Positions 1 through 64,000 of a stretch of 64,000 bases of DNA are shown piece by piece. Position 1 is the first letter of the stretch. Every line of letters starts with the position of its first letter. The notes under the pieces are model-generated. The model searched no databases. It had not been told where the DNA came from and saw only the letters and a list, made by a program, of their open reading frames with translations. Position numbers and translations under genes: made by a program. This stretch comes from Streptomyces sp. NBC_01689. Lineage in GTDB: Bacteria; Actinomycetota; Actinomycetes; Streptomycetales; Streptomycetaceae. The stretch is from assembly GCF_036250675.1 (NCBI RefSeq), contig NZ_CP109592.1, forward strand, positions 4,216,001 to 4,280,000. The letters run 5' to 3'.

Positions 1-1264
1 CTGCTTCGGCCCCGCCGACCGGCGCATCCTGCTCGTCTCCAACAACGCGGCGACGCCGGAGACGACCCCCGCCGTGGACGAGATGCCCGGCTTCGGCCGG
101 CTGCGCGGCCGCTTCGACGAGGTCCTGTCGTGGAACGGGACGATCACGCCGTTCCACCCCGGGGGCTGGGCCCCGCGCCTCGACGACACCCCCCTGTGGG
201 AGCGGCATCTGCGGCTGGCCTGGAACCTCGGCGACGACGATATCGAGCTGGCCGTCGAATCGATCCAGGTCAACCCGGCTCTCGGGCTGGCCCAGATCTT
301 CACCGGCGCGCCCGTCACCGTGTACGCGGACGGCCTGATGAGCTACGGCCCCACCCGCAACAAGATCGACCCGCTGGTCGGCACCCGGGTGACCCGCCTG
401 CTCCACCTGGACCTGGTCCCCGGTCTGACCCCGCTGCTGCTGACCGAGTTCGGTGTCGAACCCGAGATCGTGCCGACGGACGCCTTCACGAAGGTGCTCG
501 CCGAACTCGTCGACACCGGCGACGACCTGCCGTCGGTGGACGAGCCGGCGCTGCTGCTCGGCCAGTACCTCTCCGCGCTCGGCATCCTCACCCCCGAGCA
601 GGAGGAGGACCTGCACGTACGGATGCTCAAGGGCGCCGTCGCGCTCGGTCACACCCGGGTCGTGTTCAAGCCGCACCCCACGGCGCCGGCCCGCTGGTCG
701 CGCGTCCTGGAGAAGGAGGCCGGAAAGCTCGACGTCGAGCTGACGGTGCTCGACACCCCCGTCCTCGCCGAGGTGCTGTACCAGCGCATGCGGCCCGCGC
801 TCGTCGTCGGCTGCTTCTCCACCGCGCTGTTCACCGCGTCCGCGCTCTACGGTCTGCCCGTCGCCCGGGTCGGCACCGACACGCTGCTGGACCGCCTGGT
901 GCCCTACGAGAACAGCAACCGCGTCCCGGTCACGATCGTGGACGCCCTGGTGCCGGAGCTGACCGACCGGGCGGCGGTCACCGAGCAGCGCGTCGGCATG
1001 ACCACGGAGACCCTGTCCGGGCTCGTACGGGCCGTGGGCTACGCGATGCAGCCGAAGATCCTGCCTGACCTGCGCCCGGCCGCCGAGCGCTATCTGACGC
1101 AGCACCTGGACACCCACACCTGGCGGTACTTCAAGCGCAAGCGGCTGACCTCGCTGGCGCTGCCCGGCGCGGTCCCGGCCCAGCTGGCCTTCCTGCCGCG
1201 CAACGCCACGGTCCGCCGGGTCGCGCGCAGGGCGCGCAGTCTGCGCCGGGCCGTACGGCGCTGA
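1..1264 (+). CDS. Alpha-2,8-polysialyltransferase-like glycosyltransferase, 5' truncated
   Basis: The gene enters from outside the window: the frame is open from base 2, so the first visible methionine at 74 is internal. The visible part (about 420 residues) carries the two marks expected of polysialyltransferase-fold enzymes: an acidic-Gly site in TVYADGLMSYG (near nt 319-350) and an HP motif in VFKPHPTAP (near nt 660-686), followed by GCFSTALFTASALYG, a likely sugar-nucleotide binding region. The C-terminus is Arg-rich with no membrane segment. Known family members move CMP-activated nonulosonic acids onto a growing polymer on the cytoplasmic side. Streptomyces walls can carry Kdn-type teichulosonic acids, so a wall-polymer role is a reasonable inference. 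It is followed by a strong terminator, then an acyltransferase and a methyltransferase. The exact donor sugar cannot be read from the sequence. Confidence 0.78.
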   Translation, partial: CFGPADRRILLVSNNAATPETTPAVDEMPGFGRLRGRFDEVLSWNGTITPFHPGGWAPRLDDTPLWERHLRLAWNLGDDDIELAVESIQVNPALGLAQIFTGAPVTVYADGLMSYGPTRNKIDPLVGTRVTRLLHLDLVPGLTPLLLTEFGVEPEIVPTDAFTKVLAELVDTGDDLPSVDEPALLLGQYLSALGILTPEQEEDLHVRMLKGAVALGHTRVVFKPHPTAPARWSRVLEKEAGKLDVELTVLDTPVLAEVLYQRMRPALVVGCFSTALFTASALYGLPVARVGTDTLLDRLVPYENSNRVPVTIVDALVPELTDRAAVTEQRVGMTTETLSGLVRAVGYAMQPKILPDLRPAAERYLTQHLDTHTWRYFKRKRLTSLALPGAVPAQLAFLPRNATVRRVARRARSLRRAVRR

Positions 1265-1289
1265 GCCTCCGCCTTTCCAGCGTGCCCGC

Positions 1290-1330
1290 GGGCGTGGGGG
1301 CCGGTTCACGACGAACCGGCCCCCACGCCC
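1290..1330 (+). terminator. Strong intrinsic-type hairpin after the polysialyltransferase gene
   Basis: A perfect 18-bp inverted repeat (1290-1307 pairing with 1313-1330) with a 5-nt loop starts 25 nt after the stop codon. There is no clear U-tract, as is usual for Streptomyces terminators. It separates the glycosyltransferase from the acyltransferase transcript. Confidence 0.8.
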
Positions 1331-1572
1331 GTTCCGCGTTCCCGCGCCGGAGGAATGCGTCCGTCGCCTCCTTCCACGGCCCCGTTCCCGTATCGGCCCT
1401 TGTCGGTGAATTCGGGAACCGCCGGGGAATCGGGGAACCGGAAGCGACGGGAGGGTGAACTCATGGAGTCCGGACGGGGAATCGTCACCTGGGCAATCGG
1501 ATGCATCCTGTGAATCGGACTAGCGTGCTGTGTGTAAGCCGCCAGCGTGAAAAGCCCGCGAAGAGGAATTCC

Positions 1573-2733
1573 GTGACCAACACCCCCCAGGACACGCGCG
1601 TGACGTCCGAGGGCCCGGCGATCCGTGCCGTCCTCCCGGCGCCCGACACCCGGCCGCCCGCGCGCACGAAGCCCCGGGAATCCCGTCTGCGGGCCCTGGA
1701 CGGACTGCGGCTGATCGCCGCGCTGATGGTGGCGGCGTACCACTACGGGGGCCGCGACGGCGAGGTCACCGAGGCCTGGGGCACCTCCCCGCGGCACCAG
1801 TTCCCCAGCCTGCACTCGTACTTCGCGTACGGCTGTCTCGGCGTCCAGATCTTCTTCGTGATCAGTGGCTTCGTGATCTGCATGAGCGGCTGGGGCCGGC
1901 CGCTCAGGTCGTTCTTCGCCTCCCGCGCGTCCCGGCTGCTGCCCGCCTACTGGGCCGCGGTGATCATCGTGACGGCCGTGTTCGCGCTGCCGGTGGTCGC
2001 GTACCAGACGGTCGGGCCGAGCGACGCCCTGCTGAACATGACGATGCTCCAGCAGCCGCTGGGGGTCGACCGGGTGCTGGGCGTCTGCTGGACGCTGTGG
2101 GCGGAGGTCCGGTTCTACGCGCTCTTCGCGCTCTGCATAGTCCTGCCCGGCGCCAACCGGCGGCGGGTCATCCTCTTCTGCGCGGGATGGACCCTGGCCG
2201 CGGCGATCGCCCAGACGGCGAACGAACCGCTCCTCAACACCGTCCTGATGCCGGAGTACGCCCCGTTCTTCATCGGCGGCGTCGGCCTGTACCTCCTGCA
2301 CCGCGACCGGCGTGACGCGTACGCCTGGGGCATCGTCGGCGTGAGCTGGCTGATCGGCCAGCACTACGCGGTGGACCGCCTGTGGCACGCGCCCAACCCC
2401 GAGTTCTTCTCCTACCGCACCTCGTTCGGCATCATCCTGGTCGTCACCCTCGGCTTCCTCGCCGTCGGCGCGATCGCGCTGGGCTACCTGAACTGGGCGA
2501 ACTGGCGCTGGCTGACGGTCGCCGGCGCCCTGACGTACCCCTTCTACCTGGTCCACGAGCACCTGGGATGGGTCGTCATCAAGGCCTACCACCGCACCCT
2601 GCACATCCCCGCGTACGGCGCCCTCCCGCTGACCGTCGTGACGATGCTGCTGCTGGCCTGGCTGCTCAACCGCTACGTGGAGAACCGGCTCACCCCGAAG
2701 CTCCGCGCGGTGCTGGCGAAGCCGCGGCCGTAG
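1573..2733 (+). CDS. Membrane-bound acyltransferase, acyltransferase-3 (OafA/YrhL) family
   Basis: The likely start is the GTG at 1573, preceded by AGAGGA, giving 386 residues (VTNTPQDTRV). An earlier in-frame start at 1501 lacks a ribosome site. The family signature opens the membrane domain: RALDGLRLIAALMVAAYHY with the conserved His, then LGVQIFFVISGFVI and RASRLLPAYW. About ten hydrophobic segments follow, ending in YVENRLTP near the C-terminus. These enzymes transfer acetyl or other acyl groups from cytoplasmic acyl-CoA onto sugars of surface polymers. Between a polysialyltransferase-like gene and a methyltransferase, acylation of a wall glycan is the natural guess, but the substrate is unknown. 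There is no C-terminal SGNH domain. Confidence 0.85.
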   Translation: MTNTPQDTRVTSEGPAIRAVLPAPDTRPPARTKPRESRLRALDGLRLIAALMVAAYHYGGRDGEVTEAWGTSPRHQFPSLHSYFAYGCLGVQIFFVISGFVICMSGWGRPLRSFFASRASRLLPAYWAAVIIVTAVFALPVVAYQTVGPSDALLNMTMLQQPLGVDRVLGVCWTLWAEVRFYALFALCIVLPGANRRRVILFCAGWTLAAAIAQTANEPLLNTVLMPEYAPFFIGGVGLYLLHRDRRDAYAWGIVGVSWLIGQHYAVDRLWHAPNPEFFSYRTSFGIILVVTLGFLAVGAIALGYLNWANWRWLTVAGALTYPFYLVHEHLGWVVIKAYHRTLHIPAYGALPLTVVTMLLLAWLLNRYVENRLTPKLRAVLAKPRP

Positions 2734-2917
2734 GAATACGTCCCGGACCCCCGGAAAGAACCCCCTGAACAGTGGGAGTTCGCCCGCTGTTCATCTCCCC
2801 GCGGGTTCGGCGGAAAGGCCGCGGGCAGGCGCCGCAGAGGCATTGACCGAGTCATGGGCGTCTCATAGGTTCCGGGGCGCCCGCTCGCCCCGTCCGCGCA
2901 AGGGAGCGCCTTCTCTC

Positions 2918-3874
2918 ATGACCGCCGCACCGAACACGACCAGGCCGCCCCGCCGTCTCGAGGACGTCCCCGGGTGGTTCCCCGTTCTCGACCAGATGCT
3001 CTTCGAGTGGTTCCTGGACCGGCAGGAGTCCGCCGGCACCCGGGGCGACCTGCTGGAGGTCGGCGTGTACATGGGCAAGAGCGCGATCTTCCTCGGGAAC
3101 CACCTGGGCGAGGGCGAGCGGTACACGGTGTGCGACCTCTTCGAGGGCGACGCCCCGGACGGTGCCAACCGCGCGGAGTCGACGAAGTCCTACAGCAGGC
3201 TCACACGGAAGGCCTTCGAGGAGAACTACCTCGCCTTCCACGACGAGCTGCCGCGCGTCCTGCCGGGCCCGAGCTCGCTGGTCCCGGCCGAGGTGGCCCC
3301 CCGGTCCTGCCGGTTCGTCCACATCGACGCCTCCCATCTCTACGAGCACGTCCACGGGGACATCGGCGCGGCCCGCGACGCCCTGCTGCCCGGCGGCGTC
3401 GTCGTCCTGGACGACTTCCGCTCGGAGCACACGCCCGGTGTCTCGATAGCCGCCTGGGAGGCCGTGCTCAACCGCGGCCTGCGCCCCGTCTGTCTCAGCA
3501 CCCAGAAGCTGTACGGGACCTGGGACGACCCCGAGGAGGTCCAGGAGGCGCTGCTGGCCTCGGTGCGGGAGCGGGACGACTGCCACCTCAGCGTGCAGTA
3601 CGCGGCCGGCCACCGCATCGTCCGGCTCAAGTCCAAGAACATGCAGGCCCCGCCCTTCCCGCCGTCCCGGCACGCCGGGGAGGACCTCGGCGCGGCGGAC
3701 ACCGAGGAGTCCGCGGGGCGTCCGTCCGGAGCGGCCTCCGCGCACTCCCGGCCGGGCCCGCGCCGCACCCGCACCCGCACCCGCACCCGGCGGATCGCCG
3801 CCGACCTGCTGCCGCCCGTCCTCACCCGCGCCCTCCGCAACGCCCGCACCGCCCGGCGCGCGGCGGCACGCTGA
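2918..3874 (+). CDS. Class I SAM-dependent methyltransferase (TylF/Methyltransf_24-like)
   Basis: The ATG at 2918 follows AAGGGAGC and gives 318 residues; the frame is open further upstream but without a better start. The fold shows the SAM-binding strand LLEVGVYMGKSAIFL, the acidic turn YTVCDLFEG, the strand CRFVHIDASHLYEHVHGDI and the segment GGVVVLDDF, as in macrocin O-methyltransferase-like proteins. The last 75 or so residues are predicted disordered and very basic, with an Arg-Thr repeat from a CGCACC tandem repeat (3764-3787), then IAADLLPPVLTRALRNA, which may be an amphipathic helix. The acceptor is not identifiable. Lying just after the glycosyltransferase and acyltransferase genes, it may methylate a surface-glycan sugar. 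Confidence 0.8.
   Translation: MTAAPNTTRPPRRLEDVPGWFPVLDQMLFEWFLDRQESAGTRGDLLEVGVYMGKSAIFLGNHLGEGERYTVCDLFEGDAPDGANRAESTKSYSRLTRKAFEENYLAFHDELPRVLPGPSSLVPAEVAPRSCRFVHIDASHLYEHVHGDIGAARDALLPGGVVVLDDFRSEHTPGVSIAAWEAVLNRGLRPVCLSTQKLYGTWDDPEEVQEALLASVRERDDCHLSVQYAAGHRIVRLKSKNMQAPPFPPSRHAGEDLGAADTEESAGRPSGAASAHSRPGPRRTRTRTRTRRIAADLLPPVLTRALRNARTARRAAAR
3764..3787. repeat. CGCACC hexanucleotide tandem repeat, 4 copies
   Basis: Four perfect copies of CGCACC lie inside the methyltransferase gene and encode an alternating Arg-Thr tract. Copy-number change would keep frame. Confidence 0.85.
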
Positions 3875-3894
3875 CGCGGCTGACGCGGCCCGCG

Positions 3895-3922
3895 CCGGCC
3901 GTCCGCCGCGAGGGGCGGCCGG
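3895..3922. terminator. Probable bidirectional hairpin between convergent genes
   Basis: CCGGCC (3895-3900) and GGCCGG (3917-3922) form the base of an imperfect hairpin between the methyltransferase stop and the stop of the opposing TetR gene. Confidence 0.4.
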
Positions 3923-3934
3923 TCCCCGCACCGC

Positions 3935-4594
3935 TCAGTCGACGCCGTACCGCGCCGCGATGCCCGTGATCAACAGGGCCAGGCCCTCCTCGAAGTGCCG
4001 CCCGTAGTCCTCGAAGATCTCCGCGCCCGCCGCTGCCGACAGGGGGAAGTCGGCCATGCGGCGGGCGCGTTCCTGCACGTCGTAGCCCTCGCGTCGCTCG
4101 CCCGGCAGCGGCTGGACGCCCTGCTCCTCGGTGACGAAGCCGATCGTGTAGAGGTACGTGGTGGACGTCGCGCGGACCGCCTGGGCGAGGGTGAATCCCT
4201 CCTCGGTGAAGAGCGTCAGCGTCCGCTCCATCTCGACGGCGTGCAGCGTGCCGGTGAACCGTGAGCCGGAGAAGACCTTCGCGCCGTCGCGGTAGCTCAG
4301 CAGCGCCGCGCGCAGCCCGCGGCCGGTGGCGAGCAGCCGCTCCCGCCAGCCGTCGCCCGGAGCCACCGCCGCGTCCTCGGCCATCCGCCGGTACATCTCG
4401 GTGGCCATCTCGTCGAGCAGTTCCTGCTTGTTCTTGAAGTGCCAGTACAGCGCGGGCGCCTGGACGTCCAGCTCCTTGGCGATGGCCCGGAGGGTGAGGC
4501 CGTCCAGGCCCGTCTCGTTGAGCAGCCGCAGGGCGGTCCCGACGACCTGCCTCTTGTCCAGCTTGGGGGAGCGCTGGGGTCTCTGAGTAGCCAC
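3935..4594 (-). CDS. TetR family regulator with TetR-type (TetR_C) C-terminal domain
   Basis: Starts at a GTG and encodes 219 residues. The N-terminal helix-turn-helix reads LDKRQVVGTALRLLNETGLDGLTLRAIAKELDVQ (split here for length) followed by APALYWHFKNKQELLDEM, the classic TetR DNA-reading helix and anchor. The C-terminal half resembles the tetracycline-repressor ligand domain class rather than AcrR. It is divergent from a flavin monooxygenase with only 38-74 bp between starts, and two TTAAC-3-GTTAA palindromes sit in that gap. The expected role is repression of both itself and the monooxygenase, relieved by the monooxygenase's substrate or a related compound. The ligand is unknown. Confidence 0.88.
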   Translation of the reverse strand: MATQRPQRSPKLDKRQVVGTALRLLNETGLDGLTLRAIAKELDVQAPALYWHFKNKQELLDEMATEMYRRMAEDAAVAPGDGWRERLLATGRGLRAALLSYRDGAKVFSGSRFTGTLHAVEMERTLTLFTEEGFTLAQAVRATSTTYLYTIGFVTEEQGVQPLPGERREGYDVQERARRMADFPLSAAAGAEIFEDYGRHFEEGLALLITGIAARYGVD

Positions 4595-4596
4595 GC

Positions 4597-4626
4597 TTGA
4601 CAGTTTAACGCCGTTAAGGGCATGCT
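4597..4626 (+). promoter_or_regulatory. Candidate promoter of the flavin monooxygenase
   Basis: TTGACA at 4597-4602 is a perfect -35 hexamer. An 18-bp spacer leads to CATGCT (4621-4626), a weak -10. Transcription would begin near 4633, at or next to the first in-frame ATG. The operator 4604-4618 fills the spacer, so repressor binding would block polymerase. Confidence 0.5.
4604..4618. promoter_or_regulatory. TetR operator candidate 1
   Basis: TTTAACGCCGTTAAG is an inverted repeat with a 3-bp centre and one mismatch at the outer pair. It shares its arms with a second site 35 bp downstream. Such paired palindromes between a TetR gene and a divergent target are typical repressor sites. Confidence 0.7.
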
Positions 4627-4632
4627 CGCGGC

Positions 4633-6111
4633 ATGGAACTTAACAACGTTAAGGAGACGTCGGGGGACATGGCCACGGACAGCGGGACCGAGGTGGACGT
4701 ACTCGTCGTCGGCGCCGGACCGACCGGCCTCGCCCTCGGCATCGACCTGGCCCGGCGCGGAGTGGACGCGCTGATCGTCGAGCGGGCCGACGGCCTGTTC
4801 CCCGGCTCGCGCGGCAAGGGCATCCAGCCGCGCACGATGGAGGTCTTCGACGACCTCGGCGTCCTCGACGCGATCCGCGCGGCGGGCGGCGACTACCCGG
4901 TGGGCATGATCTGGCAGGACGGCCGCCGGGCCGGTGAACACGTGATGTTCGACCCGGCCGGGACGACGGAGGACTCGCCGTACACCGCGCCGTGGATGGT
5001 GCCGCAGTGGCGTACGCAGGAGATCCTGTTCGCGCGGCTGGAGGAGTCCGGGGGGCGGGTCGCCTTCGGCCGGGAGGTCGTCGGGGTCGCGCAGGACGAG
5101 GACGGGGTGACCGTGGAGTTCGCCTCGGGCGCACCGGTCCGAGCCCGGTACGCCGTCGCCGCGGACGGCGGCCGCTCCGCGGTGCGGCGGGCGCTCGGCA
5201 TCCCCATGACCGGAGAGACCGTCGACCCCTCTCCGATGCTGGTCGCGGACGTACGGATCACCGGGCTCGACCGCGACAACTGGCACGTCTTCCCGCCGCG
5301 CGAGGACACCGGCGGCTTCCTGGCGATCTGCCCGCTGGCCGGCACGGAGGACTTCCAGCTCACGGCGCAGTTCCCGGAGGGCACCGCCGTCGACCTCTCC
5401 CCCGACGGCGTCCGCCGGACCGTCGCCGAGCGCTCCCATCTCCCCGCCGAGGCCGTGACCGAGGTGCGCTGGGCCTCCGACTTCCGGCCGCGCGCCGCGC
5501 TGGCGGACCGCTTCCGCGCCGGACGGGTCTTCCTCGCCGGGGACGCGGCGCACGTCCACTCACCGGCCGGCGGCCAGGGCCTCAACACCAGCGTCCAGGA
5601 CGCCTACAACCTGGGCTGGAAGCTCGGCGCCGTGCTGGGCGGCGACGCTCCGGAGTCCCTTCTCGACACCTACGAGGAGGAACGGCTGCCGGTCGCCGCC
5701 GGCATGCTGGGCCTGTCCACCCGGGTGCACCGCGGCGAGGTCCGGCGCGGCGAGGCGACCCGCCAACTGGGCCTCGGCTACCGCGGTTCCTCCCTCGCGG
5801 TGGAGACCCGTGCGGACCTGCCGGGGAAGGCCCTGCGGGCGGGCGACCGCGCCCCCGACGGAACCGTGGCGGGCGTCCGGCTCTTCGACCTGTTCAGGGG
5901 ACCGCACTGGACGCTGCTCGCCGTCGGCACGGCGGACGGGCCGCCCTCCCTCCCCGGCGTCCGTACGGCCAGGATCGCGCCGTACGACAGGTACGGGTCC
6001 GGCGTCTTCCTCGTCCGCCCCGACGGCTACGTGGGATGGGCGGGCACCGGCGCGCGGGACCTGTCCCGGTACACGGACCGGGTGGGGCTGACGGCCGGCC
6101 GGGAGCGGTGA
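4633..6111 (+). CDS. FAD-dependent aromatic monooxygenase (PheA/TfdB class, group A)
   Basis: The protein has 492 residues if started at ATG 4633, or 480 from ATG 4669. The Rossmann motif VLVVGAGPTGLALGIDLARRG is followed by the ribose-binding ERA and, late, the second FAD motif FLAGDAAHVHSPAGGQGLN, which also contacts substrate. A DG-type motif (YAVAADGGRSAVRRAL) lies mid-protein. The C-terminal extension after residue about 390 resembles the short thioredoxin-like tail of aklavinone- or rifampicin-monooxygenase-type enzymes. These use NAD(P)H and O2 to hydroxylate aromatic rings, in polyketide tailoring or in inactivating an antibiotic. A TetR repressor transcribed away from it suggests induction by the compound it attacks. 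Start choice is open: 4633 would be leaderless, while 4669 has AAGGAG 12 nt upstream, overlapping operator 2. Confidence 0.87.
   Translation: MELNNVKETSGDMATDSGTEVDVLVVGAGPTGLALGIDLARRGVDALIVERADGLFPGSRGKGIQPRTMEVFDDLGVLDAIRAAGGDYPVGMIWQDGRRAGEHVMFDPAGTTEDSPYTAPWMVPQWRTQEILFARLEESGGRVAFGREVVGVAQDEDGVTVEFASGAPVRARYAVAADGGRSAVRRALGIPMTGETVDPSPMLVADVRITGLDRDNWHVFPPREDTGGFLAICPLAGTEDFQLTAQFPEGTAVDLSPDGVRRTVAERSHLPAEAVTEVRWASDFRPRAALADRFRAGRVFLAGDAAHVHSPAGGQGLNTSVQDAYNLGWKLGAVLGGDAPESLLDTYEEERLPVAAGMLGLSTRVHRGEVRRGEATRQLGLGYRGSSLAVETRADLPGKALRAGDRAPDGTVAGVRLFDLFRGPHWTLLAVGTADGPPSLPGVRTARIAPYDRYGSGVFLVRPDGYVGWAGTGARDLSRYTDRVGLTAGRER
4639..4653. promoter_or_regulatory. TetR operator candidate 2
   Basis: CTTAACAACGTTAAG is a perfect 15-bp palindrome with a 3-bp centre. 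It overlaps the first codons or 5' leader of the monooxygenase and the AAGGAG ribosome site. Confidence 0.75.
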
Positions 6112-6260
6112 CGGCGGAGACGGTGCGGACGGTGGGGGCACTGGGGCGGTGGGGGCGGTGACGGTGGCGGTGCCGGGTCGCGGAGTCCTCCTCCGTACCC
6201 GTCCGCCTCCCCCGCAAAAATCAGTGGCTCTCGCGTGGTCGCGCTGCGATCATCGGACCG

Positions 6261-7046
6261 ATGCTCACACTTGAGGACGATCTCGGCCGCCTTTCCTACC
6301 TCGTCACCGGAGACGGACCACCCGTCGTGCTCGTGCACGCCGGTGTCGCCGACCACCGCATGTGGGACGAGGTGTGGCCCGGCCTGGCGGAACGGCACAC
6401 CGTCATCCGGTACGACCTGCGCGGCTTCGGCGAGTCCGCGCCACCGTCCGGCCCGTTCCGGGAGACGGACGACCTCCGCCGCCTCCTCGACCACCTCGGT
6501 CACGAACGGGTCCGGCTCGTCGGCGCCTCCTGGGGCGGCCGGGTGGCCCTGGACTTCGTCCTCGCCCACCCGGACCGGGTGCACTCGCTGGCGGTGTTCT
6601 CCCCTCCGTGGCGCGGGTACGACTGGTCCGCCGACATGATCGCGTACGACGAGAAGGAGACCGCGGCCCTGGCCGCCGGTGACCTCGACGCCGCCGTCCA
6701 GGTCAACCTGGACATGTGGCTGCGCGGACCGTCCCGGACCTGGGAGGACGTCGCCGCCGGACTGGCCGACCGCCTCCGCGGCCCGCTCCGGACGTCACTG
6801 GAGAACCAGGACGTCGTGGGAACGCACTCCCAGGGCCCCGCCGCCGGCGACCTCGCGGCCGTCCCGGTCCCCACACTCGTCGGCGTCGGCAAGCTCGACA
6901 TCGAGGACTTCCAGGACATCGCCCGCCGCTACGCGGCCGAGATCCCCGACGCCACCCTCGTCGAGTTCGCCACCGCGGCTCACCTCATCGCGCTGGACGC
7001 ACCCGCCGAACTCACCGCGCTGCTCGTCCCGTTCCTCGCCCGCTGA
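6261..7046 (+). CDS. Alpha/beta hydrolase
   Basis: A 261-residue protein with the standard alpha/beta hydrolase layout. It has an oxyanion strand VVLVHAGVADHRMWDEVWPGLAERH, then YDLRGFGESAPP, the nucleophile elbow VGASWGGRVAL with Ser in G-x-S-x-G, an acid position in PTLVGVGKLDIEDF, and a C-terminal catalytic His in TAAHLIALDAPAEL. It has no signal peptide, so it is cytoplasmic. The usual HG oxyanion motif is HAG here. No ribosome site is obvious, so the ATG may be near the transcript start. Specificity (esterase, lactonase, C-C hydrolase) cannot be told. The preceding gene is a ring-hydroxylating flavoenzyme, but 149 bp separate them and co-transcription is uncertain. Confidence 0.87.
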   Translation: MLTLEDDLGRLSYLVTGDGPPVVLVHAGVADHRMWDEVWPGLAERHTVIRYDLRGFGESAPPSGPFRETDDLRRLLDHLGHERVRLVGASWGGRVALDFVLAHPDRVHSLAVFSPPWRGYDWSADMIAYDEKETAALAAGDLDAAVQVNLDMWLRGPSRTWEDVAAGLADRLRGPLRTSLENQDVVGTHSQGPAAGDLAAVPVPTLVGVGKLDIEDFQDIARRYAAEIPDATLVEFATAAHLIALDAPAELTALLVPFLAR

Positions 7047-7105
7047 GCGGCGTGCGCCACGTGCGCGCCACTCCCGTGTCCCCGGCGCGACGCGGGCACG
7101 GCGGT

Positions 7106-7131
7106 GGCGGCCCGGCGAGGCCGGGGCCGCC
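7106..7131. terminator. Bidirectional hairpin between convergent hydrolase and exporter genes
   Basis: GGCGGCCCGGC, loop GAG, GCCGGGGCCGCC forms a near-perfect 11-12 bp stem with one bulge, midway between two converging stop codons. Confidence 0.65.
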
Positions 7132-7139
7132 CCGCGGCA

Positions 7140-7790
7140 CTACGCGCTGGCGAGCGTCAGCTTGACGGCGAAGCCGAGGAAGAGGGCGCCCGCCGCGGTG
7201 GTGGCGCCCGCGGACAGCCGCCGGCGCCGCCGGAAGGCCTCCGCGAGCCGCGTCCCGCTGAAGATCAGCGCCGTGAGGTAGAGGAAGCTCGCGAGCTGGG
7301 CGAAGGCTCCCAGCACGATGAAGGACAGGGCCGGGTAGGCGTACCCGGGATCCACGAACTGCACGAAGAAGGCGATGAAGAACAGGATCGCCTTCGGGTT
7401 GAAGAGGCTGATGACCAGCGCCCGACGGTAGGGCCGCTCCTCGGCGGCCGACGCCTCGGGGACCTCCTCCTCGACCCGCTGCCGCCGGGTGCGCCACATC
7501 GCCCGCGCGGACCGCAGCATCCCGAACGCCAGCCACGTCAGGTATCCCGCCCCGGCGTACTTCACGATCCCGAAGAGCACGGCGTTGCCCTGCAGCAGCG
7601 AGGCGACACCGGCCGCCGACAGCGTCATCAGCACCGTGTCCCCGCACCACACGCCCGCGGCGGCCGTGTACCCGGCGCGCACACCGCGCCGGGCGGCGAC
7701 GGACAGCACGTAGAGCGAGTTGGGCCCGGGGAGCAGGACGATCAGGACGAGGCCCGCCAGGTAGGTGGGAAGGTCGATGACACCAAGCAT
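7140..7790 (-). CDS. leuE: LysE/RhtB family amino-acid exporter, LeuE-like
   Basis: The ATG at 7790 gives 216 residues beginning MLGVIDLPTYLAG, which lines up with the start of E. coli LeuE; an earlier GTG at 7820 adds ten residues. The protein follows LeuE closely: VLIVLLPGPNSLYVLSVAARRG, AGVWCGDTVLMTLSAAGVASL, then RALVISLFNPKAILFFIAFFVQFVDPG and a final segment near LFLGFAVKLTLAS. Six hydrophobic segments are expected. The family exports hydrophobic amino acids such as leucine, driven by the proton gradient. It converges with the hydrolase gene and is transcribed alone. Assignment to the LeuE subgroup rests on remembered sequence similarity. Confidence 0.85.
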   Translation of the reverse strand: MLGVIDLPTYLAGLVLIVLLPGPNSLYVLSVAARRGVRAGYTAAAGVWCGDTVLMTLSAAGVASLLQGNAVLFGIVKYAGAGYLTWLAFGMLRSARAMWRTRRQRVEEEVPEASAAEERPYRRALVISLFNPKAILFFIAFFVQFVDPGYAYPALSFIVLGAFAQLASFLYLTALIFSGTRLAEAFRRRRRLSAGATTAAGALFLGFAVKLTLASA

Positions 7791-8005
7791 GAGGAGGAGT
7801 CTCGCACGGGGGTACGACACTCCGCGTCCCCGTCTCGCGGTTCAGTCACCGCAGAGGAGCGTGCCCACGGGGCGTTCGAGGGTGACGCCGCCGGACTCCG
7901 GGACCGGGACCCGCGGACCCCGTCCGGAGCTCCCGGGGGCCAGGCGTTCTCACCCGCGCGAAGGAACCGCCGGGCACGGAATCACCGAGCAAGAAGTCGC
8001 CGAAC

Positions 8006-9586
8006 TCAGAAGGCGTCCGTCGGCACATAGGTCCCCCACACCTCGCGCAGCGCGTCGCACACCTCGCCGACCGTGGCACGGGCGCGCAGGGCTTCCTTCA
8101 TGGGGTGGAGGACGTTGGCCGTGCCCCCGGCCGCCTCCTTCAGGGCGGCGAGGGCCGCCTCGACCGCCGCCCCGTCGCGCTCGGCGCGGAGCCTGGCCAG
8201 ACGTTCGGCCTGCTGGGCCTCGATGGCCGGGTCGACCCGGAGCGGCTCGTAGGGCTCCTCCTCGTCGAGGCGGAAGCGGTTGACACCGACGACGACCCGC
8301 TCGCCGGAGTCGGTCTGCTGGGCGACGCGGTACGCGCTGCGCTCGATCTCGCTCTTCTGGAAGCCGCGCTCGATGGCCTCGACCGCACCGCCCAGCTCCT
8401 CGACCCGCTCCATGAGGCCGACAGCGGCCGCCTCGACGCCGTCGGTCATGCTCTCGATGACGTACGACCCCGCGAAGGGGTCGACGGTCGCCGTGACGTC
8501 GGTCTCGTAGGCCAGTACCTGCTGTGTACGCAGGGCCAGCCGAGCCGACTTGTCGGTCGGCAGCGCGATCGCCTCGTCGAAGGAGTTGGTGTGCAGCGAC
8601 TGGGTCCCGCCGAGGACCGCGCCCAGCCCCTGGACGGCGACCCGGACCAGGTTCACCTCCGGCTGCTGGGCCGTCAGCTGCACCCCCGCGGTCTGCGTGT
8701 GGAAGCGCAGCATCAGCGACTTGGGGTTCCTCGCGCCGAACTCCTCGCGCATCACGCGGGCCCAGATGCGGCGCGCGGCGCGGAACTTGGCGACCTCCTC
8801 CAGGATCGTGGTACGGGCGACGAAGAAGAAGGACAGACGGGGGGCGAAGTCGTCGACGTCCATGCCGGCCGCGACCGCCGTACGGACGTACTCGATGCCG
8901 TCCGCGAGCGTGAACGCGATCTCCTGCGCGGGGGTGGCTCCCGCCTCGGCCATGTGGTAGCCGGAGATCGAGATCGTGTTCCACTTCGGGATCTCGGTCC
9001 CGCAGTACTTGAAGATGTCCGCGATCAGACGCAGGGAGGGCTTGGGCGGGAAGATGTACGTGCCGCGCGCGATGTACTCCTTCAGCACGTCGTTCTGGAC
9101 CGTGCCCGTCAACCGGGAGGCCGGGACGCCCTGTTCCTCGCCCACCAGCTGGTACATGAGCAGCAGCAGCGCCGCGGGCGCGTTGATCGTCATCGAGGTG
9201 GAGACCTTGTCGAGCGGGATGCCGTCGAACAGGACCCGCATGTCCTCCACCGAGTCGATCGCGACGCCGACCTTGCCGACCTCGCCGTGCGCGAGGGGGG
9301 CGTCCGAGTCGTGGCCCATCTGGGTGGGCAGGTCGAAGGCGACCGAGAGGCCCGTCGTGCCGTTCGCGATCAGCTGCTTGTACCGCGCGTTCGACTCCAC
9401 GGCCGTGCCGAAGCCGGCGTACTGACGCATCGTCCAGGGACGGCCGGTGTACATGGACGGGTACACCCCGCGGGTGAAGGGGTAGGCGCCGGGCTCACCC
9501 AGTTTCTCCACCGGGTCCCAGTCCTTCAGGGCCCCCGGCCCGTAGACCGCTTCGATGGGCAGTCCGGACTCCGACTCGCGCGACAT
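8006..9586 (-). CDS. Acyl-CoA (methylmalonyl-CoA type) mutase large subunit, no B12 domain
   Basis: A 526-residue adenosylcobalamin-dependent mutase catalytic barrel. ATG at 9586 has GGGAGG at good spacing. Conserved blocks are [48 protein letters not shown] and [14 protein letters not shown] (His211, the base contact). Tyr56 (in RQYAG) and Arg174 (in IARGTY) correspond to the Tyr/Arg pair that binds the substrate carboxylate in methylmalonyl-CoA mutase; isobutyryl-CoA mutase has Phe/Gln there. The C-terminal cobalamin domain (DxHxxG) is absent, so a separate B12-binding small subunit must be supplied from elsewhere. It is not near a mutase partner, an epimerase or a MeaB chaperone in this window. 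It may interconvert succinyl- and methylmalonyl-CoA; other dicarboxylyl-CoA substrates are possible. Confidence 0.9.
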
Positions 9587-9858
9587 CGCTCCGCCTCCCG
9601 CTGGGTTACTGACTGGTAGGTACGGTCCTCGCGACGGACTGTAGTGGTGGCCGCGGGCCCGGTGGGGTGGACCGGGCTGGGACCTTGCTCACAGACCGGC
9701 GCACGGTCCCGCTCCTCTGCTGTTCGCACACACTCTCGTTCTCCACCTTGCCGTGTGGTTCAGGGCCCGTCACGCGCGGGGAACATCCCCAGGGTGTCCC
9801 GCGGGGGTATACCTGGCACATCGGCATGCGGTGGACGGGTGAGACGACGGGGGTTGGA

Positions 9859-10719
9859 ATGCGCACCACAGTCAGGGGAGGATCGCTGGCCGCTCTGCTG
9901 GCGCTCGTCGCGGTGAGCGGCTGCCGTGCCCAGGTCGTCGACGCGCACGGGACGCCGACACCGGCGCGGACGACGGCCGGTTCCACGAGGGCGCCGGACG
10001 ACGCCAAGGAGGGGACGGGCAGCCCCGCGCCGGGTTCCGCGTCTCCGGAACCGGAACCGGACCCGGCCGTCTCCACGACACCGCCTCCCCGGGTGCTGTG
10101 GTCGCGCGGCGACCGCGGCCGGGACGTCCGCGAGATCCAGGCCCGGCTGCGCCAGGCCGCGTGGCTGTTCGAAGGCCCGACGGGGACGTACGACATCGCG
10201 ACGGCCGCCGCCGTACGGGGCTTCCAGGGCAAGCGGGGGCTCGCGCGCACCGGCGAGGTGGACGCCGTGACCTGGCGGCGGCTGCTGTCGATGACGCGCG
10301 AGCCGACCCGGTGGGAGCTGTACGCGTTCGGCGGCCAGCCCGCCGCGCGGCCCGACCCGCGCTGCATGACCGGACGGGTGATGTGCGTCAGCAAGACGAG
10401 CCGCACCCTGCGCTGGATGGTCGACGGGCGGACCGTCTCGGTGATGGAGGTGCGGTTCGGCTCCCAGTACACCCCGACCCGCGAGGGCGTGTTCAGCGTG
10501 GCCTTCAAGTCCCGCCACCACGTCTCGACGATCTATCACACGTCCATGCCGTACGCGATGTTCTTCAGCGGCGGCCAGGCGGTGCACTACTCCGCCGACT
10601 TCGCGGCCCGCGGCTACGCGGGCGCCTCGCACGGCTGCGTCAACGTACGGGACGAGGCGAAGATCGCGGCGCTGTTCGCGCAGGTCCGCACGGGGGACAA
10701 GGTCGTCGTCTCCTGGTGA
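9859..10719 (+). CDS. L,D-transpeptidase lipoprotein with peptidoglycan-binding domain
   Basis: ATG at 9859 gives 286 residues with a lipoprotein signal: MRTTVRGGSLAALLALVAVSGC, lipobox VSGC and Cys22. An upstream ATG at 9826 would disturb the signal. A Thr/Pro/Ser linker (about 25-75) precedes a peptidoglycan-binding module (RGDRGRDVREIQARLRQA to TGEVDAVTWRRLL), then a YkuD catalytic domain with the active-site motif GASHGCVNVRD, where Cys is the nucleophile and the upstream His (AVHYS) completes the site. The enzyme forms 3-3 cross-links in peptidoglycan or attaches proteins to it, outside the membrane. It has its own strong terminator and seems monocistronic. Confidence 0.93.
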   Translation: MRTTVRGGSLAALLALVAVSGCRAQVVDAHGTPTPARTTAGSTRAPDDAKEGTGSPAPGSASPEPEPDPAVSTTPPPRVLWSRGDRGRDVREIQARLRQAAWLFEGPTGTYDIATAAAVRGFQGKRGLARTGEVDAVTWRRLLSMTREPTRWELYAFGGQPAARPDPRCMTGRVMCVSKTSRTLRWMVDGRTVSVMEVRFGSQYTPTREGVFSVAFKSRHHVSTIYHTSMPYAMFFSGGQAVHYSADFAARGYAGASHGCVNVRDEAKIAALFAQVRTGDKVVVSW

Positions 10720-10750
10720 CCCGCGGGCGCGGGGCGCTCGACGGATGCGG

Positions 10751-10789
10751 GGCGCGGGCGGGACCGGGGGAACGTGTCCCGCCCGCGCC
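10751..10789 (+). terminator. Hairpin terminator after the L,D-transpeptidase gene
   Basis: A perfect 14-bp stem (10751-10764 with 10776-10789) and an 11-nt loop begin 31 nt after the stop. Confidence 0.75.
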
Positions 10790-11084
10790 GATGTGCACGG
10801 AGCCTGGGTACGGGGGGAACCCCGGCTCGGTGCGACGGCCGATGACCAGTCGGCTCACCCAGTACTGCGCCGGCGCGGCCGAAAACGTCACACCGGCCCG
10901 GGAAAAAGTTCCAGGAGACAGGGAACCGCAGCTCAGAGTGGGTGCGTGCGGAGATCCCGCCGCGCGCGGGCCGACCGCGGAACGCCGGGTGTGGCCGGTA
11001 ACCGGCCACGGGCGGCCGGGCACCGTACGCGGCTCGGACGGGCCGCCACCGGGTACGGAAGCGGCCCGGACGGCGGGAAACGGC
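10790..11084. other. Intergenic region between convergent genes, with a 19-bp palindrome
   Basis: No convincing gene was found. The only notable structure is GTGGCCGGTAACCGGCCAC (10991-11009), a 9-bp inverted repeat around one base, which could be part of a terminator for the opposing sigma operon or a protein site. Confidence 0.4.
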
Positions 11085-12182
11085 TCAGACGGCCGACAGT
11101 CGTGGCCCCGGGCCGTCCGCCCGCGCGGCGTCCCGCACCGCCGACGACAGAGCCGACGTCCGCGGCGACAGCGTCGCCAGGGCCGAGGGCGCCGCCGGGG
11201 CGAACACCCCGCTGTGGTGGTGGCCGTTGCCGCCCGGGACCGGGTGCCCGCCGTCGTCACCCTGGTTGCCGCCGCCGGAGCCGTGTCCGGAACCGTGCCC
11301 GGAGCCGGACCCGTTCCGGCCGTCACCCTGGCCCGCCTGGCCGCCCCGGTCGTCACCGCCCTGGCCGGAACGGGTTCCCGTCCAGCCCAGGACGCGCCTG
11401 CAGAACGTCTTCACCCGCCCGCCGCCGCCCGCCGCGTCCGTCAGGACACGTCTGCGTCCGGCTTCCAGGTTCTTGCCGCCGAGGACGTCCTGGCACGACG
11501 AACGCGTCCTGGTCCACCACTCGTGGGACCGCAAGGGCCGGTCCGGCCCGGACGAGCCGGGCCCGCCGCTCGCGGAGCCGCCGGCCGACAGATCGTCGGA
11601 GGAGCCGGAACCGGCCGGCCCGCTCGTCGTGGCACCGGGCAGCGGCACCTCGGAGCCGTCGGCCTGCGACACCCCCGGCGACGGCGAGTCCAGCGGTCGC
11701 GGTGTCTGCGCCGCGGAGACCGTGGCGGCCGGATGCGGCCTGTCGTCACGGAACGGAGTCGGCAGCACTCCGGTACCGGCCGCGACGGCGACCCCGCCGA
11801 CCATGCCGACGGCCAGCGCGGCGGCCAGTCCGAAGCGCACCGGACGGCCCCAGCGGGCCCGGTGACCACCCGCTCCGGGGCCGCCCAGCCGGACCAGACC
11901 GGCGTCGGCCGGGCGGGCGGCGGCCCGTACGTCCGGGCCCGCCGCCCGCCCGGCCGGGACTCCGCCGCGACCGGCGCGTGCGGCCCGGAAAGCGGCCAAC
12001 GCGGCATCCTCGCCGGGGAGTTCGGCACCGTCCGGCGCGGGTTCCTCGGCCAGCGAGGCGAGCGCCTCGGCGAGCCGCTCCACACGTTCCTTGGTGTCGG
12101 CGTCGACGGCCTCCAGCGGCTCACCGCGCAGCAGACGCTCCGCGGCCTCGCCGTCCAGCCACCTGTAGTCCTCGTCGGCCAT
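11085..12182 (-). CDS. Single-pass membrane protein coupled to ECF sigma, probable anti-sigma-like partner
   Basis: The ATG at 12182 overlaps the sigma stop as TGATG, pointing to translational coupling; the protein has 365 residues. The first 110 residues are acidic/Ala-rich and cytoplasmic, one membrane helix follows (about 117-139, FGLAAALAVGMVGGVAVAA), then an outside part. That part is rich in Ser, Pro and Gly, with two cysteines in SCQDVLGGKNLEAG and VKTFCRRVLG, and a low-complexity GSGHGSGHGSGGG stretch with a His cluster. No zinc-binding HxxxCxxC anti-sigma motif is visible. The operon position and topology suggest it controls the sigma factor or carries its signal, but the family was not recognised. 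Its N-terminal segment ALAAFRAARAG resembles ALAAYRAARER in the small protein of the next sigma cassette. Confidence 0.72.
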   Translation of the reverse strand: MADEDYRWLDGEAAERLLRGEPLEAVDADTKERVERLAEALASLAEEPAPDGAELPGEDAALAAFRAARAGRGGVPAGRAAGPDVRAAARPADAGLVRLGGPGAGGHRARWGRPVRFGLAAALAVGMVGGVAVAAGTGVLPTPFRDDRPHPAATVSAAQTPRPLDSPSPGVSQADGSEVPLPGATTSGPAGSGSSDDLSAGGSASGGPGSSGPDRPLRSHEWWTRTRSSCQDVLGGKNLEAGRRRVLTDAAGGGGRVKTFCRRVLGWTGTRSGQGGDDRGGQAGQGDGRNGSGSGHGSGHGSGGGNQGDDGGHPVPGGNGHHHSGVFAPAAPSALATLSPRTSALSSAVRDAARADGPGPRLSAV

Positions 12183-12844
12183 CACATGTCCTTCTGCGTC
12201 CGCGAACGCGTATGCGTCACACCGGCGGACGTCACCGCGCGTGTGCGCGACTGTCTCGGTGGGGGGACCGCGCCGAGCGCGACGGCGGATTCCGGATCGC
12301 CGCCGATCAGCTCCGCGAGCCGCTTCAGACCCCGGTGCGCCGCGGTGCGGACGGCTCCGGGCCGCTTGCCGAGGGTCTCGGCCGCGGACTTGGCGTCGAG
12401 GCCGACGACGACCCGCAGCACGACGGCCTCCGCCTGGTCCTGCGGGAGTTGCGCTATCAGCGAGAGGGTGCTGCCGGTGCTCAGCGCCTCGATGGCCTCG
12501 CCGGCGGTGTCCGACTCGGCGGCCCTGCCGGTCAGTTCGGTCTCGTCACCACCGATGGCGGGGCGGCGCCCGCGCATCCGGATGTGGTCGAGGGCGCGGT
12601 TGCGGGCGATCCGGGCCGCCCAGCCGCGGAAGCGGTCGGCGTCGCCGCTGAACCTCTCCAGGTCCCGGGCGATCTGCAGCCAGGCCTCGGAGGTCACGTC
12701 CTCCGCGTCCGGATCGCCGACCAGCGTCCGTACGTATCCGAGCAGCCGTGGGTGCACCGCGCGGTACACAGTCCGGAACGCGGTCTCGTCCCCGTCCTGC
12801 GCCGCAAGCACCGCGGTGGTCAGCTCCGCGTCGTCCCCCAGCAC
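12182..12844 (-). CDS. ECF-type RNA polymerase sigma factor
   Basis: A 220-residue sigma factor started at GTG 12844, with AAGAGGGG upstream. Region 2 reads LLGYVRTLVGDPDAEDVTSEAWLQIARDLERF and FRGWAARIARNRALDHIRMRGRR. Region 4 is LPQDQAEAVVLRVVVGLDAKSAAETLGKRPGAVRTAAHRGLKRL. After region 4 there is an unusual 35-residue Arg/Thr-rich tail. It directs core polymerase to a small regulon. It is paired with a membrane protein in the same transcript and is closely similar in region 4 to the sigma factor at 13659-14450, so the two cassettes look like an old duplication. Confidence 0.93.
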   Translation of the reverse strand: MLGDDAELTTAVLAAQDGDETAFRTVYRAVHPRLLGYVRTLVGDPDAEDVTSEAWLQIARDLERFSGDADRFRGWAARIARNRALDHIRMRGRRPAIGGDETELTGRAAESDTAGEAIEALSTGSTLSLIAQLPQDQAEAVVLRVVVGLDAKSAAETLGKRPGAVRTAAHRGLKRLAELIGGDPESAVALGAVPPPRQSRTRAVTSAGVTHTRSRTQKDM

Positions 12845-13311
12845 CCGCGCGCCCCTCTTTGCGCCTGAACCGGCGCCGCTCTCGCGGACCGGGCTCTCGC
12901 CGTTGTGGTTGCCTGTCCTCCGCGCCCCGGCGCGAATGGCACGTTACGGCCTGAAACAGCTCCCCGTCCACGTCCGTACAACTCGCAACTATGTCGTGAC
13001 GGAGCGAGGTGTGACACAAAACGCAGTCGCGGCGCTGTAGAGAGTACGGGCCGCCGCGCGGCCCGTGCCGCGCGACGGCCGGGGCCTCTCCTGTGGGGGG
13101 TGGCGGCCCCGGCCGTTGCCATCGGCTCCCGGGACGGCCCGGCTCCGCCGCGGACCGGAACGCGTCCCTCGTTCACGTCCCCTGCCTCTCGGACGCCTCG
13201 CTCCCGAACCCTCCGGGGCCTCTCGCGTCCTTCCGCACCTTCACGCTCTCCGGCCCCGCCGCGGCTCTCCCCGGCCTCCCCGGCTCCCGCCCGGTTTCCG
13301 GGTCCCACCGG
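12845..13311. other. Promoter region of the first ECF cassette and spacer to the second
   Basis: About 470 bp without a convincing gene. The least GC-rich part, about 12955-13040, lies upstream of the sigma gene and is the likely promoter zone; CATAGT on the minus strand (12988-12993) could be a -10, but no good -35 was seen. The rest (13041-13311) is C/T-rich on the plus strand and shows nothing recognisable. Confidence 0.35.
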
Positions 13312-13623
13312 TCAGGTCAGGCCGGCCCGGTCCGTCCGCCCGTCCAGGTCGGACCCGTCGGTCGGGTCGGTCGGGTCGGTCGGGTCGGGCACGGCACCCC
13401 GGGCGGTCCGGTCGGACACGTGGGCCCGGTCGGTCCAGTCGTCCCGCCGGCGGGGCCGTGCCCCGTGCGCCCCGCGCTCGCGTGCCGCCCGGTACGCGGC
13501 GAGGGCCCGCCTCTCCGCGTCGGGATCGACCGGCACGGTCCGTGCGGCGGCGAGCAGCGCGCCGAGGGACGGTCCGGGGCACCGCCCGAGGAAGAGATCG
13601 GCGTCCGCCTGCCGTTCACCCAT
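13312..13623 (-). CDS. Small protein downstream of the second ECF sigma factor
   Basis: A 103-residue hydrophilic protein with an ATG start 35 nt after the sigma stop, so probably in the same transcript. It opens with MGERQADADLFLGR, continues with LGALLAAARTVPVDPDAERRALAAYRAARE, and ends in a low-complexity DPTDPTDPTD tract coded by a GGTCGGGTC-type repeat (about 13363-13395). It has no membrane segment, unlike the partner protein of the neighbouring cassette, with which it shares only the ALAAYRAAR-like segment. It may be a short sigma partner or a shortened relative of the longer one. Function is unknown. Confidence 0.62.
   Translation of the reverse strand: MGERQADADLFLGRCPGPSLGALLAAARTVPVDPDAERRALAAYRAARERGAHGARPRRRDDWTDRAHVSDRTARGAVPDPTDPTDPTDGSDLDGRTDRAGLT
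13363..13395. repeat. 9-bp GTCGGTCGG-type tandem repeat
   Basis: More than three back-to-back near-identical 9-bp units (GTCGGTCGG/GGTCGGGTC phase) encode the Asp-Pro-Thr repeats near the end of the small protein. Slippage here would be in frame. Confidence 0.7.
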
Positions 13624-13658
13624 GTCCCCGCCCGCCCCTCACCGACCGCGCCCGGCGC

Positions 13659-14450
13659 TCATCCCGCATCCCCCGGCGTCTCCCCCAGCGTCCGCGGGCC
13701 TTCGGGCGTCACACCGCCCGCCGCGCCACCCGCCGCACGGTCGCCTCTTCCGCCGTCCCTGCCACCCCTGTCGCCCCTTCCGTCCCTGCCGCTCCCGCCG
13801 CCCGTCGCGCCGTCGTCGGAGCCGTCGCCCGGGAAGTCGTCCAGGCTGCCGTCCGCTCCCTCCGCGCCGATCTCCTGGGCCAGCCGTCTCAGGCCGCGAT
13901 GCGCCGCCGTGCGTACCGCGCCCGGACGCTTGCCGAGCACACGTGCGGCGGCCGGCCCGTCCAGGCCCACGACGACGCGCAGCAGCACGGCCTCGGCCTG
14001 GTCGCGGGGCAGTCGCGCGACCAGTTCCAGGGCGCGCGCGGTGCCGAGCGTCTCCAACGCCTGGTCGTGGGTGCTGTGACGGCCGGGCAGCTCCAGCGCC
14101 TCGTTCTCCAGCGGAGTGGCCCGGGGCCGTACCTTCTGACGCCGCAGATGGTCGAGCGCGCGGTGCCGGGCGATGGTCGCGGTCCAGCCCCGGAACCCGG
14201 CACCGTCCCCCCGGAACCGTCCGAGGTCACGGGCGATCTCCAGCCAGGCGTCGGACGCCACGTCCTCGGCGTCGTCCCCGACGATCCCCCGCAGATAGCC
14301 GAGCAGGCCGGGCTGCACCATCCGGTAGGCGACCGCGAAGGCGGCCTCGTCCCCCTCCTGCGCCCGCGCCACGGCCGCACCGAGCTCACCGTCGTACGCC
14401 TGTACGCGGCGGGGTTCCCCTCCCTGGCCCAACACTGTCCTCGTTCGCAC
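13659..14450 (-). CDS. ECF-type RNA polymerase sigma factor, second copy
   Basis: A 263-residue sigma factor from GTG 14450; an alternative GTG at 14435 would shorten it by five residues. Region 2 reads LLGYLRGIVGDDAEDVASDAWLEIARDLGRF with FRGWTATIARHRALDHLRRQ. Region 4 reads LPRDQAEAVLLRVVVGLDGPAAARVLGKRPGAVRTAAHRGLRRL, very close to its neighbour at 12182-12844. The last 65 residues are a Gly/Asp/Arg-rich low-complexity tail (GGGSGRDGRGDRGGRDGGRG), unusual for an ECF factor and perhaps a regulatory or disordered extension. A small unrelated-looking protein follows it. Confidence 0.92.
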   Translation of the reverse strand: MRTRTVLGQGGEPRRVQAYDGELGAAVARAQEGDEAAFAVAYRMVQPGLLGYLRGIVGDDAEDVASDAWLEIARDLGRFRGDGAGFRGWTATIARHRALDHLRRQKVRPRATPLENEALELPGRHSTHDQALETLGTARALELVARLPRDQAEAVLLRVVVGLDGPAAARVLGKRPGAVRTAAHRGLRRLAQEIGAEGADGSLDDFPGDGSDDGATGGGSGRDGRGDRGGRDGGRGDRAAGGAAGGVTPEGPRTLGETPGDAG

Positions 14451-14559
14451 CGAGTTCGCCTGAATGCGCGGCGTGCGACACGGCCGGCCGTGTCGACGTC
14501 CCCGTGGTCATCAGCGTCGCCCTCCACGGAAATGTCACAGGCCGTCAGGCCCTCCCCTA

Positions 14560-14587
14560 CGCCCGGGGAGTGCCGCCGCCCCGGGCG
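14560..14587 (-). terminator. Hairpin after the DHA2-type exporter gene
   Basis: CGCCCGGGG and CCCCGGGCG form a perfect 9-bp stem with a 10-nt loop, about 40 nt past the exporter's stop codon. Confidence 0.6.
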
Positions 14588-14625
14588 ACGGCGCGGCCGG
14601 GGCGCGGCTCGGGTGCCCAGTGACG

Positions 14626-16098
14626 TCAGCCGACGGTGTCGACCGGTTCGGGCACCGGGGCCGGCCGCCCCTGCGAGGCGGGCATCCGGTCCGCGTCCAC
14701 CACGATCGCGGCGATCAGCGCGGCCAGCAGCAGCGCGCCCATCGCCCACCAGGTCGCGACGTTGAAGCCGTGCACGGCGGCCCGGGAGGCGAGGGCGCGG
14801 CGGTCGGTGCCGGGCCCCGCGTGAGCGGCCGCGTAGCGGGTCGTGACGCTCGCCGCGATCGTGTTGAGCAGCGCCGTACCGATGGAACCGCCCACCTGCT
14901 GGGCGGTGTTGAAGGTGGCGGAGGCGGCGCCCGCGTCCCGCGGCGCGACGCTCGACGTGGCCAGCGAGACACAGGTCATCATCGCCGTGCCCATGCCGAG
15001 GCCGAGCATCAGCATGCCGGGCAGCACGTGCGAGGCGTACGCGGGCTCCACTCCGACCTGCGCGATGACCGCCAACGCGCCTGCGGCCAGCAGCAGTCCG
15101 GGGACGATCAGGACGCGTGGCGGGACCCGGTTCAGCAGCCTGGCCGCGACCTGGGTGGAGCCGGTGATCATGCCGACGGTGATGGGGAGGTAGGCGAGCC
15201 CGGTCTTCAGCGGCGAGTACCCGAGGACGCGCTGGAAGTAGTACGTCAGGAACAGGAAGACGCCGAACATCCCGATGGTGACCATCAGAATGGTGAGGAA
15301 CGCGCCCATCCGCTGCCGGTCCTTCACCACCGACACCGGCAGCAGCGGCACCCGGGCGCGGGTCTGCCACAGCGCGAACAGGCCGAGCAGGACGACCCCG
15401 GCGGCCAGCAGCCCGAGGACCCGTCCGTCACCCCAGCTCCGCGACTCCGCCTCGGAGAAGCCGTACACCAGCGAGAGCATGCCGGCGGAGCCGAGCAGCG
15501 CGCCCGGCACGTCGAGGCGCGCGTCCTCGTAGCGTCCGCCGCCGTCGAGCAGCACCAGGGCGCCCGCGCACGCGACGAGGGCGATGGGCACGTTGACGTA
15601 CAGACACCAGCGCCAGTCGAGGTACTGCGTGAGGAGACCGCCCGCGAGCAGTCCGAGCGCCGCGCCCGCGCCGACGATCGCGCCGAACACACCGAAGGCC
15701 TTGCCGCGTTCCCTGGGGTCCGTGAACGTCGTGGTGAGCAGCGAGAGGGCGGCGGGCGCGAGCAGCGCGGCGAACACGCCCTGCAGCGCCCGCGCCCCGA
15801 ACAGCATCCCGGAGCCGGTCGCGGCGCCGCCCAGCGCGGACGCGGCGGCGAAGCCCAACAGGCCGGTCATGAAGGCGAGTCTGCGTCCGGCGAGGTCGGC
15901 GATCCGGCCGCCGAGCAGCAACAGCCCCCCGAAGGCCAGCGTGTAGGCGGTGATGACCCACTGCCGGTTGCCGTCCGACATGTGCAGGGCCGTCTGGGCG
16001 GACGGCAGGGCGATGTTCACGATGGTCATGTCGAGGACGACCATCAGCTGGGCGAGGGCGATGACAACCAGCGCCCACCAGCGGCGGTTCGCGGCCAC
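14626..16098 (-). CDS. MFS multidrug exporter, DHA2 (EmrB/QacA) family
   Basis: A 490-residue, about 14-helix transporter from GTG 16098 with GGAGG upstream. Motif D1 is present near the first helix (LAQLMVVLDMTIVNIALP), motif A as GGRIADLAGRRLAFMTG, and motif C (antiporter signature) in GAIVGAGAALGLLAGGLL. Family members export cationic dyes, antibiotics or other drugs in exchange for protons. The gene stands alone. An inverted repeat ACCGTT-4-AACGGT (16146-16161) lies about 50 bp upstream of the start and may be an operator for an unlinked repressor. The substrate is unknown. Confidence 0.9.
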   Translation of the reverse strand: MAANRRWWALVVIALAQLMVVLDMTIVNIALPSAQTALHMSDGNRQWVITAYTLAFGGLLLLGGRIADLAGRRLAFMTGLLGFAAASALGGAATGSGMLFGARALQGVFAALLAPAALSLLTTTFTDPRERGKAFGVFGAIVGAGAALGLLAGGLLTQYLDWRWCLYVNVPIALVACAGALVLLDGGGRYEDARLDVPGALLGSAGMLSLVYGFSEAESRSWGDGRVLGLLAAGVVLLGLFALWQTRARVPLLPVSVVKDRQRMGAFLTILMVTIGMFGVFLFLTYYFQRVLGYSPLKTGLAYLPITVGMITGSTQVAARLLNRVPPRVLIVPGLLLAAGALAVIAQVGVEPAYASHVLPGMLMLGLGMGTAMMTCVSLATSSVAPRDAGAASATFNTAQQVGGSIGTALLNTIAASVTTRYAAAHAGPGTDRRALASRAAVHGFNVATWWAMGALLLAALIAAIVVDADRMPASQGRPAPVPEPVDTVG

Positions 16099-16145
16099 GA
16101 GGCCTCCCGGGTCCGGCGGTTGTCCTCATGTTCCCTCCGGCGGCC

Positions 16146-16161
16146 ACCGTTTGGGAACGGT
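16146..16161. promoter_or_regulatory. Inverted repeat upstream of the MFS exporter
   Basis: ACCGTTTGGGAACGGT has 6-bp perfect arms around 4 bp and lies in the 5' region of the exporter, a position suited to a repressor site. No regulator gene is adjacent. Confidence 0.4.
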
Positions 16162-16211
16162 CGCGTACCTTAAGAGGTGGTAATGCCGCCGGGCCCGCCC
16201 TCGCGGGGCCG

Positions 16212-16655
16212 TCAGCGCCGTGCCCCTTCCCCGGCGGCCTCCCGGCACAGCAGCCGCAGCGAACCGTCGCCGCCGTAGCAGCGGCGGGCCTCGTCGATCG
16301 GGTCCCAGAGCCGTCCGTCCGGGGTCCGCAGCCAGTGCTCGCCGCCGGTCTCCCACCACTCCGCGCCGGTGTACCGGGCGACGACCTCACCGGCGTACGC
16401 GCCGAAGCCGCGCAGCGCGCTCTCCACGGCGGCGTACGGCGCCCGTTCACGGCGTATCTCGTCGATCAGCCGGTCGACGCGCCACAGACTCTGCGCCGAG
16501 TAGTCGAGCCGCAGCCGGGCGCCCTCGCGCATCGTGGCGACGGCGTCCGCCGCCCAGCGCACGGGCTTCGTCGCGGCCTGGGACCTGGTTGCTCGCTGTG
16601 CGTTCACACTCCAAGGAGCGCTCGGCGCACGGGTTTCGTCACGGGTTCCGGACAC
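16212..16655 (-). CDS. Hypothetical protein with WD/Trp-rich C-terminal segment
   Basis: 147 residues from a GTG; the start is uncertain and a later GTG or Met is possible. The core is MREGARLRLDYSAQSLWRVDRLIDEIRRERAPY (split by position) then LRGFGAYAGEVVARYTGAEWWETGGEHWLRTPDGRLWDPIDEARRCY. The Trp-rich segment and the ending LRLLCREAAG suggest a small globular domain of the sort found in many uncharacterised actinobacterial proteins. There is no signal or membrane segment. It lies between the MFS promoter and another unknown gene, all on the minus strand. Function is not known. Confidence 0.7.
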   Translation of the reverse strand: MSGTRDETRAPSAPWSVNAQRATRSQAATKPVRWAADAVATMREGARLRLDYSAQSLWRVDRLIDEIRRERAPYAAVESALRGFGAYAGEVVARYTGAEWWETGGEHWLRTPDGRLWDPIDEARRCYGGDGSLRLLCREAAGEGARR

Positions 16656-16784
16656 ATCCGCGACACCGGCCCAGGACCCCCATGCACCCGCGCAGGACAG
16701 TCACAGGAACCCCGCAGGAATCAGGTTTACGGCCGGCCAGGAGGCTCCCGCCCGCCGTCACGCGTCCTGTCTCCGAGCCCCGCC

Positions 16785-17354
16785 TCACGCACGTCCGCGG
16801 GCCCGTCGCGACACCACCGCGCGCAGCACGCGCCGCCCCTCCGTGGACACCTCCAGCGCGGGGCGCAGCCCGCCCGCGCCGCGGCCCGCCAGCAGTTCCA
16901 GGACGGCGACCTGGCGGCGCAGTTCGGCCGCGACGAGGGGGGAGATGCCGTCCGTGAGGCCCTCCCGGTGCGCCGAGACCGGATACGTACCGGTGTCGCC
17001 GGCGGCCGCGTCGAGCAGCAGGTGGATGCGCAGGGCCGCCACCGAGCAGGTGTCGGCCCACTCCCGCAGGCCGGTCGCGGAGGGGTCGTCGGGAGCGGCG
17101 GCGAGCATGCCGCGGACCAGGACGGCCGCCTCGTCCTCGTCGGCGGCCGACGGTTCCGGTTCGGGCACGTCCAGTTCGGTCCGCGCCCGTTCGAGACACT
17201 CGCCCCAGGTGCCCCCGTCCACGAGGCTCGACCACAGCGGCCGCAGGACCTCGTCGTCGCCCCCCAGCAGCGGTACGCACCGATCCAAACAAGCCAGCCC
17301 GCTGGCTGCCAGACCACGCTCGTCGGCCTGAGCGATCAGGTCCACCAGACTCAT
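16785..17354 (-). CDS. Hypothetical helical protein
   Basis: The start is ATG 17354, with an excellent GGGGAGG 4 nt upstream; 189 residues. The frame is open far upstream, but this ribosome site decides it. The sequence begins MSLVDLIAQADERGLAASGLACLDRCVPLLG and is Leu/Ala-rich and acidic, with a likely all-helical fold (LREWADTCSVAALRIHLLLDAA; ELRRQVAVLELLAGRGAGGLRP). No enzyme motif was recognised. It precedes the unknown gene at 16212-16655 on the same strand, about 130 nt apart, so the two may be co-transcribed. Confidence 0.75.
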   Translation of the reverse strand: MSLVDLIAQADERGLAASGLACLDRCVPLLGGDDEVLRPLWSSLVDGGTWGECLERARTELDVPEPEPSAADEDEAAVLVRGMLAAAPDDPSATGLREWADTCSVAALRIHLLLDAAAGDTGTYPVSAHREGLTDGISPLVAAELRRQVAVLELLAGRGAGGLRPALEVSTEGRRVLRAVVSRRARGRA

Positions 17355-17533
17355 CACGCCTCCCCTCGACAGGGCGCTCCCCCTTACGGAGCCCGCACTT
17401 TCCCTTACTGCGTGTTCAGCAGCTGGAGTGTCACAGGGGTACCACGTCCAGCCCCTCCAGGAGGCGGAACAGCGGATTTTCGGCCAACACCGTGACCTCC
17501 GCCGGTCGGACGCCGGCGCGCCGAACCCGGCGC

Positions 17534-17551
17534 ACCGGCCGTCCGGCCGGT
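17534..17551 (-). terminator. Short hairpin directly after the GH20 gene
   Basis: ACCGGCC and GGCCGGT form a perfect 7-bp stem abutting the hexosaminidase stop codon. It is short, so its strength as a terminator is uncertain. Confidence 0.35.
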
Positions 17552-19186
17552 TCAGCCCAGCCGGTCGGCCAGGCTCTTGAAGGCGGTCCAGGACAGCGCC
17601 GGGCGGCCCGGGTCCCACAGCTTCTGGACGGTCGCGCGCAGCGGCATCCTGATGCCCGCCGCCACCTGGTCCTGGGTCTGCGAGGCCGACAGATCGCACC
17701 AGACGGCGAAGGTCCCGCCGAGGATCTGACGGTCGTACCGGGACGGGACGGGTGTGGTGCCGCGCAGCACGAGAGGCGTCCACCGCTCGTAGATGCGCTG
17801 CCCGGTGGGATAGACGAAGGTCTGCGGTTCGCCGAGCACGTAATAGAGGAACTCGTCGTTGTAGTTGATGAGTTCGCGTCCGGCGCTCAGGTACTCGGCG
17901 GGCGGGCGCGCGCCGATCTCCTTGCCGGTCCAGTAGGCGACCTCGATGTCCTTGGCCGCCTGGACACCGCCCCCGCGGAAGAACCCGTCGTTCCAGGCCC
18001 GCGCGGTCCGGTCGTGGCCGCGCACCACGGCGGCGCGGTCGTTGAGCCAGCCGGTGGCGAGGTCGGCGACGGTTCCGCCGGACCCGAAGAGCTTCCTGGC
18101 CGCGGCGGCCAGCTGCGGGTAGGAGGACGCCGGGTTCGCCACGGTCAGCGCCTGGTACTCGTCGCCCCCGAGGTGCCAGTAGGGGCCGGGGAAGAGTCCC
18201 GCGTACTCGTTGAGCAGGTCGTCGACGATGGCCGCCGAGGCGGGCTTGGAGATGTCGACGGCCCCGCGGGTGGGGACCCCCGAGGCGTTGCGGAGCTGGA
18301 GGTCGGGGTGGGCGGCGATCACCGCGCCGAGGTGGCCCGGTGAGTCGATCTCGGGCACGACGTGGATGTGCCGGCTCTCGGCGAGGTCGATGATGTCCTT
18401 GACCTCGGTCTTGGTCAGGTGCTGCTTGGACACGATCTCCGGATGGGTGTCCGACTGGATGCGGAAGCCCTGGTCGTCGGAGAAGTGCAGACCCAGTTCG
18501 TTGAACTTCAGGTCGCCCAGTTCGCGGACGCGGTCCTCGATCCAGGACGCCGTGAAGTGCTTGCGGGCGATGTCGAGCATGAATCCGCGGCGCGGCTTGG
18601 CGGGCCGGTCGCGCACGACGCCCTCCGGCGCGGTGCCGCCGCCGTGCACCTCCTGCTTCAGGGTGCGCGTGCCGTAGAAGACACCCGCCTGGCCGGGCGC
18701 GGAGATGGTGACCCGGCGGTTCCTGACCGTCAGGGTGTACGACTCCGGGTCGGCGGCCGTGTGGTCCAGGGTGAGCTCGACGTCACCGTCCCGGGCCTCG
18801 GTCCGTCCCGCGTAGGACAGCTTCAGTTCCCCCGCTATCAGCTTCCCCTCGTCGGCGAGGCCCTGGTCGTCCACGACGACGCGGCCGCCCGCGGCGGGGC
18901 GCCAGCCGGGGCCCCGGGCGGGTGTGTGCTCCCGTACGGCCGGGATCGTGAGGGGAGCCTTGGAAAGGGGGTAGTTCCGGGTGGGAGGGGGGGACGCGGC
19001 CGACCGGTCCGCGTCGGCCGACCCACTCGCCGAGGACACGTTCGCCCCGGTCCGGCCGTCGCCGCCGGAGGGCCACAGCAGCACGGCCGCGACCACCGCG
19101 CCCGTCGCCGCCACCGCTCCGGCCGCCATCAGCGCCGGCCGCCTGCCGCTCCGTACCGGCGCCCGCCGCCGTCTGCCCGTGCTCAC
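17552..19186 (-). CDS. Exported beta-N-acetylhexosaminidase, glycoside hydrolase family 20
   Basis: 544 residues from a GTG. A Tat/Sec-like or anchor N-terminus (RRRRAPVRSGRRPALMAAGAVAATGAVVAAVLLW) and a Ser/Asp linker put the enzyme outside, perhaps membrane-tethered. A GH20b-like domain covers about 75-205, then the catalytic barrel starts at RRGFMLDIARKHF. It includes LHFSDDQGFRIQSDTHPE, VPEIDSPGHLGAV and the catalytic Asp-Glu pair in YWHLGGDEYQ. The Trp-rich C-terminal part (YWTGKEIG, AVWCDLSASQTQ) closes the substrate pocket. GH20 enzymes use the substrate acetamido group as nucleophile and remove terminal GlcNAc/GalNAc from chitin fragments or wall glycans. Confidence 0.93.
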   Translation of the reverse strand: MSTGRRRRAPVRSGRRPALMAAGAVAATGAVVAAVLLWPSGGDGRTGANVSSASGSADADRSAASPPPTRNYPLSKAPLTIPAVREHTPARGPGWRPAAGGRVVVDDQGLADEGKLIAGELKLSYAGRTEARDGDVELTLDHTAADPESYTLTVRNRRVTISAPGQAGVFYGTRTLKQEVHGGGTAPEGVVRDRPAKPRRGFMLDIARKHFTASWIEDRVRELGDLKFNELGLHFSDDQGFRIQSDTHPEIVSKQHLTKTEVKDIIDLAESRHIHVVPEIDSPGHLGAVIAAHPDLQLRNASGVPTRGAVDISKPASAAIVDDLLNEYAGLFPGPYWHLGGDEYQALTVANPASSYPQLAAAARKLFGSGGTVADLATGWLNDRAAVVRGHDRTARAWNDGFFRGGGVQAAKDIEVAYWTGKEIGARPPAEYLSAGRELINYNDEFLYYVLGEPQTFVYPTGQRIYERWTPLVLRGTTPVPSRYDRQILGGTFAVWCDLSASQTQDQVAAGIRMPLRATVQKLWDPGRPALSWTAFKSLADRLG

Positions 19187-19440
19187 CGCACCACGCCTTT
19201 CACCTCACGTTCGCGCCCCGGCCGTCGGGGCCCGCACCTTCCCGTACGCGTCCCGCACCCCGTACACCTCACGTCGTACACCCCTCGCGTGAACCACGGT
19301 CCCCTTCCGTGTCACAACCGTCCACCGCAGGCTCCGAAACTCTCCCGTCCGGGTGAAATTCAGGCATCGGACGGACAGCTCTCGTCAATCGTCGATACCG
19401 TGGCGGCACACTTCTCACTTCATCCCCTGCCGCACCACAC

Positions 19441-20085
19441 GTGACGTCCACAGGACGCCACGGCACGCACCCGTCGCCCTCCCATCGCCGAGGACCCACG
19501 CTGCCCGCGCACCGTCTCCCCCAGTTCCCCGGCCAGGTCGCCGTCCCTGAACAGAAGAGCGTGCCGCCGTCCCCGGCGCGCCTGCAGCACTTCAACGACG
19601 CGCCCGCCGACGAGGTCGAGCGCGCCCTGCTCACCTGCTGCCGCACTCCGCGCTGGGCCCGCCGGCTCGCCGCCCACCGGCCCTACCCGGACCTGGACGC
19701 CCTGCTGGCCGCGGCCGACGAGGCGGCGTACGACCTCACGCCCGGCGATCTCGCCGAGGCGCTCGCCGGCGAGTCCCTCACGCCGCTCCCGGACGGCGGC
19801 TACTCCGCCGCCCACACGGCGCTGAGCGCCGCGCACGCCGCCTACGAGAGCCGCTTCGGGCACGTGTTCGTCATCTGTCTGGACGACATAGCCCCCGAGG
19901 AGAGCCTCGACCAGGTGCTCGGCGCCATCCGGTCACGATTGACGAACGATCGGGAGGAGGAGCGGGTGACGACGGCGGAGGAACTGCGCCGCCTCGCCCG
20001 GGGGCGCCTCGCCCGCCTGGTGCGGACCTTCCGCGCGGCGCCCGTCCCGGAGCAGCCCCTCGGATGCGAACCGCGTCCGCAGTAG
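19441..20085 (+). CDS. Degenerate OHCU-decarboxylase-like protein
   Basis: 214 residues from GTG 19441, though the first 40 look non-conserved and the true start may be later or leaderless. From LQHFNDAPADEVERALLTCCRTPRWARRLAAHRPYPDLDALLAAADEAAYDLTPGDLAEAL onward it follows OHCU decarboxylase (UraD), including the later AAYESRFGHVFVICLDD and RLTNDREEERVTTAEELRRLARGRLARLV. The catalytic HPRIG segment is replaced by GESLTPLPDGG, and the catalytic Glu of the S-x-x-EQ helix is not seen, so decarboxylase activity is unlikely. It sits just upstream of sdhC and away from uric-acid genes. It may be a regulator or ligand-binding relative. Confidence 0.7.
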   Translation: MTSTGRHGTHPSPSHRRGPTLPAHRLPQFPGQVAVPEQKSVPPSPARLQHFNDAPADEVERALLTCCRTPRWARRLAAHRPYPDLDALLAAADEAAYDLTPGDLAEALAGESLTPLPDGGYSAAHTALSAAHAAYESRFGHVFVICLDDIAPEESLDQVLGAIRSRLTNDREEERVTTAEELRRLARGRLARLVRTFRAAPVPEQPLGCEPRPQ

Positions 20086-20159
20086 CCCGTCCGTGCCTGA
20101 TTGTCTGCCAGTTTGATCACATAGATAGGGCCGCTGTAAACGTTCCGACAAGTCGTCGC

Positions 20160-20165
20160 TACGAT
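20160..20165 (+). promoter_or_regulatory. Possible -10 element of the sdh operon
   Basis: TACGAT lies 86 bp upstream of the sdhC start in a less GC-rich stretch (20095-20165). No convincing -35 hexamer was found at the right distance, so this is tentative. Confidence 0.3.
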
Positions 20166-20250
20166 GGCCGGGGCCGGTGGACCGTACCCGGCCGGGCCGA
20201 CCGACACAGAAGCCGGCAGGCCCCAATCCCCGCTCCCGGAGGGTTCTTCC

Positions 20251-20631
20251 GTGCCGGCTGGAACGCTGTACCGCGGCCGGGAAGGAATGTGGTCCTGGGT
20301 GGCTCATCGAGTCACCGGCGTCCTCATCTTCTTCTTCCTGTTCGTACACGTGCTGGACACCGCTCTCGTCCGTGTCTCCCCCGAGGACTACGACAGGGTC
20401 GTGTCCACGTACAAGACGCCGATCGTCGCGCTGCTGGAGTACGGCCTCGTCGCCGCCATCCTCTTCCACGCGCTCAACGGCCTGCGTGTCATCGCCGTCG
20501 ACTTCTGGTCGAAGGGCCCGCGCTACCAGAAGCAGATGCTCTGGTCCGTCGTCGGTATCTGGGTCGTGCTGATGGCCGGGGCGCTGTACCCCGTCCTCGG
20601 GCACGCATTCCGCGAAGTCTTCGGGAGCTGA
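20251..20631 (+). CDS. sdhC: Succinate dehydrogenase cytochrome b556 subunit
   Basis: The GTG at 20251 is preceded by GGAGGG (20238-20243) and gives 126 residues; earlier in-frame starts lack a ribosome site. Three membrane helices are visible, with the haem/quinone region GMWSWVAHRVTGVLIFFFLFVHVLDTALV (Ser, Arg and His conserved) and YGLVAAILFHALNGLRVIAVDFW, whose His is a likely haem ligand. With SdhD it anchors the complex in the membrane and passes electrons from succinate to menaquinone. First gene of sdhCDAB, with a 5-nt gap before sdhD. Confidence 0.95.
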   Translation: MPAGTLYRGREGMWSWVAHRVTGVLIFFFLFVHVLDTALVRVSPEDYDRVVSTYKTPIVALLEYGLVAAILFHALNGLRVIAVDFWSKGPRYQKQMLWSVVGIWVVLMAGALYPVLGHAFREVFGS

Positions 20632-20636
20632 CGCAG

Positions 20637-21128
20637 ATGTCCACCACAGAGACCGCCGCTTCCGGTATCGGCCCCGTCGAGGGCGCGGGCGCCTTCTCGG
20701 CGTACGGCGTCGACAACCCGGCGCCCCTCATCGAGGCCCCCCGCAAGCGCACCAAGAAGACCCCGAAGTCCACGCGCGGCAATTTCGAGATGTACGGCTG
20801 GCTCTTCATGCGCCTGTCCGGCATCGTCCTCGTCGTCCTGGTCCTCGGCCACCTGCTCATCCAGCTCGTCCTCGACGGCGGTGTCTCCAAGATCGGCTTC
20901 GCGTTCGTCGCGGGCCGCTGGGCGTCCCCCTGGTGGCAGGCCTGGGACCTCGCGATGCTGTGGCTGGCCATGCTGCACGGCGCCAACGGCCTGCGCACGG
21001 TCATCAACGACTACGCCGAGCGCGCGAACACCCGCCTGTGGCTCAAGGGCCTGCTCTACACCGCGACGGTGTTCACCATCCTGCTGGGCACGCTGGTGAT
21101 CTTCACCTTCGACCCGAACATCCGCTAG
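20637..21128 (+). CDS. sdhD: Succinate dehydrogenase hydrophobic membrane anchor subunit
   Basis: 163 residues from ATG 20637, 5 nt after sdhC. A 55-residue hydrophilic, lysine-rich N-terminus (APRKRTKKTPKSTRG) precedes three helices: WLFMRLSGIVLVVLVLGHLLIQLV, WDLAMLWLAMLHGANGLRTVINDY and KGLLYTATVFTILLGTLVIFTF. The His residues in VLGHLL and AMLHGANG are the haem/quinone site candidates. It partners SdhC in the membrane domain. The long cytoplasmic leader is usual for actinobacterial SdhD. Confidence 0.94.
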   Translation: MSTTETAASGIGPVEGAGAFSAYGVDNPAPLIEAPRKRTKKTPKSTRGNFEMYGWLFMRLSGIVLVVLVLGHLLIQLVLDGGVSKIGFAFVAGRWASPWWQAWDLAMLWLAMLHGANGLRTVINDYAERANTRLWLKGLLYTATVFTILLGTLVIFTFDPNIR

Positions 21129-21152
21129 GCACGGGGCTGAGGTAACCGACTC

Positions 21153-22907
21153 ATGCAGATCCACAAGTACGACACCGTCATCGTCGGCGCCGGCGGCGCC
21201 GGCATGCGCGCCGCCATCGAGGCGACGAAGCGCAGCCGCACCGCCGTGCTGACGAAGCTCTACCCCACCCGCTCCCACACGGGCGCGGCGCAGGGCGGCA
21301 TGGCCGCCGCGCTCGCCAACGTGGAGGAGGACAACTGGGAGTGGCACACCTTCGACACCGTCAAGGGCGGTGACTACCTGGTCGACCAGGACGCCGCCGA
21401 GATCCTGGCGAAGGAGGCCATCGACTCGGTCCTCGACCTGGAGAAGATGGGCCTGCCGTTCAACCGGACGCCCGAGGGCCGGATCGACCAGCGCCGGTTC
21501 GGCGGTCACTCCCGCAACCACGGCGAGGCCCCGGTCCGCCGGTCCTGCTACGCCGCGGACCGCACCGGCCACATGATCCTCCAGACGCTGTACCAGAACT
21601 GCGTCAAGGAGGGCGTGGAGTTCTTCAACGAGTTCTACGTCCTCGACCAGCTCATCACCGAGGTCGACGGCGTCAAGCGCTCGGCGGGCGTCGTCGCCTA
21701 CGAGCTCGCGACCGGCGAGATCCACGTCTTCCAGGCGAAGTCCGTGATCTACGCCTCGGGCGGCACCGGCAAGTTCTTCAAGGTGACCTCCAACGCGCAC
21801 ACCCTGACGGGTGACGGCCAGGCCGCCGTCTACCGTCGCGGGCTGCCGCTGGAGGACATGGAGTTCTTCCAGTTCCACCCGACCGGCATCTGGCGCATGG
21901 GCATCCTGCTGACGGAGGGCGCCCGCGGTGAGGGCGGCATCCTCCGCAACAAGGACGGCGAGCGCTTCATGGAGAAGTACGCGCCGGTCATGAAGGACCT
22001 CGCGTCCCGTGACGTCGTGTCCCGCTCGATCTACACGGAGATCCGTGAGGGCCGCGGCTGCGGTCCCGAGGGCGACCACGTCTACCTCGACCTCACGCAC
22101 CTCCCGCCGGAGCAGCTCGACGCGAAGCTCCCGGACATCACCGAGTTCGCCCGGACGTACCTCGGCATCGAGCCCTACACGGACCCGATCCCGATCCAGC
22201 CCACCGCGCACTACGCGATGGGCGGCATCCCGACGAACGTCCAGGGCGAGGTGCTGAGCGACAACACCACGGTCGTCCCGGGCCTCTACGCGGCCGGCGA
22301 GGTCGCCTGCGTGTCCGTGCACGGCGCCAACCGCCTGGGCACCAACTCGCTCCTGGACATCAACGTGTTCGGGCGCCGCGCGGGCATCGCCGCGGCCGAG
22401 TACGCGGCGAAGGCCGACCACGTCGAGCTGCCCGAGAACCCTGCCTCGCAGGTCGTCGCGCAGGTCGAGCACCTGCGCGACTCGACCGGCACCGAGCGGG
22501 TCGCGGCTCTCCGCCTCGAACTGCAGGAGTGCATGGACGCCAACGTGATGGTGTTCCGCACCGAGCAGACGATCAAGACGGCGGTCGAGAAGATCGCGGA
22601 GCTGCGCGAGCGCTACAAGCACGTCGCGATCCAGGACAAGGGCAAGCGGTTCAACACGGACCTCCTGGAGGCCATCGAGCTGGGCAACCTGCTCGACCTG
22701 GCCGAGGTCATGGCCGTGTCCGCGCTCGCCCGCAAGGAGTCCCGCGGCGGTCACTACCGCGAGGACTACCCGAACCGCGACGACGTCAACTTCATGCGCC
22801 ACACCATGGCGTACCGCGAGGTCGGCGACGACGGCACCGAGTCGATCCGTCTCGACTACAAGCCGGTCGTCCAGACCCGCTACCAGCCGATGGAGCGAAA
22901 GTACTGA
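21153..22907 (+). CDS. sdhA: Succinate dehydrogenase flavoprotein subunit
   Basis: 584 residues. FAD-binding fold [19 protein letters not shown], with the covalent-FAD histidine His42 in [11 protein letters not shown]. The dicarboxylate site shows QFHPTGIW, the active arginine region [13 protein letters not shown] and [13 protein letters not shown], and the C-terminal R-x-x-PH-like stretch [10 protein letters not shown] with [18 protein letters not shown]. It oxidises succinate to fumarate and hands electrons to SdhB. The stop codon overlaps the sdhB start as TGATG. The sequence is a full-length, ordinary Sdh-type flavoprotein. Confidence 0.97.
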
Positions 22908-23686
22908 TGGCTACCCCGACTCTCGACAAGGCGGACAACGCCGGCCGGCCCGAGGCGGGCTTCGCCGACTCGCCGTACATCACCGCCACGTTCCGCATCC
23001 GCCGCTTCAACCCCGAGGTCTCGGCCGACGCGGTCTGGGAAGACTTCCAGCTGGAGATCGACCCGAAGGAGCGTGTCCTTGACGCGCTGCACAAGATCAA
23101 GTGGGACCAGGACGGCACCCTCACGTTCCGCCGTTCCTGCGCGCACGGGATCTGTGGCTCGGACGCCATGCGGATCAACGGCAAGAACCGTCTCGCCTGC
23201 AAGACGCTGATCAAGGACATCAACCCCGAGAAGCCGATCACGGTCGAGGCCATCAAGGGCCTTACGGTGCTGAAGGACCTCGTGGTCGACATGGACCCGT
23301 TCTTCCAGGCGTACCGCGACGTGATGCCCTTCCTCATCACGAAGGACACCAACGAGCCGACGCGCGAGCGTCTGCAGAGCGCCGAGGACCGCGAGCGCTT
23401 CGACGACACCACCAAGTGCATCCTCTGCGCGGCGTGCACGTCGTCCTGCCCGGTGTTCTGGAACGACGGGCAGTACTTCGGCCCGGCGGCGATCGTGAAC
23501 GCGCACCGCTTCATCTTCGACAGCCGTGACGAAGCGGGCGAGCAGCGCCTGGAGATCCTCAACGACAAGGACGGCGTGTGGCGTTGCCGCACCACGTTCA
23601 ACTGCACGGACGCCTGCCCGCGCGGTATCGAGGTCACCAAGGCGATCCAGGAGGTCAAGCGCGCGCTCATCACGCGTCGCTTCTGA
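22907..23686 (+). CDS. sdhB: Succinate dehydrogenase iron-sulfur subunit
   Basis: ATG 22907 overlaps the sdhA stop; 259 residues. Three clusters can be placed. The [2Fe-2S] site is SCAHGICGSDAM with a later Cys in RLACKTL (Asp in place of the third Cys, as in E. coli). The [4Fe-4S] site is CILCAACTSSCP, and the [3Fe-4S] site combines Cys in WRCRTTFNCTDACPRGIE. It relays electrons from SdhA to the membrane quinone site. The gene ends the operon, 51 nt before a strong hairpin. Confidence 0.97.
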   Translation: MATPTLDKADNAGRPEAGFADSPYITATFRIRRFNPEVSADAVWEDFQLEIDPKERVLDALHKIKWDQDGTLTFRRSCAHGICGSDAMRINGKNRLACKTLIKDINPEKPITVEAIKGLTVLKDLVVDMDPFFQAYRDVMPFLITKDTNEPTRERLQSAEDRERFDDTTKCILCAACTSSCPVFWNDGQYFGPAAIVNAHRFIFDSRDEAGEQRLEILNDKDGVWRCRTTFNCTDACPRGIEVTKAIQEVKRALITRRF

Positions 23687-23736
23687 TCCGCCTCCGTCCC
23701 TTCCGGCCGGCCCCGCCGCCGGCCGTACGGCGCCTC

Positions 23737-23768
23737 GGGCCCCGTTCCCCCTGGGGGGAGCGGGGCCC
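23737..23768 (+). terminator. sdh operon terminator
   Basis: A 15-bp stem with one wobble pair (GGGCCCCGTTCCCCC with GGGGGAGCGGGGCCC) and a very short loop, followed by TTGTC. It closes sdhCDAB. Confidence 0.85.
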
Positions 23769-23911
23769 TTGTCGTCCTCCCTCTCGCGAGCGCCGTTCCC
23801 CCGTCGCAGGGAAGGCGCGGCTCCGCCGACGGCAGGCCGGGTCTCGGCCCAACGAGTGACCCCGCGGTCAGCCCCCGCGGGCGAAGGCGGACGAACACCT
23901 AATCTGACGGC

Positions 23912-24322
23912 ATGTCAGATGACGTGTCACATGAGCTGCTCGGCCTCGACAACGTACTGCTGCCGGTGGGTGACCTCGGCGCGGCGGTGAGCTTCTACGA
24001 ACGGGCCGGGTTCCCGGTGGCGTTCCGGCTCGACGAGGCCGGGATCGCCCTGCTGAAGGTGGGCAAGGAGACCCCGGGACTGCTGCTGCGGCTGGAGGAC
24101 GGGCTCGGTCCGCGGCCACCGGTCTGGGCGCCCGCCCGGGTGTGGCTGGAGGTCCGGGACGCGCGGGCCACGGCCGAGGCGCTGACCGCGGCCGGCATCC
24201 GGCCGCTCGCCCCCGTGTTCACGGTCGCCACCGGCAGGACCGTCGAGATCGCCGACCCCTGGGGCAACGTCGTCGGCTTCACGGACTACACCAAGCGGCC
24301 CGAACTCGCCCGGCTCCCGTAA
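23912..24322 (+). CDS. VOC (glyoxalase/bleomycin-resistance) family protein
   Basis: 136 residues. It has one full vicinal-oxygen-chelate domain of paired beta-alpha-beta-beta-beta units: LLGLDNVLLPVGDLGAAVSFYERAGFPVAFR, then PARVWLEVRDARATAEALTAAGIRPLAP and the final TVEIADPWGNVVGFTDYTKRP. The terminal Glu of VEIADPWGN is a likely metal ligand. Family members include glyoxalases, dioxygenases and drug-binding resistance proteins, so the reaction cannot be given. The gene stands alone between the sdh terminator and a TetR-controlled unit. Confidence 0.85.
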   Translation: MSDDVSHELLGLDNVLLPVGDLGAAVSFYERAGFPVAFRLDEAGIALLKVGKETPGLLLRLEDGLGPRPPVWAPARVWLEVRDARATAEALTAAGIRPLAPVFTVATGRTVEIADPWGNVVGFTDYTKRPELARLP

Positions 24323-24378
24323 CTCCGACAGCGCGCGACACCGCGGGACGTGAGGCCCGGCACATCTTCCCCCTCGAC

Positions 24379-24407
24379 TTGAACATGTTCAAAAGCAGGT
24401 CTACATT
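24379..24407 (+). promoter_or_regulatory. Promoter with overlapping operator for the 24452-26194 unit
   Basis: TTGAAC (24379-24384) and TACATT (24402-24407), 17 bp apart, make a near-consensus promoter with start near 24414. The -35 lies inside the perfect palindrome TTGAACATGTTCAA (24379-24392), so a repressor bound there would exclude polymerase. Confidence 0.65.
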
Positions 24408-24423
24408 CCTGTTCGACAGCGTT

Positions 24424-24437
24424 TTGAACGCGTTCAA
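24424..24437. promoter_or_regulatory. Second TTGAAC palindrome (operator candidate)
   Basis: TTGAACGCGTTCAA is a perfect 14-bp palindrome sharing its arms with the site at 24379-24392, 45 bp centre to centre. It lies between the predicted transcript start and the ribosome site. The TetR gene at the end of the operon is the likely ligand. Confidence 0.72.
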
Positions 24438-24451
24438 GAAGGGGTGGGGAC

Positions 24452-24859
24452 ATGGACCTCACGGTCGTCGCGTACGTCATCTATCTGCTGGTCAGCATCG
24501 CGCTGACGGTCTGGGTGGCGCGCACGCTGAGCCACAACGGACGGATCTTCCTCGCCGATGTGCTGCACGGGAACGAGCAGCTCGCCGAGGCCGTCAACCA
24601 TCTGCTGGTGGTGGGCTTCTACCTGGTCAACCTGGGCTTCGTCGCGCTCTACCTGAACGGGGACGACGAGATCGGCGACGCCCGCGGGATCTTCGAGGCC
24701 CTGTCGACGAAGCTCGGCGTCGTCCTGCTCGTGCTCGGGGTCATGCACCTCGGCAACGTGTACGTGCTCAACCGGATCCGCCGGCGGGGCGTGATGGAGC
24801 GGGAGCAGCTGCCGCCCGTGGGGCCGACCGACTGGGTCGCGCCCTCGGCCGGGGTGTGA
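24452..24859 (+). CDS. Small integral membrane protein, first gene of a TetR-regulated unit
   Basis: 135 residues, ATG preceded by AAGGGGTGGGG. Three hydrophobic helices are seen: MDLTVVAYVIYLLVSIALTVWVA, NHLLVVGFYLVNLGFVALYL and GVVLLVLGVMHLGNVYVLNRI. The loop GRIFLADVLHGNEQLAEAVNHLL is the most conserved-looking part. The C-terminus is hydrophilic and cytoplasmic. No function is known to me. It heads an operon with a DCC-type thiol protein and a TetR regulator, under two TTGAAC palindromes. Confidence 0.8.
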   Translation: MDLTVVAYVIYLLVSIALTVWVARTLSHNGRIFLADVLHGNEQLAEAVNHLLVVGFYLVNLGFVALYLNGDDEIGDARGIFEALSTKLGVVLLVLGVMHLGNVYVLNRIRRRGVMEREQLPPVGPTDWVAPSAGV

Positions 24860-24864
24860 CCCCG

Positions 24865-25374
24865 ATGGCCGCCCCCACGGGCACCCGGCACCGGGACGCC
24901 GCACGCGTCCCGGTCCGCGGGCTCACCGTCCTCTACGACGCGCGGTGCTCGCTCTGCGCCTTCCTGCGCGACTGGCTGGTCGAGCAGTCCCAGCTGGTGC
25001 CGCTGACACTGGTGCCGGCCGCCTCCGACGAGGCCCGGAAGCTCTTTCCCGGGCTCGACCACCGGGCCACCCTCGACGAGATCACCGTGGTGGGCGACGC
25101 CGGTCAGGTCTACCGGGGCGCCGCCGCCTGGGTCGTCTGTCTGTGGGCGCTGCGCGAGTACCGGGCGCTCGCGCACCGGCTGAGCACCCCGGCGGGCGCC
25201 CTGTTCGCGAGGGGCGCGATGCTGGCCGCCGCCAAGTGGCGCGCGGGCCGGCGGCGCTCGGGGCGGTGGGACGCGGACGCCCGCCCGCCGAGCGAAGGAT
25301 GGGTGTACGAGCCGACCGCGGGATGGCTCTACCACGCTCCCGGCTGTGACGGCGGCACCTGTCCGACTCGTTAG
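24865..25374 (+). CDS. DCC-family thiol-disulfide oxidoreductase-like protein
   Basis: 169 residues from ATG 24865; a GTG at 24856 overlapping the previous stop is also possible. The DCC signature is near the start, LTVLYDARCSLCAFLRDWL, with Cys-x-x-Cys on the first helix of a thioredoxin-like fold. LVPLTLVPAASDEARKLFPGL and EITVVGDAGQVYRGAAAWV follow as in YuxK-type proteins. The C-terminal GCDGGTC adds two further cysteines. The family is predicted to act in redox exchange, but no substrate is established. It lies between a small membrane protein and a TetR gene 4 nt downstream. Confidence 0.85.
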   Translation: MAAPTGTRHRDAARVPVRGLTVLYDARCSLCAFLRDWLVEQSQLVPLTLVPAASDEARKLFPGLDHRATLDEITVVGDAGQVYRGAAAWVVCLWALREYRALAHRLSTPAGALFARGAMLAAAKWRAGRRRSGRWDADARPPSEGWVYEPTAGWLYHAPGCDGGTCPTR

Positions 25375-25378
25375 GCTC

Positions 25379-26194
25379 ATGACCGTGCCAGCACCGACAG
25401 ACTCCCCCGGCCCCGGCGACGACCCCGAGTTCCCGGACAAGAGCCCGGACACCAGCCCGGACCCCAGCTCGGACAGGAGCCCGGACAAGGGCCCCGCCAA
25501 GAGCGAGCAGACCCGCGCCCTGATCCTGGAGACGGCCCTCCGGCTGTTCCAGGAACGGGGGTACGACAAGACGACCATGCGGGCCATCGCTCAGGAGGCC
25601 GGGGTCTCCGTCGGCAACGCCTACTACTACTTCGCCGGCAAGGAGCACCTGATCCAGGGCTTCTACGACCGGATCGGCGCCGAGCACCAGGTGGCGGTCC
25701 GGCAGGTGCTGGAACGCGAGAAGGATCTGGAGGCGCGGATCGCGGGCGTGCTGAAGGCATGGCTCGACGTGGCGGAGCCGTATCACGAGTTCGCCGCGCA
25801 GTTCTTCAAGAACGCCGCCGATCCCGAGAGTCCGCTCAGCCCCTTCTCACCCGAGTCGGCGGGACCGCGCGAGGAGTCGATCGCCCTGCACCGCAAGGTG
25901 CTCGCCGGGTCGAAGGCGAAGGTCCCGGAGGAGCTGCGGGACGCCCTGCCCGAACTGATGTGGCTGTCGCAGATGGGGCTCGTCCTCTACTGGGTCTTCG
26001 ACCGCACGGAGGGACGCGAGCGCAGTTACCGGCTCGCCGAGCGCGGCGCCCGGCTCACCGCCCGCGGGGTCGCGCTGGCCCGCTTCCGGGTGCTGCGACC
26101 GCTCGTCCACGAGGTGCACGAGCTGTTCACCGACTTCCTGCCGGGGATGACGAGACTGCTGCCCGATCCGGCGGTCAAGGAGCGGACCGGCTGA
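25379..26194 (+). CDS. TetR family regulator, probably autoregulating its operon
   Basis: 271 residues from ATG 25379, 4 nt after the DCC gene. An unusual 40-residue acidic, Ser-Pro-Asp repeat leader precedes the DNA-binding domain, TRALILETALRLFQERGYDKTTMRAIAQEAGVS, then VGNAYYYFAGKEHLIQGFY. The ligand domain contains LPELMWLSQMGLVLYWVFDRTEGR. As the last gene of the unit it most likely binds the two TTGAAC palindromes upstream of 24452. The same half-site TTGAACA appears three times upstream of the sulfatase gene. The ligand is unknown. Confidence 0.88.
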   Translation: MTVPAPTDSPGPGDDPEFPDKSPDTSPDPSSDRSPDKGPAKSEQTRALILETALRLFQERGYDKTTMRAIAQEAGVSVGNAYYYFAGKEHLIQGFYDRIGAEHQVAVRQVLEREKDLEARIAGVLKAWLDVAEPYHEFAAQFFKNAADPESPLSPFSPESAGPREESIALHRKVLAGSKAKVPEELRDALPELMWLSQMGLVLYWVFDRTEGRERSYRLAERGARLTARGVALARFRVLRPLVHEVHELFTDFLPGMTRLLPDPAVKERTG

Positions 26195-26453
26195 TGACCG
26201 CCGGGTGAGGCGGCCCGGACCGGACACCGGGGGTCCCGCACCGCGGCGCGGCGAGGTGCTCCCCGAAGCCCGCGTCGGCCTCCAAGGCGGAGTCGGCCTC
26301 GACGGCCGGGGGCGGGGAAGAGCCCCGCGGGGAACGCGTACGCGAGTGGCCGCGTCCACGCCCCCCCCGGGGAGCTCGCCGCGCTGCCGGCCCGACCGGC
26401 GCCCAGGACACCCCCGGACGCCGACGAGATCCTGAAGGCCGGGCCGTCCGCGG

Positions 26454-28883
26454 CTAGTTGACCGCGTCGACCTCGTCCTCCGTCAACTCCACGTCGTGCA
26501 CCAGCGGTTCGTCGCTCACGACCACATGACCGGCACGGGCGGTGTACGAGGGCGCGGTGGCCGCGAGCAGATAGGTGCCCGGGGCCGGGACCGACACGAT
26601 GTACGAACCGTCGGCCAGTGACGTCACCCGGTCCAGCTGGCGCCCGCCCTTCGAGAGCAGCGTCACGACCGCCCCGTCGAGGGGTTCGCCCGTCGCGTCG
26701 CGGACGAAGCCGTGGACGGCCGTCGCCCCTCCTGCCTGCGCGGGCACCGGCAGCGGCACCGGCCCCGTCTCCTCGGCCGGCTCCACCGCCAGGTGCGGCA
26801 GCCGCTTGTCGAGCCCGGCGGGCAGCCACCAGTTGGAGTTGCCGAGCAGATGCATCGCGGCCGGCACCAGCGCCGTACGGAGGATGAACGCGTCGAGCGC
26901 GACCGCCGCCGCCAGCCCGACGCCCGCCATCGCCGCCCCCGAGTCGCCGCTCAGGACGAAGGCCAGGAAGACGCAGACCATGATCAGGGCGGCCGAGTTG
27001 ATGACCCGGCTGGTCTCCGCGAGGCCGACCCGGACCGCCCGCGCGTTGTCCCTGGTGTGCACCCACTCCTCGTGCATCCGGCTCACCAGGAACACCTGGT
27101 AGTCCATCGACAGGCCGAAGAGCAGCGAGAGCATGATGACCGGCAGGAAGGCGTTGATCGGTCCTTCCTTGCCGAGGCCCAGCAGGTCCAGTCCCCAGCC
27201 CCACTGGAACACCGCGACGAGGACGCCGAAGGACGCGGCGGCCGCGATCAGGTTCATCACGGCGGCCGTCAGCGGCACCACCACGGAACGGAAGGCGACC
27301 ATCAGGAGCAGGAAGCCGAGGCCGATGATGGTGGCGATGAAGAGCGGGAGCCGGTCCCCGGTCACGGTCGAGAAGTCCTTGGAGATCGCCGTCACTCCGC
27401 CCACGTGCGCCTGGGCGCCCGCGTCCGGGATCGCCTTGTCGCGCAGGTCGTCGATGAGCCGGTCGGTCTTCTCGGACTGCGGCGAGGTGGCCGGTACGAC
27501 CTGGATGACCGTGACGCCCCCGGAGGGCGGCAGCGCGGCGACCCGGGCGACACCGTCGGTCGCGCGGATGTTCCGCACGAGCGCGTCCGTGTCGCCGCCG
27601 GACGAGACCACCTGCAGGGGGCCGTTGAAGCCGGGTCCGAAGCCCTCCGCGAGCAGGTCGTACGCCTGCCTGGTCGTCGTGCTCGCGTCGTCGTTGCCCT
27701 GGTCGGTGGCACCGAGCCGCAGCGACAGCACGGGCAGCGCGAGCACCGCCATGACGACCACGGCCACCGCCGCGACCGTGCGCGGACGCCTCTGCACGCC
27801 CGCCGACCAGCGGGCGGCCAGGCCGCTCGCCGACTCCGGCTCACGTCCTCCCTCGGCGGCCAGCCTGCGCCGCTGCCTGCGGCTGAGCACCCGGGGGCCG
27901 AGGAAGCCGAGCAGCGCGGGCAGCAGCGTGACCGCCGCGAGCACGCTGAACACAACCGTCAGCGAGGTGCCGATGACCACGCCGTCCAGGAAACGCAGGT
28001 TGGTCACGAGCATCCCGGCGAGCGCGATGCACACCGTGCCGCCCGCGAACAGCACCGCCCGGCCCGAGGTGTTGAGCGCGGTGACCGCGGACTCCTCGGG
28101 GTCCGCACCGCGCAGGATGCCGCGCCGGTGCCGGGTGACGATGAACAGCGCGTAGTCGATGCCGACGCCCAGTCCGATCAGGGTGGCGAGCAGCGGAGCC
28201 AGGTCGGGCACGTCCGCGACATGGCTGATCAGCTGGGTGGAGAACAGTCCGGTGCCCACCCCGAAGACCGCGATGCCGATCGGGAGCAGCATCGCGAAGA
28301 GCGAGCCGAAGGCGAGGAACAGGACGATCGCGGCCGCCAGGATGCCGACCATCTCCGCGAGTCCGGTGGGCGGTTCCTGGACCCGCTGGATCGCCTGGCC
28401 GCCCAGGGCCACCCGCAGACCGGCGCGTTCCGCGCCCTGCGCCGTGTCGACGACGTTCTGCACCAGCTCCTTGGGCACGGCGTTGGCCTGCTCGCCGAAG
28501 GTGACCTGCGCGTAGGCGATCCGCCCGTCCGCGCTGATCTGCGCCGCGCCCTGCGCGCCCGTGTACGGGCTCGTGACGCCGCCGACCCCCTTCATCCCGG
28601 CGATCCGCTCGATCACCGGCTCCATCCGGGACCGTACGGCCTGGTCGCGGACCGTCCCCGTGTCGACCTTCCACACCACCGTGTCCGTGTCGCCCGCCCG
28701 GTCCGGGAAGGCCTTCTCCAGCAGGTTGTACGCGCGCTTGGAGTCCGTGTCGGGCAGGGAGAACACGTTCGCGTAGTCCGTGCCCGCGGTGGACGCCGCG
28801 GTCCCCAGTCCGAGCAGTGCCCCCACCCACAGCAACAGGACCACCAGCCGATGCCGATAGCACCACCGTGCCAATGTCGCCAC
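26454..28883 (-). CDS. MMPL family RND-type transporter with C-terminal carboxypeptidase-regulatory-like domain
   Basis: GTG 28883 with AAGGAG at 8 nt is preferred over a TTG six bases earlier; 809 residues. It has two MMPL halves, each with an outside loop after helix 1 and a helix bundle: FSLPDTDSKRAYNLLEKAFP and MEPVIERIAGMKGVGGV in the first, then LGVGIDYALFIVTRHRRG and FGLSMDYQVFLVSRMHEEW with the proton-relay GxGxDY/GLSMDY motifs. After about residue 715 comes an added beta-sandwich unit: VHGFVRDATGEPLDGAVVTLLSKGG, DGSYIVSVPAPGTYLLAATAPSYTA. Typical members are shorter and lack this. It may export lipids or drugs. It is divergent from a two-component system that may regulate it. Confidence 0.9.
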   Translation of the reverse strand: MATLARWCYRHRLVVLLLWVGALLGLGTAASTAGTDYANVFSLPDTDSKRAYNLLEKAFPDRAGDTDTVVWKVDTGTVRDQAVRSRMEPVIERIAGMKGVGGVTSPYTGAQGAAQISADGRIAYAQVTFGEQANAVPKELVQNVVDTAQGAERAGLRVALGGQAIQRVQEPPTGLAEMVGILAAAIVLFLAFGSLFAMLLPIGIAVFGVGTGLFSTQLISHVADVPDLAPLLATLIGLGVGIDYALFIVTRHRRGILRGADPEESAVTALNTSGRAVLFAGGTVCIALAGMLVTNLRFLDGVVIGTSLTVVFSVLAAVTLLPALLGFLGPRVLSRRQRRRLAAEGGREPESASGLAARWSAGVQRRPRTVAAVAVVVMAVLALPVLSLRLGATDQGNDDASTTTRQAYDLLAEGFGPGFNGPLQVVSSGGDTDALVRNIRATDGVARVAALPPSGGVTVIQVVPATSPQSEKTDRLIDDLRDKAIPDAGAQAHVGGVTAISKDFSTVTGDRLPLFIATIIGLGFLLLMVAFRSVVVPLTAAVMNLIAAAASFGVLVAVFQWGWGLDLLGLGKEGPINAFLPVIMLSLLFGLSMDYQVFLVSRMHEEWVHTRDNARAVRVGLAETSRVINSAALIMVCVFLAFVLSGDSGAAMAGVGLAAAVALDAFILRTALVPAAMHLLGNSNWWLPAGLDKRLPHLAVEPAEETGPVPLPVPAQAGGATAVHGFVRDATGEPLDGAVVTLLSKGGRQLDRVTSLADGSYIVSVPAPGTYLLAATAPSYTARAGHVVVSDEPLVHDVELTEDEVDAVN

Positions 28884-29037
28884 GCTCAACGCTCCTTAGT
28901 CGATCGGTCGGTCCCCCAGGTCCTTCGAGAACCATCGACCGGCGTGCTCGCGCGATGAACGACCTGCCCATGACTCTCAAGGAACTCCAAGGCGGGAAGC
29001 GGCACCCCGGCGGGACGGGCGTGCCGATACTGGGGGC

Positions 29038-29727
29038 ATGACCGCTCATGAGGGGGCCACCGTCCTCGTCGTCGAGGACGAGCCGAGCATCGCGGACGTC
29101 CTGGCCATCGCCCTGCGCTACCACCGCTTCGAGGTCATGACCGCGGGCACCGTCCGCCGGGCGCTCACGCTCGCCGAGCGCACCCGGCCCGACGCGGTCC
29201 TGCTCGACGTGATGCTGCCGGACGGCGACGGCCGGGCCCTCGGCCGTGAACTGCGCGTACGGCAGCCCGATCTCGCGGTCGTCTTCCTCACCGCCCGGGA
29301 CGCGCCCGCGGAGATCGTGGGCGCGCTCGGCTTCGGTGACGACTACATCACCAAGCCGTTCAACATCGACGAGGTCGTCGCCCGGATCACCGCCGTGCTG
29401 CGCCGCACCCGGCCCGCGGACGTGCTGCCGCAGCGCCCGCCGCTGCGCTACGGCGAACTGGAGCTGGACGAGACGACGTACTCCGTGCACCGCGGCGAGC
29501 GGACCGTGGAACTCACCCCGACCGAGTACGCGCTGCTGCGCTTCCTGGTGCGCAACGGCGGCCGGATCGTGCCCAAGGAGCAGCTCCTGCGGCACGTCTG
29601 GCAGTACGAGCACCCGGCCGAGTCGACCGTCGTGGAGACCTACATCAGCTATCTGCGGCGCAAGCTCGAACCGCTCGGACCGCCGGTCATCCAGACCCGG
29701 CGCGGCGTCGGGTACGGGCTCGCATGA
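29038..29727 (+). CDS. OmpR/PhoB-type response regulator
   Basis: 229 residues. Receiver domain: VLVVEDEPSI (acidic pocket), phosphoacceptor in AVLLDVMLPDGDG, Thr in VVFLTARDAP and Lys in DDYITKPFNIDEV. The DNA-binding winged helix is ELDETTYSVHRGERTVELTPTEYALLRFLVRNGGRIV (split), then LLRHVWQYEHPAESTVVETYISYLRRKLEPL. GATACT at 29026-29031 lies 6 nt before the ATG, so the mRNA may be leaderless. Its stop overlaps the kinase start by 4 nt (ATGA). It is divergent from the MMPL transporter and is its likely regulator, which is an inference. Confidence 0.95.
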   Translation: MTAHEGATVLVVEDEPSIADVLAIALRYHRFEVMTAGTVRRALTLAERTRPDAVLLDVMLPDGDGRALGRELRVRQPDLAVVFLTARDAPAEIVGALGFGDDYITKPFNIDEVVARITAVLRRTRPADVLPQRPPLRYGELELDETTYSVHRGERTVELTPTEYALLRFLVRNGGRIVPKEQLLRHVWQYEHPAESTVVETYISYLRRKLEPLGPPVIQTRRGVGYGLA

Positions 29728-31193
29728 GGGTCCCCGGCCGCCTCCTTCCCTCCCGCGTGGGCATCCGGCGTCCGCGCCGCCATCACGGCATCCACTCGCT
29801 GCGCGGCCAGCTGGCGCTCGCCAACGTGGCGCTGCTGGCCCTGGGCATCGTCGTCGCGACCGCCGTCAGCCTGATGGGCATGCGGCACTATCTCCTCGAC
29901 CAGGTCGACGCACAGCTCGTCAAGACCCGTGACTCGCTGAACGGTTCACAGCTCACGCTCCACCAGATCGACTCGCTGACCACGCTGGCCTTCGTCCGCA
30001 ACCATCTGACGCCCGCCACGGACGGTTCGCCGCAGCCCGGTTCGATCTTCGCGGCGCTGGACGACCGGGGGCGGGCGGTCAGCATCGGCGGGTTCAAGCC
30101 GACCGGCACCCAGCGCGCGCTGATCTCCGCGGTGGACGACCCGCGCGCCCTCGTCCGCGACCGGGCGCTGCACGACGTCACCGTGCACGGCGCCGCCTAC
30201 CGCACGACCGGGGCCCGGCTCGGCGACGGCACCTGTGTGCTGCTCGCCGCGTCCACCGACGCGCTCCACAAGGGCATAGCCAAGGCCCTCCGGCTCGATC
30301 TCGCCGTGGGGACGCTGCTGCTGACACTGCTCGCGGTACTGACCATGCTCAGCGTGAGCCGGAGGCTGCGGCCGCTGGAGGACATGGTGGAGACGTCGTC
30401 GGCGATCGCCGAGGGCGACCTGACGCGCCGCGTGCCGTCCAGTCAGCATCCGACCCAGGAGGTCGAGCAGCTGCGGCTGGCCCTCAACTCGATGCTGCAA
30501 CAGGTGGAGTCGGCCTACCGGACGCGTGAGCACAGCGCCGCCCAGCTCCGGCGGTTCGTCGGGGACGCCTCGCACGAACTGCGCACCCCGCTCTCCGCGA
30601 TCCGCGGCTACCTCCAGCTGTACGACAAGGGGATGCTGAGCGAGCCGGCCGAACGCCGGCGGGCCTGGGACCGGATGAACGCCGAGGCCGACCGGATGGG
30701 ACGGCTGGTGGACGAGCTGCTCACGCTGGCCCGGCTCGACCAGCGGCCCGAACTGCGTTTCAGGAACGTCGACCTGAGCCGGCTCGTACGGGACGCCGCC
30801 GAGGACCTCCGTGCCCAGCAGCCCGGACGGCCGGTGACGGTGGGCGCCGACGGCACCCTGCTGGTGCACGCCGACGAATCGGGGCTGCGGCAGGTGCTGG
30901 GCAACCTGGTGGCCAACGTCCGTACGCACACGCCCGTGGAGGTGCCGGTGCGGCTGGGTCTGGAGCGCGCGGACGGCGTCGTACGGCTGTGTGTCGCGGA
31001 CCAGGGTCCGGGGCTCACCGAGGAGGACGCGGCACGCATATTCGACCGCTTCTTCCGGGCGGGCGGCGGTGCGGGCAGCGGGCTGGGGATGGCGATCGTG
31101 CAGGGGGTGGTGACGGCTCACGGGGGTGCTGTGGCGGTACGGACGTCACCGGGCGAGGGGCTGGCCGTGACCGTGACGCTGCCCGCGCGCTGA
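29724..31193 (+). CDS. Sensor histidine kinase
   Basis: 489 residues, overlapping the response regulator by 4 nt. Helix 1 is LALANVALLALGIVVATAVSL, then an outside sensor region of about 130 residues, helix 2 LDLAVGTLLLTLLAVLTML, a HAMP domain (RRLRPLEDMVETSSAIAEGDL), and the dimerisation helix with phospho-acceptor His284 in GDASHELRTPLSAIRGYLQ. The ATPase shows VLGNLVANVRTHT (N box; the usual Asn-Ala-x-Lys is Ala-Asn-Val-Arg), CVADQGPGLT (G1), IFDRFFR (F) and GSGLGMAIVQG (G2). It detects an unknown envelope or membrane signal. Confidence 0.94.
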   Translation: MRVPGRLLPSRVGIRRPRRHHGIHSLRGQLALANVALLALGIVVATAVSLMGMRHYLLDQVDAQLVKTRDSLNGSQLTLHQIDSLTTLAFVRNHLTPATDGSPQPGSIFAALDDRGRAVSIGGFKPTGTQRALISAVDDPRALVRDRALHDVTVHGAAYRTTGARLGDGTCVLLAASTDALHKGIAKALRLDLAVGTLLLTLLAVLTMLSVSRRLRPLEDMVETSSAIAEGDLTRRVPSSQHPTQEVEQLRLALNSMLQQVESAYRTREHSAAQLRRFVGDASHELRTPLSAIRGYLQLYDKGMLSEPAERRRAWDRMNAEADRMGRLVDELLTLARLDQRPELRFRNVDLSRLVRDAAEDLRAQQPGRPVTVGADGTLLVHADESGLRQVLGNLVANVRTHTPVEVPVRLGLERADGVVRLCVADQGPGLTEEDAARIFDRFFRAGGGAGSGLGMAIVQGVVTAHGGAVAVRTSPGEGLAVTVTLPAR

Positions 31194-31198
31194 CCTGC

Positions 31199-31251
31199 TT
31201 GAACATATGCGGTGGTGCCCTTGAACATAAGCAGACCCGGGGCATTGAACA
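31199..31251. promoter_or_regulatory. Three direct TTGAACA repeats upstream of the sulfatase gene
   Basis: TTGAACA occurs at 31199-31205, 31221-31227 and 31245-31251, 22 and 24 bp apart, two of them extended as TTGAACATA. They match the half-site of the TetR operators at 24379 and 24424. They could be a binding array for that regulator or another. Confidence 0.45.
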
Positions 31252-31347
31252 CGTCCCGCCGTGGTGCCGTACACAGAAGCGGCGGTACGGCCCTTCCGGC
31301 CGGGTCCGCCGCGCCATCACCGGGTTTCGCACGGAAGGACCTTCGGG

Positions 31348-33654
31348 TTGTCGTTCAACACGAGCTCTCGACAGCTGCCGGACACGGACGAGACGCCCGA
31401 CGAGGCGCGCCCGCAGGAGACCCGGACGCCGGACGCGCCCGCGGAGCCGACGTCCCCGGAGTCCGCGGCCCCCGCGACACCCGCCGGAGCCGAGGCGCCG
31501 GCCGGGTCCCCGACGTCGACGGAATCCGCCGACGGCTCCGGGATCCCCGGCTCCCCGGAACCCGCGAAGGCCGCGGCGGCCGCCGACTCCGCTGGACCGG
31601 CCGCTCCCACCGATTCCCAGGCCTCCGCCGGACCCCCTGTCCCCACGGACTCCGCCGAGTCCGCGAAGGCCGACACCGACGCCTCCGAGCCCGCCTCCTC
31701 CTCCGAGGCGACGGAGGCCGCCGGCCTGCCCGCGGACGCCGGGTCCCCGCGGCCCGCCGAACCGGCCGGACCCGCCGAAGCCGCGGAGCCCGGCGCACCC
31801 GCCGGGCCCGAGGCCTCCGCCGAACCCGATGCCTCCAGCGGACCGGGTGTCTCGGCCGAACCAGACGCCACCATCGCACCCGATGCATCCGCCGAGTCCG
31901 GGGTCTCCGCCGAACCCGATGCCTCCAGCGGACCGGGTGTCCCCGCGGAACCCGGTGGCTCCGGGGGCGACGGCGCTCCCGGGGTGGCGCCGGTCAAGGG
32001 GCGGTGGCGGCGGTGGCGGGCGAAGCACCCGGCCGCCGCCCGGGTGCTGACCTGGACCACCACCGTCCTCGCCGCCGCGCTCGTACTGTTCGCGCTGCTC
32101 ATGCCGAACAGCAGCGCCGGTTTCCGCCCCGGCGAGTTCGTGCGCATCCCGGTGGAGGCGGTCTTCGGCGCCGCCGTGCTGATCGTCCTGCCCCGCAGGC
32201 CCCGGCTGGTGGTGGCGGCCCTCGGCGGCCTGGTCCTCGGCGTGCTGACCGTGCTGAACCTTCTCGACATCGGCTTCACCGAGTACCTCGGACGGGGGTT
32301 CAACCTCGTCCTCGACTGGTCGCTCTTCTCGGACGCGTACTCCTACCTCCAGGACACGATGGGCAAGCAGGCCACCCTGGGCATCGCCGTCGCCCTCGTC
32401 GTGCTCGTGGTCGTCCTGCTCGCCGTGATGGCGCTGGCGGTCGTCCGGCTGGCCGACCTGATGTCCCGGCACACCGCGACGGCCACCCGCTCGACCCTGG
32501 TGGTCGGCACCGTCTGGATCGCCTGCTCCGCGCTCGGCGTCCAGTTCACCGGCGTGCCGGTCGCCTCCGCCTCGACGGCCAAGTCCGTGGAGGACCGCAC
32601 CAAGCGGGTGCAGGCGACCCTGCGGGACGAGGCGGCGTTCGCGAAGTTCGCGAAGAAGGACGCGTTCGCCAACACCCCGCCGGACCAGCTCCTGACGGAC
32701 CTGCGCGGCAAGGACATGATGATCACCTTCATCGAGAGCTACGGCCGCAGCGCGATCGAGGACCCGGTCATGGCGCCGGGGGTGGACGCGACCCTCACCG
32801 CCGAGAACCAGAAGCTGGTCAAGGCCGGGTTCGCGGCGAAGAGCGGCTGGCTGACCTCGGCGACGTACGGCGGCAGCAGCTGGCTGGGGCACTCGACGTT
32901 CCTGTCGGGCCTGTGGATCAGCAACCAGCAGCGGTACCGCACCGTCACCGCGGGCGACCACCTGACCCTCACCAAGGCCTTCAAGAAGTCGGGCGGCTGG
33001 GACACCGTCGGTGTCATGCCGGGCGTCCAGAAGGCCTGGCCCGAGTCCAAGTTCTACGGACTCGACAAGGTCTACGACTCCCACAAACTCCAGTACAAGG
33101 GACCGAAGTTCAGCTGGTCGACGATGCCCGACCAGTACGCCCTGACCGCGTTCGAGCGCCTGGTGCACGGCAAGAAGCACGACAAGCCCCTGATGTCGGA
33201 GATCATCCTGACCTCCAGCCACCAGCCCTGGGCTCCGATCCCCAAGCTGGTCCCGCAGGACCAGGTCGGCGACGGCTCGATCTACGACTCGATCGAGAAG
33301 GCCGGCAAGAAGCCCGCCGACATCATCACCGACTCCACCCAGTCGAAGCAGGAGTACGGCAAGTCCATCCAGTACTCGGTGTCGAGCCTCGTCAACTACC
33401 TGGTGAAGTACGGCGACAAGGACACCGTGCTGATCTTCCTCGGCGACCACCAGCCCATCGCCCGGGTCAGCGGCAACCACGCCAGCCGTGACGTACCGGT
33501 CTCGATCGTGGCCAAGGACCCGAAGGTCCTGGACAGGATCGCGGACTGGGGGTGGACGGACGGTCTGCAGCCGGAGCACAACGCCCCGGTCTGGAAGATG
33601 AGTTCCTTCCGCGACCGCTTCATGACGGCGTACGGCTCGACACCGGCGCCGTGA
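31348..33654 (+). CDS. Sulfatase/LTA-synthase-like membrane protein with long disordered N-terminus
   Basis: TTG 31348 has GGAAGGA at 8 nt and is preferred to a GTG at 31261; 768 residues. The first 215 or so are Ala/Pro/Ser/Glu-rich, disordered and cytoplasmic. They include a 37-bp DNA repeat. Four or five membrane helices follow (from TTTVLAAALVLFALLM to TLVVGTVWIACSALGV). The outer alkaline-phosphatase-fold domain shows DMMITFIESYGRSA (metal and nucleophile region), TYGGSSWLGHSTFLSG and LIFLGDHQPIARVSGNHASRDVPV with metal-binding Asp/His. Relatives include lipoteichoic acid synthases and phosphoglycerol transferases. It may add phospho-groups to an envelope glycopolymer; the donor is unknown. 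Confidence 0.86.
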   Translation: MSFNTSSRQLPDTDETPDEARPQETRTPDAPAEPTSPESAAPATPAGAEAPAGSPTSTESADGSGIPGSPEPAKAAAAADSAGPAAPTDSQASAGPPVPTDSAESAKADTDASEPASSSEATEAAGLPADAGSPRPAEPAGPAEAAEPGAPAGPEASAEPDASSGPGVSAEPDATIAPDASAESGVSAEPDASSGPGVPAEPGGSGGDGAPGVAPVKGRWRRWRAKHPAAARVLTWTTTVLAAALVLFALLMPNSSAGFRPGEFVRIPVEAVFGAAVLIVLPRRPRLVVAALGGLVLGVLTVLNLLDIGFTEYLGRGFNLVLDWSLFSDAYSYLQDTMGKQATLGIAVALVVLVVVLLAVMALAVVRLADLMSRHTATATRSTLVVGTVWIACSALGVQFTGVPVASASTAKSVEDRTKRVQATLRDEAAFAKFAKKDAFANTPPDQLLTDLRGKDMMITFIESYGRSAIEDPVMAPGVDATLTAENQKLVKAGFAAKSGWLTSATYGGSSWLGHSTFLSGLWISNQQRYRTVTAGDHLTLTKAFKKSGGWDTVGVMPGVQKAWPESKFYGLDKVYDSHKLQYKGPKFSWSTMPDQYALTAFERLVHGKKHDKPLMSEIILTSSHQPWAPIPKLVPQDQVGDGSIYDSIEKAGKKPADIITDSTQSKQEYGKSIQYSVSSLVNYLVKYGDKDTVLIFLGDHQPIARVSGNHASRDVPVSIVAKDPKVLDRIADWGWTDGLQPEHNAPVWKMSSFRDRFMTAYGSTPAP
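31815..31941. repeat. 37-bp perfect direct repeat in the sulfatase gene
   Basis: The same 37 bp occur at 31815-31851 and 31905-31941, 90 bp apart, so the protein repeat is in frame (30 residues, around EPDASSGPGV). A recent in-gene duplication or recombination. Confidence 0.85.
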
Positions 33655-33681
33655 CCCGCCCGGACTCGTGACCTTCCCGGC

Positions 33682-33702
33682 GCGCCGGAGCTCCTCCGGC
33701 GC
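33682..33702. terminator. Bidirectional hairpin between convergent sulfatase and phosphoesterase genes
   Basis: GCGCCGGAG, loop CTC, CTCCGGCGC forms a perfect 9-bp stem. Part of it is repeated directly at 33702-33716, giving an alternative stem. Confidence 0.65.
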
Positions 33703-33733
33703 CGGAGCTCCTCCGTCGCCGGGACGCCGTCGC

Positions 33734-35149
33734 TCAGGCCTGCCGGGAGGCCAGTTCCACGACCGTGATGTCCGACGGCGCGCCCACCCGGGTCGGCGGC
33801 CCCCAGGCTCCGGCACCCCGGGAGACGTACAACTGGGTGTCCCCGTACCGTTCGAGACCCGCGACCGTGGGATTGGCGAGCTCGGCGACGTAGTTGCCCG
33901 GCCATAGCTGGCCGCCGTGGGTGTGCCCGGAGAGCTGGAGGTCCACACCGTGGCGTACGGCGTCGTGGATCTGGACCGGCTGGTGCGCGAGCAGCACCAC
34001 GGCCCGCGAGGTGTCCCGGCCGCCCAGCGCCCTGCCGAAGTCGGGGCCCTGTCCCTCGCTCTCGCCGGCCACGTCGTTGACACCGGCGAGGTCGAATCCG
34101 GCCAGTTCCGTCCGGGCGTTCTCCAGCGGACGCAGCCCCAGTTCGCGTACCTCCGCGACCCACTGGGCGGCGCCCGAGTAGTACTCGTGGTTACCGGTGA
34201 CGAAGTACGAGCCGTGCCGCGCCCGCAGCCCGGCGAGCGGCGCGGCGGCCGGTCCCAGGTCCTTCACGCTGCCGTCCACGAGGTCCCCCACCACCGCGAT
34301 CAGGTCGGGCTGCGTCGAGTTGACCGTGTCGACCACGCGTCGGCAGAAGTCCCGGCCGAGGACCGGCCCGAGGTGGATGTCGCTGACGACGGCGATCCGG
34401 AAGCCGTGCGCGGACCGGGGCAGTCTGGCCAGCGGCACGGTCACCCGCTTCACCCGGGGCCCGCGCAGGACGCCGTACGTGCCGTACCCGACGGTTCCCA
34501 CGGCGACGGCGGCCGCGGCACCGCCCACGGCCCGTGCGACGAAGAGCCGCCGGGACGGTCCCACCGCGAGGCCGCCGTCGCGCCCCGCGTTCCCGTCCGG
34601 GTTCGTACTCGTGTCCGTGTCCGTGTCCGTGTCAGTGCCCGTGCCGGTGGCCGTGTCCGCGGCGGGCCGCGCGGGGGCGCCGGACCCTGCGGACGCCGTG
34701 GCGGGGGCGCCGGCACCGGATTCCCCCGGGACGACCGGGACGACCGGTTCGGTGGCCGGGCGGGAAGCGGCGGCGGGGCCCGCCGCCGCGCCCACGGGGA
34801 CACGGGACTCCGCCGGGCCGCCGGCGGTCCGGCGCCGCACGAGCCGCGCCACGAGCGGCCGTACGGCCTCGCCCGCCACGGCCGCGAGCAGCAGGTAGAG
34901 GGCCAGCGCCATCCACAGGAAGCCGGGCCAGGCCAGTGTCCGCTGGAGCCAGAAGGGCGCGCCCCCGCGCTCCGCGGCGACCGCGCCGGCCATCAGCACG
35001 GGACCGGCGACGAAGAGCGCGGTGCCGGCCCGGCGCGCGGGCCCCGGACCGGTCGTCGTGTCGCGCACCAGACGGCGCCACAGATAGTGGTGCAGGCCCG
35101 CGAAGACGGTCAGGGCCGCGAGGCCCACCAGCAGGAAGACGATGACCAC
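33734..35149 (-). CDS. Membrane-anchored metallophosphoesterase (YkuE/YaeI-like)
   Basis: The probable GTG start at 35149 begins VVIVFLLVGLAALTVFAG and gives 471 residues, after GGGGGAC; the longer open frame lacks a hydrophobic start. Four membrane helices cover about 1-130, then a Thr/Asp low-complexity loop, a further helix and the catalytic domain. Metal ligands are in AVVSDIHLGPVLG, AVVGDLVDG, FVTGNHEYYSG, LLAHQP and LQLSGHTHGGQLWPG, the full calcineurin-like set. The C-terminus ends ITVVELASRQA. Members may act on lipid- or nucleotide-linked phosphates outside the membrane. The substrate is unknown. It faces the sulfatase gene and starts 20 bp before a small membrane protein gene. Confidence 0.88.
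   Translation of the reverse strand: MVIVFLLVGLAALTVFAGLHHYLWRRLVRDTTTGPGPARRAGTALFVAGPVLMAGAVAAERGGAPFWLQRTLAWPGFLWMALALYLLLAAVAGEAVRPLVARLVRRRTAGGPAESRVPVGAAAGPAAASRPATEPVVPVVPGESGAGAPATASAGSGAPARPAADTATGTGTDTDTDTDTSTNPDGNAGRDGGLAVGPSRRLFVARAVGGAAAAVAVGTVGYGTYGVLRGPRVKRVTVPLARLPRSAHGFRIAVVSDIHLGPVLGRDFCRRVVDTVNSTQPDLIAVVGDLVDGSVKDLGPAAAPLAGLRARHGSYFVTGNHEYYSGAAQWVAEVRELGLRPLENARTELAGFDLAGVNDVAGESEGQGPDFGRALGGRDTSRAVVLLAHQPVQIHDAVRHGVDLQLSGHTHGGQLWPGNYVAELANPTVAGLERYGDTQLYVSRGAGAWGPPTRVGAPSDITVVELASRQA
34611..34634. repeat. GTGTCC hexanucleotide tandem repeat, about 4 copies
   Basis: Three perfect GTGTCC units and one GTGTCA unit encode the Thr-Asp repeat in the loop of the phosphoesterase. 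Confidence 0.8.
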
Positions 35150-35168
35150 GACCCGGTGTCCCCCGTCG

Positions 35169-35411
35169 CTATGACGTCTGTCGCAAGGCGCGCAGACCGC
35201 GGAACCCGATGGCCCCGACGACCGTCCCCAAGACAAAGGAGACCACGGCGAGCGTCAGGTGGACCCAGAAGTACGCCGTCGGATCCCCCGCGTCGTCGAA
35301 CGCGAGCCCGCTGCCGTCCTTCCACAGGTTCTTGACGAAAGTGATCCAGATGATCCAGCTCCACACCCCGAAGGCGAGCAGGAACCAGGAGACGGGGCGG
35401 CTGAGCTTCAT
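35169..35411 (-). CDS. Small integral membrane protein (80 residues)
   Basis: ATG 35411 gives 80 residues: MKLSRPVSWFLLAFGVWSWIIWITF, a short acidic loop around DDAGDPTAYFWVHL, and TLAVVSFVLGTVVGAIGFRGLRALRQTS. Two hydrophobic helices are present. It is well known as a conserved actinobacterial membrane protein of unknown role. The phosphoesterase gene begins 20 bp downstream on the same strand, so they are probably co-transcribed. It is divergent from the D,D-carboxypeptidase with 91 bp between starts, so promoters must overlap. Confidence 0.82.
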   Translation of the reverse strand: MKLSRPVSWFLLAFGVWSWIIWITFVKNLWKDGSGLAFDDAGDPTAYFWVHLTLAVVSFVLGTVVGAIGFRGLRALRQTS

Positions 35412-35502
35412 GGGTCCAGTATCGCCGCCATCGGCCGTCACCCGGCGCCGGGGTGGGCAGGGTGAGAGGACTTCACCGCCGGAGCCCTGTACTTTCTCGA
35501 CC

Positions 35503-36789
35503 GTGCCCGCCATCAAGAAGACCACCAAGCGATCGTTGTTGGTCACCTCAGCCGCCTTGTTGTCCCTTTCGCTGACGGCCGCGCCGGTCGTGGCCGACGA
35601 CGAGCCGTCCCCGTCCACGACGCCGAGTGCCACTCCGCCGACGGACATGTCGACGGTGGGCGGCGCCCGGCTCGGTCTGCCCGGGACCCAGGCCGACCTG
35701 GGCAGCGGCGCCCCGGTGCTGCCGAAGGACGTCACCGCGCGCTCCTGGATCGTCACCGACGCCGAGTCCGGTGACGTCCTGGCCGCGCACAACGCGCACT
35801 GGCGGCTGCCTCCGGCGAGCACCCTGAAGATGCTCTTCGCCGACACCCTGCTGCCCAAGTTCCCGCGCACCGAACGGCACAAGGTCGCCGTCGCCGACCT
35901 CGCGGACCTCGGCGAGGGCTCCAGCCTGGTGGGGATAAAGGAGGACGAGACCTACACGGTGCACGACCTGTGGCTCGGGGTGTTCCTGCGCTCGGGCAAC
36001 GACGCCGTGCACGTGCTGTCCGCGATGAACGGCGGCGTCGCGCAGACGGTCGGGCAGATGCAGGCGCACGCCGAGGACCTGCAGGCCCTGGACACGCACG
36101 TGGTCACCCCCGACGGCTACGACGAGAAGGGCCAGGTGTCCTCGGCGTACGACCTGACGCTGTTCGCCCGGTCCGGGCTGCAGAAGAAGGACTTCCGGGA
36201 GTACTGCTCGACGGTGCGGGCCAAGTTCCCCGGCGAGACGAAGAAGGACAAGAAGGGCAAGGTGAGCCGGGAGTCCTTCGAGATCCAGAACACCAACCGG
36301 CTGCTGACCGGCGACAGCGACATCTCGACGTACCAGGGCATCGCGGGGGTGAAGAACGGCAACACCACCAACGCGGGGGCGACCTTCACCGGTGTCGCCG
36401 AGCGGAACGGCAAAGTGCTGCTCGTCACCGTGATGAACCCGGAGAAGCACGAGCACAACGAGGTCTACAAGGAGGCCGCGCAGCTGCTCGACTGGGGCTT
36501 CAAGGCCGCGGGCAAGGTCACCCCGGTGGGTGAACTGGTCCCGCCGAAGAGCGCGGACACCAGTACGCAGGCGGGTTCGGACCCGTCGGGCGGCCCCTCG
36601 TCCGCCGCCTCCGCCGCCGGCAAGGGGTCGACGTCGCCGGTGGCCGCCTCCGCGGGCGCCAAGGACGGTACGAGCGGGGTCGGGACCGCGCTGGCCGTCG
36701 TCGGCGGGCTCCTCGTGCTGCTGGCCGGCGGCGCCTTCCTGGTCAACCGCCGGTGGCCGCTGCCGGACCTGGTGCGCCGGCGCCGCTGA
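35503..36789 (+). CDS. dac: Membrane-anchored D-alanyl-D-alanine carboxypeptidase
   Basis: GTG 35503 gives 428 residues with a signal peptide (KRSLLVTSAALLSLSLTAAPVVA). TACTTT at 35490-35495 is 7 nt upstream, so the mRNA may be leaderless. Penicillin-binding motifs: S-x-x-K in PPASTLKMLFAD, SxN as SGND in FLRSGNDAVH, and K-x-G as KNG in GVKNGNTTNAGATFTG in place of the common KTG. The lysine-rich segment TKKDKKGKVSR is in the body. A Ser/Ala linker precedes a C-terminal helix (VVGGLLVLLAGGAFLV) and basic end, so it is anchored at the C-terminus. It trims peptidoglycan pentapeptides outside the membrane. Its 3' end overlaps the opposing gene by 47 bp. Confidence 0.92.
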   Translation: MPAIKKTTKRSLLVTSAALLSLSLTAAPVVADDEPSPSTTPSATPPTDMSTVGGARLGLPGTQADLGSGAPVLPKDVTARSWIVTDAESGDVLAAHNAHWRLPPASTLKMLFADTLLPKFPRTERHKVAVADLADLGEGSSLVGIKEDETYTVHDLWLGVFLRSGNDAVHVLSAMNGGVAQTVGQMQAHAEDLQALDTHVVTPDGYDEKGQVSSAYDLTLFARSGLQKKDFREYCSTVRAKFPGETKKDKKGKVSRESFEIQNTNRLLTGDSDISTYQGIAGVKNGNTTNAGATFTGVAERNGKVLLVTVMNPEKHEHNEVYKEAAQLLDWGFKAAGKVTPVGELVPPKSADTSTQAGSDPSGGPSSAASAAGKGSTSPVAASAGAKDGTSGVGTALAVVGGLLVLLAGGAFLVNRRWPLPDLVRRRR

Positions 36790-37714
36790 CCTCTCCGGGC
36801 CCGGGGCCGGACGGCGTGTCGGTCCCGGGCGCGGGACCGTCCCGCGTGTCGGTCCCGGCCTCCGGGTCCTCGTGCTCCGTCGCCGTCCAGGACGCGCAGA
36901 ACAGCAGCAGTTTCGCGGTGAAGTTGATCCACAGCAGCAGGGCGACGGGCACCCCGAAGGCCCCGTACATGCTCTTCGACGCGATGCCCCGCATATAGCT
37001 GCTGAGCAGCAGCTTGAGCAGTTCGAAGCCGGCGGCGCCGATGAGGGCGGCGACGACGAGCCGGTGACGGGACGGCTGTACGCCTGGCAGCAGGGTGAGC
37101 AGGTACAGGAGCAGCAGGAAGTCGGCGAGCACGGCGACGCCGAACGCGGCGGTCCGCAGCAGCCCCCCGCCCCACGCGTCCTGGTCGACGCTGAACAGCC
37201 GGGCCGTCCAGCCGACCGTGGTGGAGGCCGCGGCCGAGGCGCCGATGGTGACGAGCACCGCGCCCCCGAGGCCCACGAGGACGCCGCCGTCCACGAGCTT
37301 GCGCAGCAGGGGGTTCTCCTCGCTGTCGGGCAGTTCCCAGACCGCGCGCAGGCAGTCCCGCATCTGGCCGACCCAGCCGATGCCGGTGAGCAGCAGGACG
37401 GCGCCGGCGATGACACCGATCGTGCCCGCGTTCTGCACCAGGGTGTTGATGTCCAGCTGGTCGGAGATCCCCGGCACCTGTTCGGCGATCTTGTCCTGGA
37501 GCTGTCTCTGCTGCCGGACGCTGAGCGTGGCGGCGCCGATCGCGGCGGCGACCGTCAGCAGCGGGAACAGCGCGACGAAGCTCACGAAGGTCATCGCGGC
37601 GGCGAGCCGCGTCCACTTCACCCGGTCGAGCCGCTCGTACGACCGCCATGCGTGCGTGGCCATGAGGCGGGTGACCAGAGGTCCCACGCCCGGGAGTTTT
37701 CTCAGCCAGTCCAT
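36743..37714 (-). CDS. YihY/virulence factor BrkB family membrane protein
   Basis: 323 residues. Six helices are typical of YihY: AAAMTFVSFVALFPLLTVAAAIGAA, AGTIGVIAGAVLLLTGIGWVGQM, GVLVGLGGAVLVTIGASAAAS and so on, with the family signature around WELPDSEENPLLRKLVDGG and LLWINFTAKLLLFCASWTA near the end. The C-terminal tail is Gly/Pro-rich. Originally mis-named ribonuclease BN; the true role (perhaps an envelope transporter or flippase) is not settled. It converges on the D,D-carboxypeptidase with a 47-bp overlap. Confidence 0.9.
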   Translation of the reverse strand: MDWLRKLPGVGPLVTRLMATHAWRSYERLDRVKWTRLAAAMTFVSFVALFPLLTVAAAIGAATLSVRQQRQLQDKIAEQVPGISDQLDINTLVQNAGTIGVIAGAVLLLTGIGWVGQMRDCLRAVWELPDSEENPLLRKLVDGGVLVGLGGAVLVTIGASAAASTTVGWTARLFSVDQDAWGGGLLRTAAFGVAVLADFLLLLYLLTLLPGVQPSRHRLVVAALIGAAGFELLKLLLSSYMRGIASKSMYGAFGVPVALLLWINFTAKLLLFCASWTATEHEDPEAGTDTRDGPAPGTDTPSGPGPGEVSGAGAPGPAAATGG

Positions 37715-37922
37715 GATCCGAATCTGCCCTCGCCTCGGACGACCGATGTCCGGGTACCCCGAAATCGCGGAACAGTGGCGACCGTCCTGCCGGTTCCCGT
37801 GTCCCGCCGCACGGTCCGGGCGGAGGGCCCTGGTGCGGCGGTGCGGGCGGGGAGGCCGGCGGTGGCGGGGGCGAGGAGCTCTCCGGTGCGGAGCCGGCGG
37901 GCCGTGGCGAGCGGATCAGGAG

Positions 37923-38864
37923 TCACCGGTTCACGACCGCGAGGCCGTACATCGCCAGCCACACCAGGGCGATCAGGGCGAGCGGCCGGTCGCGCAGGAC
38001 GACATCCTCGGGCTCGCCCGCGGTCCCCCGGTCGGCGAAGACCGCGTACCGCAGGACGGCGAGGATGAAGGCGATCATCGACAGCTGGCGCCAGGGCAGC
38101 AGACCGGCGCCGGGCGCGCCGCCGCCCTCCAGGGCCCACAGGCAGTAGCCGAGGACGGCGACCCCGGCTGCCAGCTGCCAGACGAAGCGCAGGTAGCCGG
38201 TGGTGTACTCGGTGAGCAGTCCGCGGGTGGCCCCGGCCCTCCCGGCCGGCTGGACGGCCTCGGAGTACCGTTTCGCCGCCACCATGAAGAGCGCGCCGAA
38301 GCCCGTGGTGATCAGGAACCAGCGGGAGAGCGGGATGCCGAGGGCGAGGCCGCCGATCATCGCGCGCATCAGGAACCCGGTGGTCACGACGACGAGGTCG
38401 ACGACCAGGACGTGCTTGAGGCTGACGCAGTAGGCCAGTTGCATGCCGAGGTAGGCGGTCAGCAGCGCCGCGGTGACCGGCGAGGACAGCCAGGCGGCCA
38501 GGGCGGGGCCGAGCACGGCGAGGACGCCCCCGGCGGTGTAGGCGACCCGGACGGGGACCTGGCCGGCGGCGACGGGGCGGTGGCGCTTGACGGGGTGGGC
38601 GCGGTCGGCGACGGCGTCCCGGGCGTCGTTGATCAGGTAGACGGCGGCGGCGCACGCGGTGAACAGGACGAAGACGAGGGCGAGCCGGGTCAGCGCGTGC
38701 GGGGTGAAGAGCCGGCCCGCGGCCGCCGGGGCCGCCGCCACGAGGAGGTTCTTCACCCACTGACGGGGGCGGGCGGTCTTCAGCAGACCGATCGCGAGAC
38801 CGCCGGTGCGCGCGGGCGGGGACGGGGTGCCGTGGTGCTCCAGGAGCACCGTGCGCTCAGCCAT
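37923..38864 (-). CDS. ubiA: Decaprenyl-phosphate phosphoribosyltransferase (UbiA family)
   Basis: 313 residues. UbiA Asp-rich motif 1 is YLINDARDAVADRAHPVKRHRPVAAG (ND-x2-D-x3-D). Motif 2 is less clear, in YSEAVQ. About nine membrane helices are expected. It makes decaprenyl-phospho-5-phosphoribose from PRPP and decaprenyl phosphate, the first committed step to decaprenyl-phospho-arabinose. It lies beside dprE1 and dprE2, which do the last two steps, and overlaps by 8 nt an upstream remnant of the phosphatase of the same pathway. The full pathway is otherwise found on this 3.6-kb stretch, which supports the assignment. Confidence 0.9.
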   Translation of the reverse strand: MAERTVLLEHHGTPSPPARTGGLAIGLLKTARPRQWVKNLLVAAAPAAAGRLFTPHALTRLALVFVLFTACAAAVYLINDARDAVADRAHPVKRHRPVAAGQVPVRVAYTAGGVLAVLGPALAAWLSSPVTAALLTAYLGMQLAYCVSLKHVLVVDLVVVTTGFLMRAMIGGLALGIPLSRWFLITTGFGALFMVAAKRYSEAVQPAGRAGATRGLLTEYTTGYLRFVWQLAAGVAVLGYCLWALEGGGAPGAGLLPWRQLSMIAFILAVLRYAVFADRGTAGEPEDVVLRDRPLALIALVWLAMYGLAVVNR

Positions 38865-39132
38865 GACCGGCCTCCGCGCACCGGACGCCGGCCCGGGCCG
38901 TCAGGGCTCCGAGGGCGACACCACCGAGGGCGCCGGCGGGGTGGTGGACGCCGACGACCGGCCCCGAGACGCACACGGCGGCGGCCGCGCCGGTGAGTCC
39001 GGCCGCCGGCCCCGGCGCCGCGCGCTCCTCGCACGGGGACAGGGCGCGCGCGGCCGCCGCCACCCGTGGATCCGTACCGCACGCGCCCGACGCGCACGGC
39101 AGCCGGCGGTCCAGGTCGTCAAGGTCGTCCAT
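38857..39132 (-). pseudogene. Internally deleted PAP2-type phosphatase remnant beside ubiA
   Basis: The open frame from ATG 39132 (AGGAGAG upstream) has 91 codons and overlaps ubiA by 8 nt. Its first part, DDLDDLDRRL to RVAAAARALSPCEERA, resembles the N-terminus of the phosphatase usually encoded next to UbiA. Its last part, SGPVVGVHHPAGALGGVALGALTARAG, resembles the C-terminal PAP2 motif S-R-x5-H-x3-D. The middle (K-x6-RP and PSGH motifs) is gone, the Arg is Gly and the Asp is Gly. Catalytic function cannot remain. The frame is still open, so it may be translated or be kept for coupling to ubiA. The identification rests on recalled family sequences. Confidence 0.6.
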
Positions 39133-39274
39133 GTGGTCCCACTCTCCTGGAGAGCGACCCCGGAATTCGGGCAATCAGTGATGACATCTCATTAATCACC
39201 TATTTCGGTGAGGCGCTGTTGGCGTCCGCGAGAGCGGGGTGTTATGCCCCTTTTTCGGCGATACGGTCACGGTC

Positions 39275-40705
39275 ATGCCTGCCGACACCGCCTCCAACTC
39301 CGGCTCCCAGACCGGCTCCGCTCCCCCGCCCGCGCCCCGGCGTGTCTCCGTCGCCGTCACGACCGAGACCGTCTCCGTCTCGGGCTGGGGCCGTACCGCC
39401 CCCAGCGCCGCGCAGCTGGTGCGCCCGCGCAGCCACGCGGAGGCGGCGGCCGCGGTCCGGATGTGCGGGCCACGCGGAGGCATCGCGCGCGGGCTGGGCA
39501 GGGCCTACGGCGACGCGGCGCAGAACGCGGGCGGCGCCGTGCTCGACATGACCGGCCTGGACCGCGTCCACACCGTCGACGCGGTCTGCGGCACCGTGCT
39601 GTGCGACGCCGGGGTGAGCCTGCACCGCCTGATGGAGGTCCTGCTCCCGCTCGGCTGGTTCGTACCGGTCACACCCGGCACCCGCTGGGTCACGGTCGGC
39701 GGAGCGATCGGCGCGGACATCCACGGCAAGAACCACCACGGCGCGGGCTCCTTCTCCCGCCATGTGCTCTCCTTCGACCTGCTGACCGCGGACGGCACGA
39801 TCCGGACCGTGGACCGCGGCAGCCCCCTCTTCGACGCCACCACCGGCGGCATGGGCCTGACCGGGGTGATCCTGTCGGCCACCGTCCGGCTCCTGCCGGT
39901 GGAGACCTCCCTGATGTCCGTCGACACCGAACGCGCGAGCGACCTCGACGACCTGATGGCCCGTCTCACCGCCACCGACCACCGCCACCGCTACTCGGTC
40001 GCCTGGATCGACCTGCTCGCACGCGGCCGGTCGACAGGACGCGCGGTGCTGACCCGCGGCGAGCACGCACCGCTCGACGCCCTGCCCGCCCGCGCACGCC
40101 GACAGCCCCTCGCGTTCCGCCCCGGCCGCCTCCCGGCCCCGCCCGCCCTCATGCCGAAGGGGCTGCTCGGCCGGACCACGGTCGGCCTCTTCAACGAACT
40201 CTGGTACCGCAGGGCACCCCGCGCGCGCACGGGTGAACTGCGGACCCTCCCTGCCTTCTTCCACCCCCTCGACGGGGTGCCGCACTGGAACCGGATCTAC
40301 GGGCGCGCCGGCTTCGTGCAGTACCAGTTCGTCGTCGGACACGGCCGGGAGGAGACCCTGCGCCGGATCGTGCGGCGCGTCTCGGAGCGCCACTGCCCCT
40401 CCTTCCTCGCCGTCCTCAAGCGCTTCGGAACGGCCGACCCCGGCTGGCTGTCCTTCCCGGTGCCCGGCTGGACCCTCGCCCTGGACCTCCCGGCGGACCT
40501 GCCCGGACTCGACACCTTCCTCGACGGACTGGACGAGGAGGTGGCCGGGGCCGACGGGCGCGTCTACCTCGCCAAGGACGCGCGGCTGCGGCCCGAACTG
40601 CTCGGCCGGATGTACCCGCGGCTGGACGAGTTCCGGCGCCTGCGCGCCGAGTTGGACCCCCGCGGCGTGTTCACCTCGGACCTCTCCCGCCGGCTCCGAC
40701 TCTGA
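39275..40705 (+). CDS. dprE1: Decaprenylphosphoryl-beta-D-ribose 2-oxidase (DprE1)
   Basis: ATG 39275 gives 476 residues. A FAD-binding type 4 (PCMH) domain covers about 40-215, with GIARGLGRAYGDAAQNAGG, VTPGTRWVTVGGAIGADIHGKNHHGAGSF and MGLTGVILSATVRLLPV. The substrate domain follows, with FLAVLKRFGTADPGWLSFPVPGWTLALDLP, then RVYLAKDARLRPELLGRMYPRLDEFR and VFTSDLSRRLRL at the end, as in mycobacterial DprE1. It oxidises the 2-OH of decaprenyl-phospho-ribose using FAD. At the position of the mycobacterial Cys387, the covalent target of benzothiazinones, the residue is Ala402 (GWTLALD). It is followed 42 nt later by dprE2. Confidence 0.94.
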   Translation: MPADTASNSGSQTGSAPPPAPRRVSVAVTTETVSVSGWGRTAPSAAQLVRPRSHAEAAAAVRMCGPRGGIARGLGRAYGDAAQNAGGAVLDMTGLDRVHTVDAVCGTVLCDAGVSLHRLMEVLLPLGWFVPVTPGTRWVTVGGAIGADIHGKNHHGAGSFSRHVLSFDLLTADGTIRTVDRGSPLFDATTGGMGLTGVILSATVRLLPVETSLMSVDTERASDLDDLMARLTATDHRHRYSVAWIDLLARGRSTGRAVLTRGEHAPLDALPARARRQPLAFRPGRLPAPPALMPKGLLGRTTVGLFNELWYRRAPRARTGELRTLPAFFHPLDGVPHWNRIYGRAGFVQYQFVVGHGREETLRRIVRRVSERHCPSFLAVLKRFGTADPGWLSFPVPGWTLALDLPADLPGLDTFLDGLDEEVAGADGRVYLAKDARLRPELLGRMYPRLDEFRRLRAELDPRGVFTSDLSRRLRL

Positions 40706-40747
40706 GAACCGGCACGTCGCCCACGCCCCCACCCCCTAGGAGCTGAC

Positions 40748-41503
40748 ATGAAGGACGCCTTCGGCGCCCCCCAGTCCCTGCTGATCCTCGGCGGCACCTC
40801 CGAGATCGCGCTCGCCACGGCCCGCCGTCTGATCGCGCGCCGCACCCGCACGGTGTGGCTCGCCGGACGCCCCTCGCCGGCTCTGGAACGCGAGGCCGAG
40901 CAGCTGCGCGGACTCGGCGCGGACGTCCGTACCGTCGCCTTCGACGCCCTCGACTGCGAGTCCCACGAGACGGTGCTCGGCAAGGTCTTCGCCGAGGGCG
41001 ACCTCGACATGGTGCTGCTCGCCTTCGGCATCCTCGGCGACCAGGCGCGCGACGAGCGGGAGCCGCTGGCCGCGGCGCGGATCGCGCAGACCAACTACAC
41101 GGGCGCGGTCTCCGCGGGGCTGGTGTGCGCGCGGTCCCTCCAGACGCAGGGGCACGGTTCGCTGGTGGTGCTCTCCTCGGTGGCGGGCGAACGCGCCCGG
41201 CGCTCCAACTTCATCTACGGGTCCAGCAAGGCGGGCCTGGACGCCTTCACCCAGGGCCTGGGCGACGCGCTCTACGGGACCGGGGTCCACGTCATGGTCG
41301 TACGCCCCGGCTTCGTCCGTACGAAGATGACGGCCGGCCTCGACGACGTCCCCCTGTCCACCACTCCGGAGGCCGTCGCGACCGCCATCGAGGTGGGGCT
41401 GCGGAGGCGCTCGGAGACGGTGTGGGTACCGGGGGCGCTGCGGCCGGTGATGTCGGTGCTGCGGCACGTGCCGCGGGCGGTGTTCCGGCGGCTGCCGATC
41501 TGA
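40748..41503 (+). CDS. dprE2: Decaprenylphospho-2-keto-ribose reductase (DprE2)
   Basis: 251 residues, ATG 40748 preceded by TAGGAGCTGAC. An SDR fold with nucleotide site LLILGGTSEIALATARRL, AFDALD (adenine Asp), the NxxG-like LAFGILGD, and the catalytic Ser (VVLSSVAGERA), Tyr and Lys (FIYGSSKAGLDAF). It reduces the 2-keto sugar made by DprE1 to give decaprenyl-phospho-arabinose, using NADH. Co-transcribed with dprE1. Since Streptomyces lack a mycobacterial-type arabinogalactan, the arabinose here must go to some other wall polymer or glycan. Confidence 0.93.
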   Translation: MKDAFGAPQSLLILGGTSEIALATARRLIARRTRTVWLAGRPSPALEREAEQLRGLGADVRTVAFDALDCESHETVLGKVFAEGDLDMVLLAFGILGDQARDEREPLAAARIAQTNYTGAVSAGLVCARSLQTQGHGSLVVLSSVAGERARRSNFIYGSSKAGLDAFTQGLGDALYGTGVHVMVVRPGFVRTKMTAGLDDVPLSTTPEAVATAIEVGLRRRSETVWVPGALRPVMSVLRHVPRAVFRRLPI

Positions 41504-41608
41504 CGGACGCCGCCCCGACCCGGCCGGATCCGTCGTGCGGGGGCGGCGGACGGCGGGAGGACGGACGCGCCGGACCCCGCGACTCCGGCATGATCCGGAA
41601 GAAAGGCC

Positions 41609-42196
41609 CTAGCGGGCCGGCAGCGTCGTGGTGTCCTGGTCCGCGGGCGCGCTCGCCTGCGGCGGCACGATCGCGCCCCCGAACGCGTACTCGCGCAGCT
41701 TGCGCCAGACGCTGTCGGGGCCCTGCTCGTAGAGGGCGAAGCCGGTGCACGGCCACTGGGCCTCGTACCCGGCGAGCTCCTCGTAGGCCCGGTCCATCGC
41801 CGCGTCGTCGATGGCGTGCGCCACGGTGACGTGCGGGTGGTACGGGAAGTTCAGTTCGCGTGCCACGGGACCGGAGGCATCCCTGACCTGCTTCTGCAGC
41901 CAGGTGCACGCCTCGGTGCCCTCCACGACCCGGACGTAGACGACGGGCGACAGCGGGCGGAAGGTGCCCGTGCCGCACAGCCGCATCGGGAAGGGGCGCC
42001 CGGCGGCGGCGACCTCCAGGAGGTGCGCCTCGACCGCCGGCAGCGCCGAGGCGTCCACCTCCGTCGGAGGCAGCAGGGTGACGTGTGTGGGAATGCCACA
42101 AGCCGCGGGGTCACCGAAGCCCGCGCGCCGCTCCTGGAGCAGGCTGCCGTGAGGCTCCGGGACCGCGATCGACACTCCGATCGTTACGGTCCCCAC
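41609..42196 (-). CDS. 2'-5' RNA ligase/cyclic phosphodiesterase family protein
   Basis: 195 residues from GTG 42196 with AGGAGAC 7 nt upstream. Two H-x-T/S-type motifs on a 2H-phosphoesterase fold: GIPTHVTLLPPTEV and FPYHPHVTVAHA. LQKQVRDASGPV and YEQGPDSVWRKLREYAFGG complete the fold. The family includes 2'-5' RNA ligases and cyclic phosphodiesterases that act on 2',3'-cyclic phosphate or ADP-ribose 1'',2''-cyclic phosphate. The Streptomyces target is not known. It converges on dprE2. Confidence 0.88.
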   Translation of the reverse strand: MGTVTIGVSIAVPEPHGSLLQERRAGFGDPAACGIPTHVTLLPPTEVDASALPAVEAHLLEVAAAGRPFPMRLCGTGTFRPLSPVVYVRVVEGTEACTWLQKQVRDASGPVARELNFPYHPHVTVAHAIDDAAMDRAYEELAGYEAQWPCTGFALYEQGPDSVWRKLREYAFGGAIVPPQASAPADQDTTTLPAR

Positions 42197-42354
42197 GTCG
42201 TCTCCTGTCGTTGGGTCGATGTCCGGTGTTCCCGCGCGCGGGAACGACTACCGGCTCGGCTATCGACTGTACGGCGATACGGCCCGATACCGGCCGTCGT
42301 ACCGGTGTTGTTCTCGTCTCGTACGGGCTCTCGAACGGTGTCGCGCGGGCGCTC

Positions 42355-44189
<1,835 letters not shown>

Positions 44190-44197
<8 letters not shown>

Positions 44198-45101
44198 GCC
44201 GCAGGGGCGGCGCCCGGGGCCCCCGGGTGACCGGGAGCGGGCGGCTCGCGGGGACACCCCGCGGCTCGCGGAGGAGCTGCGCGCGCTCGGACGGTCGCTG
44301 GACGGGCCGGGCGGGACCGGGGGCGAGTCGATGGCCGAGCGGGTGCTGGAGCGGATGCTCGCCGAGCGCGTCCCGGTCCCGGTGGCGGTCCCGCCGGGGC
44401 CCGGCGAGCGGGTCCGCGCGGTGCGTCGCCGGCTGCGGGCGCGGGGCCGCGTGCTGGCCGCGGGCCTGTGCGGCCTGCTGGCGGTGCTCGTGCTCACGCC
44501 GCCGGTGCGGGCCGCGGTCGTCGACTGGTTCGGCTTCGGCGGTGTCGAGGTGCGGTACGACCCGTCGGCGGTGCCGTCCCCGGGGGCCGGGGTGCCGGGC
44601 TGCGGCCCGTCGCTGACGCTGGCCGAGGCGGGTCGGCGGGCCGGGTTCGCGCCGCTCGTGCCGGAGGCCCTGGGGGTGCCGGACGCGGTGACGGTCACGC
44701 GGGAGCCGAGGGTGGGATTCCTGGTGACCCTGTGCTGGCGCGAGCGGGGACGCACGGTCCGGCTGGACGAGTATCCGGCGGGCCTCGACATCGGCTTCAC
44801 GAAGACGGTGCGGGAACCGCCGGAGTGGGTGTCGCTGGACGGGGACGAAGGTGGCGGGGACGGCGGCGGGAGCGGGCCGGGGGACGCGGGCTTCGGTGGT
44901 CCGGCGCTGTGGTTCCCGCGGCCGCATCTGCTCAGCTTCTGGCTGATCGACGGGTCCGGCGACCGCGTCACCCGCTCGGAGCGGACCGCGGGCCCCACGC
45001 TGCTGTGGACGCGCGGGGGCGAGGTGACCCTCCGCCTGGAGGGCGTCCCGTCGAAGGCGCGCGCGGTGGGGATCGCGCGGTCACCGGCGCGGCGGACATG
45101 A
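44190..45101 (+). CDS. Single-pass membrane protein, probable ECF anti-sigma or sensor
   Basis: GTG 44190 (303 residues) has AAGGGGG at 8 nt and overlaps the sigma stop; a GTG at 44181 is also possible. About 80 cytoplasmic residues (LAEELRALGRSLDGPGGTG, RVLERMLAERVPVPVAV) precede one helix, RVLAAGLCGLLAVLVLTPPVRAAVVDWFGF. Then a beta-rich outside region follows, with CGPSLTLAEAGRRAGFAPLVPEALGVP and LVTLCWRERGRTVRLDEYPAG. The outside part resembles the DUF4367-like domain attached to several sporulation/anti-sigma proteins. No zinc motif is visible. It most likely holds the sigma factor at the membrane. Confidence 0.78.
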
Positions 45102-45376
45102 GCGGCCGGGAAGACGGCCGGGAAGGGGAACCCCGGCGGCTCGGGCGGTGTACCAGAAGTGACCCATGGCCTGCGGTGCGCGGTGACGCCGCCGCCTCGG
45201 GGCCGGGTCGGTCGGCCGGATGACGGCCGGCGTGCCGCGGCCCGGGACCGAGAGGCGGCCCGGCCGGGCGGGTGACGGTGGAAGAAGTACCAGGACCGGC
45301 CGGTGGGCGCGCGCATCGGCCCGGGTCCGGGGAAGGGATGAGGGGCGGTTCGGGTCTACGAGCGTCGGGGGGACGG

Positions 45377-46195
45377 ATGAGGTGGCGGGTCCTGCACGGG
45401 GAGAGCCGAGAGGGGCGCGGACGGCGGCACGGCGGCACGGCACCCGGGTGGCGCGGGCACCGGGCGCCATGGGGGCGGCGGGACCGGACGTGGTGGTCGG
45501 CCGGGGGTGCACGGTGGTGGCTGCCGGTCCTGGTGTCGCTGGCGACGGCCCTGCTCGGCGCGCCCGTGGCCCTGGCCGCGGCTCCCGGCGCGGGGGCGCG
45601 GGCCGACACACCGGACCTGGCCCTGGTCGTGGCCGGAGGCACCGGGCACACCACTCTTCTGCGTCCCGGGGACGGGGACTTCGCACTCCTCTGGCGCCTG
45701 CTGACCCCCCGGTTCACGGGCACGGAGAGAGTGCCCGACGCCTGGGCGGCAGGCGACTATCCGGCGGCGCGCGCCACCGTGATCTGGGGGATGACGGGCA
45801 TCGGAGGCTGGCCGCAGACCAGCCGGGCACCCGGCGGGGACGTCGCCGTCGAGCGGGAGGACCAGGTGTTCCTGGCGCGTGACGGCACGCCCTGGGTGCG
45901 GTCGGACCCGTCGCCGGACGTGGCGGACGACGACATCCGCTGGCACCGGGCACCGCGCTCGGTCTTCGACCGGCTGGTGGAGCCCGGGGGACCGTTCGGA
46001 CCGGGGACCACGGCGGTGCGCGCGGCGGCGAAGGCCGCCGGTCCGGCCGTGCGCGCGAGATGGGCGGTGGCCGGACTGGCGGTCGGGCTGCTCGGCGGTG
46101 CGGCGGGTACCCGTGTGCTGATACGCCGCGCGGCGGCCCGGCACGAGGTGGCCGGGCCGCCGCGGGAACCACGACAGGAGCTGATCGATCTGTAG
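45377..46195 (+). CDS. Secreted or membrane protein of unknown function downstream of the third ECF cassette
   Basis: ATG 45377 follows GGGGGGAC; 272 residues. A long basic leader precedes helix 1 (WWLPVLVSLATALLGAPVALAAA), which acts as a signal or anchor. The outside part is TPDLALVVAGGTGHTTLLRPGDGDFALLWRLLTPRFTGTERVPDAW, then ARATVIWGMTGIGGWPQTSRAPGGDVAVEREDQVFL. A second helix, VAGLAVGLLGGAAGTRVLI, and a basic tail end the protein. It ends 135 bp before glyA on the other strand. It may be co-regulated with the sigma cassette, though 275 bp separates them. Family not recognised. Confidence 0.72.
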   Translation: MRWRVLHGESREGRGRRHGGTAPGWRGHRAPWGRRDRTWWSAGGARWWLPVLVSLATALLGAPVALAAAPGAGARADTPDLALVVAGGTGHTTLLRPGDGDFALLWRLLTPRFTGTERVPDAWAAGDYPAARATVIWGMTGIGGWPQTSRAPGGDVAVEREDQVFLARDGTPWVRSDPSPDVADDDIRWHRAPRSVFDRLVEPGGPFGPGTTAVRAAAKAAGPAVRARWAVAGLAVGLLGGAAGTRVLIRRAAARHEVAGPPREPRQELIDL

Positions 46196-46241
46196 GGCCG
46201 ACGGGTCCCGGGCCCGTGCCCTGCCCTCCGGCCGGGGTCCG

Positions 46242-46317
46242 GGGGCTCGGTCGGGCCTCGGGACCTGGAGGGCCGGGGCTCGGTCGGGCCTCGGGACCTG
46301 GAGGGTCGGGGCTCGGG
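46242..46317. repeat. 33-bp tandem repeat, about 2.3 copies, between convergent genes
   Basis: GGGGCTCGGTCGGGCCTCGG-type units at 46242-46274 and 46275-46307 differ by one base, and a third begins at 46308. It lies in the 135 bp between two stop codons. Confidence 0.85.
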
Positions 46318-46330
46318 CCTTCGCGGCGGC

Positions 46331-47776
46331 TCAGCCGAGGTCGATCTCCGGGTAGAGCGGGAAGGGGGCCAGCAGGTCCGTGGCACGGTGCGAGATCTCG
46401 TCGGAGATCTTCGGGTCCAGGACGTGCTGGGCCTTGGACGGGCTGCCCTTGGCCGTGGTGCCCGGCTCGGCGGCGGTGAGGACGCGGTCGATCAGACCGG
46501 CGATCTCGTCCATCTCGCCGGTCCCCAGACCACGGGTGGTCAGAGCGGGCGTGCCGATGCGGATACCCGAGGTGTACCAGGCGCCGTTCGGGTCGGCGGG
46601 GATGGCGTTGCGGTTGGTGACGATGCCCGAGTCGAGCAGCGCCGACTCGGCCTGACGGCCGGTGAGGCCGTAGGAGGAGGCGACGTCGATCAGGTTCAGG
46701 TGGTTGTCGGTGCCACCGGTGACCAGGGTGGCGCCGCGACGCATCAGGCCCTCGGCGAGGGCACGGGAGTTGTCGACGACGGCCTGGGCGTAGTCGCGGA
46801 ACTCGGGGCGGCGGGCCTCGGCGAGTGCGACGGCCTTGGCGGCCATGACGTGCGGGAGCGGGCCGCCGAGGACCATCGGGCAGCCGCGGTCGACCTGCTC
46901 GGCGAGGGTCTCGTCGCACAGGACCATGCCGCCGCGCGGGCCCCGCAACGACTTGTGGGTGGTGGTGGTGACGATCTGGGCGTGCGGGACCGGGTCGAAG
47001 TCGCCGGTGAGGACCTTGCCCGCGACCAGGCCGGCGAAGTGCGCCATGTCGACCATGAGGGTGGCGCCGACCTCGTCGGCGATCTCCCGCATGATCCGGA
47101 AGTTCACCAGGCGGGGGTAGGCGGAGTAGCCGGCGACGATGATCAGCGGCTTGAACTCGCGGGCGGAGACGCGCAGGGCCTCGTAGTCGATGAGCCCGGT
47201 GGCGGGGTCGGTGCCGTAGGAACGCTGGTCGAACATCTTGCCGGAGATGTTCGGGCGGAAGCCGTGGGTGAGGTGACCTCCGGCGTCGAGGGACATGCCG
47301 AGCATCCGCTGGTTGCCGAAGGCACGGCGCAGTTCGGCCCAGTCCGCCTCGGAGAGGTCGTTGACGTTGCGGACTCCGGCCTCGGCGAGAGCCGGGGCCT
47401 CCACCCGGGCGGCGAGGACGGCCCAGAAGGCGACGAGGTTGGCGTCGATACCGGAGTGCGGCTGGGCGTAGGCGTGCTCGGCGCCGAAGAGTTCCCGGGC
47501 GTGCTCGGCGGCGAGGGCCTCGACGGTGTCCACGTTGCGGCAGCCGGCGTAGAAGCGGCGGCCGACGGTGCCCTCGGCGTACTTGTCGCTGAACCAGTTG
47601 CCCATGGCCAGCAGGGTGGCCGGGGAGGCGTAGTTCTCCGACGCGATCAGCTTGAGCATGTCGCGCTGGTCGGCGACTTCCTGGCCGATGGCGTCCGCGA
47701 CGCGGGGCTCCACGGCCCGGATCACGTCGAGGGCGCTGCGGAAGGCGGTGGACTCGGTGGACAGGGGCTCGGACAT
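46331..47776 (-). CDS. glyA: Serine hydroxymethyltransferase
   Basis: ATG 47776 follows GGAGG by 6 nt; 481 residues, the longer actinobacterial form. Fold type I PLP enzyme with the PLP lysine in the short motif [16 protein letters not shown], substrate residues in [15 protein letters not shown] and the PLP-ring Asp region in [26 protein letters not shown] and [12 protein letters not shown] follow. It interconverts serine with glycine plus methylene-tetrahydrofolate, the main one-carbon entry point. A ZTP riboswitch in the leader ties its expression to purine/folate status. It is separated from the next upstream gene by 226 bp. Confidence 0.97.
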
Positions 47777-47807
47777 GACGGCCTCCGGACGTGGCGTTCG
47801 GCGTTCA

Positions 47808-47895
47808 CGGGTCGGCCCAGGCGCACGGCACACAGTTCACGGAGCCGCTCCCCGATGGTCGGTCCCATCCCAGCGCGCCAGTCACGGCTCCGGGC
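47808..47895 (-). promoter_or_regulatory. ZTP/ZMP riboswitch (pfl motif) leader of glyA
   Basis: On the minus strand the RNA contains GUGACUGGCG (47885-47876), then UGGGAUGGGACCGACCAUCGGGGAGCGG and GCCGUGCGCCUGGGC (to about 47815). These are the conserved blocks of the pfl motif: the GACUGGCG strand, the ACCAxCGGGGAGCG joining strand and the CCGCCUGGGC strand that forms the pseudoknot with the ligand pocket. Known riboswitches of this class bind the purine intermediate ZTP/ZMP, which builds up when 10-formyl-tetrahydrofolate is short, and turn on folate/one-carbon genes. The glyA start is 39 nt past the last block. Confidence 0.88.
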
Positions 47896-48002
47896 GCCAG
47901 CCTACCGGCCGGGCCCGATCACGGGCCACGCGGAGTGGCGGGGCGGCGCGGCCGCGTGGCGTGCCGGATGTCACGAAGCGTTCCTCGTGACGGGGAGGAG
48001 CC

Positions 48003-49187
48003 TCAGAGGATCACGTGGGGCAGGAACCGGGCGTACTCGTCGGTGATCAGGCCGGTGGACTCGCGGATGCCGAGTCCCGCGGGCTCGTCCTCCACCACCC
48101 AGGCGCCGAGCACGACGTGGTTGCCGTCGAAGGCGGGCAGCGGGGCCAGCTCCTGGTAGCAGCAGGGTTCGTCCGGGGCGGCGGGGTCCGTGCCGGGCGG
48201 GTGGACGGTGACGCCGGCGCCCTCGCGGCCGAGCAGGGGCTTGGCGACGTACCCGGTGGTCGTGGCCAGCTCGCGCGGGCCGTCGAGGTGGGCGGCCAGC
48301 AGGTTGGGGTGGCCCGGGTACAGCTCCCAGAGGACCGCCAGAAGCGCCTTGTTGCTGAGAAGCATCTTCCAGGCGGGCTCGATCCACATCGTCGAGCCCG
48401 TACCGCCGCCGTTGTCTAGGGTGTCCAGGACGTGGCCGGCGAAGCGGTCGCTGGTGAGCCACTCCCAGGGGTACAGCTTGAAGCAGCTGCGGATGAACCG
48501 GAGCCGGTTGTCGACGAAGCGGCCGGACAGGGAGTCCCAGCCGATCTCCTCGACCGTGATCCAGTCGGTGTCGAGGCCCGCCTGTTCGGCGGTCTCCTTC
48601 AGATAGGCGACGGTCATCAGGTCCTCGCCGAGCTCGTCCTCCGCGGAGTGCGCGAAGTGGAGGGGGCTGCCCGGCGGGAGGAGGGAGGCCTGCCTGCGCC
48701 AGGCGGCGACGAGGCGTTCGTGCAGGGAGTTCCACTGGTCGGCGCCGGGGAAACGCTCCTCCATCCAGAACCACTGGGGGCTCGCGGCCTCGACGAGCGA
48801 GGTCGGGGTGTCGGCGTTGTACTCCAGCAGTCTGGCGGGCCCCGTGCCGTCGTAGCGAAGGTCGAAGCGGCCGTAGACGGAGGGGAGTTCGGCGCGGCGG
48901 TGCCAGGCCTCGGCGACCGCCCGGGCGACCCGCGGGTCGGTGATGCCGAGATCGGCGAAGCGGTTCTCCGCGACGATGTGCGCGGCCGCGGCGAGGCACA
49001 TGCGGTGCAGTTCCCCGACGGTGTCCTCCAGGGCCTCGACCTCGGGCAGCGAGAAGGAGTAGTACGCGCTCTCGTCCCAGTAGGGGCGCAGCGAGCCGTC
49101 CGGGTGGCGGGTCAGGGGGTAGACGAGCCCCTGCCGCTCGACGGTCCGCTGCCAGTCGGCACGGGGTTCGAGGGAATGGCGTTCCAC
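48003..49187 (-). CDS. Glutathionylspermidine synthase-like ATP-grasp ligase (YgiC/YjfC type)
   Basis: 394 residues from a GTG. ATP-grasp features: RFDLRYDGTGPARLLEYNADTPTSLVEA (glutathione-spermidine synthase signature), WITVEEIGWDS, FVAKPLLGREGAGV-like YVAKPLLGREGAGVTV and YQELAPLPAFDGNHVVLGAWVVEDEPAGLGIRES, with the final DEYARFLPHVI. The complete amidase domain of true Gsp synthase is absent, as in YgiC. Streptomyces use mycothiol rather than glutathione, so the true acceptor is unknown. A small lipoprotein gene lies 99 bp upstream on the same strand, like the E. coli ygiB-ygiC pair. Confidence 0.88.
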   Translation of the reverse strand: MERHSLEPRADWQRTVERQGLVYPLTRHPDGSLRPYWDESAYYSFSLPEVEALEDTVGELHRMCLAAAAHIVAENRFADLGITDPRVARAVAEAWHRRAELPSVYGRFDLRYDGTGPARLLEYNADTPTSLVEAASPQWFWMEERFPGADQWNSLHERLVAAWRRQASLLPPGSPLHFAHSAEDELGEDLMTVAYLKETAEQAGLDTDWITVEEIGWDSLSGRFVDNRLRFIRSCFKLYPWEWLTSDRFAGHVLDTLDNGGGTGSTMWIEPAWKMLLSNKALLAVLWELYPGHPNLLAAHLDGPRELATTTGYVAKPLLGREGAGVTVHPPGTDPAAPDEPCCYQELAPLPAFDGNHVVLGAWVVEDEPAGLGIRESTGLITDEYARFLPHVIL

Positions 49188-49286
49188 GGCGTGACGGGTC
49201 CGATCGGGTACGGGGTGGAGCGGTGCGAGGTGGGTGGGTCCGGGTCGTCAGGTACCGCGGGGTACGCGGCCGGTGGCGGCGTGGGC

Positions 49287-49634
49287 TCAGCCGCCGGAGC
49301 CGCCCTTGCCGCCGCCCTTGCCGCCGATGCCGCCGCGGTCCACGCCGTGGCCGTGGCTGCCGCCGGACCCCTTGGCCGGCTTGGTGAACGAACCGCCGTC
49401 GACCCAGCTGCTCTTCTTCGTGCCGCCGTAGTACCAGGAGCCGGGCACGGCGGACTTCGAGGAGGCGCAGTTCTTGTCGGCGACGACCTTGTAGCCCTTG
49501 TGCGCCTGGTAGCTGTCACGGTCGACACAGCGCTTGTCGGGTTCGGAGGAGCAGGCGGTGAGGGTCGCCGCGAGCAGTCCCACACCGCCGAGCACGACCG
49601 TGCCGGAGCGCAGTCGCCGTCGTGTGTCCGCCAT
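49287..49634 (-). CDS. Small lipoprotein upstream of the YgiC-like ligase
   Basis: 115 residues. Lipoprotein signal RRRLRSGTVVLGGVGLLAATLTAC, lipobox LTAC, Cys28. The mature part is CVDRDSYQAHKGYKVVADKNCASS, then a Ser/Gly/Lys-rich tail ending GKGGGKGGSGG. It has three cysteines outside the lipobox. It is 99 bp upstream of the ligase gene and probably co-transcribed, like YgiB (also a membrane-associated protein) with YgiC. Similarity to YgiB itself is weak, so the functional link is inferred from position. Confidence 0.72.
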   Translation of the reverse strand: MADTRRRLRSGTVVLGGVGLLAATLTACSSEPDKRCVDRDSYQAHKGYKVVADKNCASSKSAVPGSWYYGGTKKSSWVDGGSFTKPAKGSGGSHGHGVDRGGIGGKGGGKGGSGG

Positions 49635-49754
49635 GTTCCGTCCCCCGTGGTCCCGATCGTGTCCGTCCGGCTCAGTGCCGGCGATCAGCGTAGAGACCGG
49701 CTCCGCCCGCTACGCAGTGACCCCCGTCGATTCGCCTTCCCCTACAGTCACTTC

Positions 49755-50627
49755 GTGCTCTTTGGAATGATGTGCGCCCTTGGCGCGGCGGTCTGTTTCG
49801 GTACGGCGACGGTGCTGCAGGCGATCGCCGCGCGGACGGCGGCGGCCACCGGCGGCGGCGCCGGAGGGCCGGGCGGGGACGCGGCGCTGCTGCTGCGGGC
49901 GCTGCGGCAGTGGCGGTATCTCGCCGGGCTGGCGCTGGACGGCCTCGGGTTCGTGTTCCAGATCGCGGCGCTGCGGTCGCTTCCCATCTACGCGGTCGGC
50001 GCGGCGCTGGCGTCGAGCCTCGCGGTGACCGCGGTGGTGGCGGCGCGGCTGCTGCGGGCCCGGCTCAGCGGGACGGAGTGGGCCGCGGTGGGGGTGGTGT
50101 GTGCGGGGCTGGGGATGCTCGGGCTGGCGTCCGGGGCCGAGGGCGGCCGGGCGGGCTCCCTCACACTGAAGTACGCGATGCTGGGGACGGCGGTGCTGGT
50201 GCTGCTGCTGGGGCTGGTGGGCGGCCGGCTGTCGGGGCGCGGGCGCGCGCTGGTGCTCGGGCTCGGGGCGGGGTGCGGGTTCGGGGTGGTCGAGGTGTCC
50301 GTGCGGCTGATCGACGGCCTCGCGCCGGGGACGCTGCTGCGCAATCCGGCGGTGTACGCGCTGCTGGTCGGGGGCGGCGCCGCGTTCCTGCTGCTGACCA
50401 CGGCACTGCAGCGCGGCTCGGTGACGACGGCGACCGCGGGCCTGGTGATCGGCGAGACCATCGGGCCGGCCCTGGTGGGGGTGGTCTGGCTGGGGGACCG
50501 TACCCGGGAGGGCCTGGAGTGGCTGGCCGTGCTCGGCTTCCTGGTGGCGGTCGCCGGAGCACTGGCCCTGGCCCGGTTCGGCGAGGCCCCGGTGGAGACG
50601 CGGACGCCGACGCGGCAGCGGGCCTGA
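49755..50627 (+). CDS. DMT-superfamily-like integral membrane protein
   Basis: GTG 49755 gives 290 residues; TACAGT at 49743-49748, 7 nt upstream, suggests a leaderless mRNA. About ten helices in two halves: LFGMMCALGAAVCFGTATVLQAI, YLAGLALDGLGFVFQIAALRSLPIYAV, ALASSLAVTAVVAARLL and WAAVGVVCAGLGMLGLA, then LGTAVLVLLLGLVGG, TTALQRGSVTTATAGLVIGETIGPALVGVVWLGDR at the end. The EamA-type repeat is visible. It may be a transporter or a flippase-like magnesium- or metabolite exporter. Substrate unknown. It is flanked by the lipoprotein/ligase pair and by the MocR regulator. Confidence 0.8.
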   Translation: MLFGMMCALGAAVCFGTATVLQAIAARTAAATGGGAGGPGGDAALLLRALRQWRYLAGLALDGLGFVFQIAALRSLPIYAVGAALASSLAVTAVVAARLLRARLSGTEWAAVGVVCAGLGMLGLASGAEGGRAGSLTLKYAMLGTAVLVLLLGLVGGRLSGRGRALVLGLGAGCGFGVVEVSVRLIDGLAPGTLLRNPAVYALLVGGGAAFLLLTTALQRGSVTTATAGLVIGETIGPALVGVVWLGDRTREGLEWLAVLGFLVAVAGALALARFGEAPVETRTPTRQRA

Positions 50628-50638
50628 CGGTCCGGGCC

Positions 50639-50683
50639 GACACGACCGGAGTCGACACGACCGGCGTCGACACGGCCGGCGGA
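50639..50683. repeat. 15-bp tandem repeat, 3 copies
   Basis: GACACGACCGGAGTC, GACACGACCGGCGTC and GACACGGCCGGCGGA follow one another just after the DMT-like gene, in the 260 bp between two convergent genes. No other feature is seen there. Confidence 0.8.
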
Positions 50684-50887
50684 GCGATGACGACCGACGC
50701 GTCACCGCCCCGGCACGACCGGCGGCGCGACCACGACCGCCGCGTCACCGAAGGCGCTCGAAGGCGCTCCTCCCCCTCCGGCGTATCCCGGAAGCCGTGC
50801 CCCCTCACCCGGCCGTGGCCGCGCGGGACACCGTCCCGCGCGCGGCTCCGGGAGGCCGGCGGCGGGCGCCCCGGAGAGCCCCATGGA

Positions 50888-52303
50888 TCATCCGCCGACG
50901 GAGGCCAGGGCCGCGCAGAGCGCGTCCAGGGCGCCGGACCAGGCGTGGTCAGGGGGTGTCCCGTACCCCACCACCAGCGCGTCCGTCCGCCGCTCCGTCC
51001 AGTCCGGGTGGCGGTAGCGGTCCAGTCCGTGGACGGCGAGACCGTGCCAGGCCGCCGCCCGCAGCGCGGCCCGCTCCGTGCCCGGCGGGAGCCGCAGCAC
51101 CACGTGCAGACCGGCCGCGATCCCGGTCGCCCGGACCTCCGGGGCCCGCGTCGCGACCTCCGCCACCAGCGCGTCCCGGCGACGGCGGTACCGCAGACGG
51201 GCCGCGCGGACCTGCCGGTCGTAGGCGCCCGAGGTGAGGAACTCGGCCAGGGTCAGCTGGTCCAGCACCCCGCAGGACCACTCCGCCTCGCCCTTCGCCG
51301 CGACCACCTCCGGCGCGATCGACGGCGGCAGCACCAGCCAGCCCAGCCGCAGCCCCGGTGCCAGGGACTTGCTGACCGTGCCCAGATGGACCACGTGGTC
51401 GGGGTCGAGGCCCTGGAGCGCGCCGACCGGCTGGCGGTCGTAGCGGAACTCCCCGTCGTAGTCGTCCTCCAGGATCAGCCCGTCGCGGCGCCGCGCCCAG
51501 TCCACCACCGCGGCCCGCCGTTCGGGGTCCAGGGGCAGCCCCATCGGGAACTGGTGGGCGGGGGTCAGCAGCACCGCCCGTGTCCCGGCGAGGTCACCGG
51601 CCGTCAACTCCTCGGTGCGCACGCCCCGTTCGTCGAAGCCGAGCGGCAGCGTCCGCAGGCCGGCGCGTTCCACCAGGTCCCTGTGCACGTCCAGCCCGTA
51701 CGGCTCGACGGCCAGCGTCCGGGCTCCCCGCGCGCGCAGCACCTGGCCGAGCAGCCTCAGCCCGTGCGCGAACCCGGAGCAGATCACGATGTGTTCCGGG
51801 TCGGCGCGGACTCCGCGGGCCCGCGCCAGATAGCCCGCCAGGGCGGTGCGCAGTTCCACCCGGCCCCGCGGGTCGCCGTAGCCGAGGGCTTCGTGCGGTG
51901 CCGCCGCGAGCGCCCGGCGGGAGGCCTTCAGCCAGGCCGCGCGCGGGAAGAAGGACAGGTCGGGGGTGCCGGGCGACAGGTCGTACGCGGGCCGGGAGCG
52001 GGTGCGGTCCGGTTCCGGGACGGCCGACGGCACGGGCACCGGACGTTCGGCGACGCTCGTGCCCGAGCCCTGGCGGGCGGTGAGCCAGCCCTCGGCCACC
52101 AGGTCGGTGTACGCGTCCGCGACCGTGTTGCGGGCGATGCCCAGGTCGGCGGCGAGGGAGCGTGAGGAGGGCAGCCGGGTGCCGGGCGCCAGCCGGCCGC
52201 CGCGGACCGCCTCCCGCAGGGCGTCCGTCAGCCCCTTGCGCACACCGGAGCCGGTTGGCTCCACATGGAGGTCGATCCCGAAAGTGGCCCAAGATTCCGC
52301 CAT
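50888..52303 (-). CDS. MocR/PdxR-type GntR regulator with aminotransferase domain
   Basis: ATG 52303 gives 471 residues. The N-terminal GntR winged helix is VRKGLTDALREAVRGGRLAPGTRLPSSRSLAADLGIARNTVADAYTDLVAEGWLTAR (split). A fold type I aminotransferase domain follows: YDLSPGTPDLSFFPRAAWLK, RVELRTALAGYLARARGV, ICSGFAHGLRLLGQVL, EDDYDGEFRYDRQPVGALQGL, and the PLP lysine in HLGTVSKSLAPGLRLGWLV. MocR proteins sense PLP or amino-compounds and control genes such as pdx or GABA use. It is divergent from an AhpD-like gene with 47 bp between starts and is likely to control it. Confidence 0.92.
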   Translation of the reverse strand: MAESWATFGIDLHVEPTGSGVRKGLTDALREAVRGGRLAPGTRLPSSRSLAADLGIARNTVADAYTDLVAEGWLTARQGSGTSVAERPVPVPSAVPEPDRTRSRPAYDLSPGTPDLSFFPRAAWLKASRRALAAAPHEALGYGDPRGRVELRTALAGYLARARGVRADPEHIVICSGFAHGLRLLGQVLRARGARTLAVEPYGLDVHRDLVERAGLRTLPLGFDERGVRTEELTAGDLAGTRAVLLTPAHQFPMGLPLDPERRAAVVDWARRRDGLILEDDYDGEFRYDRQPVGALQGLDPDHVVHLGTVSKSLAPGLRLGWLVLPPSIAPEVVAAKGEAEWSCGVLDQLTLAEFLTSGAYDRQVRAARLRYRRRRDALVAEVATRAPEVRATGIAAGLHVVLRLPPGTERAALRAAAWHGLAVHGLDRYRHPDWTERRTDALVVGYGTPPDHAWSGALDALCAALASVGG

Positions 52304-52307
52304 GGAA

Positions 52308-52316
52308 ATGGACCAT
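52308..52316. promoter_or_regulatory. ATGGACCAT palindrome in the MocR divergent promoter
   Basis: A 9-bp perfect palindrome (odd centre) within the 47 bp between the divergent MocR and AhpD-like starts. It is a small, tentative operator. Confidence 0.3.
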
Positions 52317-52350
52317 ACTCCTGGGCTGCCTGCTTCGTAGGGTTCGAGAC

Positions 52351-52878
52351 ATGACGACGAACGACACCCCCACCGACCTCCCGACCGGCACCACCACCGA
52401 GGAGTACGCCCCCGAGCACAGCCCCCGTCTGGCCTGGGCCAAGCTGGCCCCCGACGTCTACAAGGCCATGGTCCGGCTCGACACGGCCGCCCAGCAGGGG
52501 CTCGACCCGAAGCTCGGCGAGCTGGTGCGGATCCGCGCGTCACAGCTCAACCACTGCGCGTTCTGTCTCGACATGCACAGCAAGGACGCGCTCGCCGCGG
52601 GCGAGAGCGTCGAGCGGATCGTGCAGCTCGACGCGTGGGACGAGTCCCGGCACTTCTACACCGAGAAGGAGCTCGCGGCGATCGAGCTGACGGAGGCGGT
52701 CACCGTGCTGACCGACGGCTTCGTGCCCGACGACGTCTACGCGCGCGCCGCCCGGCACTTCGAGGAGGCCGAACTGGCCCAGCTGATCGCCTCCATCGCG
52801 GTGATCAACGCGTGGAACCGGTTCGGCGTGACCTGCCGGCTCGTGCCCGGCCACTACACACCGGGCCAGTACAAGTAA
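52351..52878 (+). CDS. Carboxymuconolactone decarboxylase / AhpD-like protein
   Basis: ATG 52351 gives 175 residues. The AhpD-type active site is LNHCAFCLDMHSKDALAAGESVERI, with C-x-x-C and His, on a helical CMD fold; the peroxidase-linked second His and Glu are in this helix. EKELAAIELTEAVTVLTDGFVPDDVYARAARHFEEAELAQLIASIAVINAWNRFGVT follows. Such proteins act as alkylhydroperoxidase-like thiol reductants. It is divergent from the MocR gene, and its stop is next to a bidirectional terminator. ATGGACCAT at 52308-52316 lies between the two genes and may be part of a regulator site. Confidence 0.86.
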   Translation: MTTNDTPTDLPTGTTTEEYAPEHSPRLAWAKLAPDVYKAMVRLDTAAQQGLDPKLGELVRIRASQLNHCAFCLDMHSKDALAAGESVERIVQLDAWDESRHFYTEKELAAIELTEAVTVLTDGFVPDDVYARAARHFEEAELAQLIASIAVINAWNRFGVTCRLVPGHYTPGQYK

Positions 52879-52888
52879 GGACGGCGGT

Positions 52889-52912
52889 GCCGCCCCGGCG
52901 TGCCGGGGCGGC
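52889..52912. terminator. Bidirectional terminator between the AhpD-like gene and the betaine operon
   Basis: GCCGCCCCGGC and GCCGGGGCGGC form a perfect 11-bp stem with a 2-nt loop between converging stops. Confidence 0.85.
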
Positions 52913-52917
52913 CCGGC

Positions 52918-53874
52918 TCACGACAGCCACGCCCGCCAGGTCGACGGGTGGCTGTCCACCCACTTCTTCGCCGCGTCCTGCGCCGACATCTTGTCGTTGG
53001 CGATCATCAGGGAGACCTCGTTCTGGTCCTCGGTCGTCCACCTGAACTTCTTCAGGAAGGCGGCCGCCCTGCCGCCGTTCTTCGCGAAGTCCGTGTTGAG
53101 GTACTTCTGGAGCGGGGTGTGCGGATAGGCGCAGGCGACCTTGGCCGTGTCCGCGTCGCAGCCCTCCTTGTAGGCGGGCAGCTTCACCTCCGTCATCGGG
53201 ACCTTCTTGAACAGCCACTGGGGTGAGTACCAGTACGTGAGGAAGGGCTTCCGCTCCTTCGCGAACTGCTTCATCTGGGTGATCTGCGCGGCTTCCGAAC
53301 CGGCGAAGACGACCTGGTAGTCCAGCTTCAGGTTGCCGACCAGCGCCTTGTCGTTGGTCACGTACGACGGGGAGCCGTCCAGCAGCTGGCCCTTGCCGCC
53401 GCTCTCCGCGGTGCGCAGCCGGCCGGCGTACTTGTTCAGGTTCTTCCAGTCGGTGACGTCCGGGTGCTGCCGGGCGAAGTACGTGGGCACGTACCAGCCG
53501 ATGTGCCCGGTGACCCCCAGCCCGCCGCCCGCGACGATCGTCTTCTTGTCCCGGACGTACCGCTTCTCCTGGTCGGGGTGGCCCCAGTCCTCCAGGATGG
53601 CGTCGACCCGGCCCTGGCTGAGCGCGTCCCAGGCGGGGACCTCGTCGACCTGCACGGTGTCGACGCGATAGCCGAGCTCGTGCTCCAGGAGGTACTGGGC
53701 GACACCCACGTTGGCCTGCGCGCCCACCCAGGACTGCACGGACAGGGTGACCGTGCCGGCGCCCTGGGCGCCCGCGAAGGGCGAGGCCTGCTTGGTCATG
53801 TCGGCCGCGCCGCAGCCGGTCAGCAGCAGCAGCGCGGACACACCGGCCGTCACCGGAATCGTACGGACGCGCAT
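52918..53874 (-). CDS. Glycine betaine/choline ABC substrate-binding lipoprotein (OpuAC/ProX type)
   Basis: 318 residues. Lipoprotein signal VTAGVSALLLLTGC, lipobox LTGC. The OpuAC fold has the Trp/Tyr cage expected for quaternary ammonium ligands: VQSWVGAQANVGVAQYLLEHELGY, AILEDWGHPDQEKRYV, GHIGWYVPTYFARQHPDV and FLTYWYSPQWLFKK. The last gene of a five-gene operon, it starts 1 nt after the permease stop. It binds betaine, choline or proline betaine outside the membrane and hands it to the permease. Confidence 0.92.
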   Translation of the reverse strand: MRVRTIPVTAGVSALLLLTGCGAADMTKQASPFAGAQGAGTVTLSVQSWVGAQANVGVAQYLLEHELGYRVDTVQVDEVPAWDALSQGRVDAILEDWGHPDQEKRYVRDKKTIVAGGGLGVTGHIGWYVPTYFARQHPDVTDWKNLNKYAGRLRTAESGGKGQLLDGSPSYVTNDKALVGNLKLDYQVVFAGSEAAQITQMKQFAKERKPFLTYWYSPQWLFKKVPMTEVKLPAYKEGCDADTAKVACAYPHTPLQKYLNTDFAKNGGRAAAFLKKFRWTTEDQNEVSLMIANDKMSAQDAAKKWVDSHPSTWRAWLS

Positions 53875-53875
53875 G

Positions 53876-55834
53876 TCACGCTCCCTTCTTCGTGGACCGC
53901 CGGGTCGGCTGGGTCACCCGGTCGAGCATCAGGCCGAGGCAGACGATCGCCGCTCCGGCCACCAGGCCGGTCGCCAGGTCGCCCTGGGCGAGGCCGAACA
54001 CGACGTCGTAGCCGAGCGCGCCGCCGCCGACCAGACCGCCGATGATGACGACCGCGAGGACCAGCACGACCCCCTGGTTGACGGCGAGGAGCAGGGCCGG
54101 GCGGGCCAGCGGGAGCTGGACCTGGCGCAGTTGCTGGGCGCCGGTGGCGCCGAGCGAACGGGCCGCCTCCAGCGCGGCCGGGTCGACGGCGCGCAGTCCC
54201 TGCGTGGTGATACGGACCACGGCGGGCAGGGCGTAGACGACGGCCGCGGCGACGGCGGGCGCGCGGCCGACGCCGAACAGCGCCACCACGGGGATGAGGT
54301 ACACGAACTGCGGCATCGTCTGGAAGACGTCGAGGACGGGCCGCAGCAGCCGCTCGACACGCTCGCTGCGCGCGGCCGCCACACCGGTCGCGAAGCCGAG
54401 CACGAGGGTCACGGCAACGGCGGCGAGCACCTGCGAGAGCGTGTCGAGGGAGGGCTTCCACACGCCCAGCACCCCGATCGCGGCCATCGCGAGGACGGCG
54501 GTGAGCGCGGTGCGCCAGGTGCCGATCAGCCAGGCGAGGGCGGCGACGATCAGCAGGACCGACCACCAGGGCAGCGCCTGGAGGCCGTCCCGCAGGGGGT
54601 CCAGGACCCAGGTGGTGAAACGGCCGGCCCAGTCGGCGGTGCCGCCGAGGTAGGGGACTCCGGAGTAGAGGTGGTCGGTCATCCAGCCGACCACGCGGTT
54701 CACCGGCTCGGCGATGTGCAGGGTCCAGGTGCCGGGCCAGTCGAGCCGGTCGGTGAGGCGTCCGGCGACCGCCGCGGCGACGGCCGCGGCTAGGGCGTAC
54801 ACCCAGGTGAGGGCGGTTCCTCCGGCGCGGGTGCCGAGCCGCTCGCCCGCGGCGCCGGTCACCCGGTCCAGGACCACCGCGAGCAGCACGATCGGGATGC
54901 CGGCAGCGAGCGCGGCACCGACGTCGACGGAGGCGAGGGCCTGGTAGACACGGTCGCCGAGGCCGCCCGCCCCGATGACGGAGGCGATGACCGCCATCGA
55001 CAGCGCCATCATGATGGTCTGGTTGAGGCCCAGCAGGAGTTCCTTGCGGGCCAGCGGGAGACGGGCGGTCAGCAGCCGCTGCCGGGCCGTGGCGCCGAGC
55101 GAGGTGACGGCCTCCATCACCCCGGTGTCGGCCTCGCGCAGGCCGAGCGCGGTCAGCCGGGCCATGGGCGGCGCCGCGTACACGACGGTGGCGAGGACGG
55201 CGGCGGGGACCCCGATCCCGAAGACCAGGACGACCGGCAGCAGGTACGCGAACGCCGGGAGCACCTGCATGGTGTCGAGGACCGGACGCAGCGCGCGGTA
55301 GGTGCGGTCGGAGAGACCGGCGGCGAGGCCGAGCAGCGCGCCGAGGGCGACGGACGCGAGGACGGCGACCACCATGAGCGCGAGCGTCTGGAGGGTGGGC
55401 ACCCACATGCCGAGCAGCCCGCAGGCGAGGAAGGCGGCGGCCGTTCCGAGCGCGAGCCGGATGCCGGCGGCCCGCCAGGCGACCAGAGCCGCGGCCACCG
55501 TGACGCCGGCCCAGCCCGCGGCGAGCAGCGCCAGGTAGACGGCGCGCACGCAGAGGACGACGGCGTTGCTGACGTAGCCGAAGAAGTACAGGAACAGCGG
55601 GTGGCTGTCCCGGTTGTCGATGATCCAGTCGCTGGTTCTGCCGAGGGGGCCTGCGAGGTCGACGGTGAGCGCGTGCGGCCAGGTACCGCTGGCCCAGCGG
55701 GAGTCGAGAACCGGGACGAGGACGGCCGCGGCGACGGCGAGCAGCAGGATCTTGGCCAGGGCGCGGTGCCGGCCGGCGCTCCTGAGCAGGGCGGAGACGC
55801 CGGTGTGTCCGACGGTCGCGGTGACGGCGGCCAT
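53876..55834 (-). CDS. Betaine/choline ABC permease, two fused permease domains
   Basis: 652 residues. ATG 55834 overlaps the ATPase stop (TGATG). Two ProW-type domains lie in tandem, each with its own ATPase-contact (EAA) loop: GLREADTGVMEAVTSLGATARQRLLTARLPLA and GLRAVDPAALEAARSLGATGAQQLRQVQLPLA. Each is followed by a similar helix (MMALSMAVIASVIGAGGLG; VLVLAVVIIGGLVGGGALG). Helices between them such as VTLVLGFATGVAAARSERV show the same order. ProW is usually one domain that dimerises; here the two halves sit in one chain. Confidence 0.9.
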   Translation of the reverse strand: MAAVTATVGHTGVSALLRSAGRHRALAKILLLAVAAAVLVPVLDSRWASGTWPHALTVDLAGPLGRTSDWIIDNRDSHPLFLYFFGYVSNAVVLCVRAVYLALLAAGWAGVTVAAALVAWRAAGIRLALGTAAAFLACGLLGMWVPTLQTLALMVVAVLASVALGALLGLAAGLSDRTYRALRPVLDTMQVLPAFAYLLPVVLVFGIGVPAAVLATVVYAAPPMARLTALGLREADTGVMEAVTSLGATARQRLLTARLPLARKELLLGLNQTIMMALSMAVIASVIGAGGLGDRVYQALASVDVGAALAAGIPIVLLAVVLDRVTGAAGERLGTRAGGTALTWVYALAAAVAAAVAGRLTDRLDWPGTWTLHIAEPVNRVVGWMTDHLYSGVPYLGGTADWAGRFTTWVLDPLRDGLQALPWWSVLLIVAALAWLIGTWRTALTAVLAMAAIGVLGVWKPSLDTLSQVLAAVAVTLVLGFATGVAAARSERVERLLRPVLDVFQTMPQFVYLIPVVALFGVGRAPAVAAAVVYALPAVVRITTQGLRAVDPAALEAARSLGATGAQQLRQVQLPLARPALLLAVNQGVVLVLAVVIIGGLVGGGALGYDVVFGLAQGDLATGLVAGAAIVCLGLMLDRVTQPTRRSTKKGA

Positions 55835-56988
55835 CAGGCCACCTCCTCGCCGCGGGGCGCGGAGTCCGTCCCCGCCACCACCCCGAGCAGCGCGGCCGGG
55901 TCCACGACGCCGAGGCAGCGTCCGTTCTCCATGACCCGTGCCGTGTCGCCGGAGCGGGCCACCGCCTCGATGGCCTGCGACACGGTCGTCCCGGGTGCCA
56001 CCGCCGGACCCCGGACGGCCTCGGCCGCGGAGGCGGGCCGCATCGCCGTACGGACCGTCATGACCTGTTCGCGGGGCACGTCGCGGACGAACTCGCGGAC
56101 GTAGTCGTCGGCGGGTGAGCCGACGATCTCCTCGGGTGTGCCGAGCTGGACGATACGGCCGTCGCGCATCAGGGCGATGCGGTCGCCCAGGCGCAGGGCC
56201 TCGTTCAGGTCGTGGGTGATGAAGACCATGGTGCGGCCCTCGTCGTGGTGGAGGCGGACGACCTCCTCCTGCATGTCGCGCCGGATGAGGGGGTCGAGCG
56301 CGCTGAACGGCTCGTCGAAGAGCAGCACTTCGGGGTCGACGGCGAGGGCGCGGGCGAGCCCGACGCGCTGCTGCTGACCGCCGGAGAGCTGACCGGGCCT
56401 CCGGTGCTCCATGCCTTCGAGGCCGACCTTGGCGACGACGGCGGCCGCCCGCTCGCGGCGCTCCGCCTTGCCGACGCCCTGGATCTCCAGGCCGTAGGCG
56501 ACGTTGTCGAGGACCGAGCGGTGCGGGAGCAGGCCGAAGTGCTGGAAGACCATCGCCGCACGGCGGCGGCGCAGTTCGCGCAGCCGGGCCCGGTCCATGG
56601 CGCGCACGTCCTCGCCGTCGATGGCGATCGTGCCCGCGGTCGGCTCGATGAGCCGGGTCAGGCACCGTACGAGGGTGGACTTGCCCGAGCCGGACAGGCC
56701 CATGACGACGAACACCTCGCCCTTGCGCACGTCGAAGCCGACGTCCCGGACGGCCGCCGTGCAGCCGGTGCGGGAGCGGAGCTCGGCGGGGGTGAGGGCG
56801 GCCAGTCCGGGGTCGGCGGGGACCCGCTCGGGCCGGGGCCCGAAGACCTTCCACAGCCCGTCCACGGAGAAGACGGGCGCACCGGAGCCGTGCGCGGTAC
56901 CGGCGCCACCGGACTCGCCGGCGCTCCCGGCACCACTGGCGTCACTGGCACTGCTGGCGTTACTGGCACTGCCGGCACTGGTACTCAT
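55834..56988 (-). CDS. Betaine/choline ABC transporter ATP-binding protein (ProV/OpuAA type)
   Basis: 384 residues. ATG 56988 overlaps the betA stop. A 30-residue Ser/Ala/Gly leader comes from an ACTGGC-like repeat (56930-56985). The ATPase then has Walker [19 protein letters not shown]-loop [26 protein letters not shown], signature [38 protein letters not shown] (signature plus Walker B) and [20 protein letters not shown]. After residue about 300 two CBS-like half repeats, [36 protein letters not shown], end the protein; in OpuA such domains sense ionic strength. Confidence 0.93.
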
Positions 56989-58511
56989 CACGCACCGCCC
57001 CCGATCAGCTCGGCACATTTCTCGCCGACCATGAGCACCCCGATCATCGGGTTCACGGCGGGCATGGTCGGGAAGACGGACGCGTCGGCGACCCGGAGAC
57101 CGTCGAGTCCGCGCACCCTGAGTTCGGGGTCCACCACCGCGTCGGAGTCCGCGGCCGCCCCCATCCGGCAGGTGCCCGCCGGGTGGTACACGGTGTGCGC
57201 GACCTGGCGCGCGTACGCGCTCAGCTCCTCGTCGTCCGTGACCTCCGGACCGGGGCACACCTCGCGCTTGAGCCAGCCGGCGAGCGGCTCGGTCGCGGCG
57301 ATCTCACGGGCGATCCGGATCCCGTCGACGAGGGTGCGGCCGTCGTAGTCGTCCTCGTCCGTGAAGTAGCGGAAGTCGAGGGCGGGTTTGACCGCCGGGT
57401 CGGCGCTCGTCAGATAGAGCCGCCCGCGGCTGCGCGGCTTGGGGATGTTCGGCGTCATCGAGACGCCGTGCGCGGGGCGTTCGTACCCGATCCGCTCCGG
57501 GTTGTCGGTGAACGGGACCTGGTAGAAGTGGAACATCAGGTCGGGGCCCGCGTGTCCGGGGTCGCGGCGCACGAAGAGGCCCGCGTCGGAGTCCATCGCG
57601 GAGTTCTCGGGGATGGGACCGTCCGTCTCCCACACGATCACCGACTCGGGATGGTCGAGCAGGTTCTCGCCCACGCCAGGCAGGTCGTGGGCGACGGGTA
57701 TGCCGAGCGCCTCCAGGTCGGCGGCGGGTCCGATGCCGGAGTGCAGCAGCAGCCGCGGCGAGTCCACGGCGCCCGCGCACAGCACGACCTCGCGCTTCGC
57801 CCGTACGAGGATCTCCTCGCCGTCCTTGGTGCGCACGTGCACGCCCGTCGCGCGGGTCCCGGCCAGCTCCAGCCGGTGCGCCCAGGTCTCCAGCATCAGC
57901 GTGAGGTTGGGCCGTTCGTCCATCACCGGGTGCAGATAGGCGACGGACGCGCTGGACCGCTTGTTGTTCTCGGGGTGGTAGGCGAGATCGAAGAAGCCCG
58001 CGCCCTCGGTGAACGGCTGCTTGTTGAAGCCCTCGACGCGGGGGACGCCCAGCGCGGACCGGGCGGCGTCCACGAAGTCGCGGGCGATGGCGTTCCGGTC
58101 CTTCTCGTCGACCGGGACGATGTTGTTGAGGAGCCGCGCGAAGTACGCCTCCATCGGCACCGCGCCCCAGCCCTCGGCGCCCGCCGCCTCCCACTCGTCC
58201 CAGTCGGAGGGCAGCGGCTTGAACGCGATGAGCGTGTTGTGCGAGGAGCAGCCGCCCAGCACCCGGGCACGGCTGTGCCGGATGTGCGAGTTGCCGCGGG
58301 GCTGTTCGGTGGTCGGGTAGTCGTAGTCGAGCTCACCCCCGAGCAGGCCCATCCAGCGGCGCAGGGTGAGGACGTCCTCACGGCCGACGTCGCTGGGACC
58401 GCCCTCGACGACGGCGACGGTGACGTCCGGGTTCTCGGTGAGCCTGGAGGCGATCACGGAGCCGGCCGTCCCGCCTCCGATGACGACGTAGTCGTACGTG
58501 TTCTCGTGCAT
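56988..58511 (-). CDS. betA: Choline oxidase-like GMC oxidoreductase
   Basis: ATG 58511 follows GGAG by 9 nt and is preferred to a TTG 15 bases earlier; 507 residues. FAD fold [19 protein letters not shown]. The segment [17 protein letters not shown] carries His91, equivalent to the FAD-linked His99 of Arthrobacter choline oxidase. Other choline-oxidase residues line up: DHPES (Glu), MFHFYQVPF (His), the catalytic His443 in [12 protein letters not shown] and Asn487 in PAVNPMIGV. One change is Ser101 to Thr93. E. coli BetA-type proteins have LGGSSLIN there instead. It oxidises choline to betaine aldehyde and perhaps on to betaine. It sits between betB and the ABC transporter genes. Confidence 0.88.
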
Positions 58512-58559
58512 GTGGTCGTGCTCCAAGGTGCTGTGTGCGGTGGGGGGTGCTTCGGCGGG

Positions 58560-60080
58560 TCAGCCCGCGAACCAGCGGACCGGCCTGGGCGCGAGGTTCT
58601 GGTAGACGTGCTTCGTCTCGCGGTACTCGGCGAGGCCCGCCGGGCCCAGTTCGCGCCCCACACCGCTCCTGCCGAAGCCGCCCCACTCCGCCTGCGGGAG
58701 GTAGGGGTGGAAGTCGTTGATCCAGACGGTGCCGTGCCGCAGCCGTCCGGCGACCCGGCGGGCGCGGCCCGCGTCGGTGGTCCACACGGCCCCCGCGAGC
58801 CCGTACTCGGTGTCGTTGGCGAGCGCGACGGCCTCCTCCTCGGTGCGGAAGGTCTCCACCGTCAGGACGGGCCCGAAGACCTCCTCACGGACCACCTTCA
58901 TCCCGCGGTGGCACTGGTCGAGGACGGTCGGCTCGTAGAAGTAGCCGGTGGCGGGCCTGCCGTCGGACGGTTCGGGACGCTGCCCGCCGGCCCGCAGCAC
59001 GGCCCCCTCCGCCAGCGCGGAGGCGACGTACGCCTCGGTCTTCTCCCGCTGCTGCTCGGAGACGAGCGGGCCGCACTCGACACCTTCCTCGGTGCCACGT
59101 CCCAGCCTGATCCGCCCGGCCCGGCGGGCGAGTTCGGCGACGAAGCGCTCACGCACCGACTCTTCGACGATGAGGCGGGAGCCCGCCGAGCAGACCTGGC
59201 CGCTGTGGATGAAGGCGGCGTTGAGCGCCTGGTCGACGGCGGTGTCGAAGTCCTCGTCCGTCGCGCAGGCGTCCGCGAAGACGACGTTGGGGTTCTTGCC
59301 GCCGAGTTCGAGGGCGACCTTCTTGACGGTGTCGGCCGCGGCCCTGGCCACCTTCGCCCCGCTGACCAGGCCACCGGTGAAGGAGACGAGGTCGACGTCC
59401 GGGTGCTCGGCGAGCCGCGCGCCGACCGTGTGTCCGGGCCCGGTGACGAGATTGGCGACCCCGGCGGGCAGACCGGCCTCGACGAGCAGCCGCAGCAGCG
59501 CGACCGTGGTCAGCGGCGTGATCTCACTCGGCTTGAGCACGAAGGTGTTCCCGGCGGCCAGCGCCGGTGCGACCTTCCAACTGGCCTGCAGCAGCGGATA
59601 GTTCCAGGGGGTGATGAGCGCGCAGACACCCACCGGCTCGTGCACGACGACACTGTGGACGTCCTTCGACCCGGCGTCGACGACCCGGCCGCCGCCCTCC
59701 CCCACGACCAGATCGGCGAAGTACCGGAAGGCGTCCGCGACACAGTCGATGTCGACGCGCCCCTCCTCGACCGTCTTGCCCGCGTCCCGGCTCTCCAGCA
59801 GCCCGAGCTCCTCGCGGTCGCGGACCAGGAGGTCGGCGACCCGGCGCAGCAGCGCGGCCCGCTCGGCGACGGGGGTGTGCGGCCACGGACCCCCGTCGAA
59901 GGCTGCGCGGGCGGCCGCCACGGCCGCGTCGGTGTCCCTCTCGTCACCCTCCGCGACCACGGCGAACGGCTTGGCATCGGCGGGATCGAGGATCTCGCGG
60001 GTCGCGCGGGACGCGGCCGCGCGCCACTCCCCGCCCACATGGAGCGTCTGTTCTGCCTGCTGAGCCTGGTGTCCGGCCAT
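58560..60080 (-). CDS. betB: Betaine-aldehyde dehydrogenase
   Basis: ATG 60080 (MAGHQAQQAEQ) has GGAAGG at 7 nt; an ATG at 60110 has a poor site. 506 residues. Motifs: NAD fold ITPWNYPLLQASWKVAPALAAGNTFVLKPSE, Glu in KKVALELGGKNPNVVF, catalytic Cys in FIHSGQVCSAGSRLIVEE, EEVFGPVLTVETFRTEEEAV and GTVWINDFHPYLPQAEWGGFGRSGVGREL. It oxidises betaine aldehyde to glycine betaine with NAD. First gene of the betaine operon. Repeats of GTGTCAC lie 37-54 bp upstream of the start and may be a control site. Confidence 0.93.
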   Translation of the reverse strand: MAGHQAQQAEQTLHVGGEWRAAASRATREILDPADAKPFAVVAEGDERDTDAAVAAARAAFDGGPWPHTPVAERAALLRRVADLLVRDREELGLLESRDAGKTVEEGRVDIDCVADAFRYFADLVVGEGGGRVVDAGSKDVHSVVVHEPVGVCALITPWNYPLLQASWKVAPALAAGNTFVLKPSEITPLTTVALLRLLVEAGLPAGVANLVTGPGHTVGARLAEHPDVDLVSFTGGLVSGAKVARAAADTVKKVALELGGKNPNVVFADACATDEDFDTAVDQALNAAFIHSGQVCSAGSRLIVEESVRERFVAELARRAGRIRLGRGTEEGVECGPLVSEQQREKTEAYVASALAEGAVLRAGGQRPEPSDGRPATGYFYEPTVLDQCHRGMKVVREEVFGPVLTVETFRTEEEAVALANDTEYGLAGAVWTTDAGRARRVAGRLRHGTVWINDFHPYLPQAEWGGFGRSGVGRELGPAGLAEYRETKHVYQNLAPRPVRWFAG

Positions 60081-60116
60081 GGTCGGTGCTGCCTTCCGTT
60101 CCTGATCCATTCCCCT

Positions 60117-60134
60117 GTGTCACAGACGTGTCAC
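60117..60134. promoter_or_regulatory. GTGTCAC direct repeat upstream of betB
   Basis: GTGTCAC occurs at 60117-60123 and 60128-60134 (11 bp apart, same face of the helix), and again at 60203-60209. A regulator of the betaine operon is a candidate. No BetI-like gene is in the window. Confidence 0.4.
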
Positions 60135-60458
60135 TCTCGGGGACCGTGAGCGCATGCCCCCCGACCCGGGATGCATGCACGATCGGTGACCGGAAGTGCG
60201 CCGTGTCACTGAAAAATCGACAGAAAGACCACCAGACGGGACAAGGTCCGGAGCGGAAGGGCCGCCCGGACGCGGCGCGGCCGCCCCCGTCCCCACGGAC
60301 GGGGGTGTCGGCGAGGCCGGGCTCCCGGGCCGCTCACCGGACGGCGATCACTCGCCGGGGCCGCTCACCGGGCCACGACCGCCCGGCCGGGCCGCTCACC
60401 GGACGGGAAGCGGCTCCGGGCTCGCCGGAGCCGCCGCGGTTCCGGCCGGGACCTCGGT
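60135..60458. other. Intergenic region upstream of the betaine operon, with a 31-bp periodic repeat
   Basis: About 320 bp without a convincing gene. GGGCCGCTCACCGG recurs at 60327-60340, 60358-60371 and 60389-60402, exactly 31 bp apart. A third GTGTCAC lies at 60203. The part nearest betB is the least GC-rich and probably holds the promoter. Confidence 0.6.
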
Positions 60459-61595
60459 TCAGCAGGCGCCGGCCAGGCAGAAGGAGGTCACCGCGGCCTC
60501 CTGGATCTGCCGCTGCTCGGGCCACGACCCGGCAGGTCCCGAGGTGAGGACGACGTACAGCTGACCGCCGCCTGCCGGGATGACCCGGTCCAGCGTGCGC
60601 ACGTCGACCCCCCACTTCCGGCTGGGGTGGGAGTAGTCCAGCTCGGCGGCCTCGCCCCGGGCGTCGGGCACGGAGGTGAGGCTGTTGCGGTGGTAGCCGG
60701 GCACCTGTTTCCTGAGGTCCTTCTCGGCCGCCGTGAGCGTGCCGCGCGGGGTGGGGGCGTCCTCACTGACCCGGAAGACCTGCAGATAGCGGGGACCTCC
60801 GCCGGATTCCCGGAAGAAGTAGATCGTGACGCCGTTCTTGCCGCCCTGCGTCTCCGCCTGCCAGCCGTCCGGTACGGCCGTGCCGAACTCCGCGTTGGAC
60901 ACCCGGTGGTATCCGGTGGGGAGGGCGCTCACCGACGGGGACGCGGAGGTGGCGTCCAGGCTCGGCGCGGGGGTCGGGCCGGAGAGGGACGTGTCCTGGG
61001 CGCTCGGACCCGTGGGCGCGGTGGACACCTTGGTACGGGCGTCGTCCTTGTGCGTGCCGCCGCCGTCCCGGCTCCACACGTACCAGCCGCCGAACCCCGC
61101 GGCCCCGCCGACCAGGAGGGCCACGGTCAGCACCGCCACCACCCGCCGCACCGAGGGCCGCGAGCCGGGTCCCGGGGCGGGAAGCGGCACGGGCGTCGCG
61201 TAGCCCGGGTAGTACGGGGCGGGGCCGGGGTGGAGAACGGGGGCCGGGTACGCGCTCGGCTGACCGGCGCCCGGATCGTGGGCGGCGGCGGGGGCCGAGC
61301 CGGAGCCTCGGCCGGGACCGGAGTCCACCGCGGACCCGGCCCCGCCGGGACCGGCATCGGCGGGGCCGGCCTCGCCGGTGGAACCGGCGCCCGCTCCGGC
61401 GTCGGCAGCGGGGCCTTCGCCCGGCCCCTGACCGGGCGGGGTGGCGGGGGCGGGGGCGGGCGCGGGGCCCGGCGGGTGGACCGGCTCGAACCCCGGGCGC
61501 GGCGGAGGCGGCGGGGTGTAGCGGCCCGGCGGCGCGCCGCCCGTGTCCCAGCTCTGCGTCTCGGCGTTCCAGTGGACCTCGTCCCTGCCCGCCAC
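60459..61595 (-). CDS. Pro-rich single-pass membrane protein, third gene of an unknown operon
   Basis: 378 residues from GTG 61595, 2 nt after the previous stop. A WxxxxxxWD start (DEVHWNAETQSWDTG) and 130 residues rich in Pro, Ala and Gly precede one helix, VRRVVAVLTVALLVGGAAGFGGWYVW. The outer C-terminal domain is compact: YHRVSNAEFGTAVPDGWQAETQGG, VTIYFFRESGGGPRYLQVFRVSED, LDYSHPSRKWGVDVRTLDRVIPAGGGQLYVVLTSGP and a final C-x4-C. The layout resembles the Pro-rich membrane proteins that follow serine/threonine kinases in actinomycetes, but no kinase is here. Function unknown. Confidence 0.78.
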   Translation of the reverse strand: MAGRDEVHWNAETQSWDTGGAPPGRYTPPPPPRPGFEPVHPPGPAPAPAPATPPGQGPGEGPAADAGAGAGSTGEAGPADAGPGGAGSAVDSGPGRGSGSAPAAAHDPGAGQPSAYPAPVLHPGPAPYYPGYATPVPLPAPGPGSRPSVRRVVAVLTVALLVGGAAGFGGWYVWSRDGGGTHKDDARTKVSTAPTGPSAQDTSLSGPTPAPSLDATSASPSVSALPTGYHRVSNAEFGTAVPDGWQAETQGGKNGVTIYFFRESGGGPRYLQVFRVSEDAPTPRGTLTAAEKDLRKQVPGYHRNSLTSVPDARGEAAELDYSHPSRKWGVDVRTLDRVIPAGGGQLYVVLTSGPAGSWPEQRQIQEAAVTSFCLAGAC

Positions 61596-61597
61596 GG

Positions 61598-61975
61598 TCA
61601 GTTCCCCAGCAGCGCGGAGACGGACTCGGCCACCGCGCCCGCCGAGGCCAGCAGCCCGGTCAGCGCTCCGGCGTCCGTGAGGGCCTGCCGGAGCCGGGTG
61701 AGCCGGCTCTGCCCCGCCCGGCCCGACTCCTCGATCTCGGCCTGGGCCACGGCGAGTTCACGCTCCAGCCCGGCCGTCTGACTGCTGGCGACCAGCCGCC
61801 CCAGGTCGGCGCGGAGTTCACGCACCTGGCGCAGCAACTCCTCGTGTGCCTGGTCGCGTTCCGGCGCTCCGGCGCCCGGCTGATTGACGACGTTGTTCCC
61901 GTCGCCGATCGCGAAGGCCCCGCTGACACCGCTGATGTGGATGGATCCTCTTCCGGCGGCCTGCTCGTCAGCCAT
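61598..61975 (-). CDS. Small coiled-coil protein with N-terminal RHIM/BASS-like motif
   Basis: 125 residues. ATG 61975 overlaps the upstream stop by 8 nt. Residues 19-31 are GAFAIGDGNNVVN, preceded by GSIHISGVS. The core I-G-x-x-N-x-V matches the RHIM-type pattern. After a short Pro/Gly linker a heptad-like helix runs from about 42 to 105 (EELLRQVRELRADLGRLVASS, LERELAVAQAEIEESGRAG), and the end GALTGLLASAGAVAESVSALL is hydrophobic. It may oligomerise or assemble with the larger upstream protein, which carries the same motif at its C-terminus. Confidence 0.75.
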   Translation of the reverse strand: MADEQAAGRGSIHISGVSGAFAIGDGNNVVNQPGAGAPERDQAHEELLRQVRELRADLGRLVASSQTAGLERELAVAQAEIEESGRAGQSRLTRLRQALTDAGALTGLLASAGAVAESVSALLGN

Positions 61976-63788
61976 TGCCGTCCCCTCCCGCCCCGTTCGA
62001 CGTGCTCGGTGTGCTCGGTGTGCTCGGTGTGCTCGGTGTGCTCGGTGCGTTCGACGCGTCCGGTGTGCCGGGCGCGCCCGACGGACCCGCCGGATCCGGC
62101 GCCCGGTTCGTGACGACGTTGTTGTCCCCCACGGCGAACGCCCCCCGCGCGTTCTCGATCAGGGTGCTGCCGCCGCTCACGTTGACGACCTTCTGCGCGA
62201 ACTCGTCCGTCCGGTAGCCCGAGTCCTTCAGTACCTGGCGCACGCCCTGCGCGACCCGGTCCTGGACCGACTTGAGATAGCGGGCGACGTCCATGTCCTG
62301 GAAGAGCGAGACGGCCTCCCCCGAGCCCAGCTCGCGCACCGACCGCGCGGGTCCGTCCGGCATCGCCGCGCCGTAGCCGGCGGTGAGGATCCGCCAGCTC
62401 AGCGCCACTCCCCGGGCCACCGTCACGACGGCCAGGGGCGCCGAGCGAGGGGTGCGCACGAGCGCCCACACCGCCTTGCCCAGGGGGCTGTTGTGACGGT
62501 GCTGGTGGGCGACGCGGTCCGCGTTCTCGAAGTCGGCGCGGACCGGCAGCAGGACGTGCGGGGCGATCTCCAGCATCAGCATGCCGCCCTGGGTGTGGAC
62601 CCGGACGAAGACGGTGGTGACGACCTCCTCCTCCCAGCCCCCCACCCGCACCCGCAGGAAGTGCCGGCGGGTCTCCCCGCCCTCCTCGACCGACTCGGCG
62701 CTGTGCGCGACGAACGCGTCCTGGTGGTACGGCGCGAGATCCCGGCGCGGCAGCCCCGCCACCGGCAGGAACACGCACTCGTCGATCTCCAGGCGGCGCA
62801 GCCGGTCCCGGACCGCGCCCCCGGCGTGCGGCGAGGGCAGCCGCAACCGCGCCAGCAGCTCGTGGATCCGGTCGAGGATCACCCGGTTGTTGATGGGCAG
62901 CGGCGGCGTCTCGCGCGCCGGGTCCGGCCGCAGTTCGACGGCGAGGCTCCAGGTGTCGTACGCCCGCCCGGCACCGCAGAAGGGGTGTGCCGCGTGGTAC
63001 ATCACCAGGGGTGAGTGCTGCTCGACGCGGATGCGCTGCCGCAGCCGCTGGAACCGTCGCCCCTCGGCGAGTTCGGCGGGGTCGGCGGCCATGTCGCCGA
63101 AGCGGGCCGGGTGCAGCTCGTGCGCCAGCGCCCGCGCGAACTGACCGCGCTGCAGGGCGACGCACACCGCGACGAGCGCCAGGACGAGCAGCGCGCACCA
63201 GGCGTTGACCGGCCGGATGTGCACCCCGCCGTTCTCGAAGAGCGCCGTCACCAGCGGGGTCGGGAGGATGAGGTCGAAGAACTCGTACAGCTCCTGCTGG
63301 TCCACGGAACCAAAGGCCGCGCGCACCGTCGTGATCGAGGCGTAGACCATGAGGATCCGCCCCGTCCACCGCACCCACCACGCGGGGAACCGCCGGTACC
63401 ACGGGGGACGTTCCTGCGACCCCCGGATCCAGGTGGCGGCGGCGAGGGACAGACACGGGAACAGGAGCGCGATCAGCAGATAGCCGGAGAGCGGGAGACC
63501 CACCACCCACAGTCCCAGGATCAGGGCCGCCCAGCCCAGCTCGATCCGGCGTGCGCGCAGCGCGTGGGCCAGGACGCGTGCCGCGTCGTGTCCGAGCGAG
63601 GGGGCCGCGAGCCGCTCCTCGTGGACGTACAGCTCTTCGATCACCGCGTCGCGGTAGCCCGCGTCCAGATAGGCGCCCGCGCAGAGCAGCCGGGTCGCCT
63701 CGCTCGCCCCGGGCGGCACACCCGGTTCACCGGGCACCACGGTCCGTGGCGGCCGAGGCTGCTGAGGTAACTGGAATGTCTGCGTCAA
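61968..63788 (-). CDS. Large membrane protein with C-terminal RHIM/BASS-like motif
   Basis: 606 residues from TTG 63788, with GGGGGAG 5 nt upstream. The N-terminal part is helical (LLCAGAYLDAGYRDAVIEELYVHEERLAAPS), helices follow at about 80-110 and again near WWVRWTGRILMVYASI and WCALLVLALVAVCVAL. The middle is a soluble domain (VMYHAAHPFCGAGRAYDTWSLAVELRP; RRLEIDECVFLPVAGLP; VTTVFVRVHTQGGMLMLEIAPHVLLPV). After QKVVNVSGGSTLIENAR comes the motif GAFAVGDNNVVTN (about 549-561), then a Ser-Thr-Pro tail coded by a 9-bp repeat. No known enzymatic domain was recognised. Two downstream genes overlap or nearly abut. Confidence 0.8.
   Translation of the reverse strand: MTQTFQLPQQPRPPRTVVPGEPGVPPGASEATRLLCAGAYLDAGYRDAVIEELYVHEERLAAPSLGHDAARVLAHALRARRIELGWAALILGLWVVGLPLSGYLLIALLFPCLSLAAATWIRGSQERPPWYRRFPAWWVRWTGRILMVYASITTVRAAFGSVDQQELYEFFDLILPTPLVTALFENGGVHIRPVNAWCALLVLALVAVCVALQRGQFARALAHELHPARFGDMAADPAELAEGRRFQRLRQRIRVEQHSPLVMYHAAHPFCGAGRAYDTWSLAVELRPDPARETPPLPINNRVILDRIHELLARLRLPSPHAGGAVRDRLRRLEIDECVFLPVAGLPRRDLAPYHQDAFVAHSAESVEEGGETRRHFLRVRVGGWEEEVVTTVFVRVHTQGGMLMLEIAPHVLLPVRADFENADRVAHQHRHNSPLGKAVWALVRTPRSAPLAVVTVARGVALSWRILTAGYGAAMPDGPARSVRELGSGEAVSLFQDMDVARYLKSVQDRVAQGVRQVLKDSGYRTDEFAQKVVNVSGGSTLIENARGAFAVGDNNVVTNRAPDPAGPSGAPGTPDASNAPSTPSTPSTPSTPSTSNGAGGDGNG
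62002..62046. repeat. 9-bp GTGCTCGGT tandem repeat, 5 copies
   Basis: Five perfect copies encode the Ser-Thr-Pro tail just after the shared motif in the large membrane protein. Slippage stays in frame and would change linker length. Confidence 0.9.
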
Positions 63789-63899
63789 CGCTGCTCCCCC
63801 GAGGCGTGAACTGCCGTGTTACGCACACGCGTTGGTGTGTCCGGCGTCACAGCATAGGGGGCGCGCGTCCGCGCCGCCGCATTTATCGCACACGACGGC

Positions 63900-63934
63900 G
63901 CAGGCCCCGCCCGGGAGTTCCGGACGGGGCCTGC
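63900..63934 (-). terminator. Hairpin terminator between mdh and the unknown operon
   Basis: GCAGGCCCCG-C-CCGG, loop GAGTT, CCGG-A-CGGGGCCTGC: a long stem with a single mismatch, 35 nt after the stop at 63969. Confidence 0.8.
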
Positions 63935-63968
63935 GTCGGGTACGCCGAGGTACGGCGGGGTACGGGGC

Positions 63969-64000
63969 TCAGATGAGGCCGAGACCGCGGACCGCGTCGC
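63969..64000 (-). CDS. mdh: C-terminal codons of a gene entering from the right, probably malate dehydrogenase
   Basis: The minus strand reads DAVRGLGLI and a TGA at 63969-63971. This ending fits Streptomyces malate dehydrogenase as recalled, and mdh lies at this side of the betaine genes in S. coelicolor. Only nine codons are visible. Confidence 0.4.
   Translation of the reverse strand, partial: DAVRGLGLI

Follow-up and report, generated by a model that had tools for sequence, protein, structure and literature searches.

A coevolving motif pair in a Streptomyces membrane protein family and its exchangeable partner proteins

The locus described here lies in a window of 64,000 nucleotides (the whole stretch of DNA analyzed) from Streptomyces sp. 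NBC_01689 and poses a simple question. Why do a large membrane protein and the small protein encoded next to it carry nearly the same short motif, one near its C terminus and the other near its N terminus? A sequence-only reading had taken the motif for a RHIM-like amyloid sequence and the two genes for a possible pair of the kind known from bacterial amyloid signaling (BASS) systems. The genes and motif copies concerned are the following.

61968-63788, minus strand: LARGE, a membrane protein of 606 amino acids and the presumed receptor
61598-61975, minus strand: SMALL, a protein of 125 amino acids and the presumed effector or adaptor
60459-61595, minus strand: THIRD, a proline-rich protein of 378 amino acids with a single hydrophobic segment (residues 152-170)
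62106..62144, minus strand: first copy of the motif, at residues 549-561 of LARGE, GAFAVGDNNVVTN (residues 540-561 for the longer match)
61883..61921, minus strand: second copy of the motif, at residues 19-31 of SMALL, GAFAIGDGNNVVN (residues 10-31 for the longer match)

The LARGE and SMALL genes overlap by 8 nt and the THIRD gene follows after a 2-nt gap, all three on the minus strand, and the coordinates agree with the arrangement first described. The motif had been given as 13 residues long. Its positions in both proteins were correct, but its length was not, as the alignable stretch of the window pair is longer (LARGE GSTLIENARGAFAVGDNNVVTN versus SMALL GSIHISGVSGAFAIGDGNNVVN; local score of LARGE tail against SMALL head, 59) and the matched stretch has a median length of 29 over the pairs. 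No library that we searched gave LARGE, SMALL, or THIRD a name above its cut-off. A Pfam scan of LARGE returned zero matches at E ≤ 10, the window SMALL matched neither PNP_UDP, EAD1, nor DUF5955 in Pfam, and defense models returned zero matches to the window proteins. About 20 residues past the motif, the end of LARGE carries Pro-Ser-Thr repeats (PSTPSTPST; window 61995-62048), which are encoded by near-perfect tandem DNA repeats.

We assembled 138 loci, 80 of them chosen by LARGE alone (the best 80 of 226 relatives, all Streptomyces) and 58 others, of which 57 came through SMALL and one was the window's own. The search model for the SMALL domain was built without the motif, and a SMALL was counted if it lay within 900 nt downstream of LARGE on the same strand. 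The LARGE core was present in 137 of the 138 loci, and 136 of those 137 had a SMALL domain downstream. The exceptions were L043, which has no LARGE core, and L051, which has no SMALL-domain match by the rule used; in L051, a SMALL was seen beside a frame-broken LARGE. SMALL adjoined LARGE in 80/80 loci picked through LARGE alone. Homologues that keep one protein without its motif partner, named beforehand as evidence against a pair, were absent from these 80 loci, although 8 of the 48 further loci described below had no matching partner by the threshold used there.

Removing seven repeated pairs from the 136 left 129 distinct pairs, and in each of these we aligned the tail of LARGE with the head of the SMALL beside it (BLOSUM62 local score). 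The mean cis score was 72.4 (n = 129), compared with 45.0 ± 1.1 for permuted partners; the maximum in 10,000 permutations was 50.7, and none reached the cis value. Shuffled tails gave a mean of 28.0 and a 95th percentile of 37.6, which was exceeded by 128/129 pairs, and the claim of a motif shared between the C terminus of LARGE and the N terminus of the neighboring SMALL held on this measure. The single pair below that percentile was L075, where the LARGE reading frame has just 157 amino acids. The motif type varied across loci and agreed inside each locus, as in L154 (VHIGRADNSSFAFGDHARAET with VSIGRADNSSFAFGDHARAET), L060 (VNVEGGVHGSTFAVGKNATASS with VSISGGVHGSTFAIGSHAHAES), L073 (VFVQAMSGGSVATGPHGSATSHN with VHIGSMSGGSIATGSHGSAYSVN), and L123 (GNISGSNNNVAAG with GDISGSNNNVAAG). 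A locus's own SMALL beat its mean trans score in 128/129 cases and was the unique best match for 18/129 LARGE tails (best or tied for 24). It was seldom the unique best because related loci have a common motif type. Specificity of the motif appears to go by type and not by locus.

Relatedness among loci could itself produce agreement of this kind, and we compared the scores against a tree of 123 LARGE bodies minus their tails (six LARGE bodies were left out). Trans similarity, scored between the LARGE of one genome and the SMALL of another, dropped with tree distance from a mean of 88 (distance of <0.05) to 38 (>1.2). Over this range, these loci kept cis means of 72 to 88. We then contrasted cis with trans scores using tip pairs with non-overlapping tree paths. 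At a distance of ≥0.2, 29 of these tree-disjoint contrasts went up, 8 went down, and 1 was tied (p = 4e-4). Other distances gave up/down/tie counts of 31/12/15 (0.02), 35/10/4 (0.1), 19/5/0 (0.4), and 9/1/0 (0.8). From these comparisons, the LARGE and SMALL copies of the motif appear to change type together, beyond what relatedness gives.

The published RHIM core is described as G-(I,V)-Q-(I,V)-G in the parts of PMC7885112 that we used. We found G-[IV]-Q-[IV]-G in 0/129 pairs on either side, most pairs lacked the N-x-V part, and Pfam RHIM had no match to the window proteins; a RHIM identity of the motif, as first proposed, was rejected on these three counts, and judged by this core the motif is neither PP nor BASS3. 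The looser RHIM-type core I/V-G-x-x-N-x-M/V fared better in the window than in the family, with [IV]GxxNx[VIML] present on both sides of the window pair and of 29/129 pairs overall. The likeness of the window pair to a RHIM appears to be one among many motif types.

To look beyond close relatives, we hand-picked 48 further loci, many of them Streptomyces: 37 regions from 97 match rows (rows may coincide in a locus) and 11 found earlier. Here the LARGE tail was compared with every downstream reading frame, and a match was a score of ≥44 that also lay above an antisense control, a threshold set post hoc. A matching downstream frame was found in 40/48 loci. When all 48 were permuted using a fixed downstream region, the cis mean was 68.6 versus 34.8 ± 1.5, and the own partner was the unique best match in 24/48. 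The eight loci without a match were L213, L257, L265, L275, L276, L283, L284, and L285. In L213 a motif-like tail was present with the partner absent, L257 had a motif-like tail (GVLVERSSAPVHGVAVGHGD) with no matching downstream frame, L283 encoded a short LARGE, and L265 scored 36, below the threshold, though its EAD1 partner is clear. The other four are LARGE paralogues without a tail, having neither a motif nor a matching partner. One of them lies in the window's own genome.

G000:C1:7691957-7693408: L275, a second LARGE homologue without a motif tail, with counterparts in many Streptomyces genomes

These paralogues can be seen as a natural control, and they show that the LARGE fold also exists free of motif and partner. 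The BASS-like trait proposed for the window, a pair-conserved motif at opposite protein ends, was borne out by the 80/80 LARGE-chosen loci, the correlated evolution, and the 40/48 further loci.

The partners in the further loci were not all of one kind. Four (L214, L216, L263, and L265), all in genomes of family f18, carried EAD1 (E of 1e-13, 4e-14, 8e-15, and 2e-14, respectively). Eight (L267-L274), all in genomes of family f17, belonged to the PNP_UDP_1 phosphorylase superfamily (E of 1e-16 to 1e-24), and all eight matched the PADLOC model “Effector, PN-superfamily.” The L268 partner, the only one compared with the PDB, matched MTA/SAH nucleosidases (9e-9). Ten other partners were scanned, of which one passed the DUF5955 cut-off and the others had weak or no matches. 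DUF5955 has a Pfam gathering score of 27.1 bits; the L251 partner reached 27.6 bits, above that score, and 21/48 members of the SMALL family matched weakly (best E, 4e-4). Two tandem motif copies preceded the helical domain in L191, L192, L194, L199, and L201 and, by reading, in L200 and L266. Taken together, the body of the partner appears to be swapped behind a matching motif, being small and helical, EAD1, or of the PNP/UDP phosphorylase superfamily. No NLR domain was found among six distant LARGE-like proteins scanned. In L216 (6322-8189), the LARGE gene is split over reading frames, yet its tail matches the motif-EAD1 partner. A motif-free DUF5955 protein in the window's own genome (L174; G000:C1:2826993-2827253) distantly resembles the helical part of SMALL.

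AlphaFold models of LARGE and SMALL both had a mean pLDDT of 69. In LARGE, helices were predicted at residues 69-100, 105-122, 130-158, and 193-224, followed by an alpha/beta part at about 260-526 (with helices 435-468 and 495-522) and a disordered tail at 532-606 (pLDDT of <50), in which the motif block had a pLDDT of 30 to 34. A simple hydropathy scan passed three windows of 19 residues, of which two overlap (82-113, 194-212), and this leaves the count of membrane passes uncertain. In SMALL, residues 1-4 and 6-36 had a pLDDT of <50, so the motif copy is disordered in the model, and four helices followed at 42-60, 65-84, 89-103, and 106-124 (blocks with a pLDDT of 68 to 88). A common beta-helix or pentapeptide-like fold with no pair conservation had been named as an outcome that would speak against the proposal; in the monomer models neither motif lay in a predicted beta-helix and both were predicted to be disordered. 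Neither copy is folded in the monomer models, which suits a segment that folds upon assembly but is no proof of amyloid. LARGE residues 264-526 weakly resemble lipid- or ligand-binding helix-grip folds (Z mostly 6 to 7.7) and KA1 domains, a modeled likeness that could point to the sensing of a ligand or lipid.

LARGE has at least 975 relatives at E ≤ 1e-3, and among the best 120 listed, those with a named organism were Streptomyces. SMALL has 26 homologues at the same cut-off; its profile matched 63/150 Streptomyces genomes and 13/246 genomes sampled from the class, and three of these 13 belong to other genera. When a LARGE profile was made from divergent members, it matched 50/296 genomes and 19/114 genera of the class, the tail-less paralogue included. 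Among 68 LARGE-selected loci with enough sequence, 41 had a tblastn match to THIRD downstream and 51 had the short W...W signature of its N terminus. L218 is different, as its third gene opens not with W...W but with a stretch that resembles a zinc ribbon and scores below Pfam cut-offs. Around the operon, the 5′ neighbors, recognized by eye, are presumably malate dehydrogenase and folD, and the 3′ neighbors are presumably betaine-aldehyde and choline dehydrogenase (L089, L094, and L128 fully; L170 partly); the divergent locus L074 has neighbors unlike those of L089, L094, and L128. The setting in the inspected Streptomyces loci is one of housekeeping-type genes with no evident defense island, which counts against a defense role. 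Near the LARGE-like pair in both L195 and L212, the opposite strand carries what look like genes for a von Willebrand A protein and for a protein kinase.

By their sequences, LARGE and SMALL are a real, widespread, coevolving motif pair. It is fairly probable, in our judgment, that they form a receptor-effector (or receptor-adaptor) pair joined by a homotypic self-assembly motif. Counting against this reading are the downward contrasts on the tree, specificity by type, the local copying taken up below, and the further loci that gave no match. The parts of this reading differ in strength: homotypic coupling of LARGE with SMALL is very likely, signaling to an effector is likely, defense or cell death in filamentous actinobacteria is slightly favored as the purpose, and amyloid-type assembly of the motifs is evenly balanced. 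In the scheme that we propose, LARGE would be a membrane protein whose alpha/beta domain and motif tail face the cytosol, and it would provide location and probably sensing. A stimulus would cluster LARGE, the clustered tails would nucleate a beta-arch, amyloid-like stack, and the stack would recruit and template the motif at the N terminus of the partner, which forced clustering would then switch on. A helical partner might cause membrane damage or act as a scaffold, a PNP partner would destroy nucleotides, and an EAD1 partner would recruit further EAD1 proteins. We infer the membrane sidedness, the trigger, the order of events, the activity of the partner, the cross-beta structure, and the killing. 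The best clue to purpose comes from the swapped partner domains: Detocs defense uses PNP effectors, fungal PNP_UDP effectors are coupled to NLRs, and EADs have been put forward as adaptors in conflict systems.

Agreement between two neighboring motif copies might also be kept up by gene conversion or local duplication of neighboring segments, with no physical interaction between the proteins. Copying does occur. We called a pair converted when it had at least 10 identical residues and at least 80% identical codons at them, and 23/127 pairs had this look at the motif (L075 and L053 were left out). Near-identical motif DNA was found between the two genes in L274 (79/81) and L271 (63/66), whose partner genes are as follows.

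6878-7825: partner gene of L271, with a motif copy near-identical to the upstream LARGE tail
6826-7734: partner gene of L274, with a motif copy near-identical to the upstream LARGE tail

Protein similarity in these two loci stops near the motif borders, which points to recent local copying, and in L274 this drop counts against a match kept by copying without interaction. The window pair had 8/14 codons identical at identical residues and no sign of recent copying. With the 23 converted-looking pairs removed, the signal was unchanged (cis, 72.5 versus permuted, 46.4 ± 1.2; n = 104), and the same codon was used at identical four-fold residues in 689/1212 cis cases (0.568) versus 0.529 ± 0.015 in trans (L075 and L053 left out). 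Nor is a neutral process expected to retain the motif in nearly all pairs. We conclude that local copying occurs yet does not appear to explain the covariation signal, and a match kept without physical interaction is very improbable; copying may instead be the route by which new motif variants reach the partner.

A physical interaction need not involve signaling. The tail and head could co-fold constitutively as a beta-roll, a beta-helix, or a short oligomeric stack that tethers SMALL to LARGE at the membrane with no templating or switching. The motif is short, G-rich, and alternating in pattern, and its A-x-G repeats, we presume, recall the heads of trimeric autotransporters. Correlated evolution would suit any homotypic interface, and the lack of a fold for either segment alone in the AlphaFold models is also expected of a co-folding one. 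However, unrelated partner bodies, PNP and EAD1 among them, sit behind this kind of interface, and signaling amyloids are described, in the portions of PMC9815663 and PMC12881547 available to us, as having strongly diversified motifs for which specificity is suggested; we regard constitutive docking as unlikely. Slightly less probable still is a module of the cell envelope that serves structure or transport and includes THIRD; the motif would then drive a membrane complex to assemble, and defense would play no part. The housekeeping-type neighbors, the one hydrophobic segment of THIRD, and the weak helix-grip likeness of LARGE would all fit such a module. They must be set against the patchy presence of SMALL among Streptomyces genomes and against the PNP and EAD1 partners found elsewhere, domains described as effectors or adaptors of conflict systems in the parts of PMC7159879 and PMC11249213 used here.

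We return to the receptor-effector reading. A matched pair with immune-type partners in its relatives suggests an alarm-and-response system that works without the usual type of sensor, and LARGE-SMALL is probably an NLR-independent homotypic signaling system with exchangeable partner domains. A bolder version, which we hold tentatively, is that of a new actinobacterial immune or cell-death superfamily, in which the amyloid tail of an NLR-free multi-pass receptor templates a plug-in effector and the motifs are matched by selection together with local gene conversion. The fast-evolving motif and the kinds of effector that this version would have plugged in (helical killer, PNP nucleosidase, and EAD1 adaptor) are equally tentative. 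If the system is as proposed, a large unannotated family of Streptomyces membrane proteins would gain a function. The family also offers more than 100 naturally occurring pairs, diverse in motif type, from which rules of specificity could be derived, and its PNP and EAD1 partner domains are already linked to immunity or conflict.

A literature search found nothing that, in the parts of the sources available, evidently describes the LARGE-SMALL family, and several known systems resemble it in part. With RHIM, PP, and BASS3 motifs, the window pair and the 29/129 pairs noted above share GxxNxV after a hydrophobic-G stretch, whereas most pairs bear other types (STFAVGSHASA, NSSFAFG, SGGSVATG, and more). 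EADs have been proposed to act as homotypic adaptors in conflict systems (PMC7159879, in the part consulted), and EAD1 occurs in four of our partners; here, however, the motif-EAD1 protein adjoins a LARGE-type membrane family, an arrangement not found in the consulted parts of two eLife papers on EADs. PNP effectors are described as cleaving ATP in Detocs phage defense (PMC11249213, in part). The likeness to Detocs and other PNP defenses lies in the PNP-superfamily effector, which the PADLOC matches of 8/8 PNP partners suggest, and the difference is that the window itself has no PNP. In fungi, NLR-PNP_UDP pairs (PUASM/HRAM-like) are described as coupled by such motifs, with peptides that formed fibers and one side that formed prions (PMC9815663, in part). 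Like L267-L274, they combine a PNP_UDP effector and a receptor in adjacent genes with a matching motif. They differ in having an NLR as receptor and in the place of the motif, which the fungal enzyme carries at its C terminus and ours at its N terminus; the window SMALL has no PNP domain. The BASS1-10 systems (NLR and Bell pairs; Dyrka et al. 2020) we set apart by their published description, as far as we had it. The BASS receptor is an NLR and LARGE is a predicted multi-pass membrane protein; the NLR carries its motif at the N terminus and the effector at the C terminus (PMC7889193, in part), whereas LARGE, the presumed receptor, has a C-terminal motif and SMALL an N-terminal one, the only arrangement that we compared in pairs. 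The helices of SMALL are known from prediction and are not equated with the Bell domain. With BASS, in turn, the LARGE-SMALL pairs share neighboring or overlapping genes, a short matching motif placed at opposite ends of the two proteins, a variety of motif types, repeats at times, a small helical partner, and a home in filamentous actinobacteria.
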